A stretch of 64,000 bases of DNA from an uncultured Mycobacteriaceae bacterium (GTDB lineage: Bacteria; Actinomycetota; Actinomycetes; Mycobacteriales; Mycobacteriaceae), in assembly GCA_902826815.1 (NCBI GenBank), contig CADEGF010000030.1:17813-81812 (forward strand), written 5' to 3'. Under the pieces are notes generated by a model that was not told the origin of the DNA, did not search any database, and worked only from the letters and a program-made list of their open reading frames with translations. Below are positions 1 through 64,000 of the stretch, piece by piece. Each line of letters begins with the position of its first letter. The first letter of the stretch is position 1. The position numbers were made by a program, and so were the translations under genes.

Positions 1-599
1 GGGCACTGGTCGACCGAATCGGGTCGCTGCCGGTGCGCGCCATCGTGCGTTCGCCGTTGCTGCGCTGCGGGCGCACCGTCGAGCCGCTGGCCGCCGCCCT
101 CGGCCTCGAGCCGATCGTCGACGAACGCATCTCCGAGGTGGACTACGGGCAGTGGACCGGCCGCAAGATCGGCGAACTGGTCAAAGAACCGCTGTGGGCG
201 GTGGTGCAGCAGCAGCCGAGCGCCGCGGTCTTCCCCGACGGCGAGGGCCTGGCTCATGTGCAGGCCCGTGCGGTGGAGGCGGTGCGCGAGCACGACCGAC
301 GCCTCGCCGACGAGCACGGCGGCGACGTGCTGTGGCTTGCCTGCACCCACGGCGACGTGATCAAGGCGATCGTGGCCGACGCGCTGGGCACCCACCTGGA
401 CAGTTTCCAGCGGATCACCGCCGATCCCGCCTCGATGAGTGTGATCCGCTACACAGCGCTGCGGCCCTTCGTGGTTCACGTGAACCACACCGGCGACCAA
501 CTGGCTTCCGGTTTGACAGCTAAACCGCCGGAAGCCGCCGACGGCGAGGCCAAGGACGTCCCGTCGAGCGACGCCGTGGTGGGCGGCTCGACCGACTGA
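1..599 (+). CDS. Histidine phosphatase family protein (phosphoglycerate mutase-like), 5' partial
   Basis: The reading frame is open from base 3 and has no start inside the window, so roughly the first 40 residues, including the RHG catalytic motif, lie upstream. The visible part has the family block SPLLRCGRT, then the VDYGQWTG segment and the second catalytic histidine in CTHGDVIKAI. These fit a phosphohistidine phosphatase/phosphoglycerate mutase fold. By position it matches the Rv2135c gene of M. tuberculosis. It ends 21 bases before the DUF3090 gene, with which it is probably co-transcribed. The substrate cannot be told from sequence; sugar phosphates or other small phosphoesters are possible. 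The C-terminal tail (about 30 residues rich in Ala, Gly and Asp) is low-complexity. Confidence 0.85.
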   Translation, partial: ALVDRIGSLPVRAIVRSPLLRCGRTVEPLAAALGLEPIVDERISEVDYGQWTGRKIGELVKEPLWAVVQQQPSAAVFPDGEGLAHVQARAVEAVREHDRRLADEHGGDVLWLACTHGDVIKAIVADALGTHLDSFQRITADPASMSVIRYTALRPFVVHVNHTGDQLASGLTAKPPEAADGEAKDVPSSDAVVGGSTD

Positions 600-620
600 G
601 CGCGGTATTTTGGAGTAGCC

Positions 621-1202
621 ATGGCCCGCGCAATCCACGTCTTCCGCACACCCGACCGTTTCGTGGCCGGGACCGTCGGGCAGCCCGGAAACCGCACGTT
701 CTACCTGCAGGCGGTGCACGACAAGCGGATCATCTCGGTGATTCTGGAAAAGCAGCAGGTCGCAGTGCTCGCCGAGCGGATCGCGGCGCTGCTGCTCGAG
801 ATCAACCGCCGGTTCGGCACCCCCGTCCCACCCGAAACCGACGTGGACGACCTCAGCCCGCTGGTGACACCCGTCGACGCCGAGTTCAGGGTCGGCACCA
901 TGGGCCTTGGCTGGGACTCGGAGGCGGAGACCGTGGTGGTCGAGCTGCTTGCAGTCTCCGACACCGAGTTCGATGCATCGGTCGTGCTCGACGATGCCGA
1001 GGACGGGCCCGACGCTGTCCGCGTGTTCCTCACCCCCGAGTCCGCGCGCCAGTTCGCGACCCGGTCCAATCGGGTCATCTCCGCAGGCAGGCCGCCGTGT
1101 CCGCTATGCGATGAGCCCCTCGATCCGGAGGGCCATATCTGCGTGCGAACCAACGGCTACCGACGGAGCCTGCTCGAGTCCGACGATGAACCCGACGAAT
1201 AG
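621..1202 (+). CDS. DUF3090 family protein
   Basis: This 193-residue protein starts MARAIHVF and has the conserved actinobacterial DUF3090 features. There is an N-terminal beta-rich part (FYLQAVHDKRIISVILEKQQ) and a C-terminal CPLCDEPLDPEGHIC segment whose Cys-x2-Cys...His-x-Cys set looks like a small metal-binding site. The start ATG follows a GGAG ribosome-binding site 7-8 bases upstream. It is the Rv2134c counterpart by position. The function of the family is unknown. It is always found beside the SCO1664-type gene that follows and overlaps it here, so the two probably act together. Confidence 0.88.
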   Translation: MARAIHVFRTPDRFVAGTVGQPGNRTFYLQAVHDKRIISVILEKQQVAVLAERIAALLLEINRRFGTPVPPETDVDDLSPLVTPVDAEFRVGTMGLGWDSEAETVVVELLAVSDTEFDASVVLDDAEDGPDAVRVFLTPESARQFATRSNRVISAGRPPCPLCDEPLDPEGHICVRTNGYRRSLLESDDEPDE

Positions 1203-2010
1203 CGACTGCGAGGCGTTGCGACGCGGCGAGCTGACCGTCATCGGGCGTATCCGTTCCGCGAGCAATGCTACGTTTCTCTGCGAGGCCGAACTCGACGACC
1301 TGACGGTGCACTGTGTGTACAAGCCGATCGCGGGTGAGGCGCCGCTGTGGGACTTTCCCGACGGCACACTGGCGGGTCGCGAACTGTCCGCCTACCTGGT
1401 TTCCGCCGCTTTGGGTTGGGACATCGTGCCCTACACCATCATTCGCGACGGGCCCGCGGGCAACGGCATGCTGCAGCTGTGGGTGGACCAACCCGGCGAT
1501 GAGGGTGGCGAGGCGGACGAGCACCCCGACGCGGGGCCGGATCAGGTGGATCTTCTTCCTGCGGGCCACATTCCGCCGGGATTCCTTCCGGTGCTGCGCG
1601 CCTACGACTACGCAGGCGACGAGGTGACCCTGGTGCACGCCGACAACACCGCGCTGCGCCGGATGGCGGTGTTCGACGTGATGATCAACAACGCCGACCG
1701 CAAGGGCGGCCACATCCTGTCCGCTACCGACGGCCACGTCTACGGCGTCGACCACGGCGTCAGCCTGCACGTCGAGGACAAGCTGCGCACCGTGCTGTGG
1801 GGCTGGGCGGGCAAACCCGTCGACGATGAGACGTTGGAGACCGTGGCCCGGCTGCGCGACGATGTGCGCGGCGCGCTGGGTGAGCAGTTGCGCGAGCACA
1901 TCACCGGCCGCGAAGTCGACGCGCTGCGGCGCAGGGCCGTTGGCTTGCTGAATGATCCGGTGATGCCGTCACCCGACCGGCACCGCCCGATTCCGTGGCC
2001 CGCCTTCTGA
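1186..2010 (+). CDS. SCO1664 family protein (PI3/4-kinase-like fold)
   Basis: A 274-residue protein starting at ATG 1186 (MNPTNSDCEALRRGEL), overlapping the DUF3090 gene by 17 bases. A longer frame exists upstream, but it runs antiphase through the DUF3090 gene and has no family support. The segments YKPIAGEAPLWDFP, VFDVMINNADRKGGHIL and YGVDHGVSLH resemble the lysine, catalytic-loop (D-x-NNADRK) and metal-binding (DHG in place of DFG) motifs of phosphatidylinositol 3/4-kinase-like enzymes. This suggests an ATP-binding small kinase. It is the Rv2133c counterpart. The substrate is unknown; the kinase assignment is inferred from these motifs. Confidence 0.85.
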   Translation: MNPTNSDCEALRRGELTVIGRIRSASNATFLCEAELDDLTVHCVYKPIAGEAPLWDFPDGTLAGRELSAYLVSAALGWDIVPYTIIRDGPAGNGMLQLWVDQPGDEGGEADEHPDAGPDQVDLLPAGHIPPGFLPVLRAYDYAGDEVTLVHADNTALRRMAVFDVMINNADRKGGHILSATDGHVYGVDHGVSLHVEDKLRTVLWGWAGKPVDDETLETVARLRDDVRGALGEQLREHITGREVDALRRRAVGLLNDPVMPSPDRHRPIPWPAF

Positions 2011-2013
2011 GCG

Positions 2014-3108
2014 TTACAGCCGGGTAGACGCGTTGTGGCGGTACTGGATGGCGCGGTATGGCCAGTTGGATCCGTCGCCGGTATTCCAATGGCTGACCAC
2101 CAGATGCAGATTACGCAACGTCGAGCCGGGCACGATATAGCCGCCGTACAGCTGGCTGAGCGTGCCCGCGGTGCACCCGTCGGCCGGACTGCAGCGCCGC
2201 CCCTTCTTCTGAGCCCATGCCGTGTTGCGCAACACCGTCGTGGTCGGCGCTACCTGGAAGTCGTCGGTCGGATGGGTGAGCACCTTGACCCTGATGGTTC
2301 CCGAGTTGCACTCGAAATAGCTGAAGACCCAACGGTCCTGAACGCGCCGCAGGCTCATTTCGCCGACCGTCGTGCCCGCTGGCAGCAGCGGTTTGGGATC
2401 GCTGTTGAACCATCCACCGGTCCACGGATGCCAGGCCGAGCGGTCGAGTATGTGATCGCCGCGCACCTTGTAGAGAAAGGCGTTCTCGCGACGGTTGAAC
2501 GCGCTGGCGATGACGTAGATCGAGCCGGATTCGGGATCGTGCTCCCAGGTGATCAGCTGTTGGGAGCCGTCATTGTGCGAGCCGAGCCGCCTGGCGTCCG
2601 GCCCCGCATCGTGCCAGGTGTCGCCGCAGTCGTCGCTGTAGGTGATCTCGGTCCACAGCACGTTGTGCAGGCCACGGTTGACCATCGTGAACAGGTAGAG
2701 CCTGCCGTCGATCGTGATGGCGTCAGCGGGCAGCACCGTCGAATACCCGCTGCCCTTCCACGGCGGCTCGTCGTGCTGGTAATCCCACAGCTGGCGCGCG
2801 TAGTCGCCGCCGACCGCGTCGTGGAATGTGATGCCGTCATTCAGGGCAGGCAGCGAGGTGTCGTTGCTGCGCAGCATCACCGGGCTGCGCCAGCCGGGTC
2901 CGCCCGCTCGGCATTCGTCGAACGTGTCGCCGAAGATGAATCCCGTCCGTCCGTCGGCGAGGGCGACGGCGATGCCGAGATCGGTGCCCCCGACACCGAA
3001 CCGCTCCGCTGCACTGCCGGGGCCGGTGAGGTCGCAGACCTTGACGGTCGGCGGCTGGACCTGCGCGGTCTTGATGCCCCGATCAATCACCACCCCATTA
3101 TTCGGCAA
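2014..3108 (-). CDS. DUF4185 domain-containing protein (candidate glycoside hydrolase)
   Basis: A 364-residue protein with the five-bladed propeller-type pattern of DUF4185. Features are an acidic [11 protein letters not shown] segment near residue 60, a [19 protein letters not shown] repeat, and [18 protein letters not shown] near the C terminus. To my knowledge, DUF4185 members from mycobacteria were recently recognised as endo-D-arabinanases (GH183) acting on arabinogalactan or lipoarabinomannan. Applying that here is inference. The only start in the open frame is TTG 3108, with GTG 3093 or 3090 possible. No signal peptide is visible from any of these, which is odd for a cell-wall enzyme. 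It is divergent from cysQ with 11 bases between start codons. Confidence 0.8.
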
Positions 3109-3119
3109 TACTGCATGCT

Positions 3120-3905
3120 GTGACCCTCACCGACGCAGCGCTGGCCGCCGAACTTGCCCGCGACGCCGGTGAACTACTCCTCGAGGTGCGAAAGGAGCAG
3201 GGGTTCTTCGATCCCTACGACCTGGGAGACGCCGGGGACAAACGGGCCAACACGCTGATCCTCGACGGCCTTGCGCGCGCCAGGCCCGACGACGCGGTGC
3301 TGTCGGAAGAGGCCGTTGACGACCTGTCGCGGGTGCACGCTGACCGGGTGTGGATCGTCGACCCACTGGACGGCACCTGGGAGTTCTCCACTCTTCGCAA
3401 CGACTGGGCCGTCCACATCGCACTGTGGCAGCGAAACGGGTCCGAGGGCGAGGGCGGTATCACCGATGCGGCGGTCGCGCTGCCTGCGTTCGGCGAGGTG
3501 TACCGCACCGACACAGTCGTCCCGCCGCCGCCGCGCGCCGAAGGGCCGCTGCGGATCACCGCGAGCGCGAGCCGCCCGCCCGCGGTGTTGTGGCGGCTGG
3601 CCGATCAGATGGACGTCGAGCTTGTCCGCATCGGGTCGGCGGGCGCCAAGGCGATGGCCGTGGTGAGGGGCGACGTCGACGCCTACCTGCATGCAGGAGG
3701 GCAGTGGGAGTGGGATTCGGCCGCGCCCGCGGGTGTGATGTGGGCGGCGGGGCTGCACGGCTCCCGGCTGGACGGGGCGCCGCTGATCTACAACCGCCGC
3801 GATCCCTATCTGCCCGACCTGTTGATGTGCAGGCAGGAGCTTGCCGAGCCGCTGTTGACCGTGATCCGGTCGGTCACCAGAGGCGGCCCGCGACGAACCC
3901 CTTAG
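3120..3905 (+). CDS. cysQ: 3'(2'),5'-bisphosphate nucleotidase / inositol-phosphatase family CysQ
   Basis: A 261-residue member of the inositol monophosphatase superfamily. The metal-binding motifs are present: Glu pair LSEE at 62-65, DPLDGT at 81-86 and the C-terminal [11 protein letters not shown]. In mycobacteria CysQ (Rv2131c) hydrolyses 3'-phosphoadenosine 5'-phosphate released in sulfate assimilation, and can act on fructose-1,6-bisphosphate and inositol-1-phosphate in vitro. It starts at GTG 3120; the nearby ATG at 3115 is followed at once by a stop. It lies 10 bases before mshC, so sulfur nucleotide turnover and mycothiol synthesis (a cysteine-consuming pathway) are probably co-transcribed. 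Confidence 0.93.
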
Positions 3906-3915
3906 AGTCGATGGC

Positions 3916-5154
3916 ATGCAGTCGTGGCAGGGGCCGAGCCGTCCGGTCCTCCCGGGACGCGGTCCGCAGCTGCGGCTGTACGACACCGCTGATCGGCAGG
4001 TACGCCCGGTGTCGGCGGGTGACACCGCAACGATGTACGTCTGCGGCATCACCCCGTACGACGCCACCCACCTCGGCCACGCCGCCACCTACCTGACATT
4101 CGATCTCATATACCGGCTGTGGCTAGATGCCGGCCACAGCGTGAACTATGTGCAGAACGTCACCGACGTCGACGATCCGCTCTTCGAGCGGGCCGAGCGC
4201 GACGGCATCGGCTGGCGCGAACTCGCCGACCGCGAAACCGCTCTGTTCGCCGAGGACATGGCGGCGCTTCGGGTGCTTTCTCCCCACTCCTATGTCGCCG
4301 CGACCGAGGCCATCGGCGAGGTCGTCGAGCTCGTCGAGAAGATGCTCGCCTCCGGTGCGGCCTACGTCGTTGACGACCGCGAGCACCCGGACGTCTATTT
4401 CCGTGCCGACGCAACCGCGCAGTTCGGCTACGAGTCCGGATACGACCGCGACACCATGCTGCGGCTGTTCGGCGAGCGCGGCGGCGACCCCGACCGCGCG
4501 GGCAAGGGCGACGAACTGGATGCGCTGCTGTGGCGGGCCGAGCGGCCCGGTGAACCGAGCTGGCCGTCGCCGTTTGGTCCCGGCAGGCCGGGCTGGCATG
4601 TGGAATGCGCGGCGATTGCGCTCGACAGAATCGGCACCGGCCTTGACATCCAGGGCGGCGGCAGCGACCTGATCTTCCCGCATCACGAGTTTTCTGCCGC
4701 GCACGCCGAAAGTGTCACGGGGGAGCGGCGATTCGCCCGGCATTACGTGCACTCCGGAATGATCGGCTGGGACGGCCACAAGATGAGCAAGAGCCGCGGG
4801 AACCTGGTGCTGGTATCCCGGCTGCGGGCCGACGGCGTCGAACCGGCCGCGATCCGGCTCGGGCTGCTGGCCGGCCACTACCGCGCGGACAGGTCGTGGA
4901 GTGAGGCCGCGCTCGACGAGGCGACGGCCAGGCTGCAGCGGTGGCGCGAGGCGACCTCATTGCCGGCGGCGCCGGACGCCACCGACGTGATCGCCAGGGT
5001 GCGCCAATATCTGGCCGACGACCTCGACACCCCGAAAGCGCTTGCCGCGCTTGATGGCTGGTCAATCGATGCGCTGGAGTACGGCGGCCATGACACGGAG
5101 TCGCCGGGGCTGGTGGCCACGGCGATCGATGCGCTGCTCGGGATCAAGCTCTAG
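3916..5154 (+). CDS. mshC: Mycothiol biosynthesis ligase MshC (Cys:GlcN-Ins ligase)
   Basis: A 412-residue class-I cysteinyl-tRNA-synthetase-like enzyme that joins cysteine to 1-D-myo-inosityl 2-amino-2-deoxy-glucopyranoside with ATP, the penultimate step of mycothiol synthesis. The N terminus [14 protein letters not shown] and length match mycobacterial MshC rather than CysS. The HIGH-like motif THLGH (51-55), the KMSKS loop (about 289) and the zinc ligands Cys43, Cys231 and His256 are all in place. Mycothiol replaces glutathione in actinobacteria, so this gene is a strong taxonomic marker. It probably shares a transcript with cysQ. Confidence 0.97.
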
Positions 5155-5186
5155 AACGCCTTGACGGGCACAGAAAGGGACTGCTC

Positions 5187-6065
5187 ATGAGTGCGGTCAA
5201 TCAGAAGGTCGTGCTGATCACCGGCGGAGCACGCGGGGTCGGCGCGGAGGTGGCCCGCCGCCTGCACGCGAGGGGCGCGAGCCTGGTGCTCACCGATGTC
5301 GACGAGGGCGCACTGCGTGACATCGGCGCCGAATTGGGCGACGACAAAGTGCTGACGGCGGTCGCCGACGTGAGAGAGCTGGACGCCATGCAGAGCGCCG
5401 TCGCGCAGGGCATCGAACGGTTCGGCGGGATCGACGTCGTGATGGCCAATGCCGGGATCTCCACGTACGGCTCGGTTCTCAAGGTCGATCCGGAGGCGTT
5501 TCGGACTCTGGTCGACGTCAATATCGTCGGCGTCTTCAACACCGTTCGGGCCGCGTTGCCGTCGGTGATCGAGCGGCGCGGCTACGTGCTGGTCGTATCG
5601 TCGGCGGCCGCCTTCGGCGCCACAGCGGGGCTGGCGCCCTACGACACGGCGAAGGCCGGCGTCGAGCACTTCGCCAGCGCACTGCGACAGGAGGTTGCCC
5701 ACCTCGGGGTCGACGTCGGTTCGGCGCACATGCTGTGGATCGACACCCCGCTGGTGCAGGAGGCCAAGTCAGACCTGCCCAGCTTTCGCACGATGCTCGA
5801 CTCGATGCCGGGTCCCCTCGGCAAGACCACCTCCGTCGACGCGTGCGGTAGGGCGTTCGTCAAAGGCATCGAGGACCGCAAACGCTACGTCTACTGCCCC
5901 GGATACGTGTCCTGGTTACGTTGGCTCAAGCCGCTGCTGACCACTCGGTTCGTGGAGGCCTCCTTGATGAAGTCCGTGCCGGACCTGCTGCCCCAGATGG
6001 ACGCCGAGGTCGAGGCGCTCGGTCGCTCGACCAGTGCCCGTACCCAGGAAGTGGAGAAGAAGTGA
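5187..6065 (+). CDS. SDR family NAD(P)-dependent oxidoreductase
   Basis: A 292-residue classical short-chain dehydrogenase. The nucleotide-binding TGGARGVG lies at 12-19, the MANAGIS motif follows, and Ser in VSSAAAFG with Tyr152 and Lys156 (YDTAK) gives the catalytic set. The C-terminal extension (YCPGYVSWLRWLKPLL onward) is typical of mycobacterial SDRs that may associate with membranes or lipids. It corresponds by position to Rv2129c. The substrate is unknown. A good GGGA-type site precedes ATG 5187, and the stop overlaps the next gene's GTG by 4 bases, implying coupled translation. Confidence 0.9.
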   Translation: MSAVNQKVVLITGGARGVGAEVARRLHARGASLVLTDVDEGALRDIGAELGDDKVLTAVADVRELDAMQSAVAQGIERFGGIDVVMANAGISTYGSVLKVDPEAFRTLVDVNIVGVFNTVRAALPSVIERRGYVLVVSSAAAFGATAGLAPYDTAKAGVEHFASALRQEVAHLGVDVGSAHMLWIDTPLVQEAKSDLPSFRTMLDSMPGPLGKTTSVDACGRAFVKGIEDRKRYVYCPGYVSWLRWLKPLLTTRFVEASLMKSVPDLLPQMDAEVEALGRSTSARTQEVEKK

Positions 6066-7492
6066 AACGGTTTCTCGCTGTCGCGGCGACCATCACCCTG
6101 TTGGCGGCGTGCAGCGGCAAGGAAGCCGAAGAGACGGAGAAGTCGTCGGCGCCGCCGACGTCGGCGGCCGTCACGCCGGATCAGGCCCGCGCGATCGCGA
6201 AAGAGGCCTACATCTGGGGCTTTCCGATGGTCGACAACTACCGGGTGCAGTACGCGTACTTCGTCAACAAGCAGGATCCCGAGTACAAGGGCGGCTGGAA
6301 CGAGATCCACAACACCGCAAGGGTTTACACCCCAGAGGACAAGGCGATCCAGACACCGAACTCGGACACTCCGTATTCGGCTGTCGGCGCGGACCTGCGC
6401 ACAGAGCCGCTGGTGCTCACCGTCCCGCCTATCGAGCAGGACCGGTACTACTCGCTGCAGTTCGTCGACGGCTACACCTACAACTTCCACTACGTCGGCA
6501 GCCGCACTACCGGCAATGGCGGCGGCAAATACCTTCTGGCTGGCCCGAATTGGAAGGGCGACAAGCCCGAAGGCGTCAACGAGGTGATCCGGTCGGACAC
6601 CGACCTTGCATTCGTGCTGTACCGCACGCAGCTGTTCGGGCCGTCCGATATCGACCAGGTGAAGGAGATCCAGGCCGGGTACCAGGTGACGCCGCTGTCG
6701 GTGTTCTTGAACCAGCCGCCGCCTGCGCCCGCACCTGCCATCGACTTCGTTCCGCCGTTGACGCCGGACCAGCAGAAGACCTCGCCGCAGTTCTTCGAGA
6801 TCCTCAGCTTCGTCATGCGGTACGCCCCGGTGTTGCCCGATGAGAAGGAGATGCGCGACCGGTTCGCATCCATCGGGATCGGCCCAGACGGCGACTTCGA
6901 CGCCGACAAGCTCAGCCCGGAGATGCGCAAGGCCGTCGAGGACGGCATGGCCGGCGCGTGGGCGGAGTTCGACACCTTCAAGAAGGAGAAGGTCGACACC
7001 GACCAGGTCACCGCCGCCGACTTCTTCGGGACTGCGGCTGACCTGAAGGGCAACTATCTGTATCGGATGGCAGGCGCGGTGCTGGGGATCTATGGCAACA
7101 CCGCCGCGGAGGCCATCTATCCGGGGTCGTTCAGCGATGTCACGGGTGCGCCGCTGACCGGCGCGAACAACTACACGTTCCACTTTCCGAAGGATCAGCT
7201 GCCGCCGGTCAACGCGTTCTGGTCGCTGACCATGTACGAGCTGCCGCAGAGCCTGCTGGTCGCCAACCCGATCAACCGCTATCTGATCAACTCGCCGATG
7301 CTGCCGAGTCTGGTGCCCGACAAGGACGGCGGCTACACGTTCTACCTCCAGAACGAGTCGCCGGGGGCCGACAAGGAATCCAACTGGCTGCCCGCGCCGA
7401 AGGGTCCCTTCGCTCTAGTGCTGAGGCTCTACTGGCCGAAGCCGGATGCCCTCAACGGCACGTGGAAGGCGCCGCAACCCGAAAAAGCCTGA
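6062..7492 (+). CDS. DUF1254/DUF1214 domain lipoprotein
   Basis: A 476-residue exported lipoprotein. It starts at GTG 6062, overlapping the SDR stop (GTGA). The N terminus VKRFLAVAATITLLAAC is a lipoprotein signal with lipobox LAAC, so Cys17 should be acylated. The DUF1254 N-terminal half (AKEAYIWGFPMVDNYR, QTPNSDTPYSAVGADL) and the DUF1214 C-terminal half (FPKDQLPPVNAFWSLTMYE, NGTWKAP) are both recognisable. The function of this family is not established. A longer frame upstream only extends antiphase into the SDR. It is followed within 20 bases by the LysR gene. Confidence 0.88.
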   Translation: MKRFLAVAATITLLAACSGKEAEETEKSSAPPTSAAVTPDQARAIAKEAYIWGFPMVDNYRVQYAYFVNKQDPEYKGGWNEIHNTARVYTPEDKAIQTPNSDTPYSAVGADLRTEPLVLTVPPIEQDRYYSLQFVDGYTYNFHYVGSRTTGNGGGKYLLAGPNWKGDKPEGVNEVIRSDTDLAFVLYRTQLFGPSDIDQVKEIQAGYQVTPLSVFLNQPPPAPAPAIDFVPPLTPDQQKTSPQFFEILSFVMRYAPVLPDEKEMRDRFASIGIGPDGDFDADKLSPEMRKAVEDGMAGAWAEFDTFKKEKVDTDQVTAADFFGTAADLKGNYLYRMAGAVLGIYGNTAAEAIYPGSFSDVTGAPLTGANNYTFHFPKDQLPPVNAFWSLTMYELPQSLLVANPINRYLINSPMLPSLVPDKDGGYTFYLQNESPGADKESNWLPAPKGPFALVLRLYWPKPDALNGTWKAPQPEKA

Positions 7493-7511
7493 GGGGCGCT
7501 ATCGTTTCGAG

Positions 7512-8474
7512 ATGGACGTCAGCGTCCGCAAACTGCGCTACTTCCTGGTGGTAGCGGAGGAGCGAAACTTTACCCGCGCCGCCGCACGGTTGTTCATCAG
7601 CCAGCAGTCGCTGTCGCGTCAGATTCGTGATCTCGAACTCGAGATCGGCGCGACGCTGCTGTTGAGGACGACACGTTCGGTGCAACTCACGCCCGCGGGC
7701 GAGAGCTTTTCTGAACAGATCCGGGTGGCGCTCGACGCTTTGGACGCCGCAGTGGCGGTAGCCCGGGAACGCAGCGCGGGCACCGGTGGATGTCTGCGCA
7801 TCGGCTTCGGGCTCGGTGCCGCGCTGGAACTGACGCCCTACATCCTCGATGCCTTTGCCCGCGAGTATCCCAACGTCGAGATCGAGATGCGGGAGTTCCC
7901 GCTGCCGGATCAAAGCGCCGGCCTCTCGGAGCGGTGGGCAGACGTTGCTTTCGTACGTCCTCCGCTGGCTAATCGCGACATCGTCACGCACACCTTGTTC
8001 GTTGAGCCTCGCGTTCTCACCGTTTCGGTCCGCCATGAACTGGCGCAACGGAATTCGGTGCGCGTTGCCGACATCCTCGACGTGCCGTTGGCGGTCGGGC
8101 GTTCGACCGACGAAGAGTATCGGCGATTCTGGAGTCTGCAGGACTACCGATCAGGGTTGACCGAGCCGCTGTTGAGGCCGACCACCACCAACACCGAGGA
8201 GATCGAGTTGATCGCAGCCGGGCTCGCATGCACGGTGAATCCCGCTGCGATCATGCGCTACATCCCGCATTCGGGTGTCCGATACATACCCATCGTCGAT
8301 GTGCCGGGCTCGGAGGTGGCAGTCGCATGGCGCCGCGACAGGGACAGCGAGCTCGTGGTTGCCTTCAACCGGGTCGCCCAGCAGGTGCGACGGCGCGAAC
8401 GACAGGTCGTCGGCGAGATCGAGCACCCGTTCGGCGAACTGGCGTCCGACGTCGTCAAACCTCTTGCGCCGTAA
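7512..8474 (+). CDS. LysR-family transcriptional regulator
   Basis: A 320-residue LysR regulator. The N-terminal winged helix (VSVRKLRYFLVVAEERNFTR...LFISQQSLSRQI, about residues 3-45) is followed by an LysR substrate-binding domain. The start is taken at ATG 7512, which directly begins the conserved LRYFLVVAEE region; the longer frame overlaps the lipoprotein gene. It converges with the permease gene and overlaps its 3' end by 20 bases. Its target may be the aminotransferase/permease operon on the other strand, but in LysR systems the target promoter is usually adjacent to the regulator's start, which is not so here. Confidence 0.88.
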   Translation: MDVSVRKLRYFLVVAEERNFTRAAARLFISQQSLSRQIRDLELEIGATLLLRTTRSVQLTPAGESFSEQIRVALDALDAAVAVARERSAGTGGCLRIGFGLGAALELTPYILDAFAREYPNVEIEMREFPLPDQSAGLSERWADVAFVRPPLANRDIVTHTLFVEPRVLTVSVRHELAQRNSVRVADILDVPLAVGRSTDEEYRRFWSLQDYRSGLTEPLLRPTTTNTEEIELIAAGLACTVNPAAIMRYIPHSGVRYIPIVDVPGSEVAVAWRRDRDSELVVAFNRVAQQVRRRERQVVGEIEHPFGELASDVVKPLAP

Positions 8475-9957
8475 GGCCGAACCGCGCAACTCCGGCTTCA
8501 CCGCGTTTGATCCGTCCGCGAAGTATCACCACGTGCCAGAGGACCGCGAGCACGCTCGCGCCTGCGACGACCTTCACCGCACCGTGGAAGTCCGAAGGGA
8601 TGGTCAGGATCAGCAGCGCGGTGATGATCCACACCAGTCCGACGATCATCAGCGGGAACCCGAACCGGCCAAGGTTGAAGGCTCCGGGAGCGGCGGCCAG
8701 GGTCGGACGCTGACGCATATAGGAGCCGACTATGAGCAGGTAGACCAGATAGGGCGCGATCGACGTCGCACCGACCAGTGTGGTGAACGAATCCGTCTGC
8801 AGGAAGCCGTAAATCATGAACACGACGCTGATCGCACCGCCGACGACAAGTGCACGCACCGGGGTTTGGGTGCGCGTGTTGACCATACGAAAGTGACGGG
8901 AGAACGGCAGCATGTTGTCACGGCCCATCGAATACATCAGCCGCGACTGTGCTGCCTGATTGGCGATGACCAGCGCGATCATCGAGAATGCCACCACGAC
9001 GATGAAGACCTTCACGACCGCGCTGGGAAGGTAGAACTCCGCGATGGTCACGATCGGCGCATCCGAGGCCTGGGCCTCGCCGAGGTTCGGCATCGCTATG
9101 GTGAAGCAGATCAGCGCCAGCATGCCGAGGATGGCCGACCCGATCACTCCGGTGAGAACGCCTCTGGGAACGGCTCGTTGGGAATCGACAGCCTCTTCGG
9201 TCAGATCAGCTGACAGTTCGAAGCCCACCATCGTGTAGATGCCCAGCAGGCCGGCCATCACGAAGTGACCAATTCCGGATCCGGCTGTTCCCGTAGCGTC
9301 CCACAGATTGGCCGCGGTGCCGCCACCGTCACCGGTGTAGAGGCCGAACGCCACAATCACCGTGACAGCCAACAGCACCGTGCCGATGATCTCGGCGACC
9401 ACGGCGGTGTTGTTGGTGCGGGCGGCCAACTGCACGCTGATGATGTTGATCGCGACTGTGAACAACAGGATGGCGATCGCGACGGCAAGTACGACTCCGG
9501 CGGGTGCGTCGATCCCGAGCGCGTCGAACAGGAGTGGCGTGGCGCCAAGGAGGATGATCGCCCCGCCGGTGATGCTCATGTAGAGCAGACCGAAGAAGCC
9601 CGTGTACCAACCGTAGGTCGAGCCGACAAGACGCGCGCCCCACTGATACGCGTAGCCCGCCAATGGGATCTTTGTGCTCAGCTCGGCGATGAGCAGCGCC
9701 ATGACGATCTGGCCCGCCGCGGCGATGGGCCAGGTCCAGATAGACGCTCCGCCAAACTGATTGATCGCGAAGCCGTAGTTGAGAAATATGCCGGTGGAGA
9801 TCGACACGATGGAGAACGACAGTGCGAACAGCGAGAAGAACCGCAGCGTCCGCTTCAGTTCCTGTTTGTAGCCGAATGCGGCGACGCGTGAGTCGTGCGG
9901 GTTGACGGCGTCTGCCGACGACGAATGCGAATGGTCGGTGGGGCGTTCGATTGTCAC
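8455..9957 (-). CDS. APC-family amino acid permease
   Basis: A 500-residue permease with about 12 hydrophobic segments. The amino acid-polyamine-organocation signature lies at the start of TM1 (SFSIVSISTGIFLNYG), and GFELSADLTEEAVDSQRAVPRG sits in the TM6-7 region. Both fit the GABA/amino-acid permease branch. It lies 15 bases downstream of the class-III aminotransferase on the same strand, so the pair is likely one operon importing and transaminating an amine or amino acid. The permease at 44.6 kb is a related protein (both contain an FGYKQ-type N-terminal tag). Its 3' end overlaps the convergent lysR gene by 20 bases. Confidence 0.88.
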   Translation of the reverse strand: MTIERPTDHSHSSSADAVNPHDSRVAAFGYKQELKRTLRFFSLFALSFSIVSISTGIFLNYGFAINQFGGASIWTWPIAAAGQIVMALLIAELSTKIPLAGYAYQWGARLVGSTYGWYTGFFGLLYMSITGGAIILLGATPLLFDALGIDAPAGVVLAVAIAILLFTVAINIISVQLAARTNNTAVVAEIIGTVLLAVTVIVAFGLYTGDGGGTAANLWDATGTAGSGIGHFVMAGLLGIYTMVGFELSADLTEEAVDSQRAVPRGVLTGVIGSAILGMLALICFTIAMPNLGEAQASDAPIVTIAEFYLPSAVVKVFIVVVAFSMIALVIANQAAQSRLMYSMGRDNMLPFSRHFRMVNTRTQTPVRALVVGGAISVVFMIYGFLQTDSFTTLVGATSIAPYLVYLLIVGSYMRQRPTLAAAPGAFNLGRFGFPLMIVGLVWIITALLILTIPSDFHGAVKVVAGASVLAVLWHVVILRGRIKRGEAGVARFGLTAQEV

Positions 9958-9972
9958 AGGTGTCTCCTCGAA

Positions 9973-11256
9973 TCAGTCGAAGGATGAAACATCGGCGCCA
10001 AAGTGCTTGCGCACCGCGGCGAATGCGGCATCGGTGCCGCGCAGAGCCCTGTCGATCACGGCGTCGTCCATCGCACAGGACATGAACCAGTTGTGTTTCG
10101 GATGGATGTACACACCCGACTCGAGCGCGGCTTCGGCGAAGCAGATCATGCGCTCGTGGTCGACGTCACCCGCGAAGGTCAGATACGGCATGACGTCGGG
10201 ACCGGTGTAGCTGATCGCCAGGCCGTTGTCGGCGGCCTGCGCAACGATGCCGGATTTCAGCCGCGTTCCCGCGCGCCGCATCAGCGACAGCCCGTCGATC
10301 GCGGCAAGACGACGAATTGTCGCCAGACCTGCGGCCATGGGCACCGAGTTCATCCAGAAGGAGCCCGTCAGAAACACCGTCGAGGCAGCGTCGCGGATAC
10401 CTTCGCGGCCAGTCACGGCTGCCAGCGGATACCCGTTGGCGATGGCTTTGCTCCATGCCGACAGGTCCGGGGACACCCCTAGCGGCTCCCAGCTGCCGCC
10501 GAACGCCAACCGGAATCCGCACCGCACGTCATCGACGATCAACAGCGCGGCGCGCTCGTCGCAGACACGACGGACGTGCCGAGCGAACTCGACGTCGACC
10601 AGCTCCTGATCCTTGCCTTCGACGTGCAGGAAGGGGGTCAGCATCACGCCCGCCAAATCAGCTCCGGCATGCTGGACGGCGCGGTCGAAGCTGTCGCGGT
10701 CGTTGTAGTCGAAGTAGCCCATCGCGGCTCGATCGCTCGCCAACGTGCCCGTGGGGACGGGACTGCACCACGGCGCCGACCCGTGATAGACCCCGCGCGC
10801 AACCAGGATCACCGAGCGCGAGGTGTGTGCTCTGGCGATGGTCAGGCAGGCGGTAGTCGCGTCGGTTCCGTTCTTGCCGAACAAGATCCAGTCGGCGTCG
10901 TCGATAGCATCGACGAGCGTCTCCGCGAGCTCCACGAACGCCCGGCCCGGCCCGGCAAGGCAGTCCCCGAGTTTCATCTGAGTACGCACCGCCTCGGAAA
11001 CCACGGGATCGCAGTGCCCGAGAACAACTGGACCCCAACTGCACATCAGGTCCACGTACTCGTTGCCGTCGACATCGGTGATCAGCGCGCCTTCACCGGC
11101 GGCGAAGAACTGCGGGTACCTGGGCGACATGTGCCTAACGGCCTGATGGCCGTACATGCCGCCGGGAATGACACGATCCGCCCGGCTGCCGAGGGCCATG
11201 CCTGCGCTCGATGTCGCCGCGGCTGAGGTCGCCGTTCGTCCGTTGGTCTCGGCCAT
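9973..11256 (-). CDS. Class-III PLP-dependent aminotransferase (glutamate-1-semialdehyde aminomutase-like)
   Basis: A 427-residue fold-type-I aminotransferase. The N-terminal GALITDVDGNEYVDLMCSWG, cofactor-binding GKNGTDATTACLTIAR, LIVDDVRCGF (PLP aspartate) and SAWSKAIANGYP with Schiff-base Lys270 place it in class III, near glutamate-1-semialdehyde aminomutases. It is probably not the heme enzyme HemL, because it is coupled to a permease rather than to heme genes. The start is placed at ATG 11256 (MAETNGRTATS); the frame continues upstream, but that region holds a 24-bp dyad and looks regulatory. Confidence 0.87.
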   Translation of the reverse strand: MAETNGRTATSAAATSSAGMALGSRADRVIPGGMYGHQAVRHMSPRYPQFFAAGEGALITDVDGNEYVDLMCSWGPVVLGHCDPVVSEAVRTQMKLGDCLAGPGRAFVELAETLVDAIDDADWILFGKNGTDATTACLTIARAHTSRSVILVARGVYHGSAPWCSPVPTGTLASDRAAMGYFDYNDRDSFDRAVQHAGADLAGVMLTPFLHVEGKDQELVDVEFARHVRRVCDERAALLIVDDVRCGFRLAFGGSWEPLGVSPDLSAWSKAIANGYPLAAVTGREGIRDAASTVFLTGSFWMNSVPMAAGLATIRRLAAIDGLSLMRRAGTRLKSGIVAQAADNGLAISYTGPDVMPYLTFAGDVDHERMICFAEAALESGVYIHPKHNWFMSCAMDDAVIDRALRGTDAAFAAVRKHFGADVSSFD

Positions 11257-11310
11257 GGACCGATCTTCGGCGCAATGCCCTCGTCGGCGGAAACACATAT
11301 TCCGGCCGCC

Positions 11311-11334
11311 ATTAACAACCTGGATGTTGTCAAT
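11311..11334. promoter_or_regulatory. Putative operator, 24-bp dyad upstream of the aminotransferase
   Basis: The two halves ATTaACAAC and GTTGTcAAT form an inverted repeat around a 6-base centre, with one mismatch. On the minus strand the dyad overlaps TTGACA, a good -35 hexamer for the aminotransferase gene that starts 55 bases away. The spacing and symmetry fit a repressor of the GntR or similar class, but no adjacent regulator of that class is present. Confidence 0.45.
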
Positions 11335-11417
11335 CCGATGGTCGTGCGGCCCACCAGCGACTACCGCGGCCCGAGCCGCGGCGGTCGGGTTGGGCTGTAC
11401 CCGCCGAAACACGAGAA

Positions 11418-11441
11418 GGCCTGACCCGCACGGGTCAAGCC
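11418..11441 (-). terminator. Terminator-like hairpin after the aquaporin gene
   Basis: TGACCCG-CA-CGGGTCA is a perfect 7-bp stem, flanked by GGC/GCC that lengthens it by 3 bp with one mismatch on each side. It lies 20 bases beyond the aquaporin stop. There is no long T tract, as is common for mycobacterial terminators. Confidence 0.5.
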
Positions 11442-11460
11442 TCTCGGTGGGCAGTAGGGG

Positions 11461-12150
11461 TTAGTTGTCGGCGGGATTGATTGCGCGGAAGGCGATCCCG
11501 GCTGCCACACCCGCGGCGAGCTGGGTGAGGACATACGGTACGAGCAGCGAAACGGAGATCGTGCCCATCGCAACTCCGCCAAGCACGACGGCGGGGTTGA
11601 ACGCGCCACCGGAGATGGCACCGACACTCACCGCGCCCGCCATCACGACAAGACCGATCGCCAACCCGTAGAACGAATTGTCGGGATGGTCCTTGCTCGT
11701 CGCGACGTTCAGCACCACGAAGCACAGCGCGAACGTGAACAGCAGCTCGGCGACGCAGGCGGCCACGATGGCATGCCCTGACAAGCTGAGCGGGGTGACA
11801 TGCACGGGGGAGACGACCGCAACGATCCCTGCTGCCAGCACCGCCGCGACGCACTGACTGACCCAGTACGCCACCGCGTCGCGGACGCCGATACGTCCGC
11901 GCACCAGAGCCGCAAGGGTGACGGCGGGGTTGTAGTGGCCGCCTGAGATGTGGCGGCCCGCGTAGATCATCGCCATCAGCACGCCGCCGATCGCCAACGG
12001 CGCGAGCGCGCTCGCGCCGGCCGTCACCGCGCCGATGGTGAGCACCAGGAACATGGTCCCGATCGCCTCTGTCGCATACTTCACCGCGGGGCGGGGCTCC
12101 GCGACCGTGGTGACCGATTCGTGTGTGTCGAGAAGAGTTGAAGTAGTCAT
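11461..12150 (-). CDS. Aquaporin / MIP-family channel
   Basis: A 229-residue integral membrane protein with six predicted membrane segments. Both half-helix NPA motifs are intact: GGHYNPAV (Asn74-Ala76) and GGAFNPAV (Asn185-Ala187). This defines the major intrinsic protein family of water or small-solute (for example glycerol) channels. The start is ATG 12150 (MTTSTLLDTHES); the upstream frame extension is unsupported. It sits downstream of a NarL-type two-component system on the same strand, separated by a strong 24-base hairpin. The short selectivity loops favour water over glycerol, but this is not certain. Confidence 0.9.
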   Translation of the reverse strand: MTTSTLLDTHESVTTVAEPRPAVKYATEAIGTMFLVLTIGAVTAGASALAPLAIGGVLMAMIYAGRHISGGHYNPAVTLAALVRGRIGVRDAVAYWVSQCVAAVLAAGIVAVVSPVHVTPLSLSGHAIVAACVAELLFTFALCFVVLNVATSKDHPDNSFYGLAIGLVVMAGAVSVGAISGGAFNPAVVLGGVAMGTISVSLLVPYVLTQLAAGVAAGIAFRAINPADN

Positions 12151-12218
12151 GTCACTGAGAATCGCGGCATTCGACCCGACGCGGCAGCGTGCAAAAGCAC
12201 TACAGGGAGGATGAACCC

Positions 12219-12242
12219 GGTGTCGTCCGTTTGGACGACACC
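12219..12242 (-). terminator. Perfect 10-bp inverted repeat between response regulator and aquaporin genes
   Basis: GGTGTCGTCC-GTTT-GGACGACACC is a perfect 10-bp stem with a 4-base loop, 12 bases after the response-regulator stop. It probably terminates or stabilises the two-component transcript. Because it also lies about 70 bases before the aquaporin start, it could instead be a protein-binding operator for that gene. Confidence 0.55.
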
Positions 12243-12254
12243 TGGGCGCAGATC

Positions 12255-12902
12255 TCACTCCAGCAGGTGATTGCGCATCGCGTGGGCCACGGCCGCGCCG
12301 CGGTCGGAAACGCCGAGCTTCTCGTACATGCGCCGGATATGCGTCTTGACGGTGGTCGGCGCGAGAAACAGCTCCTTGGCCATCTCCGGCACCGTTTTAC
12401 CGTCCGCGATCAGTCGAAGGATCTGGCGCTCACGCTCGCTGAGAATGGGCACATCGGAGTGGGCACGGGCGCGGACCTGCGTGGCCAGTGTGGTGACGAG
12501 CTCGGGTGGCAGGACGCTCTCTCCTCGCGCACACGCCATCACCCCGGCGACGATCTCGTCGCGGTCGGCCTCCTTGGACAGGTAGCCCGCGGCGCCGTCC
12601 TGTATCGCGCGGTACACCACCGATCCCTCGGTGGTCGCAGACAGCAGCAGCACGCGGGTGCGCATCTTGTCCCGCACCACGGCGTGTGCGAGCGCGATGC
12701 CGTCGATGCCGGGCATGTTGTAGTCGAGCAGTGCCACGTCGGGATCGTGTTCTCGGATCGCGTCGAGCGCGGCATTGCCGTCACCGACCGCGGCGACGAC
12801 GTCGGCGCTTCCGCTGCTTTCCAGTGCGCGGACGACGCCGTCGCGGTACACCGGATGGTCGTCGCCGACCACCACGCGCACCCGCGTCTGCGATCCCGTC
12901 AT
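12255..12902 (-). CDS. NarL/LuxR-family response regulator
   Basis: A 215-residue two-component response regulator. The receiver domain has the acidic pocket VVVGDDHP and phospho-acceptor Asp60 in ALLDYNMPG. The C-terminal LuxR helix-turn-helix reads LSEREROILRL-like (LSERERQILRLIADG, KTVPEMAKELFLAP, TVKTHIRRMYEKL). It starts at ATG 12902, overlapping the sensor kinase stop by 4 bases (ATGA), so kinase and regulator are translationally coupled. The next gene on the strand is an aquaporin, a possible target and a hint of osmotic or envelope sensing, though this is inference. Confidence 0.92.
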   Translation of the reverse strand: MTGSQTRVRVVVGDDHPVYRDGVVRALESSGSADVVAAVGDGNAALDAIREHDPDVALLDYNMPGIDGIALAHAVVRDKMRTRVLLLSATTEGSVVYRAIQDGAAGYLSKEADRDEIVAGVMACARGESVLPPELVTTLATQVRARAHSDVPILSERERQILRLIADGKTVPEMAKELFLAPTTVKTHIRRMYEKLGVSDRGAAVAHAMRNHLLE

Positions 12903-14155
12903 GATCGTGCCTCTCGCCCAACCCCGAGCGGCAGCCGGACACGAACCCACGTGCCGCGGTCCACCGGTAGAAATTCCATTGTTCCCGTGAGTGTTTCGAT
13001 GCGCGCGCGGTGCGATTCAAGACCGATATGGCCCTCGGAGACGCGCGTCGCGAGCACCCCGGAGTCCACGCCGACGCCGTCGTCACGCACATCCAGTTCG
13101 ACGACGTCGCCGTCACCGCGCAGTGTCAGCCAGACTTTCCCGGCTTGCGCGTGCCTGGCGACATTGCTGAGCAGCTCCCTGGCAATGCCGTACACGGTCG
13201 CGTCCTCCCTGTGTCTGCTCGGGTAGTCGATCACCGACTCCACCGGAACGCCTGTGCGCTCCGAAAAGGTCTGTGCCAGCGTCTCTGTGGCCGCAGCAAG
13301 CCCCGCCGCATCGAGGACTGAGGGATGAAGTTCCCTTGTCACCTGCCTGAGGTCGGCGGATACGTCGGCGAGAAGCTCGCTTGCGCGCGTCACGACGGAG
13401 AGATCGCCGTTGCCCTTGATCACGTCGCGCAGATCCTGCTTGGCGGCCAGCACGGTCTGTAATGCGCCGTCGTGCAATGCTTCTGCGATTCGTCGACGTT
13501 CGCGCTCCTCTGCGGTCATCACGTCGGCGAGCAGAAGCGACCTGCTCGCGGTGAGCTCGGCGATACTCGCCAGCCTGCGCTGTTGGACGCGCGACACGGT
13601 GTAGGAGCACAGGCACAACAGCGCGAGCATCAACAACACGGTCACCACCGCGACGCCCGACAACTGTCTGCGGATCATCGGGTCGGCCAGAACCGCAGCG
13701 CCGCCCGCGATGATCGCCACCACCGAAAACAGCGCCGCCCGTCGACCCGTCTGGGTCGCAATGAAAAAGGGGAGAAACGCAAGCAGTCCCAGCACCAGAT
13801 AGCTGCCCGTCGACAGGTACGGCAGGGTGCAGATCGCGGCCACGTCCACCGGGACCATCGGCTCGAGCGCCCGCAGTCGGCGTGCGCGATGGGGATGCCG
13901 GAGCACCAGCCACGCCGCGGCGGCGGACAGCGCTCCGTAGGCGCCGACGAGCGCGAACTGGGCGGCCCACTCGGACCGGTGCGTTCCCGTGACGACGGCA
14001 AGCGCCATCAGCGCGACGAGGGCAAGACGCAGGATGCTTCGTTGCCGCTGGGTCTGCCGATCGAACTTTCCAAAGATGTCGCGGACGGCTTCGCCGCCGC
14101 TGGCGCCGGCCGCCGCGGGCGGCGCCTCCAAGCTCGCCCAACCGGCGTAGCGCAC
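12899..14155 (-). CDS. NarL-type sensor histidine kinase
   Basis: A 418-residue kinase. About five hydrophobic segments (about 40-190) form the sensor part. The HisKA_3 dimerisation domain contains the block ERERRRIAEALHDG with phospho-acceptor His228. The HATPase domain has ELLSNVARHAQAGKVW and DVRDDGVGVD. No periplasmic sensor domain of size is visible, so it may sense a membrane or intramembrane signal. The start is uncertain: GTG 14155 is used, and an internal GTG at VRDIFGKF would shorten it by about 23 residues. It overlaps its cognate regulator by 4 bases. Confidence 0.9.
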   Translation of the reverse strand: MRYAGWASLEAPPAAAGASGGEAVRDIFGKFDRQTQRQRSILRLALVALMALAVVTGTHRSEWAAQFALVGAYGALSAAAAWLVLRHPHRARRLRALEPMVPVDVAAICTLPYLSTGSYLVLGLLAFLPFFIATQTGRRAALFSVVAIIAGGAAVLADPMIRRQLSGVAVVTVLLMLALLCLCSYTVSRVQQRRLASIAELTASRSLLLADVMTAEERERRRIAEALHDGALQTVLAAKQDLRDVIKGNGDLSVVTRASELLADVSADLRQVTRELHPSVLDAAGLAAATETLAQTFSERTGVPVESVIDYPSRHREDATVYGIARELLSNVARHAQAGKVWLTLRGDGDVVELDVRDDGVGVDSGVLATRVSEGHIGLESHRARIETLTGTMEFLPVDRGTWVRVRLPLGVGREARS

Positions 14156-14183
14156 GTCGGCGAGTCTATCCAGTTAACGCAAT

Positions 14184-15074
14184 TCAGCCGCGGAAACCAG
14201 GCCCGCGGCGACGCAGGTAGCGCTCGAACTCGGCGGCCAGCGCGTCGCCGTCGATCTTGCCGAGCACATCGGTCATATCGACCTCGGCATCGCCACGCTC
14301 TTCGAGGGATGCCACGTACTCGGCGATCTCGTCGTCCTCCGACGTCATCTCGGTGACCGCTTCCTCCCACTCCTCGGCCTGGGTGGGTAGATCGGCCAGA
14401 GGTACCTCGATGTCGAGGACGTCTTCGACGCGACGCAGCAGGGCCACGGTGGCCTTCGGGTTGGGCGGTTGGCTGACGTAGTGCGGTACGGCCGCCCAGA
14501 ACGTCACCGCCGGAATGCCCGCCGCGACACACGCGTCCTGGAACACACCCGCGATGCCCGTCGGTCCCTCGTAACGCGTCTCCTCGAGCCCGAAGAACTT
14601 CGCCGAGTCAGGGGAGTAGGCCGCGCCCGACACCGGAACCGGCCGGGTATGGGGCGTATCGGCCAGCAGCGCGCCGAGGATGACGACGGTGTCGACGTTG
14701 AGTTTGTCCGCGATGGCCAGCAGCTCGGCGCAGAATGTGCGCCATCTCATATTCGGCTCGACCCCGTGCATCAGCACGATGTCACGATCGGAGCCGGGTG
14801 GACGGCAGTGGGAGATGTGCATCGAGGGCCAGACAAGTTCACGGGTGACACCGTCGATCTGGCGGATGACCGGCCGATTCACCTGGTAGTCGTAGTAGGC
14901 CTCGTCGTCGATCTCGACGATTGGGTCGGCTTCCCAGATGGCGTCGAGGTGCTCGAGCGCGTCGCTGGCCGCATCCCCTGCGTCGTTCCAGCCCTCGAAC
15001 GCGGCCACCACGATGGTGTTCGTCAGTTCAGGCAGGTCGGCGGGCTTGCGGCCGGTCGCATCCGACTGGGTCAC
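14184..15074 (-). CDS. PAC2 family protein (proteasome assembly chaperone-like fold)
   Basis: A 296-residue protein starting at GTG 15074 (VTQSDATGRKPADLPEL), close to the length of Rv2125, its positional counterpart. The PAC2 fold is marked by VVAAFEGWNDAGDAASDA, VLMHGVEPNMRWRTFCAEL and VVILGALLADTPHTRPVPV. The C-terminal 60 residues are strongly acidic (EEWEEAVTEMTSEDDEIAEY). Eukaryotic PAC2 helps assemble proteasomes. Whether the bacterial protein does so is not settled, but its presence on the same segment as prcBA is notable. The longer frame upstream overlaps the metH leader region and is not supported. Confidence 0.88.
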   Translation of the reverse strand: MTQSDATGRKPADLPELTNTIVVAAFEGWNDAGDAASDALEHLDAIWEADPIVEIDDEAYYDYQVNRPVIRQIDGVTRELVWPSMHISHCRPPGSDRDIVLMHGVEPNMRWRTFCAELLAIADKLNVDTVVILGALLADTPHTRPVPVSGAAYSPDSAKFFGLEETRYEGPTGIAGVFQDACVAAGIPAVTFWAAVPHYVSQPPNPKATVALLRRVEDVLDIEVPLADLPTQAEEWEEAVTEMTSEDDEIAEYVASLEERGDAEVDMTDVLGKIDGDALAAEFERYLRRRGPGFRG

Positions 15075-15131
15075 TACGCCAGCGTAAGGCCTGTTCGGGC
15101 TTGGCGAGCCTGATGGACACGAGCCCGATTT

Positions 15132-15146
15132 GGTAGACCGACTACC
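15132..15146. promoter_or_regulatory. Putative operator dyad overlapping a -10 element
   Basis: GGTAG-ACCGA-CTACC is a perfect 5-bp inverted repeat of the kind bound by TetR-type regulators. The right arm overlaps TACCCT (15143-15148), which fits the mycobacterial -10 pattern TANNNT and points at base 15156, where a GTG-started small ORF begins. Confidence 0.35.
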
Positions 15147-15155
15147 CTGTTTTAT

Positions 15156-15257
15156 GTGACATGCGCGAACGACCATCCGTACGACCCGACCCTCGACGAC
15201 GTCAACAACCTCGAGGGCGCGGTCGATACGAAATACGTTCGCTTGCAATCTGGTTAA
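15156..15257 (+). CDS. Possible leaderless small ORF upstream of metH
   Basis: A 33-codon frame from GTG 15156 to TAA 15255-15257, beginning VTCANDHPYDPTLDDV. Its third codon positions are mostly G or C in the first two thirds, as in real genes here. A TANNNT -10 ends 7 bases before the GTG, so transcription would start at or next to the start codon, giving a leaderless message, which is common in mycobacteria. I recognise no family. It could be a regulatory small ORF, a small protein, or the relic of a gene displaced when metH arrived. The 98 bases between it and the metH promoter show nothing else. Confidence 0.35.
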   Translation: MTCANDHPYDPTLDDVNNLEGAVDTKYVRLQSG

Positions 15258-15358
15258 CCTCTGGGACACGACATTGCGGCTGACACTGCCGATTAGGTTT
15301 ACGAGCGCTCGCTCGAGTGCGATGAACTGGGCGTCCAGACGCCGATCGGGTAACGACG

Positions 15359-15364
15359 TAGACT
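15359..15364 (+). promoter_or_regulatory. Candidate -10 element of metH
   Basis: TAGACT fits TANNNT. A transcript starting 6-8 bases downstream would begin at about 15371, exactly the first base of the riboswitch P1 helix. A weak -35 (CAGACG, sharing GAC with TTGACA) lies 17 bases upstream at 15336-15341. The coincidence with the aptamer boundary supports the call, but it is untested. Confidence 0.4.
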
Positions 15365-15370
15365 TGCCTG

Positions 15371-15440
15371 GTCGAGAGGCGTTGCAACGGTTCCGGGTCG
15401 CTACCGGTAGCCGCCACGCTCGGCGGAGTCAAGGACGCCT
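15371..15440 (+). ncRNA. SAH (S-adenosylhomocysteine) riboswitch aptamer
   Basis: The leader of metH folds as the SAH aptamer. P1: GUCGAG 15371-15376 with CUCGGC 15419-15424. Core: GCGUUGCAAC 15379-15388, against GCGCUGCAA in the Ralstonia aptamer as I recall it. P2: CGGUUCCGG 15388-15396 with CCGGUAGCCG 15404-15413, one bulged U and a 7-base loop. Then CCACGCUCGG matches the family's CCAGGCUCG. Pseudoknot: AGGCGU 15377-15382 with ACGCCU 15435-15440; relative to GAGCGC/GCGCUC both strands changed together and pairing is kept. SAH accumulates when methyl transfer outpaces recycling. This class normally turns on metH or ahcY. Confidence 0.82.
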
Positions 15441-15454
15441 TCCGTTACGGAAGG
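15438..15454 (+). promoter_or_regulatory. Anti-Shine-Dalgarno hairpin (expression platform of the SAH riboswitch)
   Basis: CCUUCCG-UUA-CGGAAGG is a perfect 7-bp hairpin. Its 3' arm contains the metH ribosome-binding site GGAAGGA (15449-15455), 6 bases before GTG 15462. Its 5' arm begins at 15438-15440, the last three bases of the pseudoknot strand. SAH-stabilised pseudoknot and ribosome-site hairpin therefore compete, giving a translational ON switch. Confidence 0.78.
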
Positions 15455-15461
15455 AACGCAC

Positions 15462-19223
<3,762 letters not shown>

Positions 19224-19284
19224 GCTGTGACGGCGTCGTCATGCGCGCCGACCGAAACACCATGCGGCCGAACGATTTCGACGC

Positions 19285-20094
19285 TTAGGTCACGCCGAAG
19301 AGCGCGGCGTTCTGCTGCGCCCACTGCGAAACCGATTGGGCGGGAACACCGGTGATCTCGGCGACCAGCCGATTGGCCCGCTGGGGGTTGTCGACGGCGT
19401 TGGCGACCGTGTCGAGGTACCAGCCGGCTTCGTCGCCCATCACGGGCCGCAGCGTCTCGATGGCCTCGTCACGGGTGCACTGCTCCAGCCGCACGTCGAC
19501 TCCGATGCCGACGCCGATCTGTTCGGCGATCTGCGCGCGGGTCAACGACTCCGGGCCGGTGATCTCGTATGTCTGGCCGTGATGCGATTGCTCAGGCTGC
19601 GTCAACAGCGCGGCGGCCACCCGTGCGATGTCGTCCATCGCGATCATCGCCTCCACGGCATCCGGATACGGGTCGCGCACCGTCGCCGTCGACTTGATCT
19701 GGTCGGCCCAGAGCTCGAGGTTCTCCAGAAACTCGCCTGGCGCGAGCTGCGTGTTCGCGAGGCCGGAGGCCGATATCGCATCGGCGTGTGTCTGCCAGTA
19801 GCCGGCCCCGGACAACGCCACCAGATAGGAAACATCGGCGGCCCTGATCGCTTCGAGCGTTGCGGAAAGTGTTCTCGGCAACGGCGCAAGGTACATCCGG
19901 TCGACACCGCCGAGCGCAGCTGACAAGGACTCGGGTCGGCCCAGGTACCCGATGGCGGGCGTGACAGCGTCGGGCAGCGCGGCCTTGCCCGGATCGGTGG
20001 TCAGCGCGCGGATATCGTTGGCTCCCATGTCGATCAGGTGGTCGACGATGCGCCTGCCGATGTTGCCGGTGGCCCCGGTCACAAGAATGGTCAT
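19285..20094 (-). CDS. NmrA-like NAD(P)H-binding protein
   Basis: A 269-residue atypical SDR. The N terminus MTILVTGATGNIGRRIV has the GxxGxxG dinucleotide-binding loop of the NmrA/HSCARG and quinone-oxidoreductase-2 (QorB) branch. The catalytic Tyr-x3-Lys pair of classical SDRs is not evident, as is usual in this branch, so it may be a redox sensor or a quinone reductase. The middle reads TYEITGPESLTRAQIAEQIG, the typical NmrA half-motif before the C-terminal lobe. It is divergent from the HAD gene with 39 bases between the start codons, so the two promoters must overlap. Confidence 0.87.
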   Translation of the reverse strand: MTILVTGATGNIGRRIVDHLIDMGANDIRALTTDPGKAALPDAVTPAIGYLGRPESLSAALGGVDRMYLAPLPRTLSATLEAIRAADVSYLVALSGAGYWQTHADAISASGLANTQLAPGEFLENLELWADQIKSTATVRDPYPDAVEAMIAMDDIARVAAALLTQPEQSHHGQTYEITGPESLTRAQIAEQIGVGIGVDVRLEQCTRDEAIETLRPVMGDEAGWYLDTVANAVDNPQRANRLVAEITGVPAQSVSQWAQQNAALFGVT

Positions 20095-20133
20095 GATTTC
20101 ACGCTACGTGGCGCCCGTGACACAATCGCGGAT

Positions 20134-20817
20134 GTGAAAGCGGTGCTGTGGGACATGGACGGCACGCTTGTCGACTCAGAAAAAGTGTGGGACGTGTCCC
20201 TGGCCGCGCTCTACGCGAAGCTGGGCGGCGAGATCACGCCTGCAGTGCGGTCCGCGCTGGTGGGCAGCGCTGCCGAGAACACGATGCTGATGGTCTACAC
20301 CGACCTCGGGCTCGACCTCGATCGTGACGCGATGGCCGAATCAGGCCGGTGGCTCAACGAATACACCGCTGAGTTGTTCGATGGCGGACTGCCGTGGTGT
20401 GACGGCGCACAGGAGCTGTTGGACGCGCTTGCCGCCGAGGGCACACCGATGGCACTGGTGACCAACACGGAGCGATCTCTCACCGAGCGCGCACTGAATG
20501 GCATTGGCCGCGAATACTTCTCGACCACCGTATGCGGCGACGAGGTGCGCAGCGGGAAGCCCGCCCCCGACCCGTACCTGCGGGCAGCCGAGTTGCTGGG
20601 CCTCGCGCCGCGGGACTGCCTGGCCGTCGAGGATTCGGTTACTGGAACCACTGCGGCCGAGCGTGCCGGTTGCCCGGTTCTGGTGGTGCCCAACGACGTC
20701 GAGGTGCCCGGTGGCAGCAGGCGACGGCACGTTTCTTCGCTGGCCGAAGTCGCGCCCGTTGACCTGCGCGACATTCATTCCCAACTGATTACGCAGTTCC
20801 GAGAATGCACCGCTTGA
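20134..20817 (+). CDS. HAD-superfamily phosphatase
   Basis: A 227-residue haloacid-dehalogenase-type phosphatase starting at GTG 20134. Motif I is DMDGTLVDSE (nucleophile Asp and acid/base Asp at about 8 and 10), motif II is the Thr in ALVTNTERS, motif III is Lys in RSGKPAPDPYL and motif IV is the acidic pair in LAVEDSVTG. The helical cap lies between motifs I and II, so it is a subfamily-I enzyme of the beta-phosphoglucomutase/phosphoglycolate phosphatase group. The substrate is unknown. A neighbouring sugar transporter suggests a sugar phosphate, but that is only a hint. Confidence 0.9.
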   Translation: MKAVLWDMDGTLVDSEKVWDVSLAALYAKLGGEITPAVRSALVGSAAENTMLMVYTDLGLDLDRDAMAESGRWLNEYTAELFDGGLPWCDGAQELLDALAAEGTPMALVTNTERSLTERALNGIGREYFSTTVCGDEVRSGKPAPDPYLRAAELLGLAPRDCLAVEDSVTGTTAAERAGCPVLVVPNDVEVPGGSRRRHVSSLAEVAPVDLRDIHSQLITQFRECTA

Positions 20818-20836
20818 TCACGGGTCTGTGATTGAA

Positions 20837-20852
20837 TGTGACGTCCATCACG
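20837..20852 (+). promoter_or_regulatory. Crp-type binding site upstream of the sugar transporter
   Basis: TGTGA-CGTCCA-TCACG matches 9 of 10 defined positions of the Crp/FNR consensus TGTGA-N6-TCACA, ending 22 bases before the transporter start. Mycobacterial Crp (Rv3676 type) uses this site. Its position close to the start could mean repression. Confidence 0.5.
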
Positions 20853-20874
20853 CACAGCTGCGGAAGGTCGTCAC

Positions 20875-22332
20875 ATGACTCACGGACCCGCCGGTGATTC
20901 CTCGTCAGGCGTGGATTACGAAGAATCCGAACACAGCGGTCGTGTCATCCGAATCGCTTCTGTAGCAGCCCTCGGCGGATTGCTCTTCGGATACGACAGC
21001 GCGGTCATCAACGGCGCGGTCGCAGCCGTCGAGGACCACTTCCAGATCAGCAAGCTGGTAACCGGCGTCGCGGTGGCGGCAGCGCTGATCGGCGCCGCCC
21101 TCGGTGCGGTGGTCGCGGGACGGCTGGCGGACAAGATCGGCAGGCTCGCGGTGATGAAGATCGCCGCGTTGCTCTTCCTCATCAGCGCCTTCGGCACCGG
21201 CCTTGCGGGCAACGTGGAGATGTTCGGCTTGTTCCGGGTCATCGGCGGTATCGGCGTCGGCGTCGCATCGGTCATCGCGCCCGCCTACATCGCGGAGACC
21301 TCGCCGCCACGCATCCGTGGCCGGCTCGGCTCGCTGCAGCAGCTGGCCATCGTTACCGGCATCTTCGTCTCGCTCGCGATCGACGCGCTGCTTGCGCGGC
21401 TCGCGGGTGGTGCTCGTGAAGACCTCTGGCTGGGGTTGGAAGCATGGCGGTGGATGTTCATCATCATGGCCGTGCCCGCGATCATCTACGGCACGCTCGC
21501 CTTCACGATTCCCGAGTCGCCGCGCTATCTCGTTGCGACATTCCGCATTCCGGAGGCCAGGAAGGTGCTCACCACGCTGTTGGGTGAGAAGAACCTGGAG
21601 TTGACGATCAGCAGGATCCAGGAGTCGTTGAAGTCCGAGAAGCCGCCGTCATGGTCGGATCTACGAAAGCCGACGGGCGGGCTCTACGGAATCGTCTGGG
21701 TAGGCGTGTTCCTCTCGGTGTTCCAGCAGTTCGTCGGCATCAACGTGATCTTCTATTACTCCAACGTGCTATGGGAGGCCGTCGGATTCGGGGAGAGCCA
21801 GGCGTTCGTCATCACGGTGATCACCTCGATCACCAACATCCTCACCACGCTCATCGCGATCGCGCTGATCGACAAGATCGGGCGCAAGCCGCTGTTGCTG
21901 ATCGGTTCGGCGGGCATGGCCGTCACGCTCGGCACGATGGCGGTGATCTTCGGCACGGCTCCGGTGGTCGACGGTCAGCCGAGTCTGGGCGGCGCTGCGG
22001 GACCGATCGCACTGATCGCCGCCAACCTCTTCGTCGTCGCGTTCGGTATGTCCTGGGGTCCGGTGGTCTGGGTGCTGCTCGGCGAGATGTTCCCCAACCG
22101 CATCCGTGGCGCCGCGCTCGGCTTGGCAGCTGCCGCGCAGTGGATCGCCAACTGCCTGATCACCGCGTCTTTCCCGGCACTCGGCGACTTCTCGCTCGGC
22201 GTCGCCTACGGCTTCTACGCGATATGTGCGGTGCTGTCGTTCCTGTTCGTCTCGAAGTGGGTTCAGGAGACCAAGGGCATGCACCTGGAGGACATGAAGG
22301 GCGATACGTCCGCGTCTCCTGCAGGGCACTGA
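20875..22332 (+). CDS. Sugar porter (MFS) family transporter
   Basis: A 485-residue, 12-helix major-facilitator protein of the sugar-porter branch. Its signatures are GGLLFGYDSAVINGA in TM1, GRLADKIGR after TM2, PESPRYL in the central loop, QQFVGINVIFYYSNVLW in TM7, and WGPVVWVLLGEMFPNRIRG near TM10-11. The two glutamine/asparagine-containing helix-7 residues (QQ...N) bind hexoses or inositol in characterised relatives. A Crp-type site lies just upstream and a terminator-like hairpin overlaps the stop. Substrate is likely a hexose, pentose or polyol, proton-coupled. Confidence 0.92.
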   Translation: MTHGPAGDSSSGVDYEESEHSGRVIRIASVAALGGLLFGYDSAVINGAVAAVEDHFQISKLVTGVAVAAALIGAALGAVVAGRLADKIGRLAVMKIAALLFLISAFGTGLAGNVEMFGLFRVIGGIGVGVASVIAPAYIAETSPPRIRGRLGSLQQLAIVTGIFVSLAIDALLARLAGGAREDLWLGLEAWRWMFIIMAVPAIIYGTLAFTIPESPRYLVATFRIPEARKVLTTLLGEKNLELTISRIQESLKSEKPPSWSDLRKPTGGLYGIVWVGVFLSVFQQFVGINVIFYYSNVLWEAVGFGESQAFVITVITSITNILTTLIAIALIDKIGRKPLLLIGSAGMAVTLGTMAVIFGTAPVVDGQPSLGGAAGPIALIAANLFVVAFGMSWGPVVWVLLGEMFPNRIRGAALGLAAAAQWIANCLITASFPALGDFSLGVAYGFYAICAVLSFLFVSKWVQETKGMHLEDMKGDTSASPAGH

Positions 22333-22346
22333 GAGCGCTCTGCCCT
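22323..22346 (+). terminator. Terminator-like hairpin after the sugar transporter
   Basis: AGGGCA 22323-22328 pairs with TGCCCT 22341-22346 around a loop that itself contains the palindrome GAGCGCTC. The stem includes the stop codon, so it would form only after ribosomes leave. It separates the transporter from hisE. Confidence 0.4.
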
Positions 22347-22374
22347 AAACCCGCGTGACCGGCATGGCCGCCGC

Positions 22375-22656
22375 GTGGAACAATCGCAGGCCGTGAAGAC
22401 CTTCGATGCGCTGTTCGCCGAGCTCAGCGACAAAGCGCGCACCCGGCCGGACGGCAGCGGCACGGTCGCCGCGCTGGACGGCGGCGTGCACGGGCTCGGC
22501 AAGAAGATCCTCGAGGAGGCCGGCGAGGTGTGGCTGGCCGCCGAGCACGAGGGCGACGACGCGCTGGCGGGGGAGATCAGCCAGTTGCTGTACTGGACGC
22601 AGGTGCTGATGATCTCGCGTGGTCTGACCCTCGACGACGTCTACCGGAAGCTGTGA
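22375..22656 (+). CDS. hisE: Phosphoribosyl-ATP pyrophosphatase HisE
   Basis: A 93-residue protein of the MazG-like HisE family, which removes pyrophosphate from phosphoribosyl-ATP, step 2 of histidine synthesis. Recognisable segments are [20 protein letters not shown] (metal-binding Glu residues) and [24 protein letters not shown] 22375 gives the same N terminus and length as M. tuberculosis HisE; GTG 22393 is an alternative. It is immediately followed by, or overlaps, hisG, the enzyme for step 1, so the first two pathway steps are on one message. Confidence 0.95.
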
Positions 22657-22661
22657 ACGAC

Positions 22662-23513
22662 ATGCTGCGCGTCGCGGTACCCAACAAGGGCACGTTGAGC
22701 GAGCCCGCTGCCGAGATTCTTTCCGAGGCGGGCTACCGGCGCCGCACCGATCCGAAGGATCTGACCGTCATCGACCCGGTCAACAATGTGGAGTTCTTCT
22801 TCCTGCGGCCCAAGGACATTGCGATCTACGTGGGGTCAGGTCAGCTCGACTTCGGCATCACCGGCCGCGATCTCGCCGCTGAGTCCGACGCCCCGGTCCG
22901 CGAGCGGCTGGCGCTGGGCTTCGGCTTGTCAACCTTCCGCTACGCCGCTCCAGAGGGTCGAGACTGGACCGTTGGTGACCTCGCCGGTAAGCGGATCGCC
23001 ACCGCATTCCCCAACCTCGTCCGAAAAGATCTGGCGGCTAACGGGGTTGAGGCCACCGTCATCCGACTCGACGGCGCGGTCGAGATCTCCGTCGCGCTCG
23101 GCGTGGCCGACGCCATCGCCGATGTGGTCGGCTCTGGCCGCACGCTGGGACTGCACGATCTGGTCGCCTTCGGGGAGCCGCTGTGTGATTCGGAGGCGGT
23201 GCTGATCGAACACACCGATCCCGGCAACCACAACGCCTCCGCCCGTGACCAACTGGCCGGGCGCGTGCAGGGTGTCGTGTTCGGCCAGCAGTACCTCATG
23301 CTCGACTACGACTGCCCGCGCACCGTGCTCGATGCGGCCACCGCCGTCACCCCCGGATTGGAGTCACCGACCATCGCGCCGCTTGCCGATCCGGCGTGGG
23401 TGGCGGTGCGCGCGCTGGTTCCGCGACGCGACGTCAACGCGATCATGGATCAGCTGGCGGGCATCGGCGCCAAGGCAATACTGGCGTCCGACATCAGGTT
23501 CTGCCGCTTCTGA
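22662..23513 (+). CDS. hisG: ATP phosphoribosyltransferase HisG (long form)
   Basis: A 283-residue long-form HisG, the feedback-regulated first enzyme of histidine synthesis (ATP plus PRPP). It begins [16 protein letters not shown] and contains [15 protein letters not shown] and [13 protein letters not shown], the PRPP-binding loop. The C-terminal ACT-like regulatory domain (about 210-283), ending [11 protein letters not shown], binds histidine. The start ATG 22662 matches M. tuberculosis; GTG 22653, overlapping hisE by 4 bases, is also possible and would add 3 residues. Confidence 0.96.
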
Positions 23514-23582
23514 CTAAGGCCGGTTCCGCCGGTGTTCGCGTGTTAGCGTCCGGGTGACATTTTCACCCGGCCGGAGGTTCGC

Positions 23583-24083
23583 ATGACGTATTTCCTGGTT
23601 CTGCTGTTCGCCCTGCTGATCGGTGTGGTCGCCGGTCTGCGCGCGCTGACCGCACCCGCGGTGGTGGCATGGGCGGGGGCGCTCGGCTGGATCGACCTCG
23701 ACGGCACCTGGGCCCAGTGGGTCGCGCACCCGATCACGGTGACCGTGCTGACCATTCTGGCGCTGGTTGAGCTGGTCACCGACCAATTGCCGAGCGCTCC
23801 GACCAGGCGGGTCCCTCCGCAGTTCGGCGCACGGCTGTTCACCGGCGCGTTCTCCGGCGCAGTCCTTGCATCGGGTGCGGTATTGAACCCGACTGCGTGG
23901 GTGGTGGTTGGAGCCGTCGGGGCGGCGTTGATCGGCGCCGTGATCGGAACTCTCGGCGGTGCCGAGACGCGGCAAAAGCTTGTTGCGGACAACGGGGGAC
24001 ACGATCTGCCCGTCGCGCTCGTCGAGGACGCCATCGCAATCGTGGGCGGATTCGCGGTGGTGGCCTTGGCGTCGGTCATCTGA
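23583..24083 (+). CDS. DUF4126 domain-containing membrane protein
   Basis: A 166-residue hydrophobic protein with four or five membrane segments and the DUF4126 pattern GVVAGLRALTAPAVVAWAG at the N terminus and LVEDAIAIVGGFAVVAL at the C terminus. Rv2120c is the positional counterpart. No function is known. A GGAGG site lies just before ATG 23583. The stop is directly followed by the ATG of the oxidoreductase (no gap), so the two are translated in tandem. Confidence 0.87.
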   Translation: MTYFLVLLFALLIGVVAGLRALTAPAVVAWAGALGWIDLDGTWAQWVAHPITVTVLTILALVELVTDQLPSAPTRRVPPQFGARLFTGAFSGAVLASGAVLNPTAWVVVGAVGAALIGAVIGTLGGAETRQKLVADNGGHDLPVALVEDAIAIVGGFAVVALASVI

Positions 24084-25469
24084 ATGGCAACTGCGCCACA
24101 GAGGTTCGATGCGATTATCATCGGCGCAGGGCAGGCGGGTCCGCCGCTGGCGGGAAGGCTGACCGCTGCGGGCCAGACGGTTGCGGTGATCGAACGCAAG
24201 TTGGTCGGCGGCACTTGTGTGAACTACGGCTGCATCCCGACGAAGACACTGGTGGCAAGCGCTCACGCGGCACACACGGCGCGCCGGGGTGCCGAATACG
24301 GTATCGGCACAGGCGATGTCAGCGTGGATATGGCGAAGGTCAAGGCCCGCAAGGACAGGGTGATGACCGGCGACCGCGAGGGAGTCGAGTCGTGGCTGGA
24401 TGGCATGGACAACTGCACGCTGATCCGTGGCCACGCGCGCTTCGATGACCCGCACACCATTCGCGTGGACGATCAGGTCCTGCAGGCCGACAAGTTCTTT
24501 CTCAACGTCGGTGGCCGCGCGGTGGTGCCGGATATGCCGGGGCTTTCCGACGTCGACTACCTGACGAACGTGGGGATCCTCGATCTGGACACGCTGCCAG
24601 AACATCTCGTGATCATCGGCGGCAGTTACATAGCGCTCGAGTTCGCGCAGATGTACCGCCGCTTCGGCGCAGAGGTCACCGTCATCGAGAAGGGTCCTCG
24701 GCTGACCTCTCGTGAGGACGAAGACGTTTCTGCCGCCATCAAGGAGATTCTCGAGAACGAGGGTATCGCCATCGAACTCGATGCGACGGCCATCTCGTTC
24801 CGCAAGCGTGACAACGGTTTCGAGGTGACACCGCGCGAAGGCGCCGATCCCATCGAGGGCACCCATCTGTTGATGGCGATCGGGCGGCGGCCGAACACGG
24901 ACGACCTCGGCCTGGAGAACGCGGGCGTGGAAACGGATTCGAGAGGCAACGTCGTCGTCGACGATCAGTGCCGGACCAACGTCGAACACATCTGGGCGAT
25001 GGGCGACTGCAACGGCCGCGGTGCGTTCACCCACACCTCGTACAACGACTTCGAGATCGTCGCGGCCAATCTGCTCGACGACGACCCACGCAGGATCAGC
25101 GACCGCGTGCCGACCTACGCGCTGTACATCGACCCGCCGCTCGGCCGTGCCGGTCTTACCGCGGATCAGGTGCGCGAGTCAGGCCGAAAAGCGTTGGTGG
25201 GCAAGCGCCCGATGACCAGGGTCGGTCGCGCGGTCGAAAAGGGCGAGACACAGGGCTTCATGAAGGTCGTCGTCGACGCCGAGACCGAGGAGATTCTCGG
25301 CGCGGCGATCCTCGGGGTCGGGGGAGACGAGGTGGTGCAGGACATTCTCGACGTGATGACCGCCAAGTTGCCGTATACCGCGATCTCGCGCACGATGCAC
25401 ATCCACCCGACGGTCAGCGAGCTGGTGCCGACGATACTTCAGGAGATGAAGCCGCTCGGCCAAGGTTGA
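24084..25469 (+). CDS. FAD-dependent pyridine nucleotide-disulfide oxidoreductase (mercuric reductase-like)
   Basis: A 461-residue flavoprotein of the glutathione reductase family. It has an FAD-binding GAGQAGPPLAG near the N terminus, the redox pair Cys45-Cys50 in GGTCVNYGCIPTK, an NAD(P)-binding IIGGSYIALEFAQMYRRFG and a second FAD motif WAMGDCNGRGAFTHTSYND. The C-terminal His-x-His...Glu element (MHIHPTVSELVP) is the catalytic dyad of the dimer partner. It lacks the extra C-terminal Cys pair of true MerA, so mercury reduction is unlikely. The physiological substrate is unknown. Its 3' end overlaps the convergent flavodoxin gene by 56 bases. Confidence 0.88.
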   Translation: MATAPQRFDAIIIGAGQAGPPLAGRLTAAGQTVAVIERKLVGGTCVNYGCIPTKTLVASAHAAHTARRGAEYGIGTGDVSVDMAKVKARKDRVMTGDREGVESWLDGMDNCTLIRGHARFDDPHTIRVDDQVLQADKFFLNVGGRAVVPDMPGLSDVDYLTNVGILDLDTLPEHLVIIGGSYIALEFAQMYRRFGAEVTVIEKGPRLTSREDEDVSAAIKEILENEGIAIELDATAISFRKRDNGFEVTPREGADPIEGTHLLMAIGRRPNTDDLGLENAGVETDSRGNVVVDDQCRTNVEHIWAMGDCNGRGAFTHTSYNDFEIVAANLLDDDPRRISDRVPTYALYIDPPLGRAGLTADQVRESGRKALVGKRPMTRVGRAVEKGETQGFMKVVVDAETEEILGAAILGVGGDEVVQDILDVMTAKLPYTAISRTMHIHPTVSELVPTILQEMKPLGQG

Positions 25470-26049
25470 GCTGCCGGGTCACCAGCGCGACCCGGCGCCC
25501 GAGATGGTGGCAGGTCCGGACATCGGACGGGTGTACCCCGTCGGGCGGCGCGTCGACGTCGGTCTGCGCGCCTGCACCAAGGAAGAAGCCCTGCCTGTTC
25601 AGGTTGTCCTCGCTGCATGTCGAGCTGTTCCAGCCCGGCGCCAAACCGAGGCTGACCCAATGCATGTGGTGCTGAGCGGCGAACACCGCCAGCGAGGTCA
25701 GCGTGTGCAACTTGTCGCCGCTTCTCGCACCTGAGTTGGTGAAGCCCGCCGATACCTTGTCGCGCCAGGTGCCGTTCATGCATCGCCGCCCGGTCTGTTC
25801 GGCGAACGCCTGAAAGGCCGCGGAGACATTGCCCATGTACGTCGCGCTGCCGAACACGATCCCGTCGGCTCCGTCGAGCACGTCCCATACCTCGTCGGAC
25901 ATCGCGTCGACGGGGATGACGGTGACATGTGCTCCCGCGTCTCTGGCGCCTGCGGCGACGGCATCGGCGAGCACCGCGGTGTGGCCGAATCCCGAATGGT
26001 AGGCGACGGCGATCATCGGGGCGGCGATGTGAGAACCATTGTGTGACAT
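25414..26049 (-). CDS. Flavodoxin-family / NAD(P)H:quinone oxidoreductase-like protein
   Basis: A 211-residue flavodoxin-fold protein starting MSHNGSHIAAPMIAVAYHSGFGHT. The P-loop for FMN phosphate is YHSGFGHT, the second FMN contact loop is FGSATYMGNVS, and SGARSGDKLHTL lies where WrbA-type quinone reductases have their third loop. Start ATG 26049 follows the SRPBCC stop by one base. The last 15-20 residues (Ala/Ser/Pro-rich) extend into the convergent oxidoreductase gene and may not be needed for the fold. Its partner genes upstream are an ArsR regulator and a SRPBCC protein. Confidence 0.85.
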   Translation of the reverse strand: MSHNGSHIAAPMIAVAYHSGFGHTAVLADAVAAGARDAGAHVTVIPVDAMSDEVWDVLDGADGIVFGSATYMGNVSAAFQAFAEQTGRRCMNGTWRDKVSAGFTNSGARSGDKLHTLTSLAVFAAQHHMHWVSLGLAPGWNSSTCSEDNLNRQGFFLGAGAQTDVDAPPDGVHPSDVRTCHHLGRRVALVTRQLNLGRAASSPEVSSAPAR

Positions 26050-26050
26050 G

Positions 26051-26563
26051 TTATTCCGATTCCTTCTGTGCTCGGGTCTGTGCTCGAACGATTTCTTGGC
26101 GCCGGGTGCTCCAGTCGGGCAGCTCGTCGCCGGTGAGGTATGCCTGCAGCCGGTCGAGGAACGCGTGGGTGCCTGCCCGGAAGCCCGACGCGTTGCCGAC
26201 GCCGAGCCCGCGATGGGTGAAGCGCAGCAGGGTGCCTTCGCCGTCGGGGTGCAGTTCGTAGCGCACCACACTGTTTTCGACGATGGCCTGCTTCCATTCG
26301 TGCTCGAGCACGCGCGGCGGATCCCACACCAGGATGCGTCCTGTCATCCGCTTCTTCTCGACGGGCAGCGGCGGGCCGGTCGCCACCATGTCGATCAGGC
26401 CGCCCTCGCGCGCGTCGATGGTCGTCTCGCCGAACCACTGTGCGCGCTCGGCGGGATCGGCGATCGCCGACCACACCGCCTCGACGGGATAAGGCAGCCG
26501 ACGCTCGAACGTCAGCATCGCGCGATCGCCAGCCACGGTGAGCCGGCCGTCGTGCGCGGTCAC
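26051..26563 (-). CDS. SRPBCC family protein (AHSA1-like)
   Basis: A 170-residue START/Bet v 1-type protein of the activator-of-Hsp90-like group. The segment FERRLPYPVEAVWSAIADPAERAQWFGE is the family's N-terminal signature, and WDPPRVLEHEW and LLRFTHRGLG follow in order. Start GTG 26563 overlaps the ArsR stop by 4 bases (GTGA). ArsR-SRPBCC pairs are common in actinobacteria. The SRPBCC protein is thought to bind a hydrophobic ligand, but none is known here. Confidence 0.88.
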   Translation of the reverse strand: MTAHDGRLTVAGDRAMLTFERRLPYPVEAVWSAIADPAERAQWFGETTIDAREGGLIDMVATGPPLPVEKKRMTGRILVWDPPRVLEHEWKQAIVENSVVRYELHPDGEGTLLRFTHRGLGVGNASGFRAGTHAFLDRLQAYLTGDELPDWSTRRQEIVRAQTRAQKESE

Positions 26564-26877
26564 TTCGCATCCCCGTGCGTCGACTCGAGATGGCGCTCCA
26601 GTGCGTCGAGATGACCGGCCCAGTAGCGGCGGTAGCGCTCGATCCACTCGTCGATCTGGACAAGGCCGTCGGCCCGCAGCGCATAGATCCGGCGCTGGGC
26701 ATCCGGCCGGACCTCGACGAGGCCGACCTCGCGAAGCACCCGCAGGTGGCGAGACACCGTCGGCTGGGTCAGTCCTGGCAGCGTGGCGACCAGTTCGCCC
26801 GCCGTTCGCTCACCATCGGTGAGCGCGTCGAGCAGAGCCCTCCTGCTGGGTTCGGCGACCGCCTCGAACACATCCAT
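26560..26877 (-). CDS. ArsR-family winged-helix regulator
   Basis: A 105-residue winged-helix protein: VFEAVAEPSRRALLDALTDGERTAGELVATLPGLTQPTVSRHLRVLREVGLVEVRPDAQRR is the whole DNA-binding core, taken in order at residues 3-66. No metal-binding cysteines are present, so it belongs to the ligand-free or SRPBCC-linked group (SdpR-like) rather than the metal sensors. It is likely autoregulatory. An A/T-rich stretch, tctatatagacgc / cctatatagaat at about 26900-26925, just upstream contains two TATATAGA repeats that could be its operator. Confidence 0.9.
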   Translation of the reverse strand: MDVFEAVAEPSRRALLDALTDGERTAGELVATLPGLTQPTVSRHLRVLREVGLVEVRPDAQRRIYALRADGLVQIDEWIERYRRYWAGHLDALERHLESTHGDAK

Positions 26878-26896
26878 GACACGAGTATTGCACTCT

Positions 26897-26924
26897 GTCT
26901 ATATAGACGCAAGCCTATATAGAA
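26897..26924. promoter_or_regulatory. Direct repeat CTATATAGA, candidate ArsR operator
   Basis: Two copies of CTATATAGA (about 26899-26907 and 26913-26921) lie 14 bases apart just upstream of the arsR start. Each copy contains the palindrome CTATATAG. They are the most A/T-rich bases in this neighbourhood and fit a promoter/operator for the arsR-SRPBCC-flavodoxin unit. Confidence 0.45.
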
Positions 26925-27727
26925 TTCTGGCGGCGCTGAACCAGCAGTGTCTGGGCGCACGTTCCGATGAAGACCTGCCGGTCGAAGATCTCGGCGGTGG
27001 TGACGCCGATGCCGTCGGGCCCGATCGAACCCCTTGCGCGCAGCGCGAAGTCGTTGCCGACAGGGACTCGGTGCAGGTGCATCGCGGTGTCGGTGTTCAT
27101 GAACACGAACGCGGCAGGGTCGATCGCCGCGCCTGCGCCGTTGGCGCAGTCGACCACAAGGGCCAGGCGTTGGGTCTGCGTCATCTCCTCGTCGTCCACC
27201 AGGTGTGCCAACGGGCTCATCCACGCGACCGGCGACCCGTTGTCGAGTTCGAGTTGCCTGCGCCAGCTGATCGCCTCGAGATACCCCGTTGCGCCTTCCC
27301 AGCTGTGCGGCTCCGGGTCGGCTTCGCCTTCGACGAGCGGCGGAAACCGGTCGGTCGCGACATCGGCGGTATCGCTTGTCGCAAGCAGCCATGCCGATGC
27401 ACGGGCGACCGCGCGGTCGGCACCGCCCGGCCGTGCGGCCACCATCTCGGCCGCCAGCAGGGCGATACGGCTGCCCGGCCGTTCCACCCAGGCCCGAACA
27501 CGCACTGGCGCAACAGGAATCGCACCGAGGATGTCCATCGACACCCGGCCGATGCGCATTGCGGATTCGGTGGTGTTCCCGCTGAGTTCCTCGATCAGTT
27601 TCGTCATCAGCGCCAGGGGCGGCGAACCGTGCTGGATCTGGCGATCCCAGTTGCTCCTGGTGAAGTCCGTGGACTCGAAGCACTGGAATTCCCCGTCGGT
27701 TCCGGCCCGACGGTAATGACAGCTCAC
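26915..27727 (-). CDS. Acyl-CoA thioesterase-like (double hotdog) family protein
   Basis: A 270-residue protein with the TesB-like double-hotdog pattern. The N-terminal FTRSNWDRQIQHGSPPLALMTKLIEE is followed by IGRVSMDILGAIPVAPVRVRAWVERPGSRIALL, then NTDTAMHLHRVPVGNDFALRARG and GVTTAEIFDRQVFIGTCAQTLLV. These features are typical of mycobacterial thioesterase-family proteins. Start GTG 27727 overlaps the upstream nuclease gene's stop by 4 bases (GTGA). A longer frame reads through the nuclease gene and is rejected. The acyl substrate is unknown. Confidence 0.85.
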   Translation of the reverse strand: MSCHYRRAGTDGEFQCFESTDFTRSNWDRQIQHGSPPLALMTKLIEELSGNTTESAMRIGRVSMDILGAIPVAPVRVRAWVERPGSRIALLAAEMVAARPGGADRAVARASAWLLATSDTADVATDRFPPLVEGEADPEPHSWEGATGYLEAISWRRQLELDNGSPVAWMSPLAHLVDDEEMTQTQRLALVVDCANGAGAAIDPAAFVFMNTDTAMHLHRVPVGNDFALRARGSIGPDGIGVTTAEIFDRQVFIGTCAQTLLVQRRQNSI

Positions 27728-28623
27728 GCAGCAGGCTCCGCCGAGTACAGCACCGCATCCTCGCCGGGGCCGTCGCCCTCGGCGGGCTGTTCGGGCCAAC
27801 CCGGGTACGGCGGCGGCGTCCCGCCGAACACCGGGCAGTGCGCATGGTGTGCACACCAGTCGCACATCCGCGACGGGTGAGGGCGGAAATCGCCTGTGGC
27901 CCCGGCGGATTGGATGGCCCGCCAAATGGCGATCAACGTCTTCTCGAAACGCTCGAGCTCTTCGAGGTCGGGGGAGTAGTCGAGCACCTGACCATCGGCC
28001 AGATAAATCAGCCGAAGCCGGGCGGGTAGCACACCGCGGGACCGCAGCAGCGCAACGGCGTAGAACTTCATCTGGAACATCGCCTTGAACTCGGCAAGCG
28101 CCCGCGCCTCCTGCGGCGCCTTACCTGTCTTGTAGTCGACGACCCTGACCTCGCCGGTGGGTGCGACGTCGATGCGGTCGACGAACCCGCGTAACAGGGT
28201 GCCGTCGGCGAGTTCGACCTCGACCCGCTGCTCGCAGCTCTCCGGGTCGAAGCGGGTCGGATCCTCGAGCCGGTAGTAACCGGACAGCAGTGCCCTTGCC
28301 TCATCGAGCAGCTTTGCCCTGGAGTCGGGATCGAAATCGCCGACGAGGTCGGGTTCATCGGCGACGATGCGCTCCAAGGCGGGGTCGACCAACGACATCG
28401 CGGTCTCCGGGATGCGTTCCGGCGCGGGCAGTGCGTAGAGCTGTTCCAGCGCAGCGTGCACCACCGATCCGCGTAGCTGTGCCGTCGAAGGCGGCTCAGG
28501 CAACCGGTCGATGGCCCGGAACCTGTAGAGCAACGGGCACTGCTTGAAGTCGCTGGCCCGCGACGGCGACAGCGCGGGCCTCCGCTTCTCGATGGGCCGC
28601 GTCGGGACCTCGTGCTGGTCCAT
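27724..28623 (-). CDS. RecB/Cas4-family nuclease, Fe-S cluster type
   Basis: A 299-residue nuclease counterpart of Rv2119. It begins MDQHEVPTRPIEKRRPALSP and shows the PD-(D/E)XK motifs: LRGSVVHAALEQL, the GFVDRIDVAPTGEVRVVDYKTGK block (catalytic Asp and Lys) and the Q residue in FKAMFQMKFYA. Four cysteines, one in FKQCPLLYRF and three in CDWCAHHAHC, form the iron-sulfur cluster site of AddB/Cas4-type enzymes. It probably acts in DNA repair. It is divergent from trmI with about 75 bases between starts. Confidence 0.92.
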   Translation of the reverse strand: MDQHEVPTRPIEKRRPALSPSRASDFKQCPLLYRFRAIDRLPEPPSTAQLRGSVVHAALEQLYALPAPERIPETAMSLVDPALERIVADEPDLVGDFDPDSRAKLLDEARALLSGYYRLEDPTRFDPESCEQRVEVELADGTLLRGFVDRIDVAPTGEVRVVDYKTGKAPQEARALAEFKAMFQMKFYAVALLRSRGVLPARLRLIYLADGQVLDYSPDLEELERFEKTLIAIWRAIQSAGATGDFRPHPSRMCDWCAHHAHCPVFGGTPPPYPGWPEQPAEGDGPGEDAVLYSAEPAA

Positions 28624-28692
28624 GACTGGCAGCTTATGACCGCCGGCTGACAACCCCGAGCACGTAGGTCGGCGCGTCTGCTGGCAGGCTGA

Positions 28693-29830
<1,138 letters not shown>

Positions 29831-29834
<4 letters not shown>

Positions 29835-30310
29835 GGAGGAGGCGATGTCGCGGTCGCCCCGTCGCCGAAGTCGAGCAGCAGGTTGGCGGTCTTACGGGTC
29901 AGCTCCCACCCGTCGCGCACGGGTGCGAACTCCATCGGAAAGCTGAACTTTCCCGGCGGTTTGTTCGCGGTCGTGACGTTGACGGTGGCCACCACGTTTC
30001 CGGTTTCGGTTTCCGACCACTTTTCCTCGACGGCCTCGAACGTCAGCGGCAATGCGCCATTGTCGGCGAGCGCCTTGCCGAACTTGTCCAGCGCCGCGGC
30101 GTCATCGGCGGTCGCCATCTCGACGAGGCCGACCTTGTCGGCGCCGGGCACGGCGGGATCGGACAGCCGGTTGAGGACGTCTATCAATGCTTCTGGCGGG
30201 GGGAGCGGCGACGCGGAGGGCGCGGCGGACGCAACGATGCTCGTCGTCTCAGTCTCGGGCGTGGCAGGCGGTGGCGGGCTGTCACACCCGCAAAGCCCGA
30301 ACGCCGCCAC
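29831..30310 (-). CDS. lppK: LppK-like lipoprotein, start codon unclear
   Basis: A lipoprotein of the LppK/MTB12 fold. The mature part ALIDVLNRLSDPAVPGADKVGLVEMATADDAAALDKFGKAL and MEFAPVRDGWELTRKTA match LppK (Rv2116). The listed GTG 30310 gives only nine residues through the lipobox cysteine (LCGC). The frame stays open 14 codons further, through LSAVTALVAAF, back to the TAG that ends the upstream MTB12-like gene, and a complete signal peptide needs those codons. They contain no ATG, GTG or TTG, only CTG or ATC. Export is expected, but the true start is unresolved. Confidence 0.75.
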
Positions 30311-30352
30311 CAGTGCGGTGACGGCGCTCAGGTATGCAGTACGGCGGTGGAT

Positions 30353-30841
30353 CTAGCCCACCAGCTCGCCGAGGGCGAACAGCGACTGGCTCGACAGCTG
30401 CCAACCCGTCGGGCTTGGGCCCTGCACGAACGTCAGCGGCATCGAACGCACCTCACCGGTGCTCAGGGTCGCCGTCACATTTGCGGTGGCGGTGTTGCCG
30501 TTCAGATCGGGGTCGGCGATCGTCGCGGTCAGCGGCAGGTAGCCCTTTGCGACAGCGTCGTTGTACTTGAGCTCGACGCCCTTGCCGGTGAACCGGCCGA
30601 GACCCTGGATGTAGGCAGACTTACCAGCGAACGAGCCGCCGGAGCCGAGGGTGTTGACGGTCTGGGTGAGCGGACCGACCAGATCAGGCGCGGGCGCCGC
30701 GGGCAGCGGGATGTCCCATACCACCGGCTGCACTGCGGGCGCGGCGGTGATCGTGCCGGATGCAATCGATGTCACACCGGCCGCTGCGCCGCCGACCAGG
30801 GCGGCTGCTGCAAGGCCGGTAACGAGGGATTTCGGGGTCAC
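30353..30841 (-). CDS. Low-molecular-weight antigen MTB12-like secreted protein
   Basis: A 162-residue secreted protein of the MTB12 (CFP-2, Rv2376c) family. A cleavable signal peptide TPKSLVTGLAAAALVGGAAAG is followed by ITAAPAVQPVVWDIPLPAAPAP, and the C-terminal half matches MTB12 (PLTFVQGPSPTGWQLSSQSLFALGEL). It lies directly before the lppK frame, which belongs to the same fold family, so the two are probably an old tandem duplication. Start GTG 30841. Its promoter is shared with or close to that of mpa, which diverges 147 bases away. Confidence 0.87.
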   Translation of the reverse strand: MTPKSLVTGLAAAALVGGAAAGVTSIASGTITAAPAVQPVVWDIPLPAAPAPDLVGPLTQTVNTLGSGGSFAGKSAYIQGLGRFTGKGVELKYNDAVAKGYLPLTATIADPDLNGNTATANVTATLSTGEVRSMPLTFVQGPSPTGWQLSSQSLFALGELVG

Positions 30842-30988
30842 GGCTGTCCTTTCGATGGGACCAAATCGATCTTCAGGTTAACAAGTGTTGCTGGTGTGTC
30901 GAATTCCTACATCGCACACAATGGCTGAATCGCCGGTAGCGTTGAAGTTGTTACTGCACCAACACCCGGTGCGGGGAGGGAGCGCAAC

Positions 30989-32812
30989 ATGAGCGAGTCA
31001 GAGCGTTCTGAATCCTACGGGACATCGAATTCCGGCGACGACGTGGCCGAGCTGGAAGAACTACGCCGGGAGGCCGCGGCATTGCGCGAGCAGCTGGAGA
31101 ACGCGGTAGGTCCGCAGAGTGGCCTCCGTAGCGTCCGCGATGTGCATCAGCTCGAGGCGAGGATCGATTCGCTCGCTGCCAGGAACTCGAAGCTGATGGA
31201 AACCCTCAAAGAGGCGCGCCAGCAGTTGCTGGCGCTGCGCGAGGAGGTCGACCGGCTTGGTCAGCCGCCGAGTGGCTACGGCGTGCTTCTCGCGACGCAC
31301 GAGGACGACACCGTCGACGTGTTCACCTCCGGTCGCAAGATGCGGCTGACGTGCTCGCCCAACATCGACGTCCAGTCTCTGAAGCAGGGCCAGACGGTCC
31401 GGCTGAACGAGGCGCTGACGGTCGTGGAGGCCGGAAATTTCGAATCGGTGGGAGAAATCTCCACCCTGCGCGAAATCCTCTCCGACGGTCATCGCGCGCT
31501 CGTGGTCGGTCACGCCGACGAGGAGCGCATCGTCTGGCTCGCCGAGCCGTTGGTCGCGACGGCCGACCTGCCCGACCGCTACGACGACGACGAAAACGAC
31601 AACGACAACCGGCCGCGCAAACTGCGTCCAGGCGACTCCCTGCTTGTCGACACCAAGGCCGGCTACGCGTTCGAGCGGATTCCCAAGGCCGAGGTCGAGG
31701 ACCTGGTGCTCGAGGAGGTGCCCGACGTCAGCTACCTGGACATCGGCGGCCTGACCCGCCAGATCGAGCAGATCCGCGACGCGGTCGAGCTGCCGTTCCT
31801 GCACAAGGAGCTCTACCGGGAGTACTCGCTTCGCCCGCCGAAGGGTGTTCTGCTCTACGGGCCTCCTGGTTGCGGTAAGACGCTGATCGCCAAGGCGGTC
31901 GCCAACTCGCTGGCCAAGAAGATGGCCGAGGTGCGTGGCGATGACGCCCGCGAGGCGAAGTCGTACTTCCTCAACATCAAGGGCCCCGAACTGCTGAACA
32001 AGTTCGTCGGTGAGACCGAACGGCATATCCGGCTGATCTTCCAGCGCGCCCGGGAGAAGGCCTCCGAGGGCACCCCGGTGATCGTGTTCTTCGACGAGAT
32101 GGACTCGATCTTCCGCACCCGCGGCACCGGTGTCAGCTCCGACGTCGAGACCACCGTTGTCCCGCAGCTGCTCTCGGAGATCGACGGTGTCGAGGGCCTG
32201 GAGAACGTCATCGTGATCGGCGCATCCAACCGCGAGGACATGATCGATCCCGCGATCCTGCGGCCCGGCCGTCTTGACGTCAAGATCAAGATCGAACGCC
32301 CGGATGCCGAAGCGGCACAGGACATCTACAGCAAGTACCTCGTCGAGGGACTGCCGGTGCACGCCGACGACCTCGCCGAATTCGGTGGCGACCGGGCGGC
32401 CTGCATCAAGGCGATGATCGAGAAGGTCGTCGACCGGATGTACGCCGAGATCGACGACAACCGTTTCCTCGAGGTCACCTATGCCAACGGTGACAAGGAA
32501 GTCATGTACTTCAAGGACTTCAACTCCGGAGCGATGATCCAGAACGTGGTCGACCGCGCGAAGAAGAACGCGATCAAGTCTGTGCTGGAGACCGGCCAAC
32601 CGGGTCTTCGCATCCAGCATCTGCTCGACTCGATCGTCGACGAGTTCGCCGAGAACGAGGACCTGCCCAACACCACCAATCCCGATGACTGGGCACGGAT
32701 CTCGGGCAAGAAGGGCGAGCGGATCGTCTACATCCGCACGCTCGTCACCGGCAAGAGTTCGTCGGCCAGCCGGGCTATCGACACCGAGTCCAACCTGGGG
32801 CAGTACCTGTAG
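30989..32812 (+). CDS. mpa: Proteasome-associated AAA+ ATPase Mpa (ARC)
   Basis: A 607-residue hexameric unfoldase that captures pupylated proteins and feeds them into the 20S proteasome. The N-terminal coiled coil (about 20-95) binds Pup. Two OB folds follow, then the AAA+ domain with Walker A GPPGCGKT (Lys297), Walker [11 protein letters not shown] and the arginine-finger region. The C terminus ends QYL, the penultimate tyrosine motif that docks the 20S core. It is the Rv2115c counterpart. A strong GGGAGGGAG site precedes ATG 30989. Confidence 0.98.
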
Positions 32813-32822
32813 GCCTTTGCAC

Positions 32823-32884
32823 CGCGAGCGTGCGTGTCTGCACACCGACACGCCGCAGATTGCGGCATTTCGCGCACGCTCGCG
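32823..32884. repeat. REP-like nested palindromic element downstream of mpa
   Basis: A perfect 12-bp inverted repeat, CGCGAGCGTGCG 32823-32834 with CGCACGCTCGCG 32873-32884, encloses two smaller palindromes. These are GTGTC/GACAC (32834-32851) and GCCGCA-GAT-TGCGGC (32852-32866). The nested design, non-coding position and motif type resemble dispersed intergenic palindromes of mycobacteria. It begins 11 bases after the mpa stop and could stabilise or terminate its message. Confidence 0.6.
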
Positions 32885-32965
32885 CGCCCGTGAGCGCTAC
32901 CGTCGCGGGATGCCCGACGGGACGCGAAGACCATCGCAGCCGAGAACGGTGCCGTGGCGGCGCTC

Positions 32966-33100
32966 ATGAACGGTCCCCGCTACTGGTTGATGACCAGCCT
33001 CGGCAAGGTCGACCGGGAATCGGTGGACCGCAAGGCGGTGTCCACCTTCGACGCGGGCCGCGAGATCTATGAACTCGTCGACCCGGACGACCAACGCTGA
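32966..33100 (+). CDS. Small hypothetical protein
   Basis: A 44-residue ORF starting MNGPRYWLMTSLGKVDRES and ending ELVDPDDQR. The frame is open upstream to 32894, and GTG 32954 is an alternative start (four more residues). Third-position G/C bias is like that of real genes and the sequence is hydrophilic and non-repetitive. No family is recognised. It follows mpa and the palindromic element on the same strand. It could be a small gene or the remnant of one lost from the mpa-dop interval. Confidence 0.45.
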   Translation: MNGPRYWLMTSLGKVDRESVDRKAVSTFDAGREIYELVDPDDQR

Positions 33101-33106
33101 AAAAGA

Positions 33107-34300
33107 CTAGAACACGGGGTCGGGTGAGGGGTCCGGCGTGCTGCGGTGGGCTGTCATCTCACGGTAGGCGTCGCGACCCGCCAGGCTCACCGCCACATCG
33201 GAAACCAGCGGGTCGAAGAAGCGCTGCCGGTACATCGGGTCGACGCTGGTGCTGACCGTGAAGTACAGGCCAGACAACACGGCGACGAACAACGATGTGT
33301 GCACCACCGTCTGCGGTATCGGGATGTGAACGCCGAACCATGTTCCCGCGCAGGGGGGTTCGCCGACGCGACAGCTCTCCTCGGCCGACCACAGCACCGT
33401 GACGTCGTCGGGGATGGCGATGATGCCGAGCGCGAGGAAGAATGCGAACAGACCCGCGGTGAAGAACACCACCTGGATCGCCTGCGATACCACCATCACC
33501 GCCACCACGTTGATCTGCTCGGCCAGTGACAGGGGTGTGCGCTTCGGATGGCTGTCGGCTCCGATCTCCAGTGGGGTGCCTGCGAGCAGCCGCGCCGGAT
33601 CGTGCTGTTCGGCCCTGTCGTCGCGTAGCGCGCGCACCTCGTCGCGAATTGTCGTGACCATGAAGGCGATTGCCACGATCGACAGGAATCCGACGGTATG
33701 CCAAAGCCTTTGACGGGTCATCCGGGCGGCCAGCTGCCACAGCTCGCCGGTGAAGTACACCACCACGGTGAGCATCAGCAGGGGCAGCGCCCGGCTCATC
33801 AGGGTGCCGAGCGCGCCGACTTGAACCATCGCGTACCGAAACGCCCACAGGGCGATGGCGCCGAAGCCAAGATATGTCAGCCAGATCGCCAACAGCGCGA
33901 CCACCGCGAAGCCGAAGATCTCCGCGGCGGCGAACCCGGAGAATCCACTGTCGGCGAACGGAAGTCCGAACACGAACAGGGCCATCACCAACAGCGCCGC
34001 CGACCGCCTGCCCGCCTTTCCCAGCGCCGTGCCAGTCTGATGTAGCAGGTACAGCGCGACGGGGGCGGCGATGAGCACCAGCGTCAGCACGCCGAGCCGG
34101 GTGACATTGCCGTAGTCGGGGTCGCCGTCGGTGAGCTCGGCCAGCATCATCGTGAGCGCGATGATCGCGCCGATTCCGCTGACCACCGGCGCCGAGCGTT
34201 CGATCAGCGCGCGCGAGCGCACCCGGCGGGTCAGCACCAGCGGCAGACCGCGGTGCAGAAACCACTGATGGACCTGACGCATTTCCGCCACGGCAAACAT
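33107..34300 (-). CDS. Multi-pass membrane protein (paralogue A)
   Basis: A 397-residue protein with about nine hydrophobic segments, starting MFAVAEMRQVHQWFLHRGLPL. Length and location suggest the Rv2113 counterpart, an uncharacterised integral membrane protein beside mpa in M. tuberculosis; this is from memory. Key landmarks are RALPLLMLTVVVYFTGELWQL, a soluble loop LLAGTPLEIGADSHPKR, PLSLAEQINVVAVMVVSQAIQV and the C-terminal YRQRFFDPLVSDVAVSLAGRDAYR. The protein at 37123-38283 repeats this set in order. Function unknown. It is divergent from the histidine kinase gene. Confidence 0.85.
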   Translation of the reverse strand: MFAVAEMRQVHQWFLHRGLPLVLTRRVRSRALIERSAPVVSGIGAIIALTMMLAELTDGDPDYGNVTRLGVLTLVLIAAPVALYLLHQTGTALGKAGRRSAALLVMALFVFGLPFADSGFSGFAAAEIFGFAVVALLAIWLTYLGFGAIALWAFRYAMVQVGALGTLMSRALPLLMLTVVVYFTGELWQLAARMTRQRLWHTVGFLSIVAIAFMVTTIRDEVRALRDDRAEQHDPARLLAGTPLEIGADSHPKRTPLSLAEQINVVAVMVVSQAIQVVFFTAGLFAFFLALGIIAIPDDVTVLWSAEESCRVGEPPCAGTWFGVHIPIPQTVVHTSLFVAVLSGLYFTVSTSVDPMYRQRFFDPLVSDVAVSLAGRDAYREMTAHRSTPDPSPDPVF

Positions 34301-34349
34301 TGTGCGGGAGAGATGGCGAAATTCCAGCGCTAATGGTGGACTGAAGCCG

Positions 34350-35732
34350 ATGCGTCGACGACGGCCGTGGAGCTGGGGGATATCCGCGCGCTCGGCCCTG
34401 GTGGCGGCCACCGTCGTGTTCGTGGCGCTCACCGCGGCAGGCGCGATACTCGCCGTGGTGCTGTACCGGTCCATGCTGTCCGGTATCGACAGCACCGCAG
34501 CCGCGCGTGTCGGCGAAGTCGCCGTGAGTCTCGGAGCAGGTGGTGCGGCCGGACTCGACCCCGACTTGCTGAGTACCGACGAGCGCATCCTCGCCGTGCA
34601 GATCATCACGCCGAACGGCACCGTGGTGAGGCGGTCGTCATCGGCGCCGGACACTCCGATGGTGCCGATCTCCGAGATCGGCGACGGGGTGCACATCGGT
34701 ATGCCCGAACAGGAGTCGCCTTACGGCCCAATCCGGTTCAGCGCGCAGACAGTGGACGGTGCTGGCGGCCGCTACACGGTGCTGGTCGGCGAGGGCAGCC
34801 AGGTGGTCTTCGCGACGGTGAAGGCGGTTGTCATCGCGCTCGCACTGGCCGCACCCATCGTCGTCGCGGTGTCGGCCGCGATGACCTATCTTCTGGTGTC
34901 GCGCTCGATGCGATCGGTCGACGCGATCCGAACCCGGGTGTCCGAGATCAGCACGTCGGATCTGACCGAACGGGTTCCTGTGCCCGAGAAGCGCGACGAG
35001 ATATCGGCTTTGGCGCTCACCATGAACGAGATGCTCGCCCGCATCGAGGCGGGCCACTCCGCGCAGCAGCGATTCGTCGGCGACGCGTCGCACGAACTGC
35101 GCAGCCCCCTCACCACGATTATCTCGGCGCTGGAGGTGGCCGTCGCCCACCCTGAGCTGCTCAACGGCGAGCTCGCGAAGACCACACTGATCCCTGAGGC
35201 GCATCGTATGCAGGCCCTCATCGACGACCTCCTGCTTCTGGCGCGCGCCGATGAGCGCGGCCTGACCATGGCCCACGACGACGTCGACGTGGACGACTTG
35301 GTGGCGGGCGAGGCTGAAAGGCTAAGCCGGGAGGCCTCTTTGGAGATCCGGACCGACGTGACACCGACCCGAATCGTCGGTGACGCGGTGCGGCTGTCGC
35401 GGATGCTGCGGAATCTGCTCGACAATGCCGCGCGGCACGCGAAGACAGAGGTGTCGGTCGCCGCCCACGCGCGCGGCGACCATGCGGTGCTCACCGTCGA
35501 CGACGACGGCCCCGGCATCGCTGCCGCCGACCGGGAACGGGTGTTCGACCGGTTCGTCCGCCTCGACGCGAACCGGTCACGACGCGCGGGCGGTGCCGGA
35601 CTTGGTCTTGCGATCGTGCGGGAAATCGTTGCGGCACACCATGGCACCGTCTCGATCGCCGATCGGCCGGGCGGCGGCACGCGGGTGACGGTTCAGTTGC
35701 CGCTGGCGTATGCACCCGACTCGAGCCGGTAG
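34350..35732 (+). CDS. Sensor histidine kinase (HAMP-HisKA-HATPase)
   Basis: A 460-residue kinase from ATG 34350 (MRRRRPWSWGISARSAL); GTG 34302 is an upstream alternative. Two membrane helices bracket a periplasmic loop of about 120 residues (about 50-165). HAMP follows (RSMRSVDAIRTRVSEISTSD), then HisKA (FVGDASHELRSPLTTI, phospho-acceptor His about 248). The HATPase domain has RNLLDNAARHAKTEV and VDDDGPGIAAADRERVFDRF. It converges with the OmpR-type regulator at its 3' end, overlapping it by 40 bases. It is probably the partner of that regulator, and the stimulus is likely at the cell surface. Confidence 0.93.
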   Translation: MRRRRPWSWGISARSALVAATVVFVALTAAGAILAVVLYRSMLSGIDSTAAARVGEVAVSLGAGGAAGLDPDLLSTDERILAVQIITPNGTVVRRSSSAPDTPMVPISEIGDGVHIGMPEQESPYGPIRFSAQTVDGAGGRYTVLVGEGSQVVFATVKAVVIALALAAPIVVAVSAAMTYLLVSRSMRSVDAIRTRVSEISTSDLTERVPVPEKRDEISALALTMNEMLARIEAGHSAQQRFVGDASHELRSPLTTIISALEVAVAHPELLNGELAKTTLIPEAHRMQALIDDLLLLARADERGLTMAHDDVDVDDLVAGEAERLSREASLEIRTDVTPTRIVGDAVRLSRMLRNLLDNAARHAKTEVSVAAHARGDHAVLTVDDDGPGIAAADRERVFDRFVRLDANRSRRAGGAGLGLAIVREIVAAHHGTVSIADRPGGGTRVTVQLPLAYAPDSSR

Positions 35733-36382
35733 CCTACGCCGCGCACCGTCTCAATCGTGTTGGTGCCGAACGGGATATCGATCTTGCGACGCACGTAGCC
35801 GACGTACACCTCGACGACGTTGTCTGGTCCGGAGTAGTGCGCGTCCCAGACGTTCTGCAGGATCTCGGTCTTGGTGACGACGGTGTCCTTGTTCCGCATC
35901 AGGTACTCCAGAAGGCCGTACTCCCTCGGCGTCAGCCGGATCGACTCGGCCGCCCGTTCCACCACCCGGCGCGCCGGGTCAAGCGACAGCGAGCCTGCGG
36001 TCAGCACCGCTGGGCGCTGCGGTGCTCCGCGCCGGATGAGCGCCCGCAGCCGTGCGACGAGCACGATGAAGGAGAACGGCTTGGTCAGGTAGTCGTCGGC
36101 GCCCAGGTCGAAGGCGTCGGTCTGGTCGTAGTCGCCGTCCTTGGCAGTCAGCATCAGCACCGGCGTCCACACGTTGCGCTCCCGCAGCCTGCGGAGCACT
36201 TCGTAGCCGTTGAGACCTGGCAGCATGATGTCCAGCACGACGACGTCGAACGCGTTCTCGGCGGCCTGCCATAACCCGTCGACGCCGTTGGCCACGTGGA
36301 CGACGAGGAACCCCTCGGCTCGCAGACCGATCGACAGCGTCGAGGCCAGCCTCTCCTCGTCCTCGACGATGAGCACCTTCAT
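35693..36382 (-). CDS. OmpR/PhoB-family response regulator
   Basis: A 229-residue response regulator. The receiver contains EDEERL, phospho-acceptor Asp in VVVLDIMLPGLNG and the conserved Lys in DDYLTKPFSF. The winged-helix domain has LTPREYGLLEYLMRNK and VVEVYVGYVRRKID, ending GVGYRLE. It lies 9 bases downstream of the MspA gene on the same strand, so porin and regulator may share a message, and its 3' end overlaps the convergent kinase gene by 40 bases. The pair may control the porin, but that is inference. Confidence 0.93.
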   Translation of the reverse strand: MKVLIVEDEERLASTLSIGLRAEGFLVVHVANGVDGLWQAAENAFDVVVLDIMLPGLNGYEVLRRLRERNVWTPVLMLTAKDGDYDQTDAFDLGADDYLTKPFSFIVLVARLRALIRRGAPQRPAVLTAGSLSLDPARRVVERAAESIRLTPREYGLLEYLMRNKDTVVTKTEILQNVWDAHYSGPDNVVEVYVGYVRRKIDIPFGTNTIETVRGVGYRLESGAYASGN

Positions 36383-36391
36383 GACACGAAA

Positions 36392-37027
36392 TTAGTTCAT
36401 GTTCCAGGCTTCGCCGTAGGTGGTGACGCTGTCACCGGTGCTGGCGATGAGGCGGGCGAACGGACGCAGCAGCACGCCGCCGGCCGCTCCGGTCACGGTG
36501 CCGTGCGCGTTGGAGACCGCGACACCGTTTGCCGGGCCTGCGACGTCGACCGAGAAGGTGGCAACCTCTTGGATGCCGGGGCCGTTACCCAGGTCAGCGC
36601 TGATCGACACGCCGGGGAACAGGTTGGGTGTGATGACCGAGCCCAGCGGGTTGAAGACCGGGAACAGCGAGACGTCGTCGAGCAGGATGTTGGGGGTGGT
36701 GTAGCTGAAGTTGATGCCGACGCCCAGCGACCACGGGAAGCCGATCTGGTAGCCCAGCTCCAGCGTGCCCTCGAACTCGTCGGCACCGGGGCCTGCGACG
36801 TTGTACTTGGCGCGACCCGAGTGGAACCACTCGCGGGTCAGCCGGTTGCGGTCCAGCGGAAACACGCCGTTGAGGAAGGTGTCCCACTGCTGGATCGTCA
36901 ACGTCCGATCCTGACCGTCAACAAGGCTCAGCTCGTTGTCCAGCCCCGCATGCGAGGTACCGGTGCTTACGAACAACCCCGCGATCGCCACCACCATCGC
37001 GATGAGCATCCGACTGATTGCCTTCAT
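36392..37027 (-). CDS. MspA-family outer-membrane porin
   Basis: A 211-residue MspA-type porin. ATG 37027 is preceded by GGGAGA. The signal peptide MKAISRMLIAMVVAIAGLF ends at ...SHA, before mature GLDNELSLVDGQ. The mature part (EWFHSGRAKYNVAGPGADE, IQEVATFSVDVAGP, SNAHGTVTGAAGGVLLRPF, TYGEAWNMN) is close to MspA throughout. It forms an octameric channel for small hydrophilic nutrients through the mycomembrane. The constriction-loop acidic pair LLDD, corresponding to MspA Asp90 and Asp91, is kept. The third acidic residue (Asp93) appears to be replaced by Ser. The following gene is an OmpR-type regulator. Confidence 0.95.
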   Translation of the reverse strand: MKAISRMLIAMVVAIAGLFVSTGTSHAGLDNELSLVDGQDRTLTIQQWDTFLNGVFPLDRNRLTREWFHSGRAKYNVAGPGADEFEGTLELGYQIGFPWSLGVGINFSYTTPNILLDDVSLFPVFNPLGSVITPNLFPGVSISADLGNGPGIQEVATFSVDVAGPANGVAVSNAHGTVTGAAGGVLLRPFARLIASTGDSVTTYGEAWNMN

Positions 37028-37122
37028 GTTCTCCCTAGCTGTCTGTTGGCATGACAAGCGCACCTGCTGGTTCCTCATTGATCCGCAGGGTGCGAGAGTG
37101 TCAATTCGCCGCTGTGAAATCG

Positions 37123-38283
37123 CTAAGAAGTCGGCTGTGAACCGGTGAGCGAAACCGCGGCCCGGTAGCGGCTACGCGCGACAAGTGTCAGGCGCAGGTC
37201 GTCGATGAGGGGGTCGATGAAACGGGTCCGGTAGTCCGCGTCGCCGACCGCCCTGGCGCTGATGTACATGAAGGTCAGACCTGCGAGGAACATGCTGGTC
37301 TGGATCAGCGCCTGGGGGATCGGCAGCGTCATGCCGAGGATCTCGCCGTCGGCCGAACCGCTGCGGGTCCACTGCGCAAGCAGTTCGGGGCTGAGCAGAA
37401 TCAGGCCGAGCAGAAAGAAGATCATCGCGGCGACGATCGCCACCAGCCCCACCTGGAGAACCTGTGAGGTGGCGAGGACGAAGACCACGTTGACGCGCTC
37501 CGCGCGGGAGAGTGGTGCGGCCGACGACGGGTCGGACATGGTTTCGAACGGGGTGCCCGCGAGGCGGCCGTCGTCGTCGTCGGAGTGACGGGAGCCCGAC
37601 AGCATCGGGCGGACCCGTTCCACGGTGGCCGACGTGATGAACGCAACGGAGATCGCGCCGAGGAACACCAGCGCCAGCCAAAGCCGTGGCCTGCTGACGA
37701 TCGACGCCATCAGCCAGACATATGTATTGAAGAAAACGAGCACGGTGAGCAACACCACGGGCAGCGCCCGTACGAAGAGGGCGCCGACGGATGCGAGGTT
37801 GGCCGCCGCCGTGCGCAGCCCCCAGCCGAGGATCGACCCGACCCCGGATGCGGTCAGTACCAGTGCGACGGCGATCACGATTCCCTCGAAGACGAGATTC
37901 GCGAAGATCCGTTCGCTCGGGCCCCCGAGGATGCCGCTCGCCACCACCACAAGCGCGGATACGGAGGCCACCAGCGTGCGGGTGGCGATGCTGGTGATCC
38001 GCGATACCCGCCAGCCGATCACTGCCGCCACCGGCGCTACGAGCACCAGCAGTCCCAACACGAACCACTCGGTGCGGGTCGGCTGACCGTCGATGCTGAT
38101 CGTGTGCTTGCCGGTGATCGCGACCGTCAGGACCGAGTTGGCCATGAACACCGCGAAAGCCGCCAGCGCGGGCGCCGACCGCGGCCACAGCCTGCGGACA
38201 AGGGCGCCTGGGCGGAGAACCGCAGGCAATCCGCGCGCGAGGAACCAAAAATCTGCGGCCCGTTTGGCTTCCTTTCCCACCAT
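37123..38283 (-). CDS. Multi-pass membrane protein (paralogue B)
   Basis: A 386-residue protein with the same architecture as the one at 33107-34300: RALPVVLLTVLVFFNTYVWLM, RLAGTPFETM, PLSRAERVNVVFVLATSQVLQV and YRTRFIDPLIDDLRLTLVARSRYR. The two are clearly paralogues with diverged transmembrane parts. It begins MVGKEAKRAADFWFLARGLPA. It lies 18 bases downstream of the ThrE-like exporter gene, so those two may be co-transcribed. Function unknown. Confidence 0.85.
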   Translation of the reverse strand: MVGKEAKRAADFWFLARGLPAVLRPGALVRRLWPRSAPALAAFAVFMANSVLTVAITGKHTISIDGQPTRTEWFVLGLLVLVAPVAAVIGWRVSRITSIATRTLVASVSALVVVASGILGGPSERIFANLVFEGIVIAVALVLTASGVGSILGWGLRTAAANLASVGALFVRALPVVLLTVLVFFNTYVWLMASIVSRPRLWLALVFLGAISVAFITSATVERVRPMLSGSRHSDDDDGRLAGTPFETMSDPSSAAPLSRAERVNVVFVLATSQVLQVGLVAIVAAMIFFLLGLILLSPELLAQWTRSGSADGEILGMTLPIPQALIQTSMFLAGLTFMYISARAVGDADYRTRFIDPLIDDLRLTLVARSRYRAAVSLTGSQPTS

Positions 38284-38301
38284 TGGTGCGTTCTCCCGTC
38301 G

Positions 38302-39465
38302 TCAGTCGTGCATGGCCCGCCGGTGCGGCGAACTGCTCATCTGAATCGCCGCCCGCCACAACAGAAGTCCGGTCTGGACGCCGACCGCGATCGACATCAT
38401 CGAGATCAGCGTCGCGGTGAAGATCGCGCTGCTGTGCGTGCCGATCAGTACGGTGACATCCATGAAGCCCAGTGAGCCGGGCACCAGCAGCCAGAAGCCC
38501 GGCAGGACGAGCGACACCGTCGGCGGGGTGTTGGGCCGATGCGAGATGGCCAGCGCGAAGACGATCAGCACGAGGCCGCCGCCGAAGCCGCTTGCGTAGC
38601 TTCCGAGCAGCTCGTTGCCGATCCATTGGCCGCCGTACGCGGTCAGCAGCATCAGCAGCATCCACGGCAGGAACGACGTCGGCGGACCGAAGTTCAACAT
38701 GGCGCCGATGCCGTAGACCACCACGCCGACCAACGGCGCCCAGGCGCCGAGCCGATTGATCTGGGTGGTCTCGAACGCATTGTCGGCGACGCCTGCCACC
38801 TGCGCGGCGATCAGGATGCCGAACGCCAGCGTGATCGCGGCGCCAGGCAGAAAGGTGGCCAGCGGCGCGGCGAGTGCACGAAGACTGTCGTGGCCCATAT
38901 GCCAGTGCTCGTTGAAGTTGAAGACGAGGAACGCAACAAGGAACGCGCAGATCGTCGGAAGCAGGTAGCCGAGGGCGTCGATCCGTCGCCCCAGCACGCT
39001 CAGGGCGCCGACGAGCAGACCCAACACCGTCGCGCCGCACAGGCTCAAGAGCGTCGGCTGAAGAATCAACGCCAATCCCGCGCTCTGCACGGCATAGCCG
39101 ATAACCGTCACCCAGACCGGAAACCGCCTCTCCTGGTTACGGATTCGATCCAGCTCTGCGATGCCCTCTTCGGGGTCGACCGTGCCGGTCGGTGCCCTCG
39201 CCACCAGCTGGGCGAGAGGGAAAGACTGGTCATAGCGCAGCGTGAAGTCAGGGTTGACGATGTAGAGACCCTCGCCCGTCGGGCTGCCCACTTGCACGTA
39301 GTTCGGCAGGGCGAGGAACTGGTGCTCGAGGCCGTAGGACGTCGAGGTCTGTGCCATCACCTCGCGGACCATGGTGACCGGGTAGTTCGCGGCGGCCATG
39401 GTTGCGCCGAGCGTCGCCACGAACCGGCTCGCGGTCGCCACGCGATCGTCCTGCTCGAAAGGCAC
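38302..39465 (-). CDS. Threonine/serine exporter (ThrE) family protein
   Basis: A 387-residue membrane protein. The N-terminal soluble ThrE domain reads [24 protein letters not shown] and [34 protein letters not shown]. The C-terminal half has about ten hydrophobic segments, including [19 protein letters not shown] and [22 protein letters not shown]. The original family member exports threonine and serine in Corynebacterium, so this may be an amino-acid exporter. It starts 40 bases from dop and points away from it. Confidence 0.85.
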
Positions 39466-39505
39466 GGTCGCAGGCTACTTCGGGCTGTCGCCTAGGCTTG
39501 GGGAT

Positions 39506-41002
39506 ATGCAACGGATTATCGGTACCGAGGTCGAGTACGGCATCTCGTCGCCGTCCGACCCGACCGCCAATCCGATCCTGACGTCTACGCAGGCGGTTCT
39601 CGCGTATGCGGCTGCCGCGGGCATCCAGCGGGCCAAGCGCACTCGCTGGGACTACGAGGTGGAGTCGCCGCTGCGCGACGCGCGCGGCTTCGACCTGAGC
39701 CGTACAGCCGGACCGCCGCCCATCGTGGATGCCGACGAGGTCGGTGCGGCGAACATGATCCTGACCAACGGCGCCCGCCTGTACGTCGATCACGCCCACC
39801 CGGAGTATTCGGCGCCCGAGTGCACCGACCCGATGGACGGCGTCATCTGGGACAAGGCGGGCGAGCGGGTGATGGAGGCCGCGGCGCGCCACGTCGCCAG
39901 TGTTCCCGGCGCAGCGAAACTGCAGCTCTACAAGAACAACGTCGACGGCAAGGGCGCGTCCTACGGCACGCACGAGAACTACCTGATGTCGCGCCAGACG
40001 CCGTTCTCGGCCGTGATCGCAGGCCTGACGCCGTTCCTGGTCTCGCGCCAGGTGATCACCGGCTCCGGTCGCGTCGGTATCGGCCCTTCTGGCGACGAGC
40101 CCGGTTTCCAGTTGTCGCAGCGCTCGGACTACATCGAGGTCGAGGTCGGCCTGGAGACGACGCTCAAGCGCGGCATCATCAACACCCGCGACGAGCCGCA
40201 CGCCGATGCAGACAAGTACCGACGGCTGCACGTCATCATCGGTGACGCGAACCTCGCCGAGACCTCGACATACCTCAAGCTGGGCGCGACGTCGTTGGTC
40301 CTCGATCTGATCGAAGAGGGTATCGACCTCACCGACCTGGCTCTAGCCAGGCCCGTACACGCCGTGCACGTCATCAGCCGCGACCCGTCGCTGCGCGCCA
40401 CCGTCGCGCTGGCCGACGGTCGCGAGCTGACCGGCCTTGCGCTGCAACGGATCTACCTCGACCGGGTGGCCAAGCTGGTGGACAGCCGAGATCCCGACCC
40501 GCGTGCCGCCGACGTCGTGGCGACCTGGGCGAACGTGCTCGACCTGCTCGAGCGCGACCCGATGGAGTGCGCCGAGATACTCGACTGGCCCGCCAAACTC
40601 CGTCTGCTCGAAGGCTTCCGCACCCGTGAGAACCTGAACTGGTCGGCTCCGCGCCTGCACCTGGTTGATCTTCAATACTCCGACGTCCGTCTCGACAAGG
40701 GCCTCTACAACCGGCTCGTCGCGCGCGGTTCGATGAAGCGGCTGACCACCGAACAGCAGGTACGCGACGCGGTGGACAATCCACCGATCGACACAAGGGC
40801 CTACTTCCGGGGCGAGTGCCTGCGCCGGTTCGGTGCCGACATCGCGGCCGCCAGCTGGGACTCGGTGATCTTCGATCTCGGCGGCGATTCACTCGTGCGG
40901 ATTCCAACTCTTGAGCCGCTGCGAGGCAGCAAAGCCCACGTCGGAGCGCTGCTTGACTCCGTGGACAGCGCCGCGGAACTGGTAGAACAGCTCACTAATT
41001 AG
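39506..41002 (+). CDS. dop: Pup deamidase / depupylase Dop
   Basis: A 498-residue glutamine synthetase-fold enzyme that deamidates the C-terminal Gln of Pup to Glu and removes Pup from substrates. The start ATG 39506 ([19 protein letters not shown]) matches M. tuberculosis Dop. The ATP/Mg site GTEVEYG, the [14 protein letters not shown] loop with the catalytic aspartate, and the [19 protein letters not shown] block are intact. It is homologous to pafA in this window. It is transcribed with pup, prcB and prcA, but the 95-base gap before pup holds its own leader. Confidence 0.97.
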
Positions 41003-41050
41003 CCGCGCTATCCCAGGCATTCCCGCCGTCGAACGGTAGGGTGGAGTAAC

Positions 41051-41075
41051 CGGCGGGCGCCTACACGGCCCGCCG
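41051..41075 (+). promoter_or_regulatory. Stem-loop in the leader of pup-prcBA
   Basis: CGGCGGGC pairs with GCCCGCCG (8 bp) around a 9-base loop, 12 bases before AGGAGG (41087-41092), the pup ribosome-binding site. A -10-like TAGGGT lies just upstream at 41037-41042. The hairpin would be in the 5' untranslated region of the pup-prcB-prcA message. Confidence 0.45.
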
Positions 41076-41097
41076 ATGACATACGCAGGAGGCAGCG

Positions 41098-41292
41098 ATG
41101 GCTCAGGAGCAGACCAAGCGTGGCGGTGGTGGCGGCGAGGATGACGACCTCACCGGCAGCACGGCCGCCGGGCAGGAGCGTCGCGAGAAGCTGACCGAGG
41201 AGACCGACGATCTGCTCGACGAGATCGACGACGTTCTCGAGGAGAACGCCGAAGACTTCGTGCGCGCATACGTCCAGAAGGGTGGACAGTGA
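41098..41292 (+). CDS. pup: Prokaryotic ubiquitin-like protein Pup
   Basis: A 64-residue intrinsically disordered tag. The N terminus [17 protein letters not shown] is acidic and flexible and is what Mpa threads into its pore; the middle helix ([21 protein letters not shown]) binds the Mpa coiled coil. The C terminus GGQ must be deamidated to GGE by Dop before PafA can ligate it to lysines. Its stop overlaps the GTG start of prcB by 4 bases, so tag and protease subunit are translated together. Confidence 0.99.
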
Positions 41293-42197
41293 GCTGGCCG
41301 CAACGCGATCAGCTGTACTTCCCGTCACCGCTTGCCGGAGCGCCTTCGGTTCCAGTGGACCTGTCGTCCTTTTCTGAACTGCTGCGCCGTCAGGCACCAG
41401 AACTTCTGCCCGTGAACAGTTCCGGCGCCGAAGGCACGGTTCCGTCTAACGCCGTTCCGCACGGCACCACGATCGTCGCCCTGAAGTTTCCCGGCGGCGT
41501 GGTGATGGCAGGCGACCGGCGCTCCACTCAGGGCAACATGATCGCCGGCCGCGACGTGCAAAAGGTCTACATCACCGACGACTACACGGCGACGGGCATC
41601 GCAGGCACCGCGGCGATCGCGGTCGAATTCGCCCGCCTCTACGCCGTGGAACTCGAGCACTACGAGAAGGTCGAGGGTGTATCGCTGACATTCCCCGGCA
41701 AGGTGAACCGATTGGCGACGATGGTGCGCGGCAATCTGGGTGCTGCACTGCAGGGATTCATTGCGTTGCCGCTGTTGGCCGGTTATGACCTCGCCGACCC
41801 GGATCCGCAGGCGGCGGGCCGCATCGTGTCGTTCGATGCCGCTGGCGGCTGGAATTTGGAAGAAGAGGGTTATCAGTCGGTGGGGTCCGGCTCGATCTTC
41901 GCCAAGTCGTCGGTCAAGAAGCTGTACTCGCAGGTGGTCGATGCGGATACGGCGCTGCGAGTCGCGATCGAGGCGCTCTACGACGCAGCCGACGACGATT
42001 CCGCGACGGGCGGCCCCGATCTGGTGCGGGGGATCTACCCGACCGCGGTGGTGCTCAAGGCCGAGGGCGCCGAGGAAGTTCCCGAACAGCGAATCGCGGC
42101 GCTGGCCCGCGAAGTGATCGAAAGCCGTTCGCGTGCAGACACCTTCGGACCTGATGCAGGCCAACATCCGAGCATGGACGCGCGGGGTGACGGCTAG
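41289..42197 (+). CDS. prcB: 20S proteasome beta subunit PrcB
   Basis: A 302-residue N-terminal nucleophile hydrolase. The first 59 residues are a propeptide removed on assembly; the catalytic Thr60 opens the mature chain in [13 protein letters not shown]. Then [34 protein letters not shown] and [17 protein letters not shown] form the active-site and substrate-specificity regions. Fourteen copies make the inner rings of the 20S barrel. Start GTG 41289 overlaps pup. The stop overlaps the prcA start. Confidence 0.98.
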
Positions 42198-42928
42198 TGA
42201 GTTTTCCGTATTTCATCTCGCCCGAACAGGCGATGCGCGAGCGGTCGGAGCTCGCCCGCAAGGGGATTGCCCGGGGTCGCAGCGTCGTCGCGCTCGCGTA
42301 CGCGGACGGAGTGCTGTTCGTCGCCGAAAACCCGTCGCGCTCACTGCAGAAGGTCAGCGAAATCTACGACCGCATCGGCTTCGCCGCTGTGGGCCGGTTC
42401 AACGAGTTCGACAACCTGCGCCGCGGTGGCATCCAGTATGCCGACACCCGTGGCTACGCCTACGACCGCCGTGATGTCAGCGGTCGCCAGTTGGCCAACC
42501 AGTACGCGCAGGCGCTCGGCGGAATCTTCACCGAGCAGGCCAAGCCCTACGAGGTCGAGTTGTGCGTCGCCGAGGTCGCGCACTTCGGTGAGACGAGACC
42601 GCCCGAGCTGTACCGAATCACCTACGACGGCTCGATCGCCGACGAACCCCACTTCGTGGTGATGGGCGGCACGACGGAGCCGATCACCGCCGCGCTCAAC
42701 GAGAGCTACACCGAGAACGCGAAGCTCTCCGAGGCCGTCAAGATCGCCGTCGCCGCCCTGAAGGCCGACGGCAACGGTTCCGAGCCCCGCAAGCTCGGAC
42801 CCGACACCCTCGAGGTGGCCATTCTCGACGCCAGCCGGCCCCGGCGGGCGTTCCGGCGCATCACCGGACCGGCGCTCGACGCCGTGCTGCCCGACGAGGA
42901 GTCACCTTCGACGGACTCGGGCGAATAG
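42197..42928 (+). CDS. prcA: 20S proteasome alpha subunit PrcA
   Basis: A 243-residue alpha subunit that forms the gated outer rings of the 20S barrel. The N terminus [27 protein letters not shown] is the gating segment, and [40 protein letters not shown] is the start of the common fold. It lacks the catalytic threonine, as it should. It begins at GTG 42197, the last base of the prcB stop. The C terminus ends in a disordered acidic tail. A short hairpin follows the stop. Confidence 0.98.
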
Positions 42929-42932
42929 CCCG
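42918..42932 (+). terminator. Short terminator-like hairpin at the end of prcA
   Basis: CGGGC-GAATA-GCCCG is a 5-bp stem overlapping the prcA stop and followed by TTTAG. It is weak but could end the proteasome operon transcript. The following 160 bases, before the aldehyde dehydrogenase, hold no further gene. Confidence 0.4.
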
Positions 42933-43091
42933 TTTAGTCCACGGCAAATCTCGCGCGGGCGGGGCGGCTCACAGCCGATACACAGCCGTTTTGATCTGCG
43001 TGTTTCGCTGACGTATTGACCTGTCGAACAACACGTCGTGAAGCGCCGCGAGTGGGTAGTGTCCCATCTCGGCGTAGCGAGGTGAGCGGAC

Positions 43092-44570
43092 ATGAACGGT
43101 GAACCCGATCTCCTGATCGGTGGAGTGTGGCGGCACGCATCTGACGGCGGGACCCGCGAGATCATCAACCCCGCCGACGGCAGCGTCGCCGCTGTCGTCG
43201 ACGAGGCCACCCCCCAGGACGCGCGCGACGCGGTAGCCGCCGCGCGCAAGGCGTTCGACGACGGCGACTGGCCCGCCACGCCAGTCGCCGAACGGGCCGC
43301 GCTGCTGGACCGCGTCGCCGATCTGCTCCAGCGGGACAAGGAGTCTCTGGCCGAGCTGGAGACCAGGGACACCGGCAAGACCCTGCCCGAGAGTCGCATC
43401 GACATCGACGATGTGACATCGGTTTTCCGGTACTACTCACGTCTCGTCGGCGTCGAGTCCGATCGGCTCGTCGACGTCGGCGACCCAGCCGTCATCAGCC
43501 GGGTGGTTCGCGAACCCATCGGGGTGTGCGTGCTGATCGCGCCGTGGAACTACCCGCTGCTGCAGATGTCGTGGAAGGTGGCACCCGCCCTCGGCGCCGG
43601 CTGCACGATGGTCGCCAAACCCAGCGAAGTCACCCCGCTGACGACGATCGCGTTCGTCCACTTTCTGGAGGAGGCGGGGGTGCCCGCCTCGGTGGTGAAC
43701 CTGGTCCAGGGCAGTGGGGCGACGCTTGGCGGCGCGCTGACCGATACGCCCGACGTCGACTTCATCTCGTTCACCGGAGGACTTGCGACGGGTAAGACCA
43801 TCGCCAAGGTCGGGGCCGAGCACGTCACCAAGGTCGCCGTCGAGCTGGGCGGAAAGAATCCGCACATCGTATTCGCCGACGCCGACTGGGAGAGCTCGGT
43901 CGACCAGGTGCTCACCGGCGTCTTCCTGCACTCCGGACAGGTGTGTTCGGCAGGCACCCGGGTGATCGTGGAGGAGTCCATCGCCGACGATTTCGTCGCG
44001 GCGCTGGCCGAGCGCGCGGAGAAGATCCGGGTTGGCAACGGCATGGATCCGACCAGCGAAACCGGGCCTCTGGTCTCCGAGCAACACAGGGCAAAGGTCG
44101 AAGCCCATGTCCAGCAAGGTATTTCCGAGGGGGCCAAGCTGGTCACCGGCGGCGCAAGGCCAACCGATCCGGCACTCGCCAACGGCAGTTTCTATCTGCC
44201 CACGATCTTCGACCGATGTGACCGGTCGATGCGAATCGTCAAAGAGGAGACCTTCGGGCCGATTCTCACGGTGGAGCGGTTCGCAGGCGAAGCCGAGGCG
44301 ATCGAACTCGGCAACGACACGGAGTACGGTCTCGCGGCGGGCGTGCGGACGTCCGATCAAGCGCGGGGCGAGCGTGTGGTGCGGGCACTACGGCACGGCA
44401 CAGTGTGGCTCAACGACTTCGGCTACTACACCGCGGCGGCGGAGTGGGGCGGATTCGGGCAATCCGGCAACGGGCGTGAGCTCGGCCCGACCGGGCTCAC
44501 GGAATACCAAGAGATCAAACACATCTGGCACAACACCGCACCCCAACCCGCCGGCTGGTTCAAGGGCTAG
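43092..44570 (+). CDS. Aldehyde dehydrogenase (betaine-aldehyde dehydrogenase-like)
   Basis: A 492-residue NAD(P)-dependent aldehyde dehydrogenase. The cofactor and catalytic elements are in order: APWNYPLLQMSWKVAPAL (catalytic Asn), FISFTGGLATGK, ELGGKNPHIVFADAD (Glu), SGQVCSAGTR (catalytic Cys), KEETFGPILTV. It is close to BetB/GbsA enzymes that oxidise betaine aldehyde to glycine betaine. Its neighbours, a permease and a GMC-type oxidoreductase resembling choline dehydrogenase, support a choline-to-betaine or related alcohol oxidation pathway. A GAGGTG site precedes ATG 43092. Confidence 0.9.
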   Translation: MNGEPDLLIGGVWRHASDGGTREIINPADGSVAAVVDEATPQDARDAVAAARKAFDDGDWPATPVAERAALLDRVADLLQRDKESLAELETRDTGKTLPESRIDIDDVTSVFRYYSRLVGVESDRLVDVGDPAVISRVVREPIGVCVLIAPWNYPLLQMSWKVAPALGAGCTMVAKPSEVTPLTTIAFVHFLEEAGVPASVVNLVQGSGATLGGALTDTPDVDFISFTGGLATGKTIAKVGAEHVTKVAVELGGKNPHIVFADADWESSVDQVLTGVFLHSGQVCSAGTRVIVEESIADDFVAALAERAEKIRVGNGMDPTSETGPLVSEQHRAKVEAHVQQGISEGAKLVTGGARPTDPALANGSFYLPTIFDRCDRSMRIVKEETFGPILTVERFAGEAEAIELGNDTEYGLAAGVRTSDQARGERVVRALRHGTVWLNDFGYYTAAAEWGGFGQSGNGRELGPTGLTEYQEIKHIWHNTAPQPAGWFKG

Positions 44571-44581
44571 AGAGGACTGTG

Positions 44582-46132
44582 ATGACGATCAAGGAACCGC
44601 ATGCCGACAGCGGTATGGAGGATTTTGGTTACAAGCAGTCGCTGGACCGCAGCATCGGCAAGTTCGCGAGCTTCGCTGCGGGCGTCAGCTACATCTCCAT
44701 CCTGACGGGCACGTTCCAGCTGTTCTACTTCGGTTTCGGCACAGCGGGACCCGCGTACCTGTGGTCATGGCCGATGGTGTTCGTCGGCCAGATGGCTGTC
44801 GCGCTGTGCTTCATGGAGCTGGCCGCCAAGTACCCCGTCGCCGGATCGGTCTACAACTGGAGCAAGAAGCTCGGTAGCCGCCTTGTCGGCTGGTCGTCCG
44901 GCTGGCTGATGCTCACCGCGTCGATCGTGACCATCTCCGCGGTCGTGTTGGCCTACCAGTTGAACCTGCCGCGGATCTGGAGCGGGTTCCAGATCATCGG
45001 CGACGGCACGGGGGAGTACGACTTCGCCGCGAACGCCGTGGTTCTCGGCAGTGTGCTGATCGCGTTCACCACCTTGATCAATGCCCTCGGCGTGAAGCTG
45101 ATGGCCCGAATCAACAGCGCGGGCGTGTTCATCGAGCTGATCGCCGCGGTGCTGATCGCGATCATCCTGGCGTTGAACGTCAAACGCGGTCCCGACATCT
45201 TCTTCTCCACGCAGGGTTACGGCGCAGGTGAGAGCTACGGTTTCCTCGGGGCCTTCCTCGTCGCGTCGCTGGCGTCGCTCTACGTGATGTACGGCTTCGA
45301 CACGGCGTCCTCGCTGGGCGAGGAGACCGTCGAACCGCGCCGCACCGCGCCGAAGGCGATCTTCAGGGCGATCCTCGCCTCGTTCGTGATCGGCGGCGCC
45401 ATCCTGGTGTTCGCGGTGATGTCCGCGCCGAACCTGGACGATCCACAGATCGGCGAGAGCAGCGGCGGTCTGCAGTACATTGTCGAACAGGTGATGTGGG
45501 GTCCGCTTGGCAAGATCTTCCTGATCTGCATCGTCGTCGCGGTGACGGTGTGCACACTGGCCGTGCACACCGCCGCCATTCGGCTGTCGTTCGCGATGGC
45601 GCGGGACAACGCGCTTCCGTTCGGCGAGAAGCTGGCGAGGGTCAACCCCAAGACGCAGACACCGATCATCCCGGCCATCGTCATCGGCCTGATTGCCGCG
45701 ATCATCCTGGTCATCAACATCGGCCAGCCCAAGATCTTCACGGTGCTGACCTCGATCGCGATCATCATGATCTACCTGGCGTACCTGATGGTGACCGGTC
45801 CGATGCTGAAGAAGCGCCTTCAAGGTCAATGGCCGCCGAAGGATCTCGCCGACGGCGGCTACTTCACAATGGGCAAGTGGGGGCTGCCGGTGAACATCTT
45901 CGCCGTCGCCTGGGGTTCATTGATGGCGTTGAACCTGGCGTGGCCGCGCGTCGACGTGTACGGCGAGCCCTGGTACAACACCTGGGGCGCGTTCGTCTAC
46001 ATCGGCGTCATCCTCGGCGCGGGCCTGCTGTGGTACGGCATCAAGGGCCGTCACCACATCGGCACCCTGGAGTCGCATGCCGCTGCGACCGTCGCAGAGG
46101 CGGAGACCCAGAAGCCACTCGAGCAGGCGTGA
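44582..46132 (+). CDS. APC-family permease of the betaine-type cluster
   Basis: A 516-residue amino acid/choline-type permease with about 12 hydrophobic segments. It begins MTIKEPHADSGMEDFGYKQSLDR; GTG 44579, three bases earlier, is an alternative, but AGAGGA is better spaced from ATG 44582. LRSIG-like SIGKFASFAAGVSYISILTG and YGFDTASSLGEETVEPRRTAPK match the GABA/choline permease branch. It lies between the aldehyde dehydrogenase and the GMC oxidoreductase in one operon. It probably imports the amine or alcohol substrate that they oxidise. Confidence 0.88.
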   Translation: MTIKEPHADSGMEDFGYKQSLDRSIGKFASFAAGVSYISILTGTFQLFYFGFGTAGPAYLWSWPMVFVGQMAVALCFMELAAKYPVAGSVYNWSKKLGSRLVGWSSGWLMLTASIVTISAVVLAYQLNLPRIWSGFQIIGDGTGEYDFAANAVVLGSVLIAFTTLINALGVKLMARINSAGVFIELIAAVLIAIILALNVKRGPDIFFSTQGYGAGESYGFLGAFLVASLASLYVMYGFDTASSLGEETVEPRRTAPKAIFRAILASFVIGGAILVFAVMSAPNLDDPQIGESSGGLQYIVEQVMWGPLGKIFLICIVVAVTVCTLAVHTAAIRLSFAMARDNALPFGEKLARVNPKTQTPIIPAIVIGLIAAIILVINIGQPKIFTVLTSIAIIMIYLAYLMVTGPMLKKRLQGQWPPKDLADGGYFTMGKWGLPVNIFAVAWGSLMALNLAWPRVDVYGEPWYNTWGAFVYIGVILGAGLLWYGIKGRHHIGTLESHAAATVAEAETQKPLEQA

Positions 46133-46133
46133 C

Positions 46134-47657
46134 ATGAGTGACGCCGGCACATTCGACTATGTGATCGCCGGTGGCGGAACGGCGGGATGCGCACTGGCCG
46201 CACGGCTTTCGGAGGATCCGGACGTCACCGTGTGCGTGCTGGAAGCGGGTCCGTCCGACGTCGGCGACGACAACATCCTGGTGTTGTCCGAGTGGATGCA
46301 TCTGCTCGACTCGGGTTATGACTGGGACTATCCGGTGGAGCCGCAGGAACGGGGCAACTCGTTCATGCGGCACGCCAGGGGAAAGGTGCTCGGCGGCTGC
46401 TCGTCGCACAACTCGTGCATCGCGTTCCTCCCGCCTGCGGAATGTCTCGACGAGTGGGTGACCATGGGCGCCGACGGGTGGAGCGCCGCCGAAGTCCTGC
46501 CGCTGACCGGCCGGCTCAAGGAGACCGTGAATCTGCGCGATGTGCCGCCGGACGATCCATGCGGCGCAGCGGTTCTCGATGCGGCCGCGAAGGTCGGGAT
46601 GCCCACCGTGGCGTTCAACCGCGGCAAGACGGTATGTAACGGCGCAGGCTGGTTCCAGATCAACGCCGCCGAAGACGGCACAAGGATGTCCAGTTCGCAC
46701 GCGTATCTGCACCCCATCCTCGAGTCAAGGCGCAATCTCGAGGTACGGACCGGGTGCTGGGTGGCCGAGATCCTTTTCGACGAGGCCCATTCCGCCACGG
46801 GTGTCCGCTATCAACGGCCGGACCTCACCGGCCACGACACCGTATCTGCGCGGCGCGAGGTCATCCTCACCGCCGGGGCGATCGACACGCCGAAGTTGTT
46901 GATGCTCTCCGGAATCGGCCCGAGCGTGCACCTGCGGGAGATGGGCATCGACGTGCGCGTCGATTCCCCTGGCGTCGGCTCCAACCTGGACGACCATGTC
47001 GAAGGCCTGGTGTTCTGGGAGGCGTCGAAGCCGATGGTGACGGAGTCGACGCAATGGTGGGAGATCGGTCTGTTCACCACCGTCGATGACGGCTGCACCC
47101 AGCCGGATCTGATGATGCACTACGGCAGCGTCCCGTTCGACATGAACACGCTCCGCCGCGGCTATCCGACGACGGATAACGGATTCTGCCTGACGCCCAA
47201 TGTGACTCAGGGTCGGTCCAGGGGCACAGTGCGCCTGCGCAGTAGGGATTTTCGTGACCGTCCCCGGGTCGACCCGCGCTACTTCACCGACGCCGAGGGC
47301 TACGACGACCGGATCATGCTGACCGGCGTCAAGCTGGCGCGCACCATCGCCGAGCAGGCGCCGCTCGCCGGGTGGGTTGGTCGTGAGCTCGCGCCAGGAC
47401 CGGATGCGACGACCGACGACGAGCTGCTCGACTACATCCACCAGTGTCACAACACCGTGTATCACCCCGCCGCGACGGCGCGGATGGGTTCGGTCAGCGA
47501 CCCGATGGCCGTTCTCGATCCGCGGCTGCGCGTCAAGGGTGTCGAGAAGCTGCGGGTGGTCGATGCCTCCGCGATGCCGAAACTCCCCTCGGTAAACCCG
47601 AACATCACGGTGATGACGATGGCGGAGAAGTGTGCCGAACTCATCCGAGAGAACTGA
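46134..47657 (+). CDS. GMC-family flavoprotein oxidoreductase (choline dehydrogenase-like)
   Basis: A 507-residue glucose-methanol-choline oxidoreductase. FAD-binding GGGTAGCALAARLSEDP lies near the N terminus, the HARGKVLGGCSSHNSCIAF loop (about 75-95) covers the flavin, and LTAGAIDTPKLLMLSGIGP is the second family signature. The C-terminal His pair (YHPAATARMG and VNPNITVMTMAEKCA) forms the catalytic site. It is BetA-like by context: permease and aldehyde dehydrogenase upstream. The first oxidation step of an alcohol such as choline would be made here. Start ATG 46134; a longer frame overlaps the permease. Confidence 0.9.
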   Translation: MSDAGTFDYVIAGGGTAGCALAARLSEDPDVTVCVLEAGPSDVGDDNILVLSEWMHLLDSGYDWDYPVEPQERGNSFMRHARGKVLGGCSSHNSCIAFLPPAECLDEWVTMGADGWSAAEVLPLTGRLKETVNLRDVPPDDPCGAAVLDAAAKVGMPTVAFNRGKTVCNGAGWFQINAAEDGTRMSSSHAYLHPILESRRNLEVRTGCWVAEILFDEAHSATGVRYQRPDLTGHDTVSARREVILTAGAIDTPKLLMLSGIGPSVHLREMGIDVRVDSPGVGSNLDDHVEGLVFWEASKPMVTESTQWWEIGLFTTVDDGCTQPDLMMHYGSVPFDMNTLRRGYPTTDNGFCLTPNVTQGRSRGTVRLRSRDFRDRPRVDPRYFTDAEGYDDRIMLTGVKLARTIAEQAPLAGWVGRELAPGPDATTDDELLDYIHQCHNTVYHPAATARMGSVSDPMAVLDPRLRVKGVEKLRVVDASAMPKLPSVNPNITVMTMAEKCAELIREN

Positions 47658-49479
47658 CGCGCTAAGAGATTTCCTGGGCGGGTACACGCCGTTCCAGGCG
47701 GTGGCCGACGAGGAGCTCGCCGAGTTGGCTGCCGGTTCGGTACTGGTCGACTTTCCGGCCGGTGCCGTCGTCGCCGACTATGCGACGCGGGTGCCCGACG
47801 ACGTGTGGATGGTCCGCAGCGGAGCGGTGACGCTGCATGCGAGCGCCGACGCGACCATCATCGACGACGTCGAGCCGGGCGGGATCTTCGGTTACACCCC
47901 GATGCTCACCGGCGGCGGGATGGAGTTCGTGGCGCGAACGACCGTGCCAAGCACCTTGATTCGGCTACCGGGTGCGCTGGTCCGGTCGCAGTTCGCCAAG
48001 CCTGCAGGGCTGGCGTTCCTCGCGTCGAACGCATGGAACGCGAGCAGCCGGACCGACCGCCCGACGATCGCACCGACGACCGACAGCAGGCCGGTCGGCG
48101 AACTCGTTCACGGCGACGTGCTCGTCGTCGGACCAGAGGCGTCGATACGCGATGCGGTGTGCCGGATGACCGAGCACCACGTGTCCTACGCGCTGATCCG
48201 GTTGTCGCACGGCGAATTGGGTATCTTCACCGACCGCGACCTGAGGACCCGCGTGGTCGCCGCCGGTGTCTCGATCGACGAACCGATCACCCGGGTGATG
48301 AGTGCACCTGCCCGTCGCGTCACCGCCGACCTGACAGTCGAGACCGTGCTGATGGACATGCTGGAATGCGGAATGAAGCATATGCCGGTCGTCACCGCGC
48401 GCGGTGAGGTCGTCGGCGTGCTCGAAGACGCCGACCTGCTCGCCGCATCGGCGCGGCAGAGCTTCAGCCTGCGGCGCTCCATCGGATTGGCAGGCGACGC
48501 AAGCGAATTGCAGGAAGTCGGCCATCGGGTAACGGGGGTCGCCGCCGAATTGTTCCGCAACGGCACGAAGGCGTCGGCGACCAGCGCCATCCTTTCGGTC
48601 GTCATCGACAGCCTGGTGCGAAGGGCGCTCGAGCTGGCGCTGGCCGAAGCGGACGGGGCTGTCGAAGGGTTTGCGTGGCTGACGCTTGGCAGCGTCGCCC
48701 GCCGTGAAGCTGTGCCGTCGTCCGATGTGGACAGCGCGATGTCGTGGCGCGATGACATGTCCTCTGCGAGTGAACGTCTGCGAGGCCTCGCGGCGCGCAC
48801 GCACGAGATCCTCGACGGGTGCGGCCTACCGCACGACAGCAACGGGGCGGTCGCCTACGCGCCGTTGTTTTCGCGTTCGCAGTCGGATTGGGTCGCCGCT
48901 GCGCAGGGTTGGCTCGACGACCCGCTGCGCGGTCAGGGTCTGATGATGTCGTCACTGCTCATCGACGGGCGGGTGGTGTGGGGTGACGCATCTCTGCACA
49001 CCGTGCCCGCCGCCTATCGGTCGATGCGCGACGAGCACTCCGATGCGCTGCGGCTGCAGCGGCTCGACGCGTTGTCCGCGCGGGTGGTCAAGACCCGGTC
49101 GCTGCGCGATGTACTGTCCAGGCGCAGCGGCACATTCGACCTCAAGCACCACGCGATCACGCCGATCGTGAACCTGGCGCGGTGGGGTGGTCTGAGCGCG
49201 GGCGTCGCCTCGGCGTCGACGCCTGCGCGGCTTAGTGCGGCGGCGCAGGCAGGTGCGATCAGTGAAAGCGACGCGGAGACGCTGTGCGATGTCTTCGTGA
49301 TGTTGCAACGGCTACGGATGGCCCACCAGGTCAGTCAGATCGGCGCGGGCCACACTCCGGGCGACGTGATCACGATGTCGGAGCTATCGCCGCTGAACCG
49401 CAGCCTGCTCAACGACGGACTGCGCGAGATCGTCGCTGTGCAGCGCCGGGTCCGCAACGTCGGAATCCCGCCGAGCTAA
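47632..49479 (+). CDS. cNMP-binding/CBS/DUF294 nucleotidyltransferase-like protein
   Basis: A 615-residue multidomain protein. The cyclic-nucleotide-binding-like domain (about 5-130, with SGAVTLHASADATIIDDVEPGGIFG) is followed by two CBS domains (about 150-270). Then comes a nucleotidyltransferase-like DUF294 domain with GSVARREAVPSSDVDSAM (the G-S...D-x-D motif, about 355-372) and DUF294_C to the end. The domains suggest a nucleotide-sensing regulatory enzyme. GTG 47632 overlaps the GMC stop by 26 bases, so it is the last member of the betaine-type operon. Such proteins often sit beside acetate or choline metabolism genes. Confidence 0.88.
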   Translation: MPNSSERTDALRDFLGGYTPFQAVADEELAELAAGSVLVDFPAGAVVADYATRVPDDVWMVRSGAVTLHASADATIIDDVEPGGIFGYTPMLTGGGMEFVARTTVPSTLIRLPGALVRSQFAKPAGLAFLASNAWNASSRTDRPTIAPTTDSRPVGELVHGDVLVVGPEASIRDAVCRMTEHHVSYALIRLSHGELGIFTDRDLRTRVVAAGVSIDEPITRVMSAPARRVTADLTVETVLMDMLECGMKHMPVVTARGEVVGVLEDADLLAASARQSFSLRRSIGLAGDASELQEVGHRVTGVAAELFRNGTKASATSAILSVVIDSLVRRALELALAEADGAVEGFAWLTLGSVARREAVPSSDVDSAMSWRDDMSSASERLRGLAARTHEILDGCGLPHDSNGAVAYAPLFSRSQSDWVAAAQGWLDDPLRGQGLMMSSLLIDGRVVWGDASLHTVPAAYRSMRDEHSDALRLQRLDALSARVVKTRSLRDVLSRRSGTFDLKHHAITPIVNLARWGGLSAGVASASTPARLSAAAQAGAISESDAETLCDVFVMLQRLRMAHQVSQIGAGHTPGDVITMSELSPLNRSLLNDGLREIVAVQRRVRNVGIPPS

Positions 49480-51017
49480 CCGGCAGCCGCCCTGTGCAGA
49501 GTATCGGAATCGCCGGTGATGACCGCGAGGATGTTGCGCCATGAATCCGACGGCACGTTGACGATGTCGGTATGCGCCCGCGGCCCCGACATCGGCCTGC
49601 CGTCGTCGTAATCGCCTGCTTGCAAACGGATCACACCGGCCATCTCGTCGGGGTCGGCGCCGTGGGGGCTGGCCGGGTTGCCCTGCACCGCCTCGATCAG
49701 GTCGCCGGGTGCGGTCATCGAGAACCTCAGCACGTCGGGGTTGCGGTTGTGCCAGTCGGACGGGTCGTCGACGCCGACGCCCGCGCCTGCCGCCGCGAGA
49801 TAGAGCGTGCGGTCGGCGGTCAGGCCGAGGACCTCCGCGGTGCCCATGATCGAACCGCCGTAGGAGTGGCCGATGTAGGTGACGGGGATGTCGCGGCCGG
49901 TGGCGTCGACCGTCCGGTCGACGTCTTCGCTGAACGCCACCAGACGCGGCGCCATGTCGAGTGCGTATCGGGGGTCGGCCGCATCGACGACGCCGGTGGC
50001 GACGTTGTCGCCGCGGGGGAAGGAGCCGCCGAGGTAGGTGATCGCTGCGACCTCGCCGCGGGTAGCCGAGACGAACCGCCTCGCCGTCGTGGTGTTCGCC
50101 GCCGAATCTTCGATCGTGGTGTTCATCCCCGGCACCATGACCGCGACGCTCCTTGCGGTCGCCAGGTCTCCGTTGAGTTCGATCAGCGATGCCCGCTCCG
50201 GGTCGAAGGCGAGGATCTGCCTGTCCACCCGGCGGCCGCTGCGCGTCGGGTCGTCGACCTCGGCCAGCAGGCTTTGGTAGAACGCCACCCGGCGCTGCGA
50301 ACCGGGGCCGCCGCTGCTGCGTTCATCGGCGATCGCCTGTGCGATGTTGACCCGGTTGGCCGCGATCCGCATATCCCATGGCAGACCGTCGGTATTGCCG
50401 ACCTGTTTGGGGAATTCGTCGATAAGTCGTTGGCGCTGTTCGGATGTCATCGCGTCGATCTGGCTCGCGATGCGATCCTGGCCGATCACCGACCAGCCTG
50501 CCACGACGTCGGCCAACGGCACCGGCCACGCGCCGGCAGGGCTGGTACCCGTCTTCGGGGCGTGCGCAGGGTTCAGCGCTTCTGTGATGTCGTGTGCGGC
50601 GTCCGCGTCTGCTGCCCCGAGCCGGTCCAGCGCGGCCTCGATCCGCGCGTCGAGCACCTCGGCAGTCACATCCGCGCTGCCGCCGGTCAGCGAGACCAGA
50701 AGTGGGGATGAGCCGGACAGCAGAGCGAGCAGATCGTTTCGCGCAGAACCCATCTGTGTGGCACCGTCGCGCGCCGCCGCGGCGGCGGTGATCAGGCACC
50801 GCGTCACCAGCGCACCGGCCGCGGCGATCGTGGCTCCGTGACCGCGGGCGGCCTCGGCTGCAGATCCGGTCCAGAAGTCACGGCTGCGGTCTATCGCGCG
50901 AACCACGGCGTCGACGCGGGTCCGTAAATCGGCTGCGGCACTGTCCCATTCGTCGGCCATGCCGCGCAACGCGTCGGGATTCCACGCCTGTGCCTGCCCG
51001 ACGGTCGGCCGACTCAC
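49476..51017 (-). CDS. DUF1023 alpha/beta hydrolase with WXG100-like N-terminal domain
   Basis: A 513-residue protein. The N-terminal 100 residues are a helical WXG100-like domain (DFWTGSAAEAARGH is the W-x-G turn). Residues of about 290-470 form the DUF1023 alpha/beta hydrolase with GHSYGG, the nucleophile elbow, and ADRTLYLAAAGAGVGVDDP. Its small partner, the 92-residue gene just upstream, overlaps it by 4 bases. Rv2079-type proteins have this architecture. It may be a type VII-secreted hydrolase. Substrate unknown. Converges with the DUF294 gene, ending 4 bases into it. Confidence 0.88.
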   Translation of the reverse strand: MSRPTVGQAQAWNPDALRGMADEWDSAAADLRTRVDAVVRAIDRSRDFWTGSAAEAARGHGATIAAAGALVTRCLITAAAAARDGATQMGSARNDLLALLSGSSPLLVSLTGGSADVTAEVLDARIEAALDRLGAADADAAHDITEALNPAHAPKTGTSPAGAWPVPLADVVAGWSVIGQDRIASQIDAMTSEQRQRLIDEFPKQVGNTDGLPWDMRIAANRVNIAQAIADERSSGGPGSQRRVAFYQSLLAEVDDPTRSGRRVDRQILAFDPERASLIELNGDLATARSVAVMVPGMNTTIEDSAANTTTARRFVSATRGEVAAITYLGGSFPRGDNVATGVVDAADPRYALDMAPRLVAFSEDVDRTVDATGRDIPVTYIGHSYGGSIMGTAEVLGLTADRTLYLAAAGAGVGVDDPSDWHNRNPDVLRFSMTAPGDLIEAVQGNPASPHGADPDEMAGVIRLQAGDYDDGRPMSGPRAHTDIVNVPSDSWRNILAVITGDSDTLHRAAAG

Positions 51018-51292
51018 CGGCGGGGGAAGCGGTCGGCGCTACGGACGTCGGCCCGTTCGAAGGCGTCAGCGGCCATCCGCGCGGCGACCGCCCACCCGCG
51101 CATGTTCGCGATCACGTCGGTGAGTTTCGCCGCGATGAGATCGGGTGCAGCGACGTTGCCCACCGTTGAGCCCGCGAGTTCGGCTGCGGGCATTGTGGGC
51201 CAATGGATTTCGGCGATGGCATCGGCGGCCTCGGTGACGTGGTCAGCGACGGCGCGCAACGCGTCCAGATCGACTTCGGTGTTTCCCCCCAT
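51014..51292 (-). CDS. Small ESX-like/WXG100-related protein
   Basis: A 92-residue helical protein, MGGNTEVDLDALRAVADHVTEAADAIAEI-type, resembling the EspC/DUF2580 group of type VII-associated small proteins. A second helix carries NMRGWAVAARMAADAFERAD, where F-x3-D lies in the place of the YxxxD/E export motif. It is translated just before the large DUF1023 protein (4-base overlap). The two may form a heterodimer for export. Counterpart of small genes near Rv2077A-Rv2079 in M. tuberculosis, from memory. Confidence 0.72.
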   Translation of the reverse strand: MGGNTEVDLDALRAVADHVTEAADAIAEIHWPTMPAAELAGSTVGNVAAPDLIAAKLTDVIANMRGWAVAARMAADAFERADVRSADRFPRR

Positions 51293-51308
51293 GCCTCATG
51301 CTGGCAGA

Positions 51309-51773
51309 TCAGCGGGCCGCGGCGCTGACGTTATCCACAGGGGCCCCGCTATGCCGCGGCACCCAGCCGACGTAGGTGAGCCAGACGCCGACCGCGGCCA
51401 GAAACAGGAAGAAGATCCGCGCGCCCAGCAGTAGGCCCGGGCTGGCAAGCGTCGACCCGGCTCCGGACTCGATCGCGGCGGGAAAGGCCATCAGCGTCAA
51501 TCCGCGCAGCGCGACGAACCAGCCGAACAATGAGATCGCGATCGCGGCCAGCCCGTGCCAATACTGGTGGAAGGCGATGATGACGAGTCCGCAGACCAAC
51601 ATCATCGCGCCGAGAATCCATGGCAGCACGCTGTTGCCGAACAGATCGTCGACCAGGGCGCCGAGGTCGGGGAGCCGGACGGCGACGATCACGGTCGCCG
51701 CGGTGACGAACGGGCCGATGACGCGCGCGAATGCGGTGGTTCGTCGGACCGCCTCTGGTGTCGGCTGATGCAT
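51309..51773 (-). CDS. Four-helix membrane protein of unknown function
   Basis: A 154-residue protein with four predicted membrane helices. The N-terminal MHQPTPEAVRRTTAFARVIGPFVTAATVIVAVRLP is followed by PWILGAMMLVCGLVIIAFHQYWHGLAAIAISLFGWFVALRG and GLLLGARIFFLFLAAVGVWLTYVGWVP. I do not recognise a named family with confidence. It diverges from the TetR gene and 60 bases separate the two starts, so it may be the TetR target. Confidence 0.8.
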   Translation of the reverse strand: MHQPTPEAVRRTTAFARVIGPFVTAATVIVAVRLPDLGALVDDLFGNSVLPWILGAMMLVCGLVIIAFHQYWHGLAAIAISLFGWFVALRGLTLMAFPAAIESGAGSTLASPGLLLGARIFFLFLAAVGVWLTYVGWVPRHSGAPVDNVSAAAR

Positions 51774-51803
51774 AAGACGACGTCCCTTCCCGATTAATAA
51801 ACC

Positions 51804-51814
51804 GACCAGCGGTC
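51804..51814. promoter_or_regulatory. Putative TetR operator
   Basis: GACC-AGC-GGTC is a perfect 4-bp inverted repeat, the core of a TetR-type site (context ACCGACCAGCGGTCTAC). It lies in the 60-base gap between the membrane-protein gene and the TetR gene, so it could control both. Confidence 0.45.
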
Positions 51815-51833
51815 TACTGATAGGCTAGGTGGC

Positions 51834-52496
51834 GTGGCACGCCATGTAAAGCCCGACGAATACGCCGCCCGTCGCGGCGAGATCCTCGACTCGGCGCTGC
51901 GACTCATGCACGACAAGGGCTATCAGGCGATGACGATTCAGGACGTCCTCGACGACCTGCGAATGTCCAAAGGCGCGCTGTATCACTACTTCGACTCCAA
52001 GCAGGCCCTGCTCGAAGGGATCGTCGAGTCGATGGGCCAGAGCGGCGCGACGGCGCTGCAGGCCGTCGTCGACTCCGATCTCGGTGCTCTCGAGAAGCTG
52101 CATGCCTACTTCGCAGCATCGAACGCCTGGAAGGCCGAACACTCCGCGGAGGTGGCGACCGCGATGCGGCTGTGGCGGCATGAGAACAATTCGCTGCTCC
52201 GGCAGAAGATGTCGCAGGAGGCGATGCGCACCAACACCCCGGCGCTCGAAGCGATCATCACGCAGGGATGTCGGGAAGGGGCTTTCGACACCGTGCACCC
52301 GCACGAGGCGGCCGTCATCATCGCGGGAATGGGGCTTCATCTCGCCGATGCGATCATCGACGCCATCGATGCGGACGGATCCGAAGTGTTGGACTTCCGC
52401 GGGCCAAGGGTCGGTAGCGTCATCGCCGCCTACACCGACGCCTTCGAGAGAATCCTCGGCGCACCCGCGGGCGCGCTCACGCGGCAGGAAAGCTGA
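51834..52496 (+). CDS. TetR/AcrR-family transcriptional regulator
   Basis: A 220-residue repressor. The N-terminal TetR helix-turn-helix spans about 10-58: [44 protein letters not shown]. The rest is the variable ligand domain, rich in Ala and Met helices. Start GTG 51834. Divergent from the four-helix membrane protein, with a candidate operator between them. Its ligand is unknown. The nearby betaine-type cluster is another possible target. Confidence 0.9.
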
Positions 52497-52552
52497 CCGC
52501 AACCGCGCGGCTGGTGCGCCACGAGTCGGAACCACCCCGTAAGCTCGATGAG

Positions 52553-53911
52553 GTGCAGCGACGGATCATGGGCATCGAAACTGAATTCGGTGTGACCTGC
52601 ACCTTTCACGGACATCGCCGGCTCAGCCCTGACGAAGTCGCACGCTATCTGTTCCGTCGTGTGGTGTCGTGGGGCCGAAGCTCGAACGTCTTCCTCCGCA
52701 ACGGTGCGCGGCTGTACCTCGACGTCGGCAGCCACCCGGAGTACGCGACCGCCGAATGCGACAGCCTTGTGCAGTTGGTCACCCACGATCGGGCGGGCGA
52801 GCGGGTGCTCGAGGACCTGCTGATCGACGCCGAGCAGCGGTTGGCCGACGAGGGCATCGGCGGCGACATCTACCTGTTCAAGAACAACACCGACTCGGCG
52901 GGCAACAGCTACGGCTGCCACGAGAACTTCCTGATCGTGCGCGCCGGCGAGTTCTCCCGCATCTCCGACGTGCTGCTGCCGTTCCTGGTCACCCGCCAGC
53001 TCATCTGCGGTGCGGGCAAGGTGCTGCAGACGCCGAAGGCCGCCACCTTCTGCCTGAGCCAGCGCGCCGAGCACATCTGGGAGGGCGTCTCGTCGGCGAC
53101 CACCCGCAGCCGCCCGATCATCAACACGCGCGACGAACCGCACGCCGACGCCGAGAAGTACCGGCGCCTGCACGTCATCGTCGGAGACTCCAACATGAGC
53201 GAGACCACCACGATGCTCAAGGTGGGTTCCGCCGCGCTGGTCCTGGAGATGATCGAGTCAGGTGTGGCGTTCCGCGACTTCTCGCTGGACAACCCGATCC
53301 GGGCGATCCGCGAGGTCAGCCACGACCTGACCGGACGGCGACCCGTGCGGTTGGCGGGCGGACGTCAGGCCAGCGCGCTGGATATTCAGCGCGAGTATCA
53401 CTCGCGAGCGGTCGAACACCTGCAGACCCGCGAGCCCAACCCGCAGATCGAGCAGGTCGTCGACCTATGGGGGCGTCAGCTCGACGCGGTGGAGAGTCAG
53501 GACTTCGCAAAGGTCGACACCGAGATCGACTGGGTGATCAAGCGCAAGCTGTTCCAGCGCTATCAGGACCGCTACAACATGGAGCTGTCCGATCCCAAGA
53601 TCAGCCAGCTCGACCTGGCCTACCACGACATCAAGCGGGGCAGGGGAGTCTTCGACCTGCTGCAGCGCAAGGGTCTGGCCACGCGGGTCACCACCGACGA
53701 GGAGATCGAGGACGCGGTGAACACCCCGCCGCAGACCACCCGTGCGAAGCTGCGCGGCGAGTTCATCAGCGCCGCACAGGAAGCCGGCCGCGATTTCACC
53801 GTCGACTGGGTCCATCTCAAGCTCAACGACCAAGCGCAACGCACGGTGTTGTGCAAGGACCCGTTCCGCTCCGTCGACGAACGGGTCAAGCGGCTAATCG
53901 CGTCGATGTAG
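52553..53911 (+). CDS. pafA: Proteasome accessory factor A, Pup-protein ligase PafA
   Basis: A 452-residue glutamine-synthetase-like enzyme that ligates Pup to lysines of target proteins using ATP; same length as M. tuberculosis PafA. GTG 52553 starts [14 protein letters not shown]. The ATP/Mg site [23 protein letters not shown] (catalytic Asp57) and [22 protein letters not shown] are shared with Dop. Its end overlaps the antisense methyltransferase by 18 bases. pafB lies 667 bases downstream rather than next to it. Confidence 0.97.
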
Positions 53912-54481
53912 CGATACCGCGTAGTCGTCTCCGGCGAACGGTTTGCGGTCCCATGTCGACCAACGATGCTCGAGTTGAAGGCCGGCCGCTGCGGCGTATT
54001 CGTCGTAGCGCTCCACCGTCAGTCGCCCCGTATTGAGTTGGAAGCCCGAAACCAGTAGGCCACCGGGCGCCAGTCGGGCCGCGAGCTGGCCGACGACATC
54101 GCGTTCGGTGCCCGGCGTCAGGAAGATCATCACGTTTCCTGCCGCCAGCACGATGTCGAACGTCGCGTCGACATGCTCGTCGGTGTCGACGAGATCGGCA
54201 TGCACCCAGCTCAACTCGGGTGCCTTCGCACGGGCACCACTCAGCATCGACGCATCGGAGTCGATCCCGACCACCGAGAATCCGCGATTCGCCAGCTCGA
54301 TGGCCACCCGACCGGTACCGCATCCCGCGTCCAGTACCCGGGATGCGTTCGAACTCCGCAGCAGATTCTCGACCAGATCGGCCTCACCGTGAATGCTCTT
54401 ACCTGCCGCGGCCAGCTTGCGCCAGCGGGCGTCGTAGTCGTCGCCGCGGGGCAGGGAGGTGTCCTGCCAACGGGTGCCCAC
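53894..54481 (-). CDS. Class-I SAM-dependent methyltransferase, antisense between pafA and pafB
   Basis: A 195-residue methyltransferase. The SAM-binding motif [19 protein letters not shown] (about 49-67) is followed by [11 protein letters not shown] (acidic loop) and WVHADLVD. The C terminus [23 protein letters not shown] is typical of small-molecule methyltransferases. It is transcribed against pafA and pafB. Substrate unknown. It overlaps the pafA 3' end by 18 bases. Its promoter would lie in the roughly 100 bases before pafB. Confidence 0.87.
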
Positions 54482-54578
54482 AACTCACTGTAGATGGCCC
54501 ACTGCCCCCCGATCGCTTTCCTGTGTCCCTAGACCACGCGCATCGCCGTCACCTCGGGACGCCCTAAGCTGTGAACCC

Positions 54579-55568
54579 GTGGGGATCTCCAAAGTCGAGC
54601 GGTTGATGAACCTCGTCATCGCGCTGCTGTCCACCCGCACCTACATCAGTGCAGAACGGATCAGGGAGACCGTCTACGGGTACTCCGAAAGCGCGAGTGA
54701 CGAGGCGTTCTCCCGCATGTTCGAGCGGGACAAGAACGAACTGCGCGACCTGGGCATCCCGCTGGAGACCGGCCGCGTCTCGCAGTTCGACCCGACCGAG
54801 GGCTATCGCATCAATCGTGATGCCTACGCGCTTCCTGCCGTCGACCTGACCGCCGACGAAGCCGCCGCCGTAGCGGTGGCCACCCAGCTGTGGGAGTCGC
54901 CTGAGCTGATCACCGCGACCCAGGGCGCGCTACTCAAGCTGCGGGCCGCAGGCGTCGACGTCGACGCCGGAGACGCGGGCATCGCCATCACCTCCACGGC
55001 AGGTATGCCCGGCATCCGAGGTTCCGAAGAGGTGCTGGGAATCCTGTTGTCCGCTATCAACTCCGGGCAGGCCGTGCAGTTCCCGCACCGGCCTGCGCGC
55101 AGCGAGCCATACACGACGCGCACCGTCGAACCGTGGGGTGTGGTGACCGATCGTGGACGCTGGTACCTCGTCGGCCACGACCGCGACCGTGAGGCCACCC
55201 GGACCTTCCGGTTGTCCCGCATCGGCGCGGACGTGAAGACCGTCGGCCCTTCAGGTGCCGTCGCGCCGCCTGCCGGAGTGAACCTGCGCGAGATCGTGCA
55301 CAGGGTGATCGGCGAGACACCGACTGGAACGCAGGCCAAGGTGTGGGTGGCCGACGGGCGCGCCACCGCGCTGCGCAGGCTTGCGCTCGTGCTTGGCCCA
55401 CGGACGCTCGACGATCGCGATGGCGAGGAGATCAGCATCGACATCGGGATGTCCGACCGGCTGGCCCGCGAGATCGCGAGCTACGGCGCCGACGCCGTCG
55501 TGCTCGAACCGCAGGCACTGCGCGACGAAGTGCTCGAGCGGCTGCGCGCCCAGGCTGGTGTCCTGTGA
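54579..55568 (+). CDS. pafB: PafB, WYL-domain transcription activator
   Basis: A 329-residue WYL-domain protein that, with PafC, activates the RecA-independent DNA damage response in mycobacteria. It begins VGISKVERLMNLVIALLSTRTYISAERIR, a winged helix, with FSRMFERDKNELRDLGIPLE next. The WYL domain (about 150-240) includes RTVEPWGVVTDRGRWYLVGHDR, where WYL appears literally, and the C-terminal WCX domain follows. GTG 54579 agrees with M. tuberculosis; the longer frame upstream is antiphase through the methyltransferase. The stop overlaps the pafC GTG by 4 bases. Confidence 0.95.
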   Translation: MGISKVERLMNLVIALLSTRTYISAERIRETVYGYSESASDEAFSRMFERDKNELRDLGIPLETGRVSQFDPTEGYRINRDAYALPAVDLTADEAAAVAVATQLWESPELITATQGALLKLRAAGVDVDAGDAGIAITSTAGMPGIRGSEEVLGILLSAINSGQAVQFPHRPARSEPYTTRTVEPWGVVTDRGRWYLVGHDRDREATRTFRLSRIGADVKTVGPSGAVAPPAGVNLREIVHRVIGETPTGTQAKVWVADGRATALRRLALVLGPRTLDDRDGEEISIDIGMSDRLAREIASYGADAVVLEPQALRDEVLERLRAQAGVL

Positions 55569-56536
55569 GTCCCGTATCCGAGCGGCTGGTCCGGCTGCTG
55601 AACATGGTCCCGTACTTCCAGGCCAATCCGAGGATCACCTATGCCGACGCGGCATCGGATCTCGGCGTCACCGAGAAGCAACTGCGCGACGACCTCAACC
55701 AGCTGTGGATGTGCGGCCTGCCCGGCTACGGGCCCGGCGACCTGATCGACTTCGAGTTCTCCGGCGACACCATCGAGGTCACCTTCTCAGCGGGTATCGA
55801 CCATCCGCTGCGGCTGACCTCGCCGGAGGCCACCGGTGTCCTCGTCGCGCTGCGAGCACTGGTGGACGTGCCGGGCATGGTCGACCCGGAGGCAGCGCGC
55901 AGCGCGATCGCGAAGATCGAATCCGCCGCGGGCACCCTCGACCACGGTTCCGAGGGCGCCGTCGACGAACCCGCGCCGGTGGAAAGCCAGGCGGCGGCCG
56001 CGGTGCGCGAGGCGGTGCGCGGCGGCAGGGCGCTGACCATCGAGTACTACTCGGCCTCGCACGACACGCTGACCAGCAGGACCGTCGACCCGATTCGGGT
56101 GGTGCTGGTCGACGAACACAGCTACCTGGAGGCGTGGTGCCGGTCCGCCGAGGGCGTGCGGCTGTTCCGGTTCGACCGCATCGTCGACGCATCAGTGCTC
56201 GACGAACCGTCGGCGCCCCCTGAACCCGCTGTGGCGGCCCCTCCGGACACGTCGCTGTTCGATGCGGACCCGTCGCTGCCGTCGGCGACGCTGCTCATCG
56301 ACCGTTCGGCGTCCTGGATGTTCGACTACTACCCGCTGCGGGTCACCAGGGAACTGCCCGACGGAGCCTGCGAGGCCGCGATGACATACGCCTCCGACGA
56401 GTGGATGGCGCGCTTCGTGCTCGGGTTCGGCTCGGGGGTGCGGGTGCTGGCGCCGGATTCGCTGGCCCAGCGGGTTCGGGATTCGGCGACCGCCGCACTT
56501 CACGCGTATGGCGTCGGCGCCCAGACAGGCGGGTAG
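55565..56536 (+). CDS. pafC: PafC, WYL-domain transcription activator
   Basis: A 323-residue partner of PafB, forming a heterodimer. The winged helix (SERLVRLLNMVPYFQANPRITYADAASDLGVTEKQLRDDL) is followed by a WYL domain with RTVDPIRVVLVDEHSYLEAWCRSAEGVRLFRFDRI, where WYL reads YLEAWC, and a WCX domain. GTG 55565 overlaps pafB (GTGA). It starts VSPVSERLVRLLN. The next gene, tatA, follows 30 bases later. Confidence 0.95.
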   Translation: MSPVSERLVRLLNMVPYFQANPRITYADAASDLGVTEKQLRDDLNQLWMCGLPGYGPGDLIDFEFSGDTIEVTFSAGIDHPLRLTSPEATGVLVALRALVDVPGMVDPEAARSAIAKIESAAGTLDHGSEGAVDEPAPVESQAAAAVREAVRGGRALTIEYYSASHDTLTSRTVDPIRVVLVDEHSYLEAWCRSAEGVRLFRFDRIVDASVLDEPSAPPEPAVAAPPDTSLFDADPSLPSATLLIDRSASWMFDYYPLRVTRELPDGACEAAMTYASDEWMARFVLGFGSGVRVLAPDSLAQRVRDSATAALHAYGVGAQTGG

Positions 56537-56566
56537 ACTCGCCCCCAGACTCTGGAGGTGACCAAA

Positions 56567-56809
56567 TTGGGCGGTCTACAACCCTGGCACTGGGTAATCG
56601 TCATTGCTGTCTTCGTTCTCCTGTTCGGCGCGAAGAAGCTTCCTGACGCGGCCCGTTCGCTGGGACAGTCGATGCGAATCTTCAAGTCCGAGGTCAAGGA
56701 GATGAAGGACAAGCCGGAGGCCGCCGAAAAGCCGGCGACCCCGATCGAGTCGGAGCGCGCCGACACCCCCGAACCGCAATCCGAACCCGGCGACAAGCGC
56801 CCGGCCTGA
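56567..56809 (+). CDS. tatA: Sec-independent translocase subunit TatA
   Basis: An 80-residue single-helix TatA protein. The start is taken as TTG 56567, which follows GGAGGTG by 6 bases and gives [35 protein letters not shown], the same N terminus and nearly the same length as M. tuberculosis TatA. GTG 56558 would add three residues but overlaps the ribosome site. The transmembrane helix (about 7-22), the FGAKKLP hinge and the amphipathic helix are intact. TatA forms the pore for folded proteins; tatC is next. Confidence 0.95.
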
Positions 56810-56815
56810 GCCCAC

Positions 56816-56847
56816 GTCGACCGACCGCGGCATGACGCCGCGTCGAC
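56816..56847 (+). promoter_or_regulatory. Stem-loop between tatA and tatC
   Basis: GTCGA/TCGAC and CGCGGC/GCCGCG form an 11-bp interrupted stem with a 5-base bulge and a 5-base loop. It could be a processing or stability element that sets the TatA to TatC ratio. Its role is not known. Confidence 0.35.
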
Positions 56848-56879
56848 TGTCCGTGTTCATATATCCCTAGGCGAATTTG

Positions 56880-57830
56880 GTGCACACCCCCGGGTTCCTC
56901 AAGCGGCTGGATCCGCGCGGACGTCGCGCGAGCGTCAACCCCGACGGGACCATGTCGCTGGTGGACCATCTCAGCGAGCTGCGAAACCGGCTGCTGATCG
57001 CGGCGGCCGCCGTCGTCCTGACGATGATCATCGGGTTCTTCTGGTACACCAACAGCCTCTTCGGCTTTCACAGCCTCGGTGAATGGCTGCGCGGCCCGTA
57101 CTGTTCTTTGCCCGCGTCTGCGCGTGCCACCATCGCGCCAGACGGCGAGTGCAGGCTGCTGGCCACCGCCCCGTTCGATCAGTTCATGCTGCGGCTCAAG
57201 GTCTCACTGACCGCGGGCCTCATCATGGCCTGCCCGGTCTGGCTCTACCAGATCTGGGCGTTCATCACGCCGGGGCTGTACAAGAAGGAACGTCGCTTCG
57301 CGATGGCGTTCGTGACCGTCGGTGCGACGCTCTTTGTGACCGGCGCGGTGCTCGCCTACATCGTGATGGCCAAGGCGCTGCACTTCCTGCTGACCGTCGG
57401 CAGCGACGTCCAGGTAACCGCCCTGTCGGGTGATCAGTATTTCGGGTTCCTGATCAACCTGCTGCTGGTGTTCGGCATCAGCTTCGAGTTCCCGTTGCTG
57501 ATCATCATGTTGAACCTGGTCGGCATGCTGACCTATGCGCGCCTCAAGGCGTGGCGGCGCGGGATGATCTTCGGGCTCTTCGTGTTCGCCGCGTTCGCGA
57601 CCCCAGGGTCGGACCCGTTTTCGATGCTCGCCCTCGCGCTGGCGCTGACCCTGTTGCTCGAGGTCTCGATCCAGTTCGCCCGCATCCACGACAGGCGCAA
57701 ATCGCGTCGTGAGGCGCTCGAACACGTCCCGGACGACCAGGCATCGGCGATCGGCTCCGTCGCACCGGTCGAGCCCCCGACCGCCGTGCAGACCTCGTCG
57801 CGGGTGGTTGTCGATGACGACGCCACTTAG
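56880..57830 (+). CDS. tatC: Sec-independent translocase subunit TatC
   Basis: A 316-residue six-helix protein, the twin-arginine receptor. The N terminus [39 protein letters not shown] carries the conserved signal-binding [25 protein letters not shown], the [14 protein letters not shown] segment and [18 protein letters not shown] are conserved. GTG 56880 matches M. tuberculosis better than TTG 56877. Its end overlaps helY by 17 bases. Confidence 0.96.
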
Positions 57831-60588
57831 CGGCCAACTCGCCGCCTTCACCGAGCAACTGTCGTTCACGCTTGACGACTTTCAGCAGCGCGCCTGTCGG
57901 GCACTCGAGGACGGACACGGGGTGCTGGTATGCGCGCCGACGGGGGCAGGCAAGACCGTGGTGGGGGAGTTCGCCGTCCACCTGGCACTTGCCGCGGGCC
58001 GAAAGTGCTTCTACACCACGCCGATCAAGGCGCTGAGCAATCAGAAACACGCCGACCTGGTGCGTAGGTACGGCCCTGATCGAATCGGGCTGCTGACCGG
58101 CGACCAGTCGATCAACGGCGATGCGCCGATCGTCGTCATGACTACCGAAGTGCTCCGCAATATGCTCTACGCGAACTCCGATACGCTGCACGGCCTTTCG
58201 CACGTCGTCATGGACGAAGTGCACTTCCTCGCCGACCGGATGCGCGGTGCCGTCTGGGAAGAGGTGATCCTGCACCTGTCCGACGACGTGCGATTGGTCA
58301 GCCTTTCGGCGACGGTGAGCAATGCCGAGGAATTCGGCAGCTGGATTCAGACCGTGCGCGGGGACACCACGGTTGTCGTCGACGAACATCGGCCCGTGCC
58401 GCTGTGGCAGCACGTCATGGTCGGCAAGAGGCTCTTCGACCTGTTCGACTACCGGTCCAGCGGTACGAGGAAGAACGGCCGCGAGCTCCTGGTGGACCCA
58501 CAACTGTTGCGGCACATCGCACACCGTCGCGAGGCCGACCGGTTGACCGATTGGAGTCCGCGCGGACGTGGCGGTCACCGTGGCAGGCCGAATATTTTTC
58601 GGGGACCGTCGCGACCCGATGTCATCGAATTGCTGGACGCCGAAGACCTGCTGCCGGCGATCACGTTCATCTTCTCCCGGGCGGGCTGCGATGCCGCCGT
58701 TAAACAGTGCCTGCGCTCGTCACTGCGGCTGACGACCGACGTCGAACGGACCCGCATCACCGAGATCATCGACCGCAGGTGCGCCGACCTGTCCGACTCC
58801 GACCTGGTCGTGCTCGGTTATCACGAGTGGCGCGACGGGCTGCTGCGCGGCCTCGCCGCACATCACGCCGGAATGCTGCCCGCGTTCCGGCATACCGTGG
58901 AGGAGCTGTTCACAGAAGGTCTGGTCAAAGCCGTATTCGCTACCGAGACACTGGCTTTGGGCATCAACATGCCCGCCCGCACGGTTGTGCTCGAGCGACT
59001 TGTGAAGTTCGACGGCGAGCAGCACGTCCAGTTGACGCCGGGGGAGTACACGCAGCTGACCGGCCGCGCAGGCCGTCGCGGCATCGACGTCGAAGGTCAC
59101 GCGGTGGTGTTGTGGACGCCGGACGTCGATCCGGCTGAGGTCGCGGGACTGGCATCGACCCGCACATTCCCGCTGCGCAGCTCATTCGCACCGTCGTACA
59201 ACATGACGATCAACCTGGTGAACCAGATGGGCCCGACGCAGGCGCACAAGCTGCTCGAATCGTCGTTCGCGCAGTATCAGGCGGACCGTTCGGTGGTCGG
59301 CTTGGTGCGGGGCATCGAACGCGGCGAGAAGATGCTCGACGAGATCGCTGCCGAACTCGGCGGGCGTGGTGATGAGCGCTCGCGCGAAGAACAGAAAACC
59401 GAGCCGCCAGTTCTCGACTACGCACGGCTGCGTGCGCAGATCTCCCAGCGCGAGAAGGCACAGTCCCGCGCGTCCAGACTGCAGCGCAGAAGGGCCGTCA
59501 ACGATGCACTGTCGTCGTTGCGGCGCGGCGACATCGTCAACATCGTCAACGGTCGGCGCGCCGGGCTGGCAGTGGTTCTGGAGCCCGCTCGCGACGAGGA
59601 CGATCCGCGTCCGCTGGTGCTGTCCGAAAACCGTTGGGCCGGAAGGATATCGTCGGCCGACTATTCAGGTGCATCGGCGAAGGTGGGTTCGATGACGCTG
59701 CCCAAGAGGGTGGAGCATCGCCAGCCTCGGGTGCGCCGCGATCTGGCGTCGGCATTGCGGTCGGCCACCGAAGGCATCGAAGTGCCCAAGGGCAGGCGAA
59801 GCGGGCCGGAGCGTGACCACGACGTCGACCCAGAACTCGCGGGACTCCGCGATCAGCTGCAGCACCACCCCGGTCACCGGCTGCCGGACCGCGAGGAGAA
59901 GGTCCGGCTTGCGGAGCGCTACCTGCGCATCGAGCGTGACAACGAACAGATCCAGCAGAAGGTCGCCGCGGCGACGAACTCGCTGGCGCGAACGTTCGAC
60001 CGGATCGTCGTGCTGCTCACCGAGCGCGGCTTCATTCGCGATACCAACGGGGACCCCAGGGTCACCGACGACGGCAAACTGCTTGCCCGCATCTACAGCG
60101 AAAGCGACCTGCTGGTCGCCGAATGCCTGCGCAGCGGTGTCTGGGCGGGCCTTTCGCCCGCGGAACTGGCAGGCGTGCTGTCCGCGGTGCTCTATGAGTC
60201 GCGGGGCGACTCGGCAACCCCGCAGGCCACCGAGGTCCCGACCGGCAAGCTGCGTCGCGCGCTGGCCGATACCCGCCGGTTGGCAGCCCAACTGCGCACC
60301 GACGAGCAGCTGCACCGGATCGCGCAGAGCCGCGAGCCCGACGAGGGCTTCGTCGCCGCCGTCTACCGGTGGGCCACCACCGGCGATCTGGCGTCCGCGC
60401 TCGACGCGTCCGACATCGGCCGCACCGGCTCGCCGATGTCGGCGGGTGACTTCGTCCGCTGGTGCCGCCAGGTCCTCGATCTGGCCGATCAGGTGCGTAA
60501 TGCCGCTCCGACACCGGAACTCCGCGCCGTTGCGAAACGCGCGATCGCCGACGTTCGACGCGGCGTCGTGGCTGTTGATGCAGGGTAA
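57814..60588 (+). CDS. helY: Ski2-like DEVH-box RNA helicase HelY
   Basis: A 924-residue helicase of the Ski2/Mtr4 family. ATG 57814 ([27 protein letters not shown]) lies 17 bases inside tatC. Motif I is APTGAGKT, motif II is [13 protein letters not shown] is motif III and [10 protein letters not shown] is motif VI. A long C-terminal part (about 550-924) carries the winged-helix and ratchet-like region. It probably acts on RNA. Counterpart of Rv2092c. Confidence 0.95.
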
Positions 60589-60633
60589 GGTGTCGGCAGT
60601 ATCAGCGATCACCAGGAACTTCAGGGAGAGACG

Positions 60634-61374
60634 ATGAGCGGACCGCAGGGACCTGACCAGACGCAGCCGTGGCCGGGTCAGGACCAGCCGTCGAGCGATC
60701 CGTCGCAGCAGCAGCCGCCTGCGTGGCAGCAGCCTGCCCCCGGCCAGGACCCCGCGTGGCAGCAACAGCCACCCGCCTATTCGCCGCAGCAGTACCCGTC
60801 GTATCCGCAGCCCGGCCAGCAGCAGCCGTACCAGCCGCCACAGCAGTATCCGGCGACCGAACAGCAGTACGGCCAGCAGCCTGCCCAGGATTACTCACAG
60901 CAGGCTTACCCGCAGTACGGCCAGCAACCGGGCCAATACGGCCAGCAGCCGGGGCAGTACGGCCAGCCCGGCCAGTACGGGCAGCAGCAACCCGGCCAGT
61001 ACCCGCAGTTCGGTTCGACCGAGACCCCGGGGGGCGCGAAGCGCTCGCTGGCGCTGGTCGGCGGCCTCATCGGCCTGCTGCTGGCCGTTGTCGTGGTAGT
61101 GGGCGTGCTCGGCTTTTGGAAGCCGGGGTTCTTCGTCACCACCAAACTCGACGTCGACGCCGCGCAGTCCGGCGTTCAACAGATCCTCACCGACGAGTCC
61201 AATGGCTACGGTGCGAAGAACGTCAAGGACGTCAAGTGCAACGACGGTCAGAGCCCGACCGTGAAGAAGGGCGAAACCTTCGACTGTGAGGTCAGCATCG
61301 ACGGCACCAAGCGTCAGGTGACGGTGACGTTCCAGGACAACAACGGCACCTACGAGGTCGGTCGACCCAAGTAG
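60634..61374 (+). CDS. DUF4333 membrane protein with Gln/Tyr/Pro-rich repeats
   Basis: A 246-residue protein. The N-terminal 128 residues are low-complexity and rich in Gln, Pro and Tyr, then one transmembrane helix ([23 protein letters not shown], about 137-160) and an extracytoplasmic DUF4333 domain (about 165-246) with two conserved cysteines in [21 protein letters not shown], probably a disulfide. A GGAGAG site precedes ATG 60634. Counterpart of Rv2091c. Function unknown. It ends directly against the convergent exonuclease-like gene. Confidence 0.88.
60912..61007 (+). repeat. In-gene tandem repeats encoding [12 protein letters not shown]
   Basis: About four imperfect copies of a 20-30 base unit (cagtacggccagcagcc-type) encode Gly-Gln-Tyr-Gly-Gln-(Gln)-Pro repeats inside the DUF4333 gene. 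The repeat number may vary between strains. Confidence 0.6.
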
Positions 61375-62340
61375 CTAGTTGCCGGGCAGCGCGTCAAGTG
61401 CCTTCTGCAGCCGGCCAATTGACGATGTGACGCCGTATTCCTCGGCGAGCTTGGCGACCTTGCGCGGGTGCTCCGCTGCCAGCGGCAGTGCGTCGGACGG
61501 TGTCGAGAAATTCACATCGGCGTCCGTCGCCACCTTGACAACGGGACCGGCCGCGTCGATGTAGTCGGTGGCCGCGAGCAGCTTCGCGCGGTAGGCCTTC
61601 GACATCTTCGATTTCGGGTCGTGCGCGGCGGCGAGGATGCTCTCGAGCGAACCGTGTTGGGCCAGCAGGGTTGCCGCCGTCTTCTCGCCGACACCGGGCA
61701 CGCCGGGTAGTCCGTCGGACGGGTCGCCGCGCAGCAGCGCCAGCTCGGCGTAGGCGGGCCCGGCGCGGTCGAGCGGCACGCCGTAGGTGTCTGCGACCTC
61801 CTCGGGTCCCCATTTTGTCGCCTTGGCCAGGCCGCGGCCGATGTAGAGCACGCGAACCGGACCCGGCTCGTCGCGAACCAGCTGAAGAAGGTCGCGGTCG
61901 CCGCTCACGACGACTACCGGGTCCTTGCGCTCGCGGCTGGCCAGGGTGCCCAACACGTCGTCGGCCTCGCAGTTTGGCGCGCCCGCGGTCGCGATGCCGA
62001 ATGCGTCGAGGATCTCCATGATCATGTCGACCTGCGGAGTCAGATCGTCGGGCACTTCTTCGATATCTGGCTGGCCCGCAGGTTCCTCCTGGGCCACGCG
62101 GTGCGCCTTGTAGGAGGGGATCAGGTCGACCCGCCACTGCGGCCGCCAGTCATCGTCGCGGCACACCACCAACCGGCCGGGGCGTTCGCGCGTGATCACG
62201 GTGGCCACGGCGTCGAGGAAGCCGCGCAGGGCATTGACGGGCCTGCCATCGGGCGCGGTGATCGACGAGGGCACGCCGAAGAAGGAGCGAAACCACATGC
62301 TGGCGCCGTCGAGCAGTAACACGGGAGATGCCACGGTCAC
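61375..62340 (-). CDS. 5'-3' exonuclease (DNA polymerase I N-terminal domain-like)
   Basis: A 321-residue protein homologous to the 5' nuclease domain of DNA polymerase I and FEN1. [18 protein letters not shown] starts the fold, and the catalytic acidic residues are in [24 protein letters not shown] and [13 protein letters not shown]. The helix-3-turn DNA-binding motif reads [21 protein letters not shown]. It probably removes flaps or primers. Counterpart of Rv2090. Start GTG 62340 ([12 protein letters not shown]). The two stop codons of this gene and the DUF4333 gene lie side by side (bases 61372-61377). Confidence 0.92.
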
Positions 62341-62357
62341 CGACAGTAGCGTGAGGT

Positions 62358-62753
62358 ATGGCCCTCAGCTTGAATCGAATCGACCACGTCGTGCTCAACA
62401 CCGGCGACGTGGACGTCATCACCGACTGGTACGTGCGGGTGCTGGGGATGGAGCGTGAGGTTTTCGGTGAGGGCCGGGTGGCGTTGCGGTTCGGAAACCA
62501 GAAGATCAACGTGCGGCCGACGGGTGCGCCGAACTGGAAGACGGGAGCGGTCGACGCGCCCGGAGCGCTCGACCTGTGCTTCATCGCCGAGATGAGCCCC
62601 GACGAGGTTGGCGCGCACCTGCGGTCGTGCGGCGTGACGATCACGGAGGGGCCCGTCACCAAGACGGGTGCGCTCGGGCCCATGACGTCGCACTACTGCC
62701 GCGATCCGGACGGCAACCTGATCGAGGTCGCCAGCTATCCGAGCCCCGATTAG
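62358..62753 (+). CDS. VOC family (glyoxalase/dioxygenase superfamily) protein
   Basis: A 131-residue vicinal-oxygen-chelate protein. [28 protein letters not shown] begins the first module and the second ends [15 protein letters not shown], with the metal ligands His (IDHVVL) and Glu (LIEV). Similar to VOC virulence-type proteins. Metal-dependent; substrate unknown. It starts 17 bases from the divergent exonuclease gene and ends 10 bases before pepE. Confidence 0.9.
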
Positions 62754-62763
62754 CCTGGCTTCC

Positions 62764-63906
62764 ATGACAGCGGGCCGATTCAGCACTGATGTGTATGCGC
62801 AACGACTCCGTGCGGCTTCGGCGGCCGCAGCCGATGCGGGCCTGGCTGGGCTCGTCATCACACCCGGATACGACCTGCGTTACCTGATCGGGTCCCGTGC
62901 ACAGACCTTCGAGCGATTGACCGCGTTGGTGCTGCCCGCGTCGGGTGAGCCGACCATCGTGGTCCCGCGGATGGAACTGGCGTCGCTGAAGGAGTCCGCC
63001 GCCACCGAACTCGGTACCGCGGTGCGGGACTGGGTGGACGGTGAGGACCCATATCAGGTGGTCGCCGATGCGCTGGGCGGCGCCCCGGCCGGTGTCGCCG
63101 TAACCGACGCGATGCCTGCGCTGCATCTGTTGCCGCTGCACGAGGTGCTCGGTGTGGTTCCGGTGCTCGCCACCGATGTGTTGCGTCGGCTGCGGATGAT
63201 CAAGGACGGCGCCGAGATCGACGCGCTGCGGAAGGCGGGCGCCGCCATCGACAGGGTGCACGCGCGTGTGCCGGAGTTCCTCGTGCCGGGGCGGACCGAG
63301 GCCGACGTGGCCGCCGATATCGCCGAAGCGATTGTCGCCGAAGGGCATTCGGAGGTGGCGTTCATCATCGTTGGTTCCGGCCCGCACGGTGCCGACCCGC
63401 ACCACGAGTGCTCGGACCGTGAGCTTCGCGCCGGGGACGTCGTCGTCGTCGACATCGGCGGACCCTACGAACCCGGATACAACTCGGATTCGACTCGAAC
63501 CTACAGCATCGGGGAACCGAGCGACGATGTTGCGCAGCGCTATTCGGTGCTGCAACGTGCACAGCGGGCTGCCGTGGAGGCAGTGCGCCCCGGGATTACC
63601 GCGGAACAGGTGGATGCCGTCGCCCGCGACGTGCTCGCCGAAGCCGGTCTTGCCGATGCTTTCGTGCATCGCACCGGCCATGGCATCGGGTTGTCAGTGC
63701 ACGAGGAGCCCTACATCGTTGCGGGCAACGATCTACCGCTGGCCGAAGGCATGGCGTTCTCCGTCGAGCCAGGCATCTACTTCCCCGGGCACTGGGGAGC
63801 GCGCATCGAGGACATCGTCATCGTCACCGCCAACGGTGCCGAATCGGTGAATGCTCGCCCGCACGAGTTGATCGTGGTACCCGCGGGACCAGGCGCTTCG
63901 GCCTAA
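62764..63906 (+). CDS. pepE: Xaa-Pro dipeptidase/aminopeptidase-like PepE (M24 family)
   Basis: A 380-residue metallopeptidase. The N-terminal creatinase-like domain (about 1-140) is followed by the pita-bread catalytic domain. Metal ligands are in VVVDIGGPYEPGYNSDSTRTY (Asp...Asp), HRTGHGIGLSVHEEPYI (His), GMAFSVEPGIY (Glu) and ARIEDIVIV (Glu). Removes residues before proline. Counterpart of Rv2089c, annotated as a dipeptidase. Probably co-transcribed with the VOC gene. Confidence 0.94.
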   Translation: MTAGRFSTDVYAQRLRAASAAAADAGLAGLVITPGYDLRYLIGSRAQTFERLTALVLPASGEPTIVVPRMELASLKESAATELGTAVRDWVDGEDPYQVVADALGGAPAGVAVTDAMPALHLLPLHEVLGVVPVLATDVLRRLRMIKDGAEIDALRKAGAAIDRVHARVPEFLVPGRTEADVAADIAEAIVAEGHSEVAFIIVGSGPHGADPHHECSDRELRAGDVVVVDIGGPYEPGYNSDSTRTYSIGEPSDDVAQRYSVLQRAQRAAVEAVRPGITAEQVDAVARDVLAEAGLADAFVHRTGHGIGLSVHEEPYIVAGNDLPLAEGMAFSVEPGIYFPGHWGARIEDIVIVTANGAESVNARPHELIVVPAGPGASA

Positions 63907-63943
63907 AGGCTTTCGCGGTCGGCTATCTGCCTGCGGTGTGGGT

Positions 63944-64000
63944 TCAGGCGGCTTGGTTGTCGGGTGGTTCGGGTCCGCCGGGTGTTTCGGTGGGGTCGAC
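63944..64000 (-). CDS. Possible 3' end of a DUF222/HNH endonuclease-type gene (partial)
   Basis: On the minus strand the last 18 codons before the stop at 63944-63946 read VDPTETPGGPEPPDNQAA, a proline/acid-rich tail of the kind that ends mycobacterial DUF222-HNH proteins. The start and main domain lie outside the window. The call rests on tail composition only. Confidence 0.3.
   Translation of the reverse strand, partial: VDPTETPGGPEPPDNQAA

Follow-up and report, generated by a model that had tools for sequence, protein, structure and literature searches.

The locus examined here lies in a 64-kb stretch of DNA from an uncultured Mycobacteriaceae bacterium, called the window throughout. Its central gene is metH, which encodes a cobalamin-dependent methionine synthase, and the leader upstream of it had been proposed in a sequence-only reading to hold an S-adenosylhomocysteine (SAH) riboswitch at positions 15371-15440. 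Every aptamer part named in that reading was found where it had been placed, and the features of the locus, with the evidence for each where it was recorded, are as follows.

14184..15269, minus strand: divergent neighbouring open reading frame (ORF) with a weak match, below cut-offs, to proteasome assembly chaperone (PAC2-type) models; its start is uncertain
15359..15364, plus strand: candidate -10 promoter element TAGACT (TAnnnT), from conservation in 41/41 distinct mycobacterial-type leaders
15371..15376, plus strand: 5' strand of P1, GUCGAG, from sequence and covariation
15377..15382, plus strand: 5' strand of the pseudoknot, AGGCGU, with 100% of cells paired and 5/6 pairs changing on both sides
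15383..15387, plus strand: core UGCAA, of which 15383-15385 are near-invariant in both phyla
15388..15413, plus strand: P2 hairpin of 9 bp (strands 15388-15396 and 15404-15413), with one bulged U and a variable loop
15414..15418, plus strand: joining strand CCACG
15419..15424, plus strand: 3' strand of P1, CUCGGC, from sequence and covariation
Between P2 and the 3' strand of the pseudoknot: CCACGCUCGG, a further aptamer part named in the sequence-only reading
15431..15434, plus strand: AAGG preceding the pseudoknot strand
15435..15440, plus strand: 3' strand of the pseudoknot, ACGCCU, from sequence and covariation
15438..15454, plus strand: hairpin hiding the Shine-Dalgarno sequence, CCUUCC-guuac-GGAAGG, whose first 3 nt are part of the pseudoknot
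15450..15455, plus strand: Shine-Dalgarno sequence GAAGGA
15462..19223, plus strand: metH, 1253 amino acids, GTG start, from the ORF, NCBIfam metH equivalog models and Pfam domains

The aptamer stretch (15371-15440) ends 21 nt upstream of metH. The riboswitch element itself extends beyond it to 15454, as the Shine-Dalgarno hairpin at 15438-15454 was absent from the parts originally listed.

When 901 nt around the leader were compared with all of Rfam using cmscan, the SAH riboswitch family RF01057 matched 15368-15447 over its full model length with a score of 27.2 bits (E = 0.0077), below the family's gathering score of 37 bits, and no Rfam family reached its gathering score anywhere in the window. 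The site was the top RF01057 match of the 6.87-Mb genome among the candidates scored (E = 0.0137), with the runner-up at 20.9 bits. Weak RF01057 matches (E up to 10) occurred in 10 of 14 control genomes, none of them above the cut-off, and scores of this size therefore prove little alone; without its relatives, the window makes a riboswitch case that is suggestive only. The opposite strand gave a Bcj14 match of 19.4 bits, where the cut-off is 59, and this was taken as chance. The sequence-only reading had looked to a significant RF01057 match, and on this point the window by itself fell short, the class assignment holding only once relatives were added. The gathering score is a threshold set by the database and describes no biological property. 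None of 37 genomes of the genus reached it, and three of 20 actinobacterial loci tested (L009, L084 and L177), which share the same plan, passed it.

Relatives were collected with a covariance model, R1, built from the 22 sequences of alignment A4, comprising 18 actinobacterial sequences (the window among them) and four proteobacterial ahcY leaders. R1 includes P1 and P2 and omits the pseudoknot; A4 takes L108 without its last base and leaves L111 out. With R1, whose seed sequences thus include the window as well as its relatives, the window aptamer scored 71.8 bits, compared with 16.0 bits for the runner-up within the window. With 32 candidates scored per genome under strict filters, a sample of 148 genomes of the genus Mycobacterium yielded R1 matches (E ≤ 0.01) in 131, at 60-73 bits and once per genome except in G147. 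A protein search with 86 residues of the MetH N-terminus matched 130 of these 148 genomes, and all 130 window-type matches were preceded by the aptamer on the same strand, with a gap of 31-96 nt to the protein match. Two RNA matches remained unpaired with MetH: a strong one in G145, where the contig stops just inside metH, and a weak second one in G147 (32.8 bits), which is not upstream of metH and was taken as chance.

A set of 80 named metH loci, taken from a protein search, was examined by pattern as well. The aptamer was seen within ~700 nt upstream at 33 of them, namely all of the first 27 loci plus six more, and the pattern was absent from the other 47. The first 27 belong mostly to Mycobacterium, Mycolicibacterium and Mycolicibacter, with one Nocardioides and a few metagenome-assembled genomes under other names; most Nocardioides, all Blastococcus and all proteobacterial metH loci among the 80 lacked the pattern. 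Alignment A1 (43 leaders) consists of the window, 33 named leaders and nine others; it omits L012, L014, L015 and L022-L024 (minus strand), as well as four remoter loci, L009, L016, L019 and L021. The presence of the aptamer before metH across relatives settles what the sub-cut-off Rfam score leaves open.

The genomes without an aptamer point to the same partnership. Eighteen genomes (the 17 without an RNA match and G145) were searched with full-length MetH, and 12 of them contain a divergent MetH of 35-37% identity, three hold fragments of window-type MetH and three have no MetH. A pattern check of four of the loci without an R1 match found no aptamer. In the eight genomes examined (nine loci: L126-L129 and L172-L176), the divergent metH adjoins the PAC2-type gene that also flanks metH in the window; metH thus seems to have been replaced in situ, leader included, and the aptamer seems to travel with window-type metH.

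Covariation was assessed in 56 CM-aligned sequences, 55 of them distinct, from 27 actinobacterial and 29 proteobacterial aptamers; these remained after eight chance rows were dropped from 64. The proteobacterial set was drawn from 80 genomes (28 with a match above the Rfam cut-off) plus additional loci, and R1 found 29 of the 33 proteobacterial loci at E ≤ 1. In the structure given above (17 pairs plus 15417/15433), 98.1% of cells were paired, and both sides varied in 15 of 18 pairs. None of 500 shuffles scored as high on any of five measures, and sliding the partners by 1-3 columns left 28-39% of cells paired. P1 and P2 were paired in 98.2% and 95.2% of cells, respectively, across the 55 distinct sequences, with nine of 11 pairs changing on both sides, values that come from an alignment fitted to a model containing the P1 and P2 pairs. 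The pseudoknot is absent from that model, and there 100% of cells were paired and five of six pairs changed on both sides. The difference from the Ralstonia pseudoknot, which the sequence-only reading had called covariation rather than chance, is thus confirmed as such in 55 distinct sequences from two phyla. Within the 43 A1 leaders the pseudoknot is nearly invariant, so its covariation comes mainly from the cross-phylum comparison. For the 22 sequences of A4, the corresponding values were 98.9% of cells paired and eight of 17 pairs changed on both sides. P2 folds better than the mean of its inner shuffles in 43/43 leaders (mean z -2.3) while its sequence drifts. At 16 positions, the 27 actinobacterial and the 29 proteobacterial sequences agree on one near-invariant letter, and the positions matching G15, C16 and A29 of the solved aptamer are among these.

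The stability of the single leader adds nothing to this: the 94-nt leader, folded without the pseudoknot, is ordinary for its composition (z +0.40, with 129 of 200 shuffles folding at least as well), and the riboswitch case therefore rests on conservation and covariation. Such ordinary stability would also fit a leader that is simply a constitutive or protein-controlled Shine-Dalgarno hairpin with a relic of an aptamer in front of it, as the hairpin alone could account for low translation. We consider this very improbable, because compensatory changes accompany the conservation of the core, P1, P2 and pseudoknot both in the sampled genus and outside it, and P2 remains paired despite sequence drift. 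The full-length RF01057 match, the genus-wide link to metH and the covariation together uphold the original proposal of an SAH-class aptamer in a mycobacterial metH leader, and the fold is almost certainly real.

Two positions set the actinobacterial aptamers apart. Position 15417 is C in 27/27 actinobacterial and G in 29/29 proteobacterial aptamers, and 15433 is G in the same 27/27 and C in the same 29/29; an earlier, looser pattern pass gave C and G in 61/61 actinobacterial loci. Together with the first pseudoknot pair, these are the fixed differences between the lineages. We take 15384 and 15385 to be G15 and C16 of the solved Ralstonia aptamer, 15416 to be A29, 15417 to be position 30 and 15433 to be position 46, a register that agrees with P1, the pseudoknot, the conserved UGC and A29. 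In passages of PMC7057144, the adenine of SAH is described as lying between C16 and A29 with a hydrogen bond to G15, and the homocysteine tail as being contacted by C46; for SAM, the known aptamer is reported there to bind about 1000-fold more weakly. The positions for the adenine contacts are kept in the window, and the equivalent of the tail residue C46 is replaced by G. The Rfam consensus carries G and C at positions 30 and 46, so the swap helps explain the low RF01057 score. As the swap is reciprocal and complementary, 15417 and 15433 may pair, and one ancient double change would give the same pattern at these positions. Being below the Rfam cut-off and carrying two swapped pocket letters, the window copy is filed as an SAH riboswitch variant rather than as a plain Rfam member.

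The same swap was seen in a wider search. An exact pattern that allows both letters at 15417 matched 11 of 396 genomes (three of 236 genera). Every one of these 11 has C there, and the proteobacterial letter was not found among the actinobacterial matches; the reversed pattern, used as a control, matched once in 396, and the match in G435 may be chance. With R1, scoring more candidates, matches were found in 13 of 41 genomes (eight of 27 genera) in a sample of the order and in five of 40 genomes (four of 35 genera) in a sample of the class, both counts including the window's own genus. Phylum-wide, at least five of 296 genomes and at least two of 198 genera matched, a search with 16 candidates scored per genome that has little bearing on absence.

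The order sample contains 13 sites that lie outside the genus. Six of them precede metH and three precede ahcY (L009/L130, L140 and L141); the others precede a methyltransferase-domain gene (L123), two MOSC-domain genes (L135 and L137) and one FMN_bind_2 gene (L138). The class sample adds one metH, identified by reading (L177), and one ahcY (L178). In L135, L137, L138 and L123, the aptamers lie at about 1500-1600. The MOSC and FMN_bind_2 targets have no obvious link to SAH.

Two pocket-associated residues differ from those of all 29 proteobacterial aptamers, and the RNA could therefore bind with another affinity or specificity. Ligand preference has shifted in variants of other riboswitch classes, and the swapped pair (C at 15417, G at 15433) might likewise have turned an SAH-riboswitch fold towards SAM or another adenosyl compound. 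Consistent with such a shift, the swap is complete between the sampled lineages (27/27 against 29/29), residue 46 is reported in passages of PMC7057144 as a contact of the homocysteine tail, and MOSC or FMN_bind_2 genes follow three of the 13 sites found outside the genus. Another nine of the 13, however, lie upstream of metH or ahcY, as expected for SAH, the positions that match the adenine-contacting G15, C16 and A29 hardly vary, and a reciprocal change from G-C to C-G should keep complementarity and a similar minor-groove face. We therefore regard a shifted ligand as unlikely, and the aptamer very likely senses SAH, as judged from these sequence comparisons. We favour, with some reservation, the broader view that Actinobacteria hold a distinct SAH-riboswitch subclass, whose pocket would have been rewired by a reciprocal 30-46 swap at the homocysteine tail in every sampled member, with SAH binding kept via another contact or ligand specificity shifted; such a subclass would govern metH in most sampled Mycobacterium species, where it lies below the Rfam cut-off.

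The sequence-only reading had also pointed to a candidate -10 element that would start the RNA at P1, and conservation lends this support. TAnnnT begins 12 nt (25 leaders) or 13 nt (16 leaders) before P1 in 41/41 distinct mycobacterial-type leaders. A consensus scan found no sigma-70 two-hexamer match in 15250-15480, so the case for the -10 rests on conservation, and the 5' end of the transcript is probably at or near 15371. Upstream of the -10, the stretch 15329-15358 looks conserved in many mycobacterial metH leaders, often close to GGGCGTCCAGACGTCGATCGGGTGACGACG, and is possibly a -35 region or a regulator site.

Downstream of the aptamer, CGCCTTCC-loop-GGAAGG, followed 5-8 nt on by NTG, was found in 40 of the 43 A1 leaders. 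The last three bases of the pseudoknot double as the first three of this hairpin, and the two structures are therefore mutually exclusive in their complete forms. In a folding calculation, the mean probability that the Shine-Dalgarno core is unpaired was 0.03 for the free leader and 0.63 once the pseudoknot was imposed by denying its strands any other pairing; this probability rose in 43/43 leaders, a rise that is partly by construction. In 20/20 diverse actinobacterial leaders, a short hairpin of differing sequence was seen to have 3-6 nt in common with the pseudoknot strand, in a search that considered only arms starting near the pseudoknot strand and from which long loops were disallowed after the first result had been seen. 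Shuffled tails gave an equally good hairpin in 0-35 of 200 cases (6/200 for the window; the worst was L016, with 35).

These observations suggest a cis-acting SAH-class riboswitch controlling the translation of metH, transcribed from a promoter whose -10 would lie 6 nt before P1. In the absence of ligand, GGAAGG (15449-15454) would be paired to CCUUCC (15438-15443), which would mask the Shine-Dalgarno sequence and keep MetH synthesis low. Accumulating SAH would be bound by the core together with the pseudoknot AGGCGU/ACGCCU; the latter would capture the CCU heading the hairpin, the lower half of the hairpin would be lost, the Shine-Dalgarno sequence would be freed and MetH would rise. MetH would then consume homocysteine, so that hydrolysis of SAH could continue. 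Removal of homocysteine pulls SAH hydrolysis forward, and ON control of metH therefore makes biochemical sense. SAH riboswitches are also reported, in passages of PMC7057144, to upregulate ahcY. From the overlap of pseudoknot and hairpin, which can be read in the sequence itself, we infer the ON direction and the translational level, and the full mechanism of an SAH-responsive translational ON switch for metH appears likely, a grade that allows for the folding and hairpin analyses favouring the overlap partly by construction.

A further reading is an SAH-class switch that works in the OFF direction, or at transcription. One copy outside the genus, L009 from a genome of the same order, shows that the platform can be transcriptional: at L009:1501-1600, the aptamer precedes ahcY and ends in a terminator-like hairpin and T run that replace the Shine-Dalgarno hairpin. 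No terminator-like site was found in 15250-15480 of the window, and the repressing hairpin overlaps the pseudoknot in either layout, an arrangement that speaks for ON; we thus hold OFF or transcriptional control of the window's metH to be quite unlikely, and translational ON control remains the preferred reading.

The window aptamer shares with proteobacterial RF01057 aptamers the topology of P1, P2 and pseudoknot, the core UGC, A.GCUC, the AA before the pseudoknot and targets in the SAM cycle. It differs in having C/G rather than G/C at 15417/15433, in its pseudoknot AGGCGU/ACGCCU and in its sub-cut-off score; its expression platform is the Shine-Dalgarno hairpin sharing 3 nt with the pseudoknot. 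SAM-IV and other SAM classes share the ligand family and methionine-cycle genes, and their folds, like that of the SAM/SAH riboswitch (RF01727), differ from the SAH riboswitch; none of these classes matches the window at gathering score. Passages of PMC2864571 likewise place RF01727 with the SAM/SAH ligand family and methionine-cycle genes.

According to passages of Sun et al. 2013 (PMC3766115), SAH riboswitches are most abundant in beta- and gammaproteobacteria and were also identified in Mycobacteriaceae, so their presence here is not new. Given the same class and the same family, the Mycobacteriaceae elements of that report are very probably the same as those described here, and the passages of it covered here name neither the gene, the pocket difference nor the mechanism. 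The suggestion in the sequence-only reading that such an element is unusual in this host was overstated, in view of that report and of the element's occurrence in 131 of the 148 genus genomes; the unusual features are the swap in the pocket and how consistent it is, rather than the host. Passages of PMC4239095 give ahcY and metF as the core targets of SAH riboswitches, with metH a taxon-specific target in Comamonadaceae. Within the passages covered of the open-licence literature, there was no account of how the switch is built in mycobacteria, of the swap in its pocket or of its tie to metH across the genus.

The alternative methionine synthase is already linked to an RNA regulator. A cobalamin riboswitch, whose aptamer and ligand differ from those of the window element, controls and represses metE in M. 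smegmatis, as reported in passages of PMC8088520, a paper on methionine synthase regulation that does not use the term SAH. The genome to which the window belongs also has two cobalamin matches, in L179 and L180 (contigs C4 and C5): a cobalamin riboswitch of 72.8 bits before an ORF for a cobalamin-independent methionine synthase, and a weaker match (27.2 bits, below cut-off) before a membrane-protein-like ORF.

If the mechanism outlined above is true, both methionine synthases of many mycobacteria would be controlled by RNA, metE by cobalamin and metH by SAH. A genus-wide riboswitch can sit below a curated cut-off, partly through a coordinated change in its pocket, and the swap can serve as a natural experiment on recognition of the ligand tail by the SAH aptamer, within a 94-nt RNA. 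The joint loss of the aptamer and window-type metH in some species would make the evolution of the regulator traceable within one genus.
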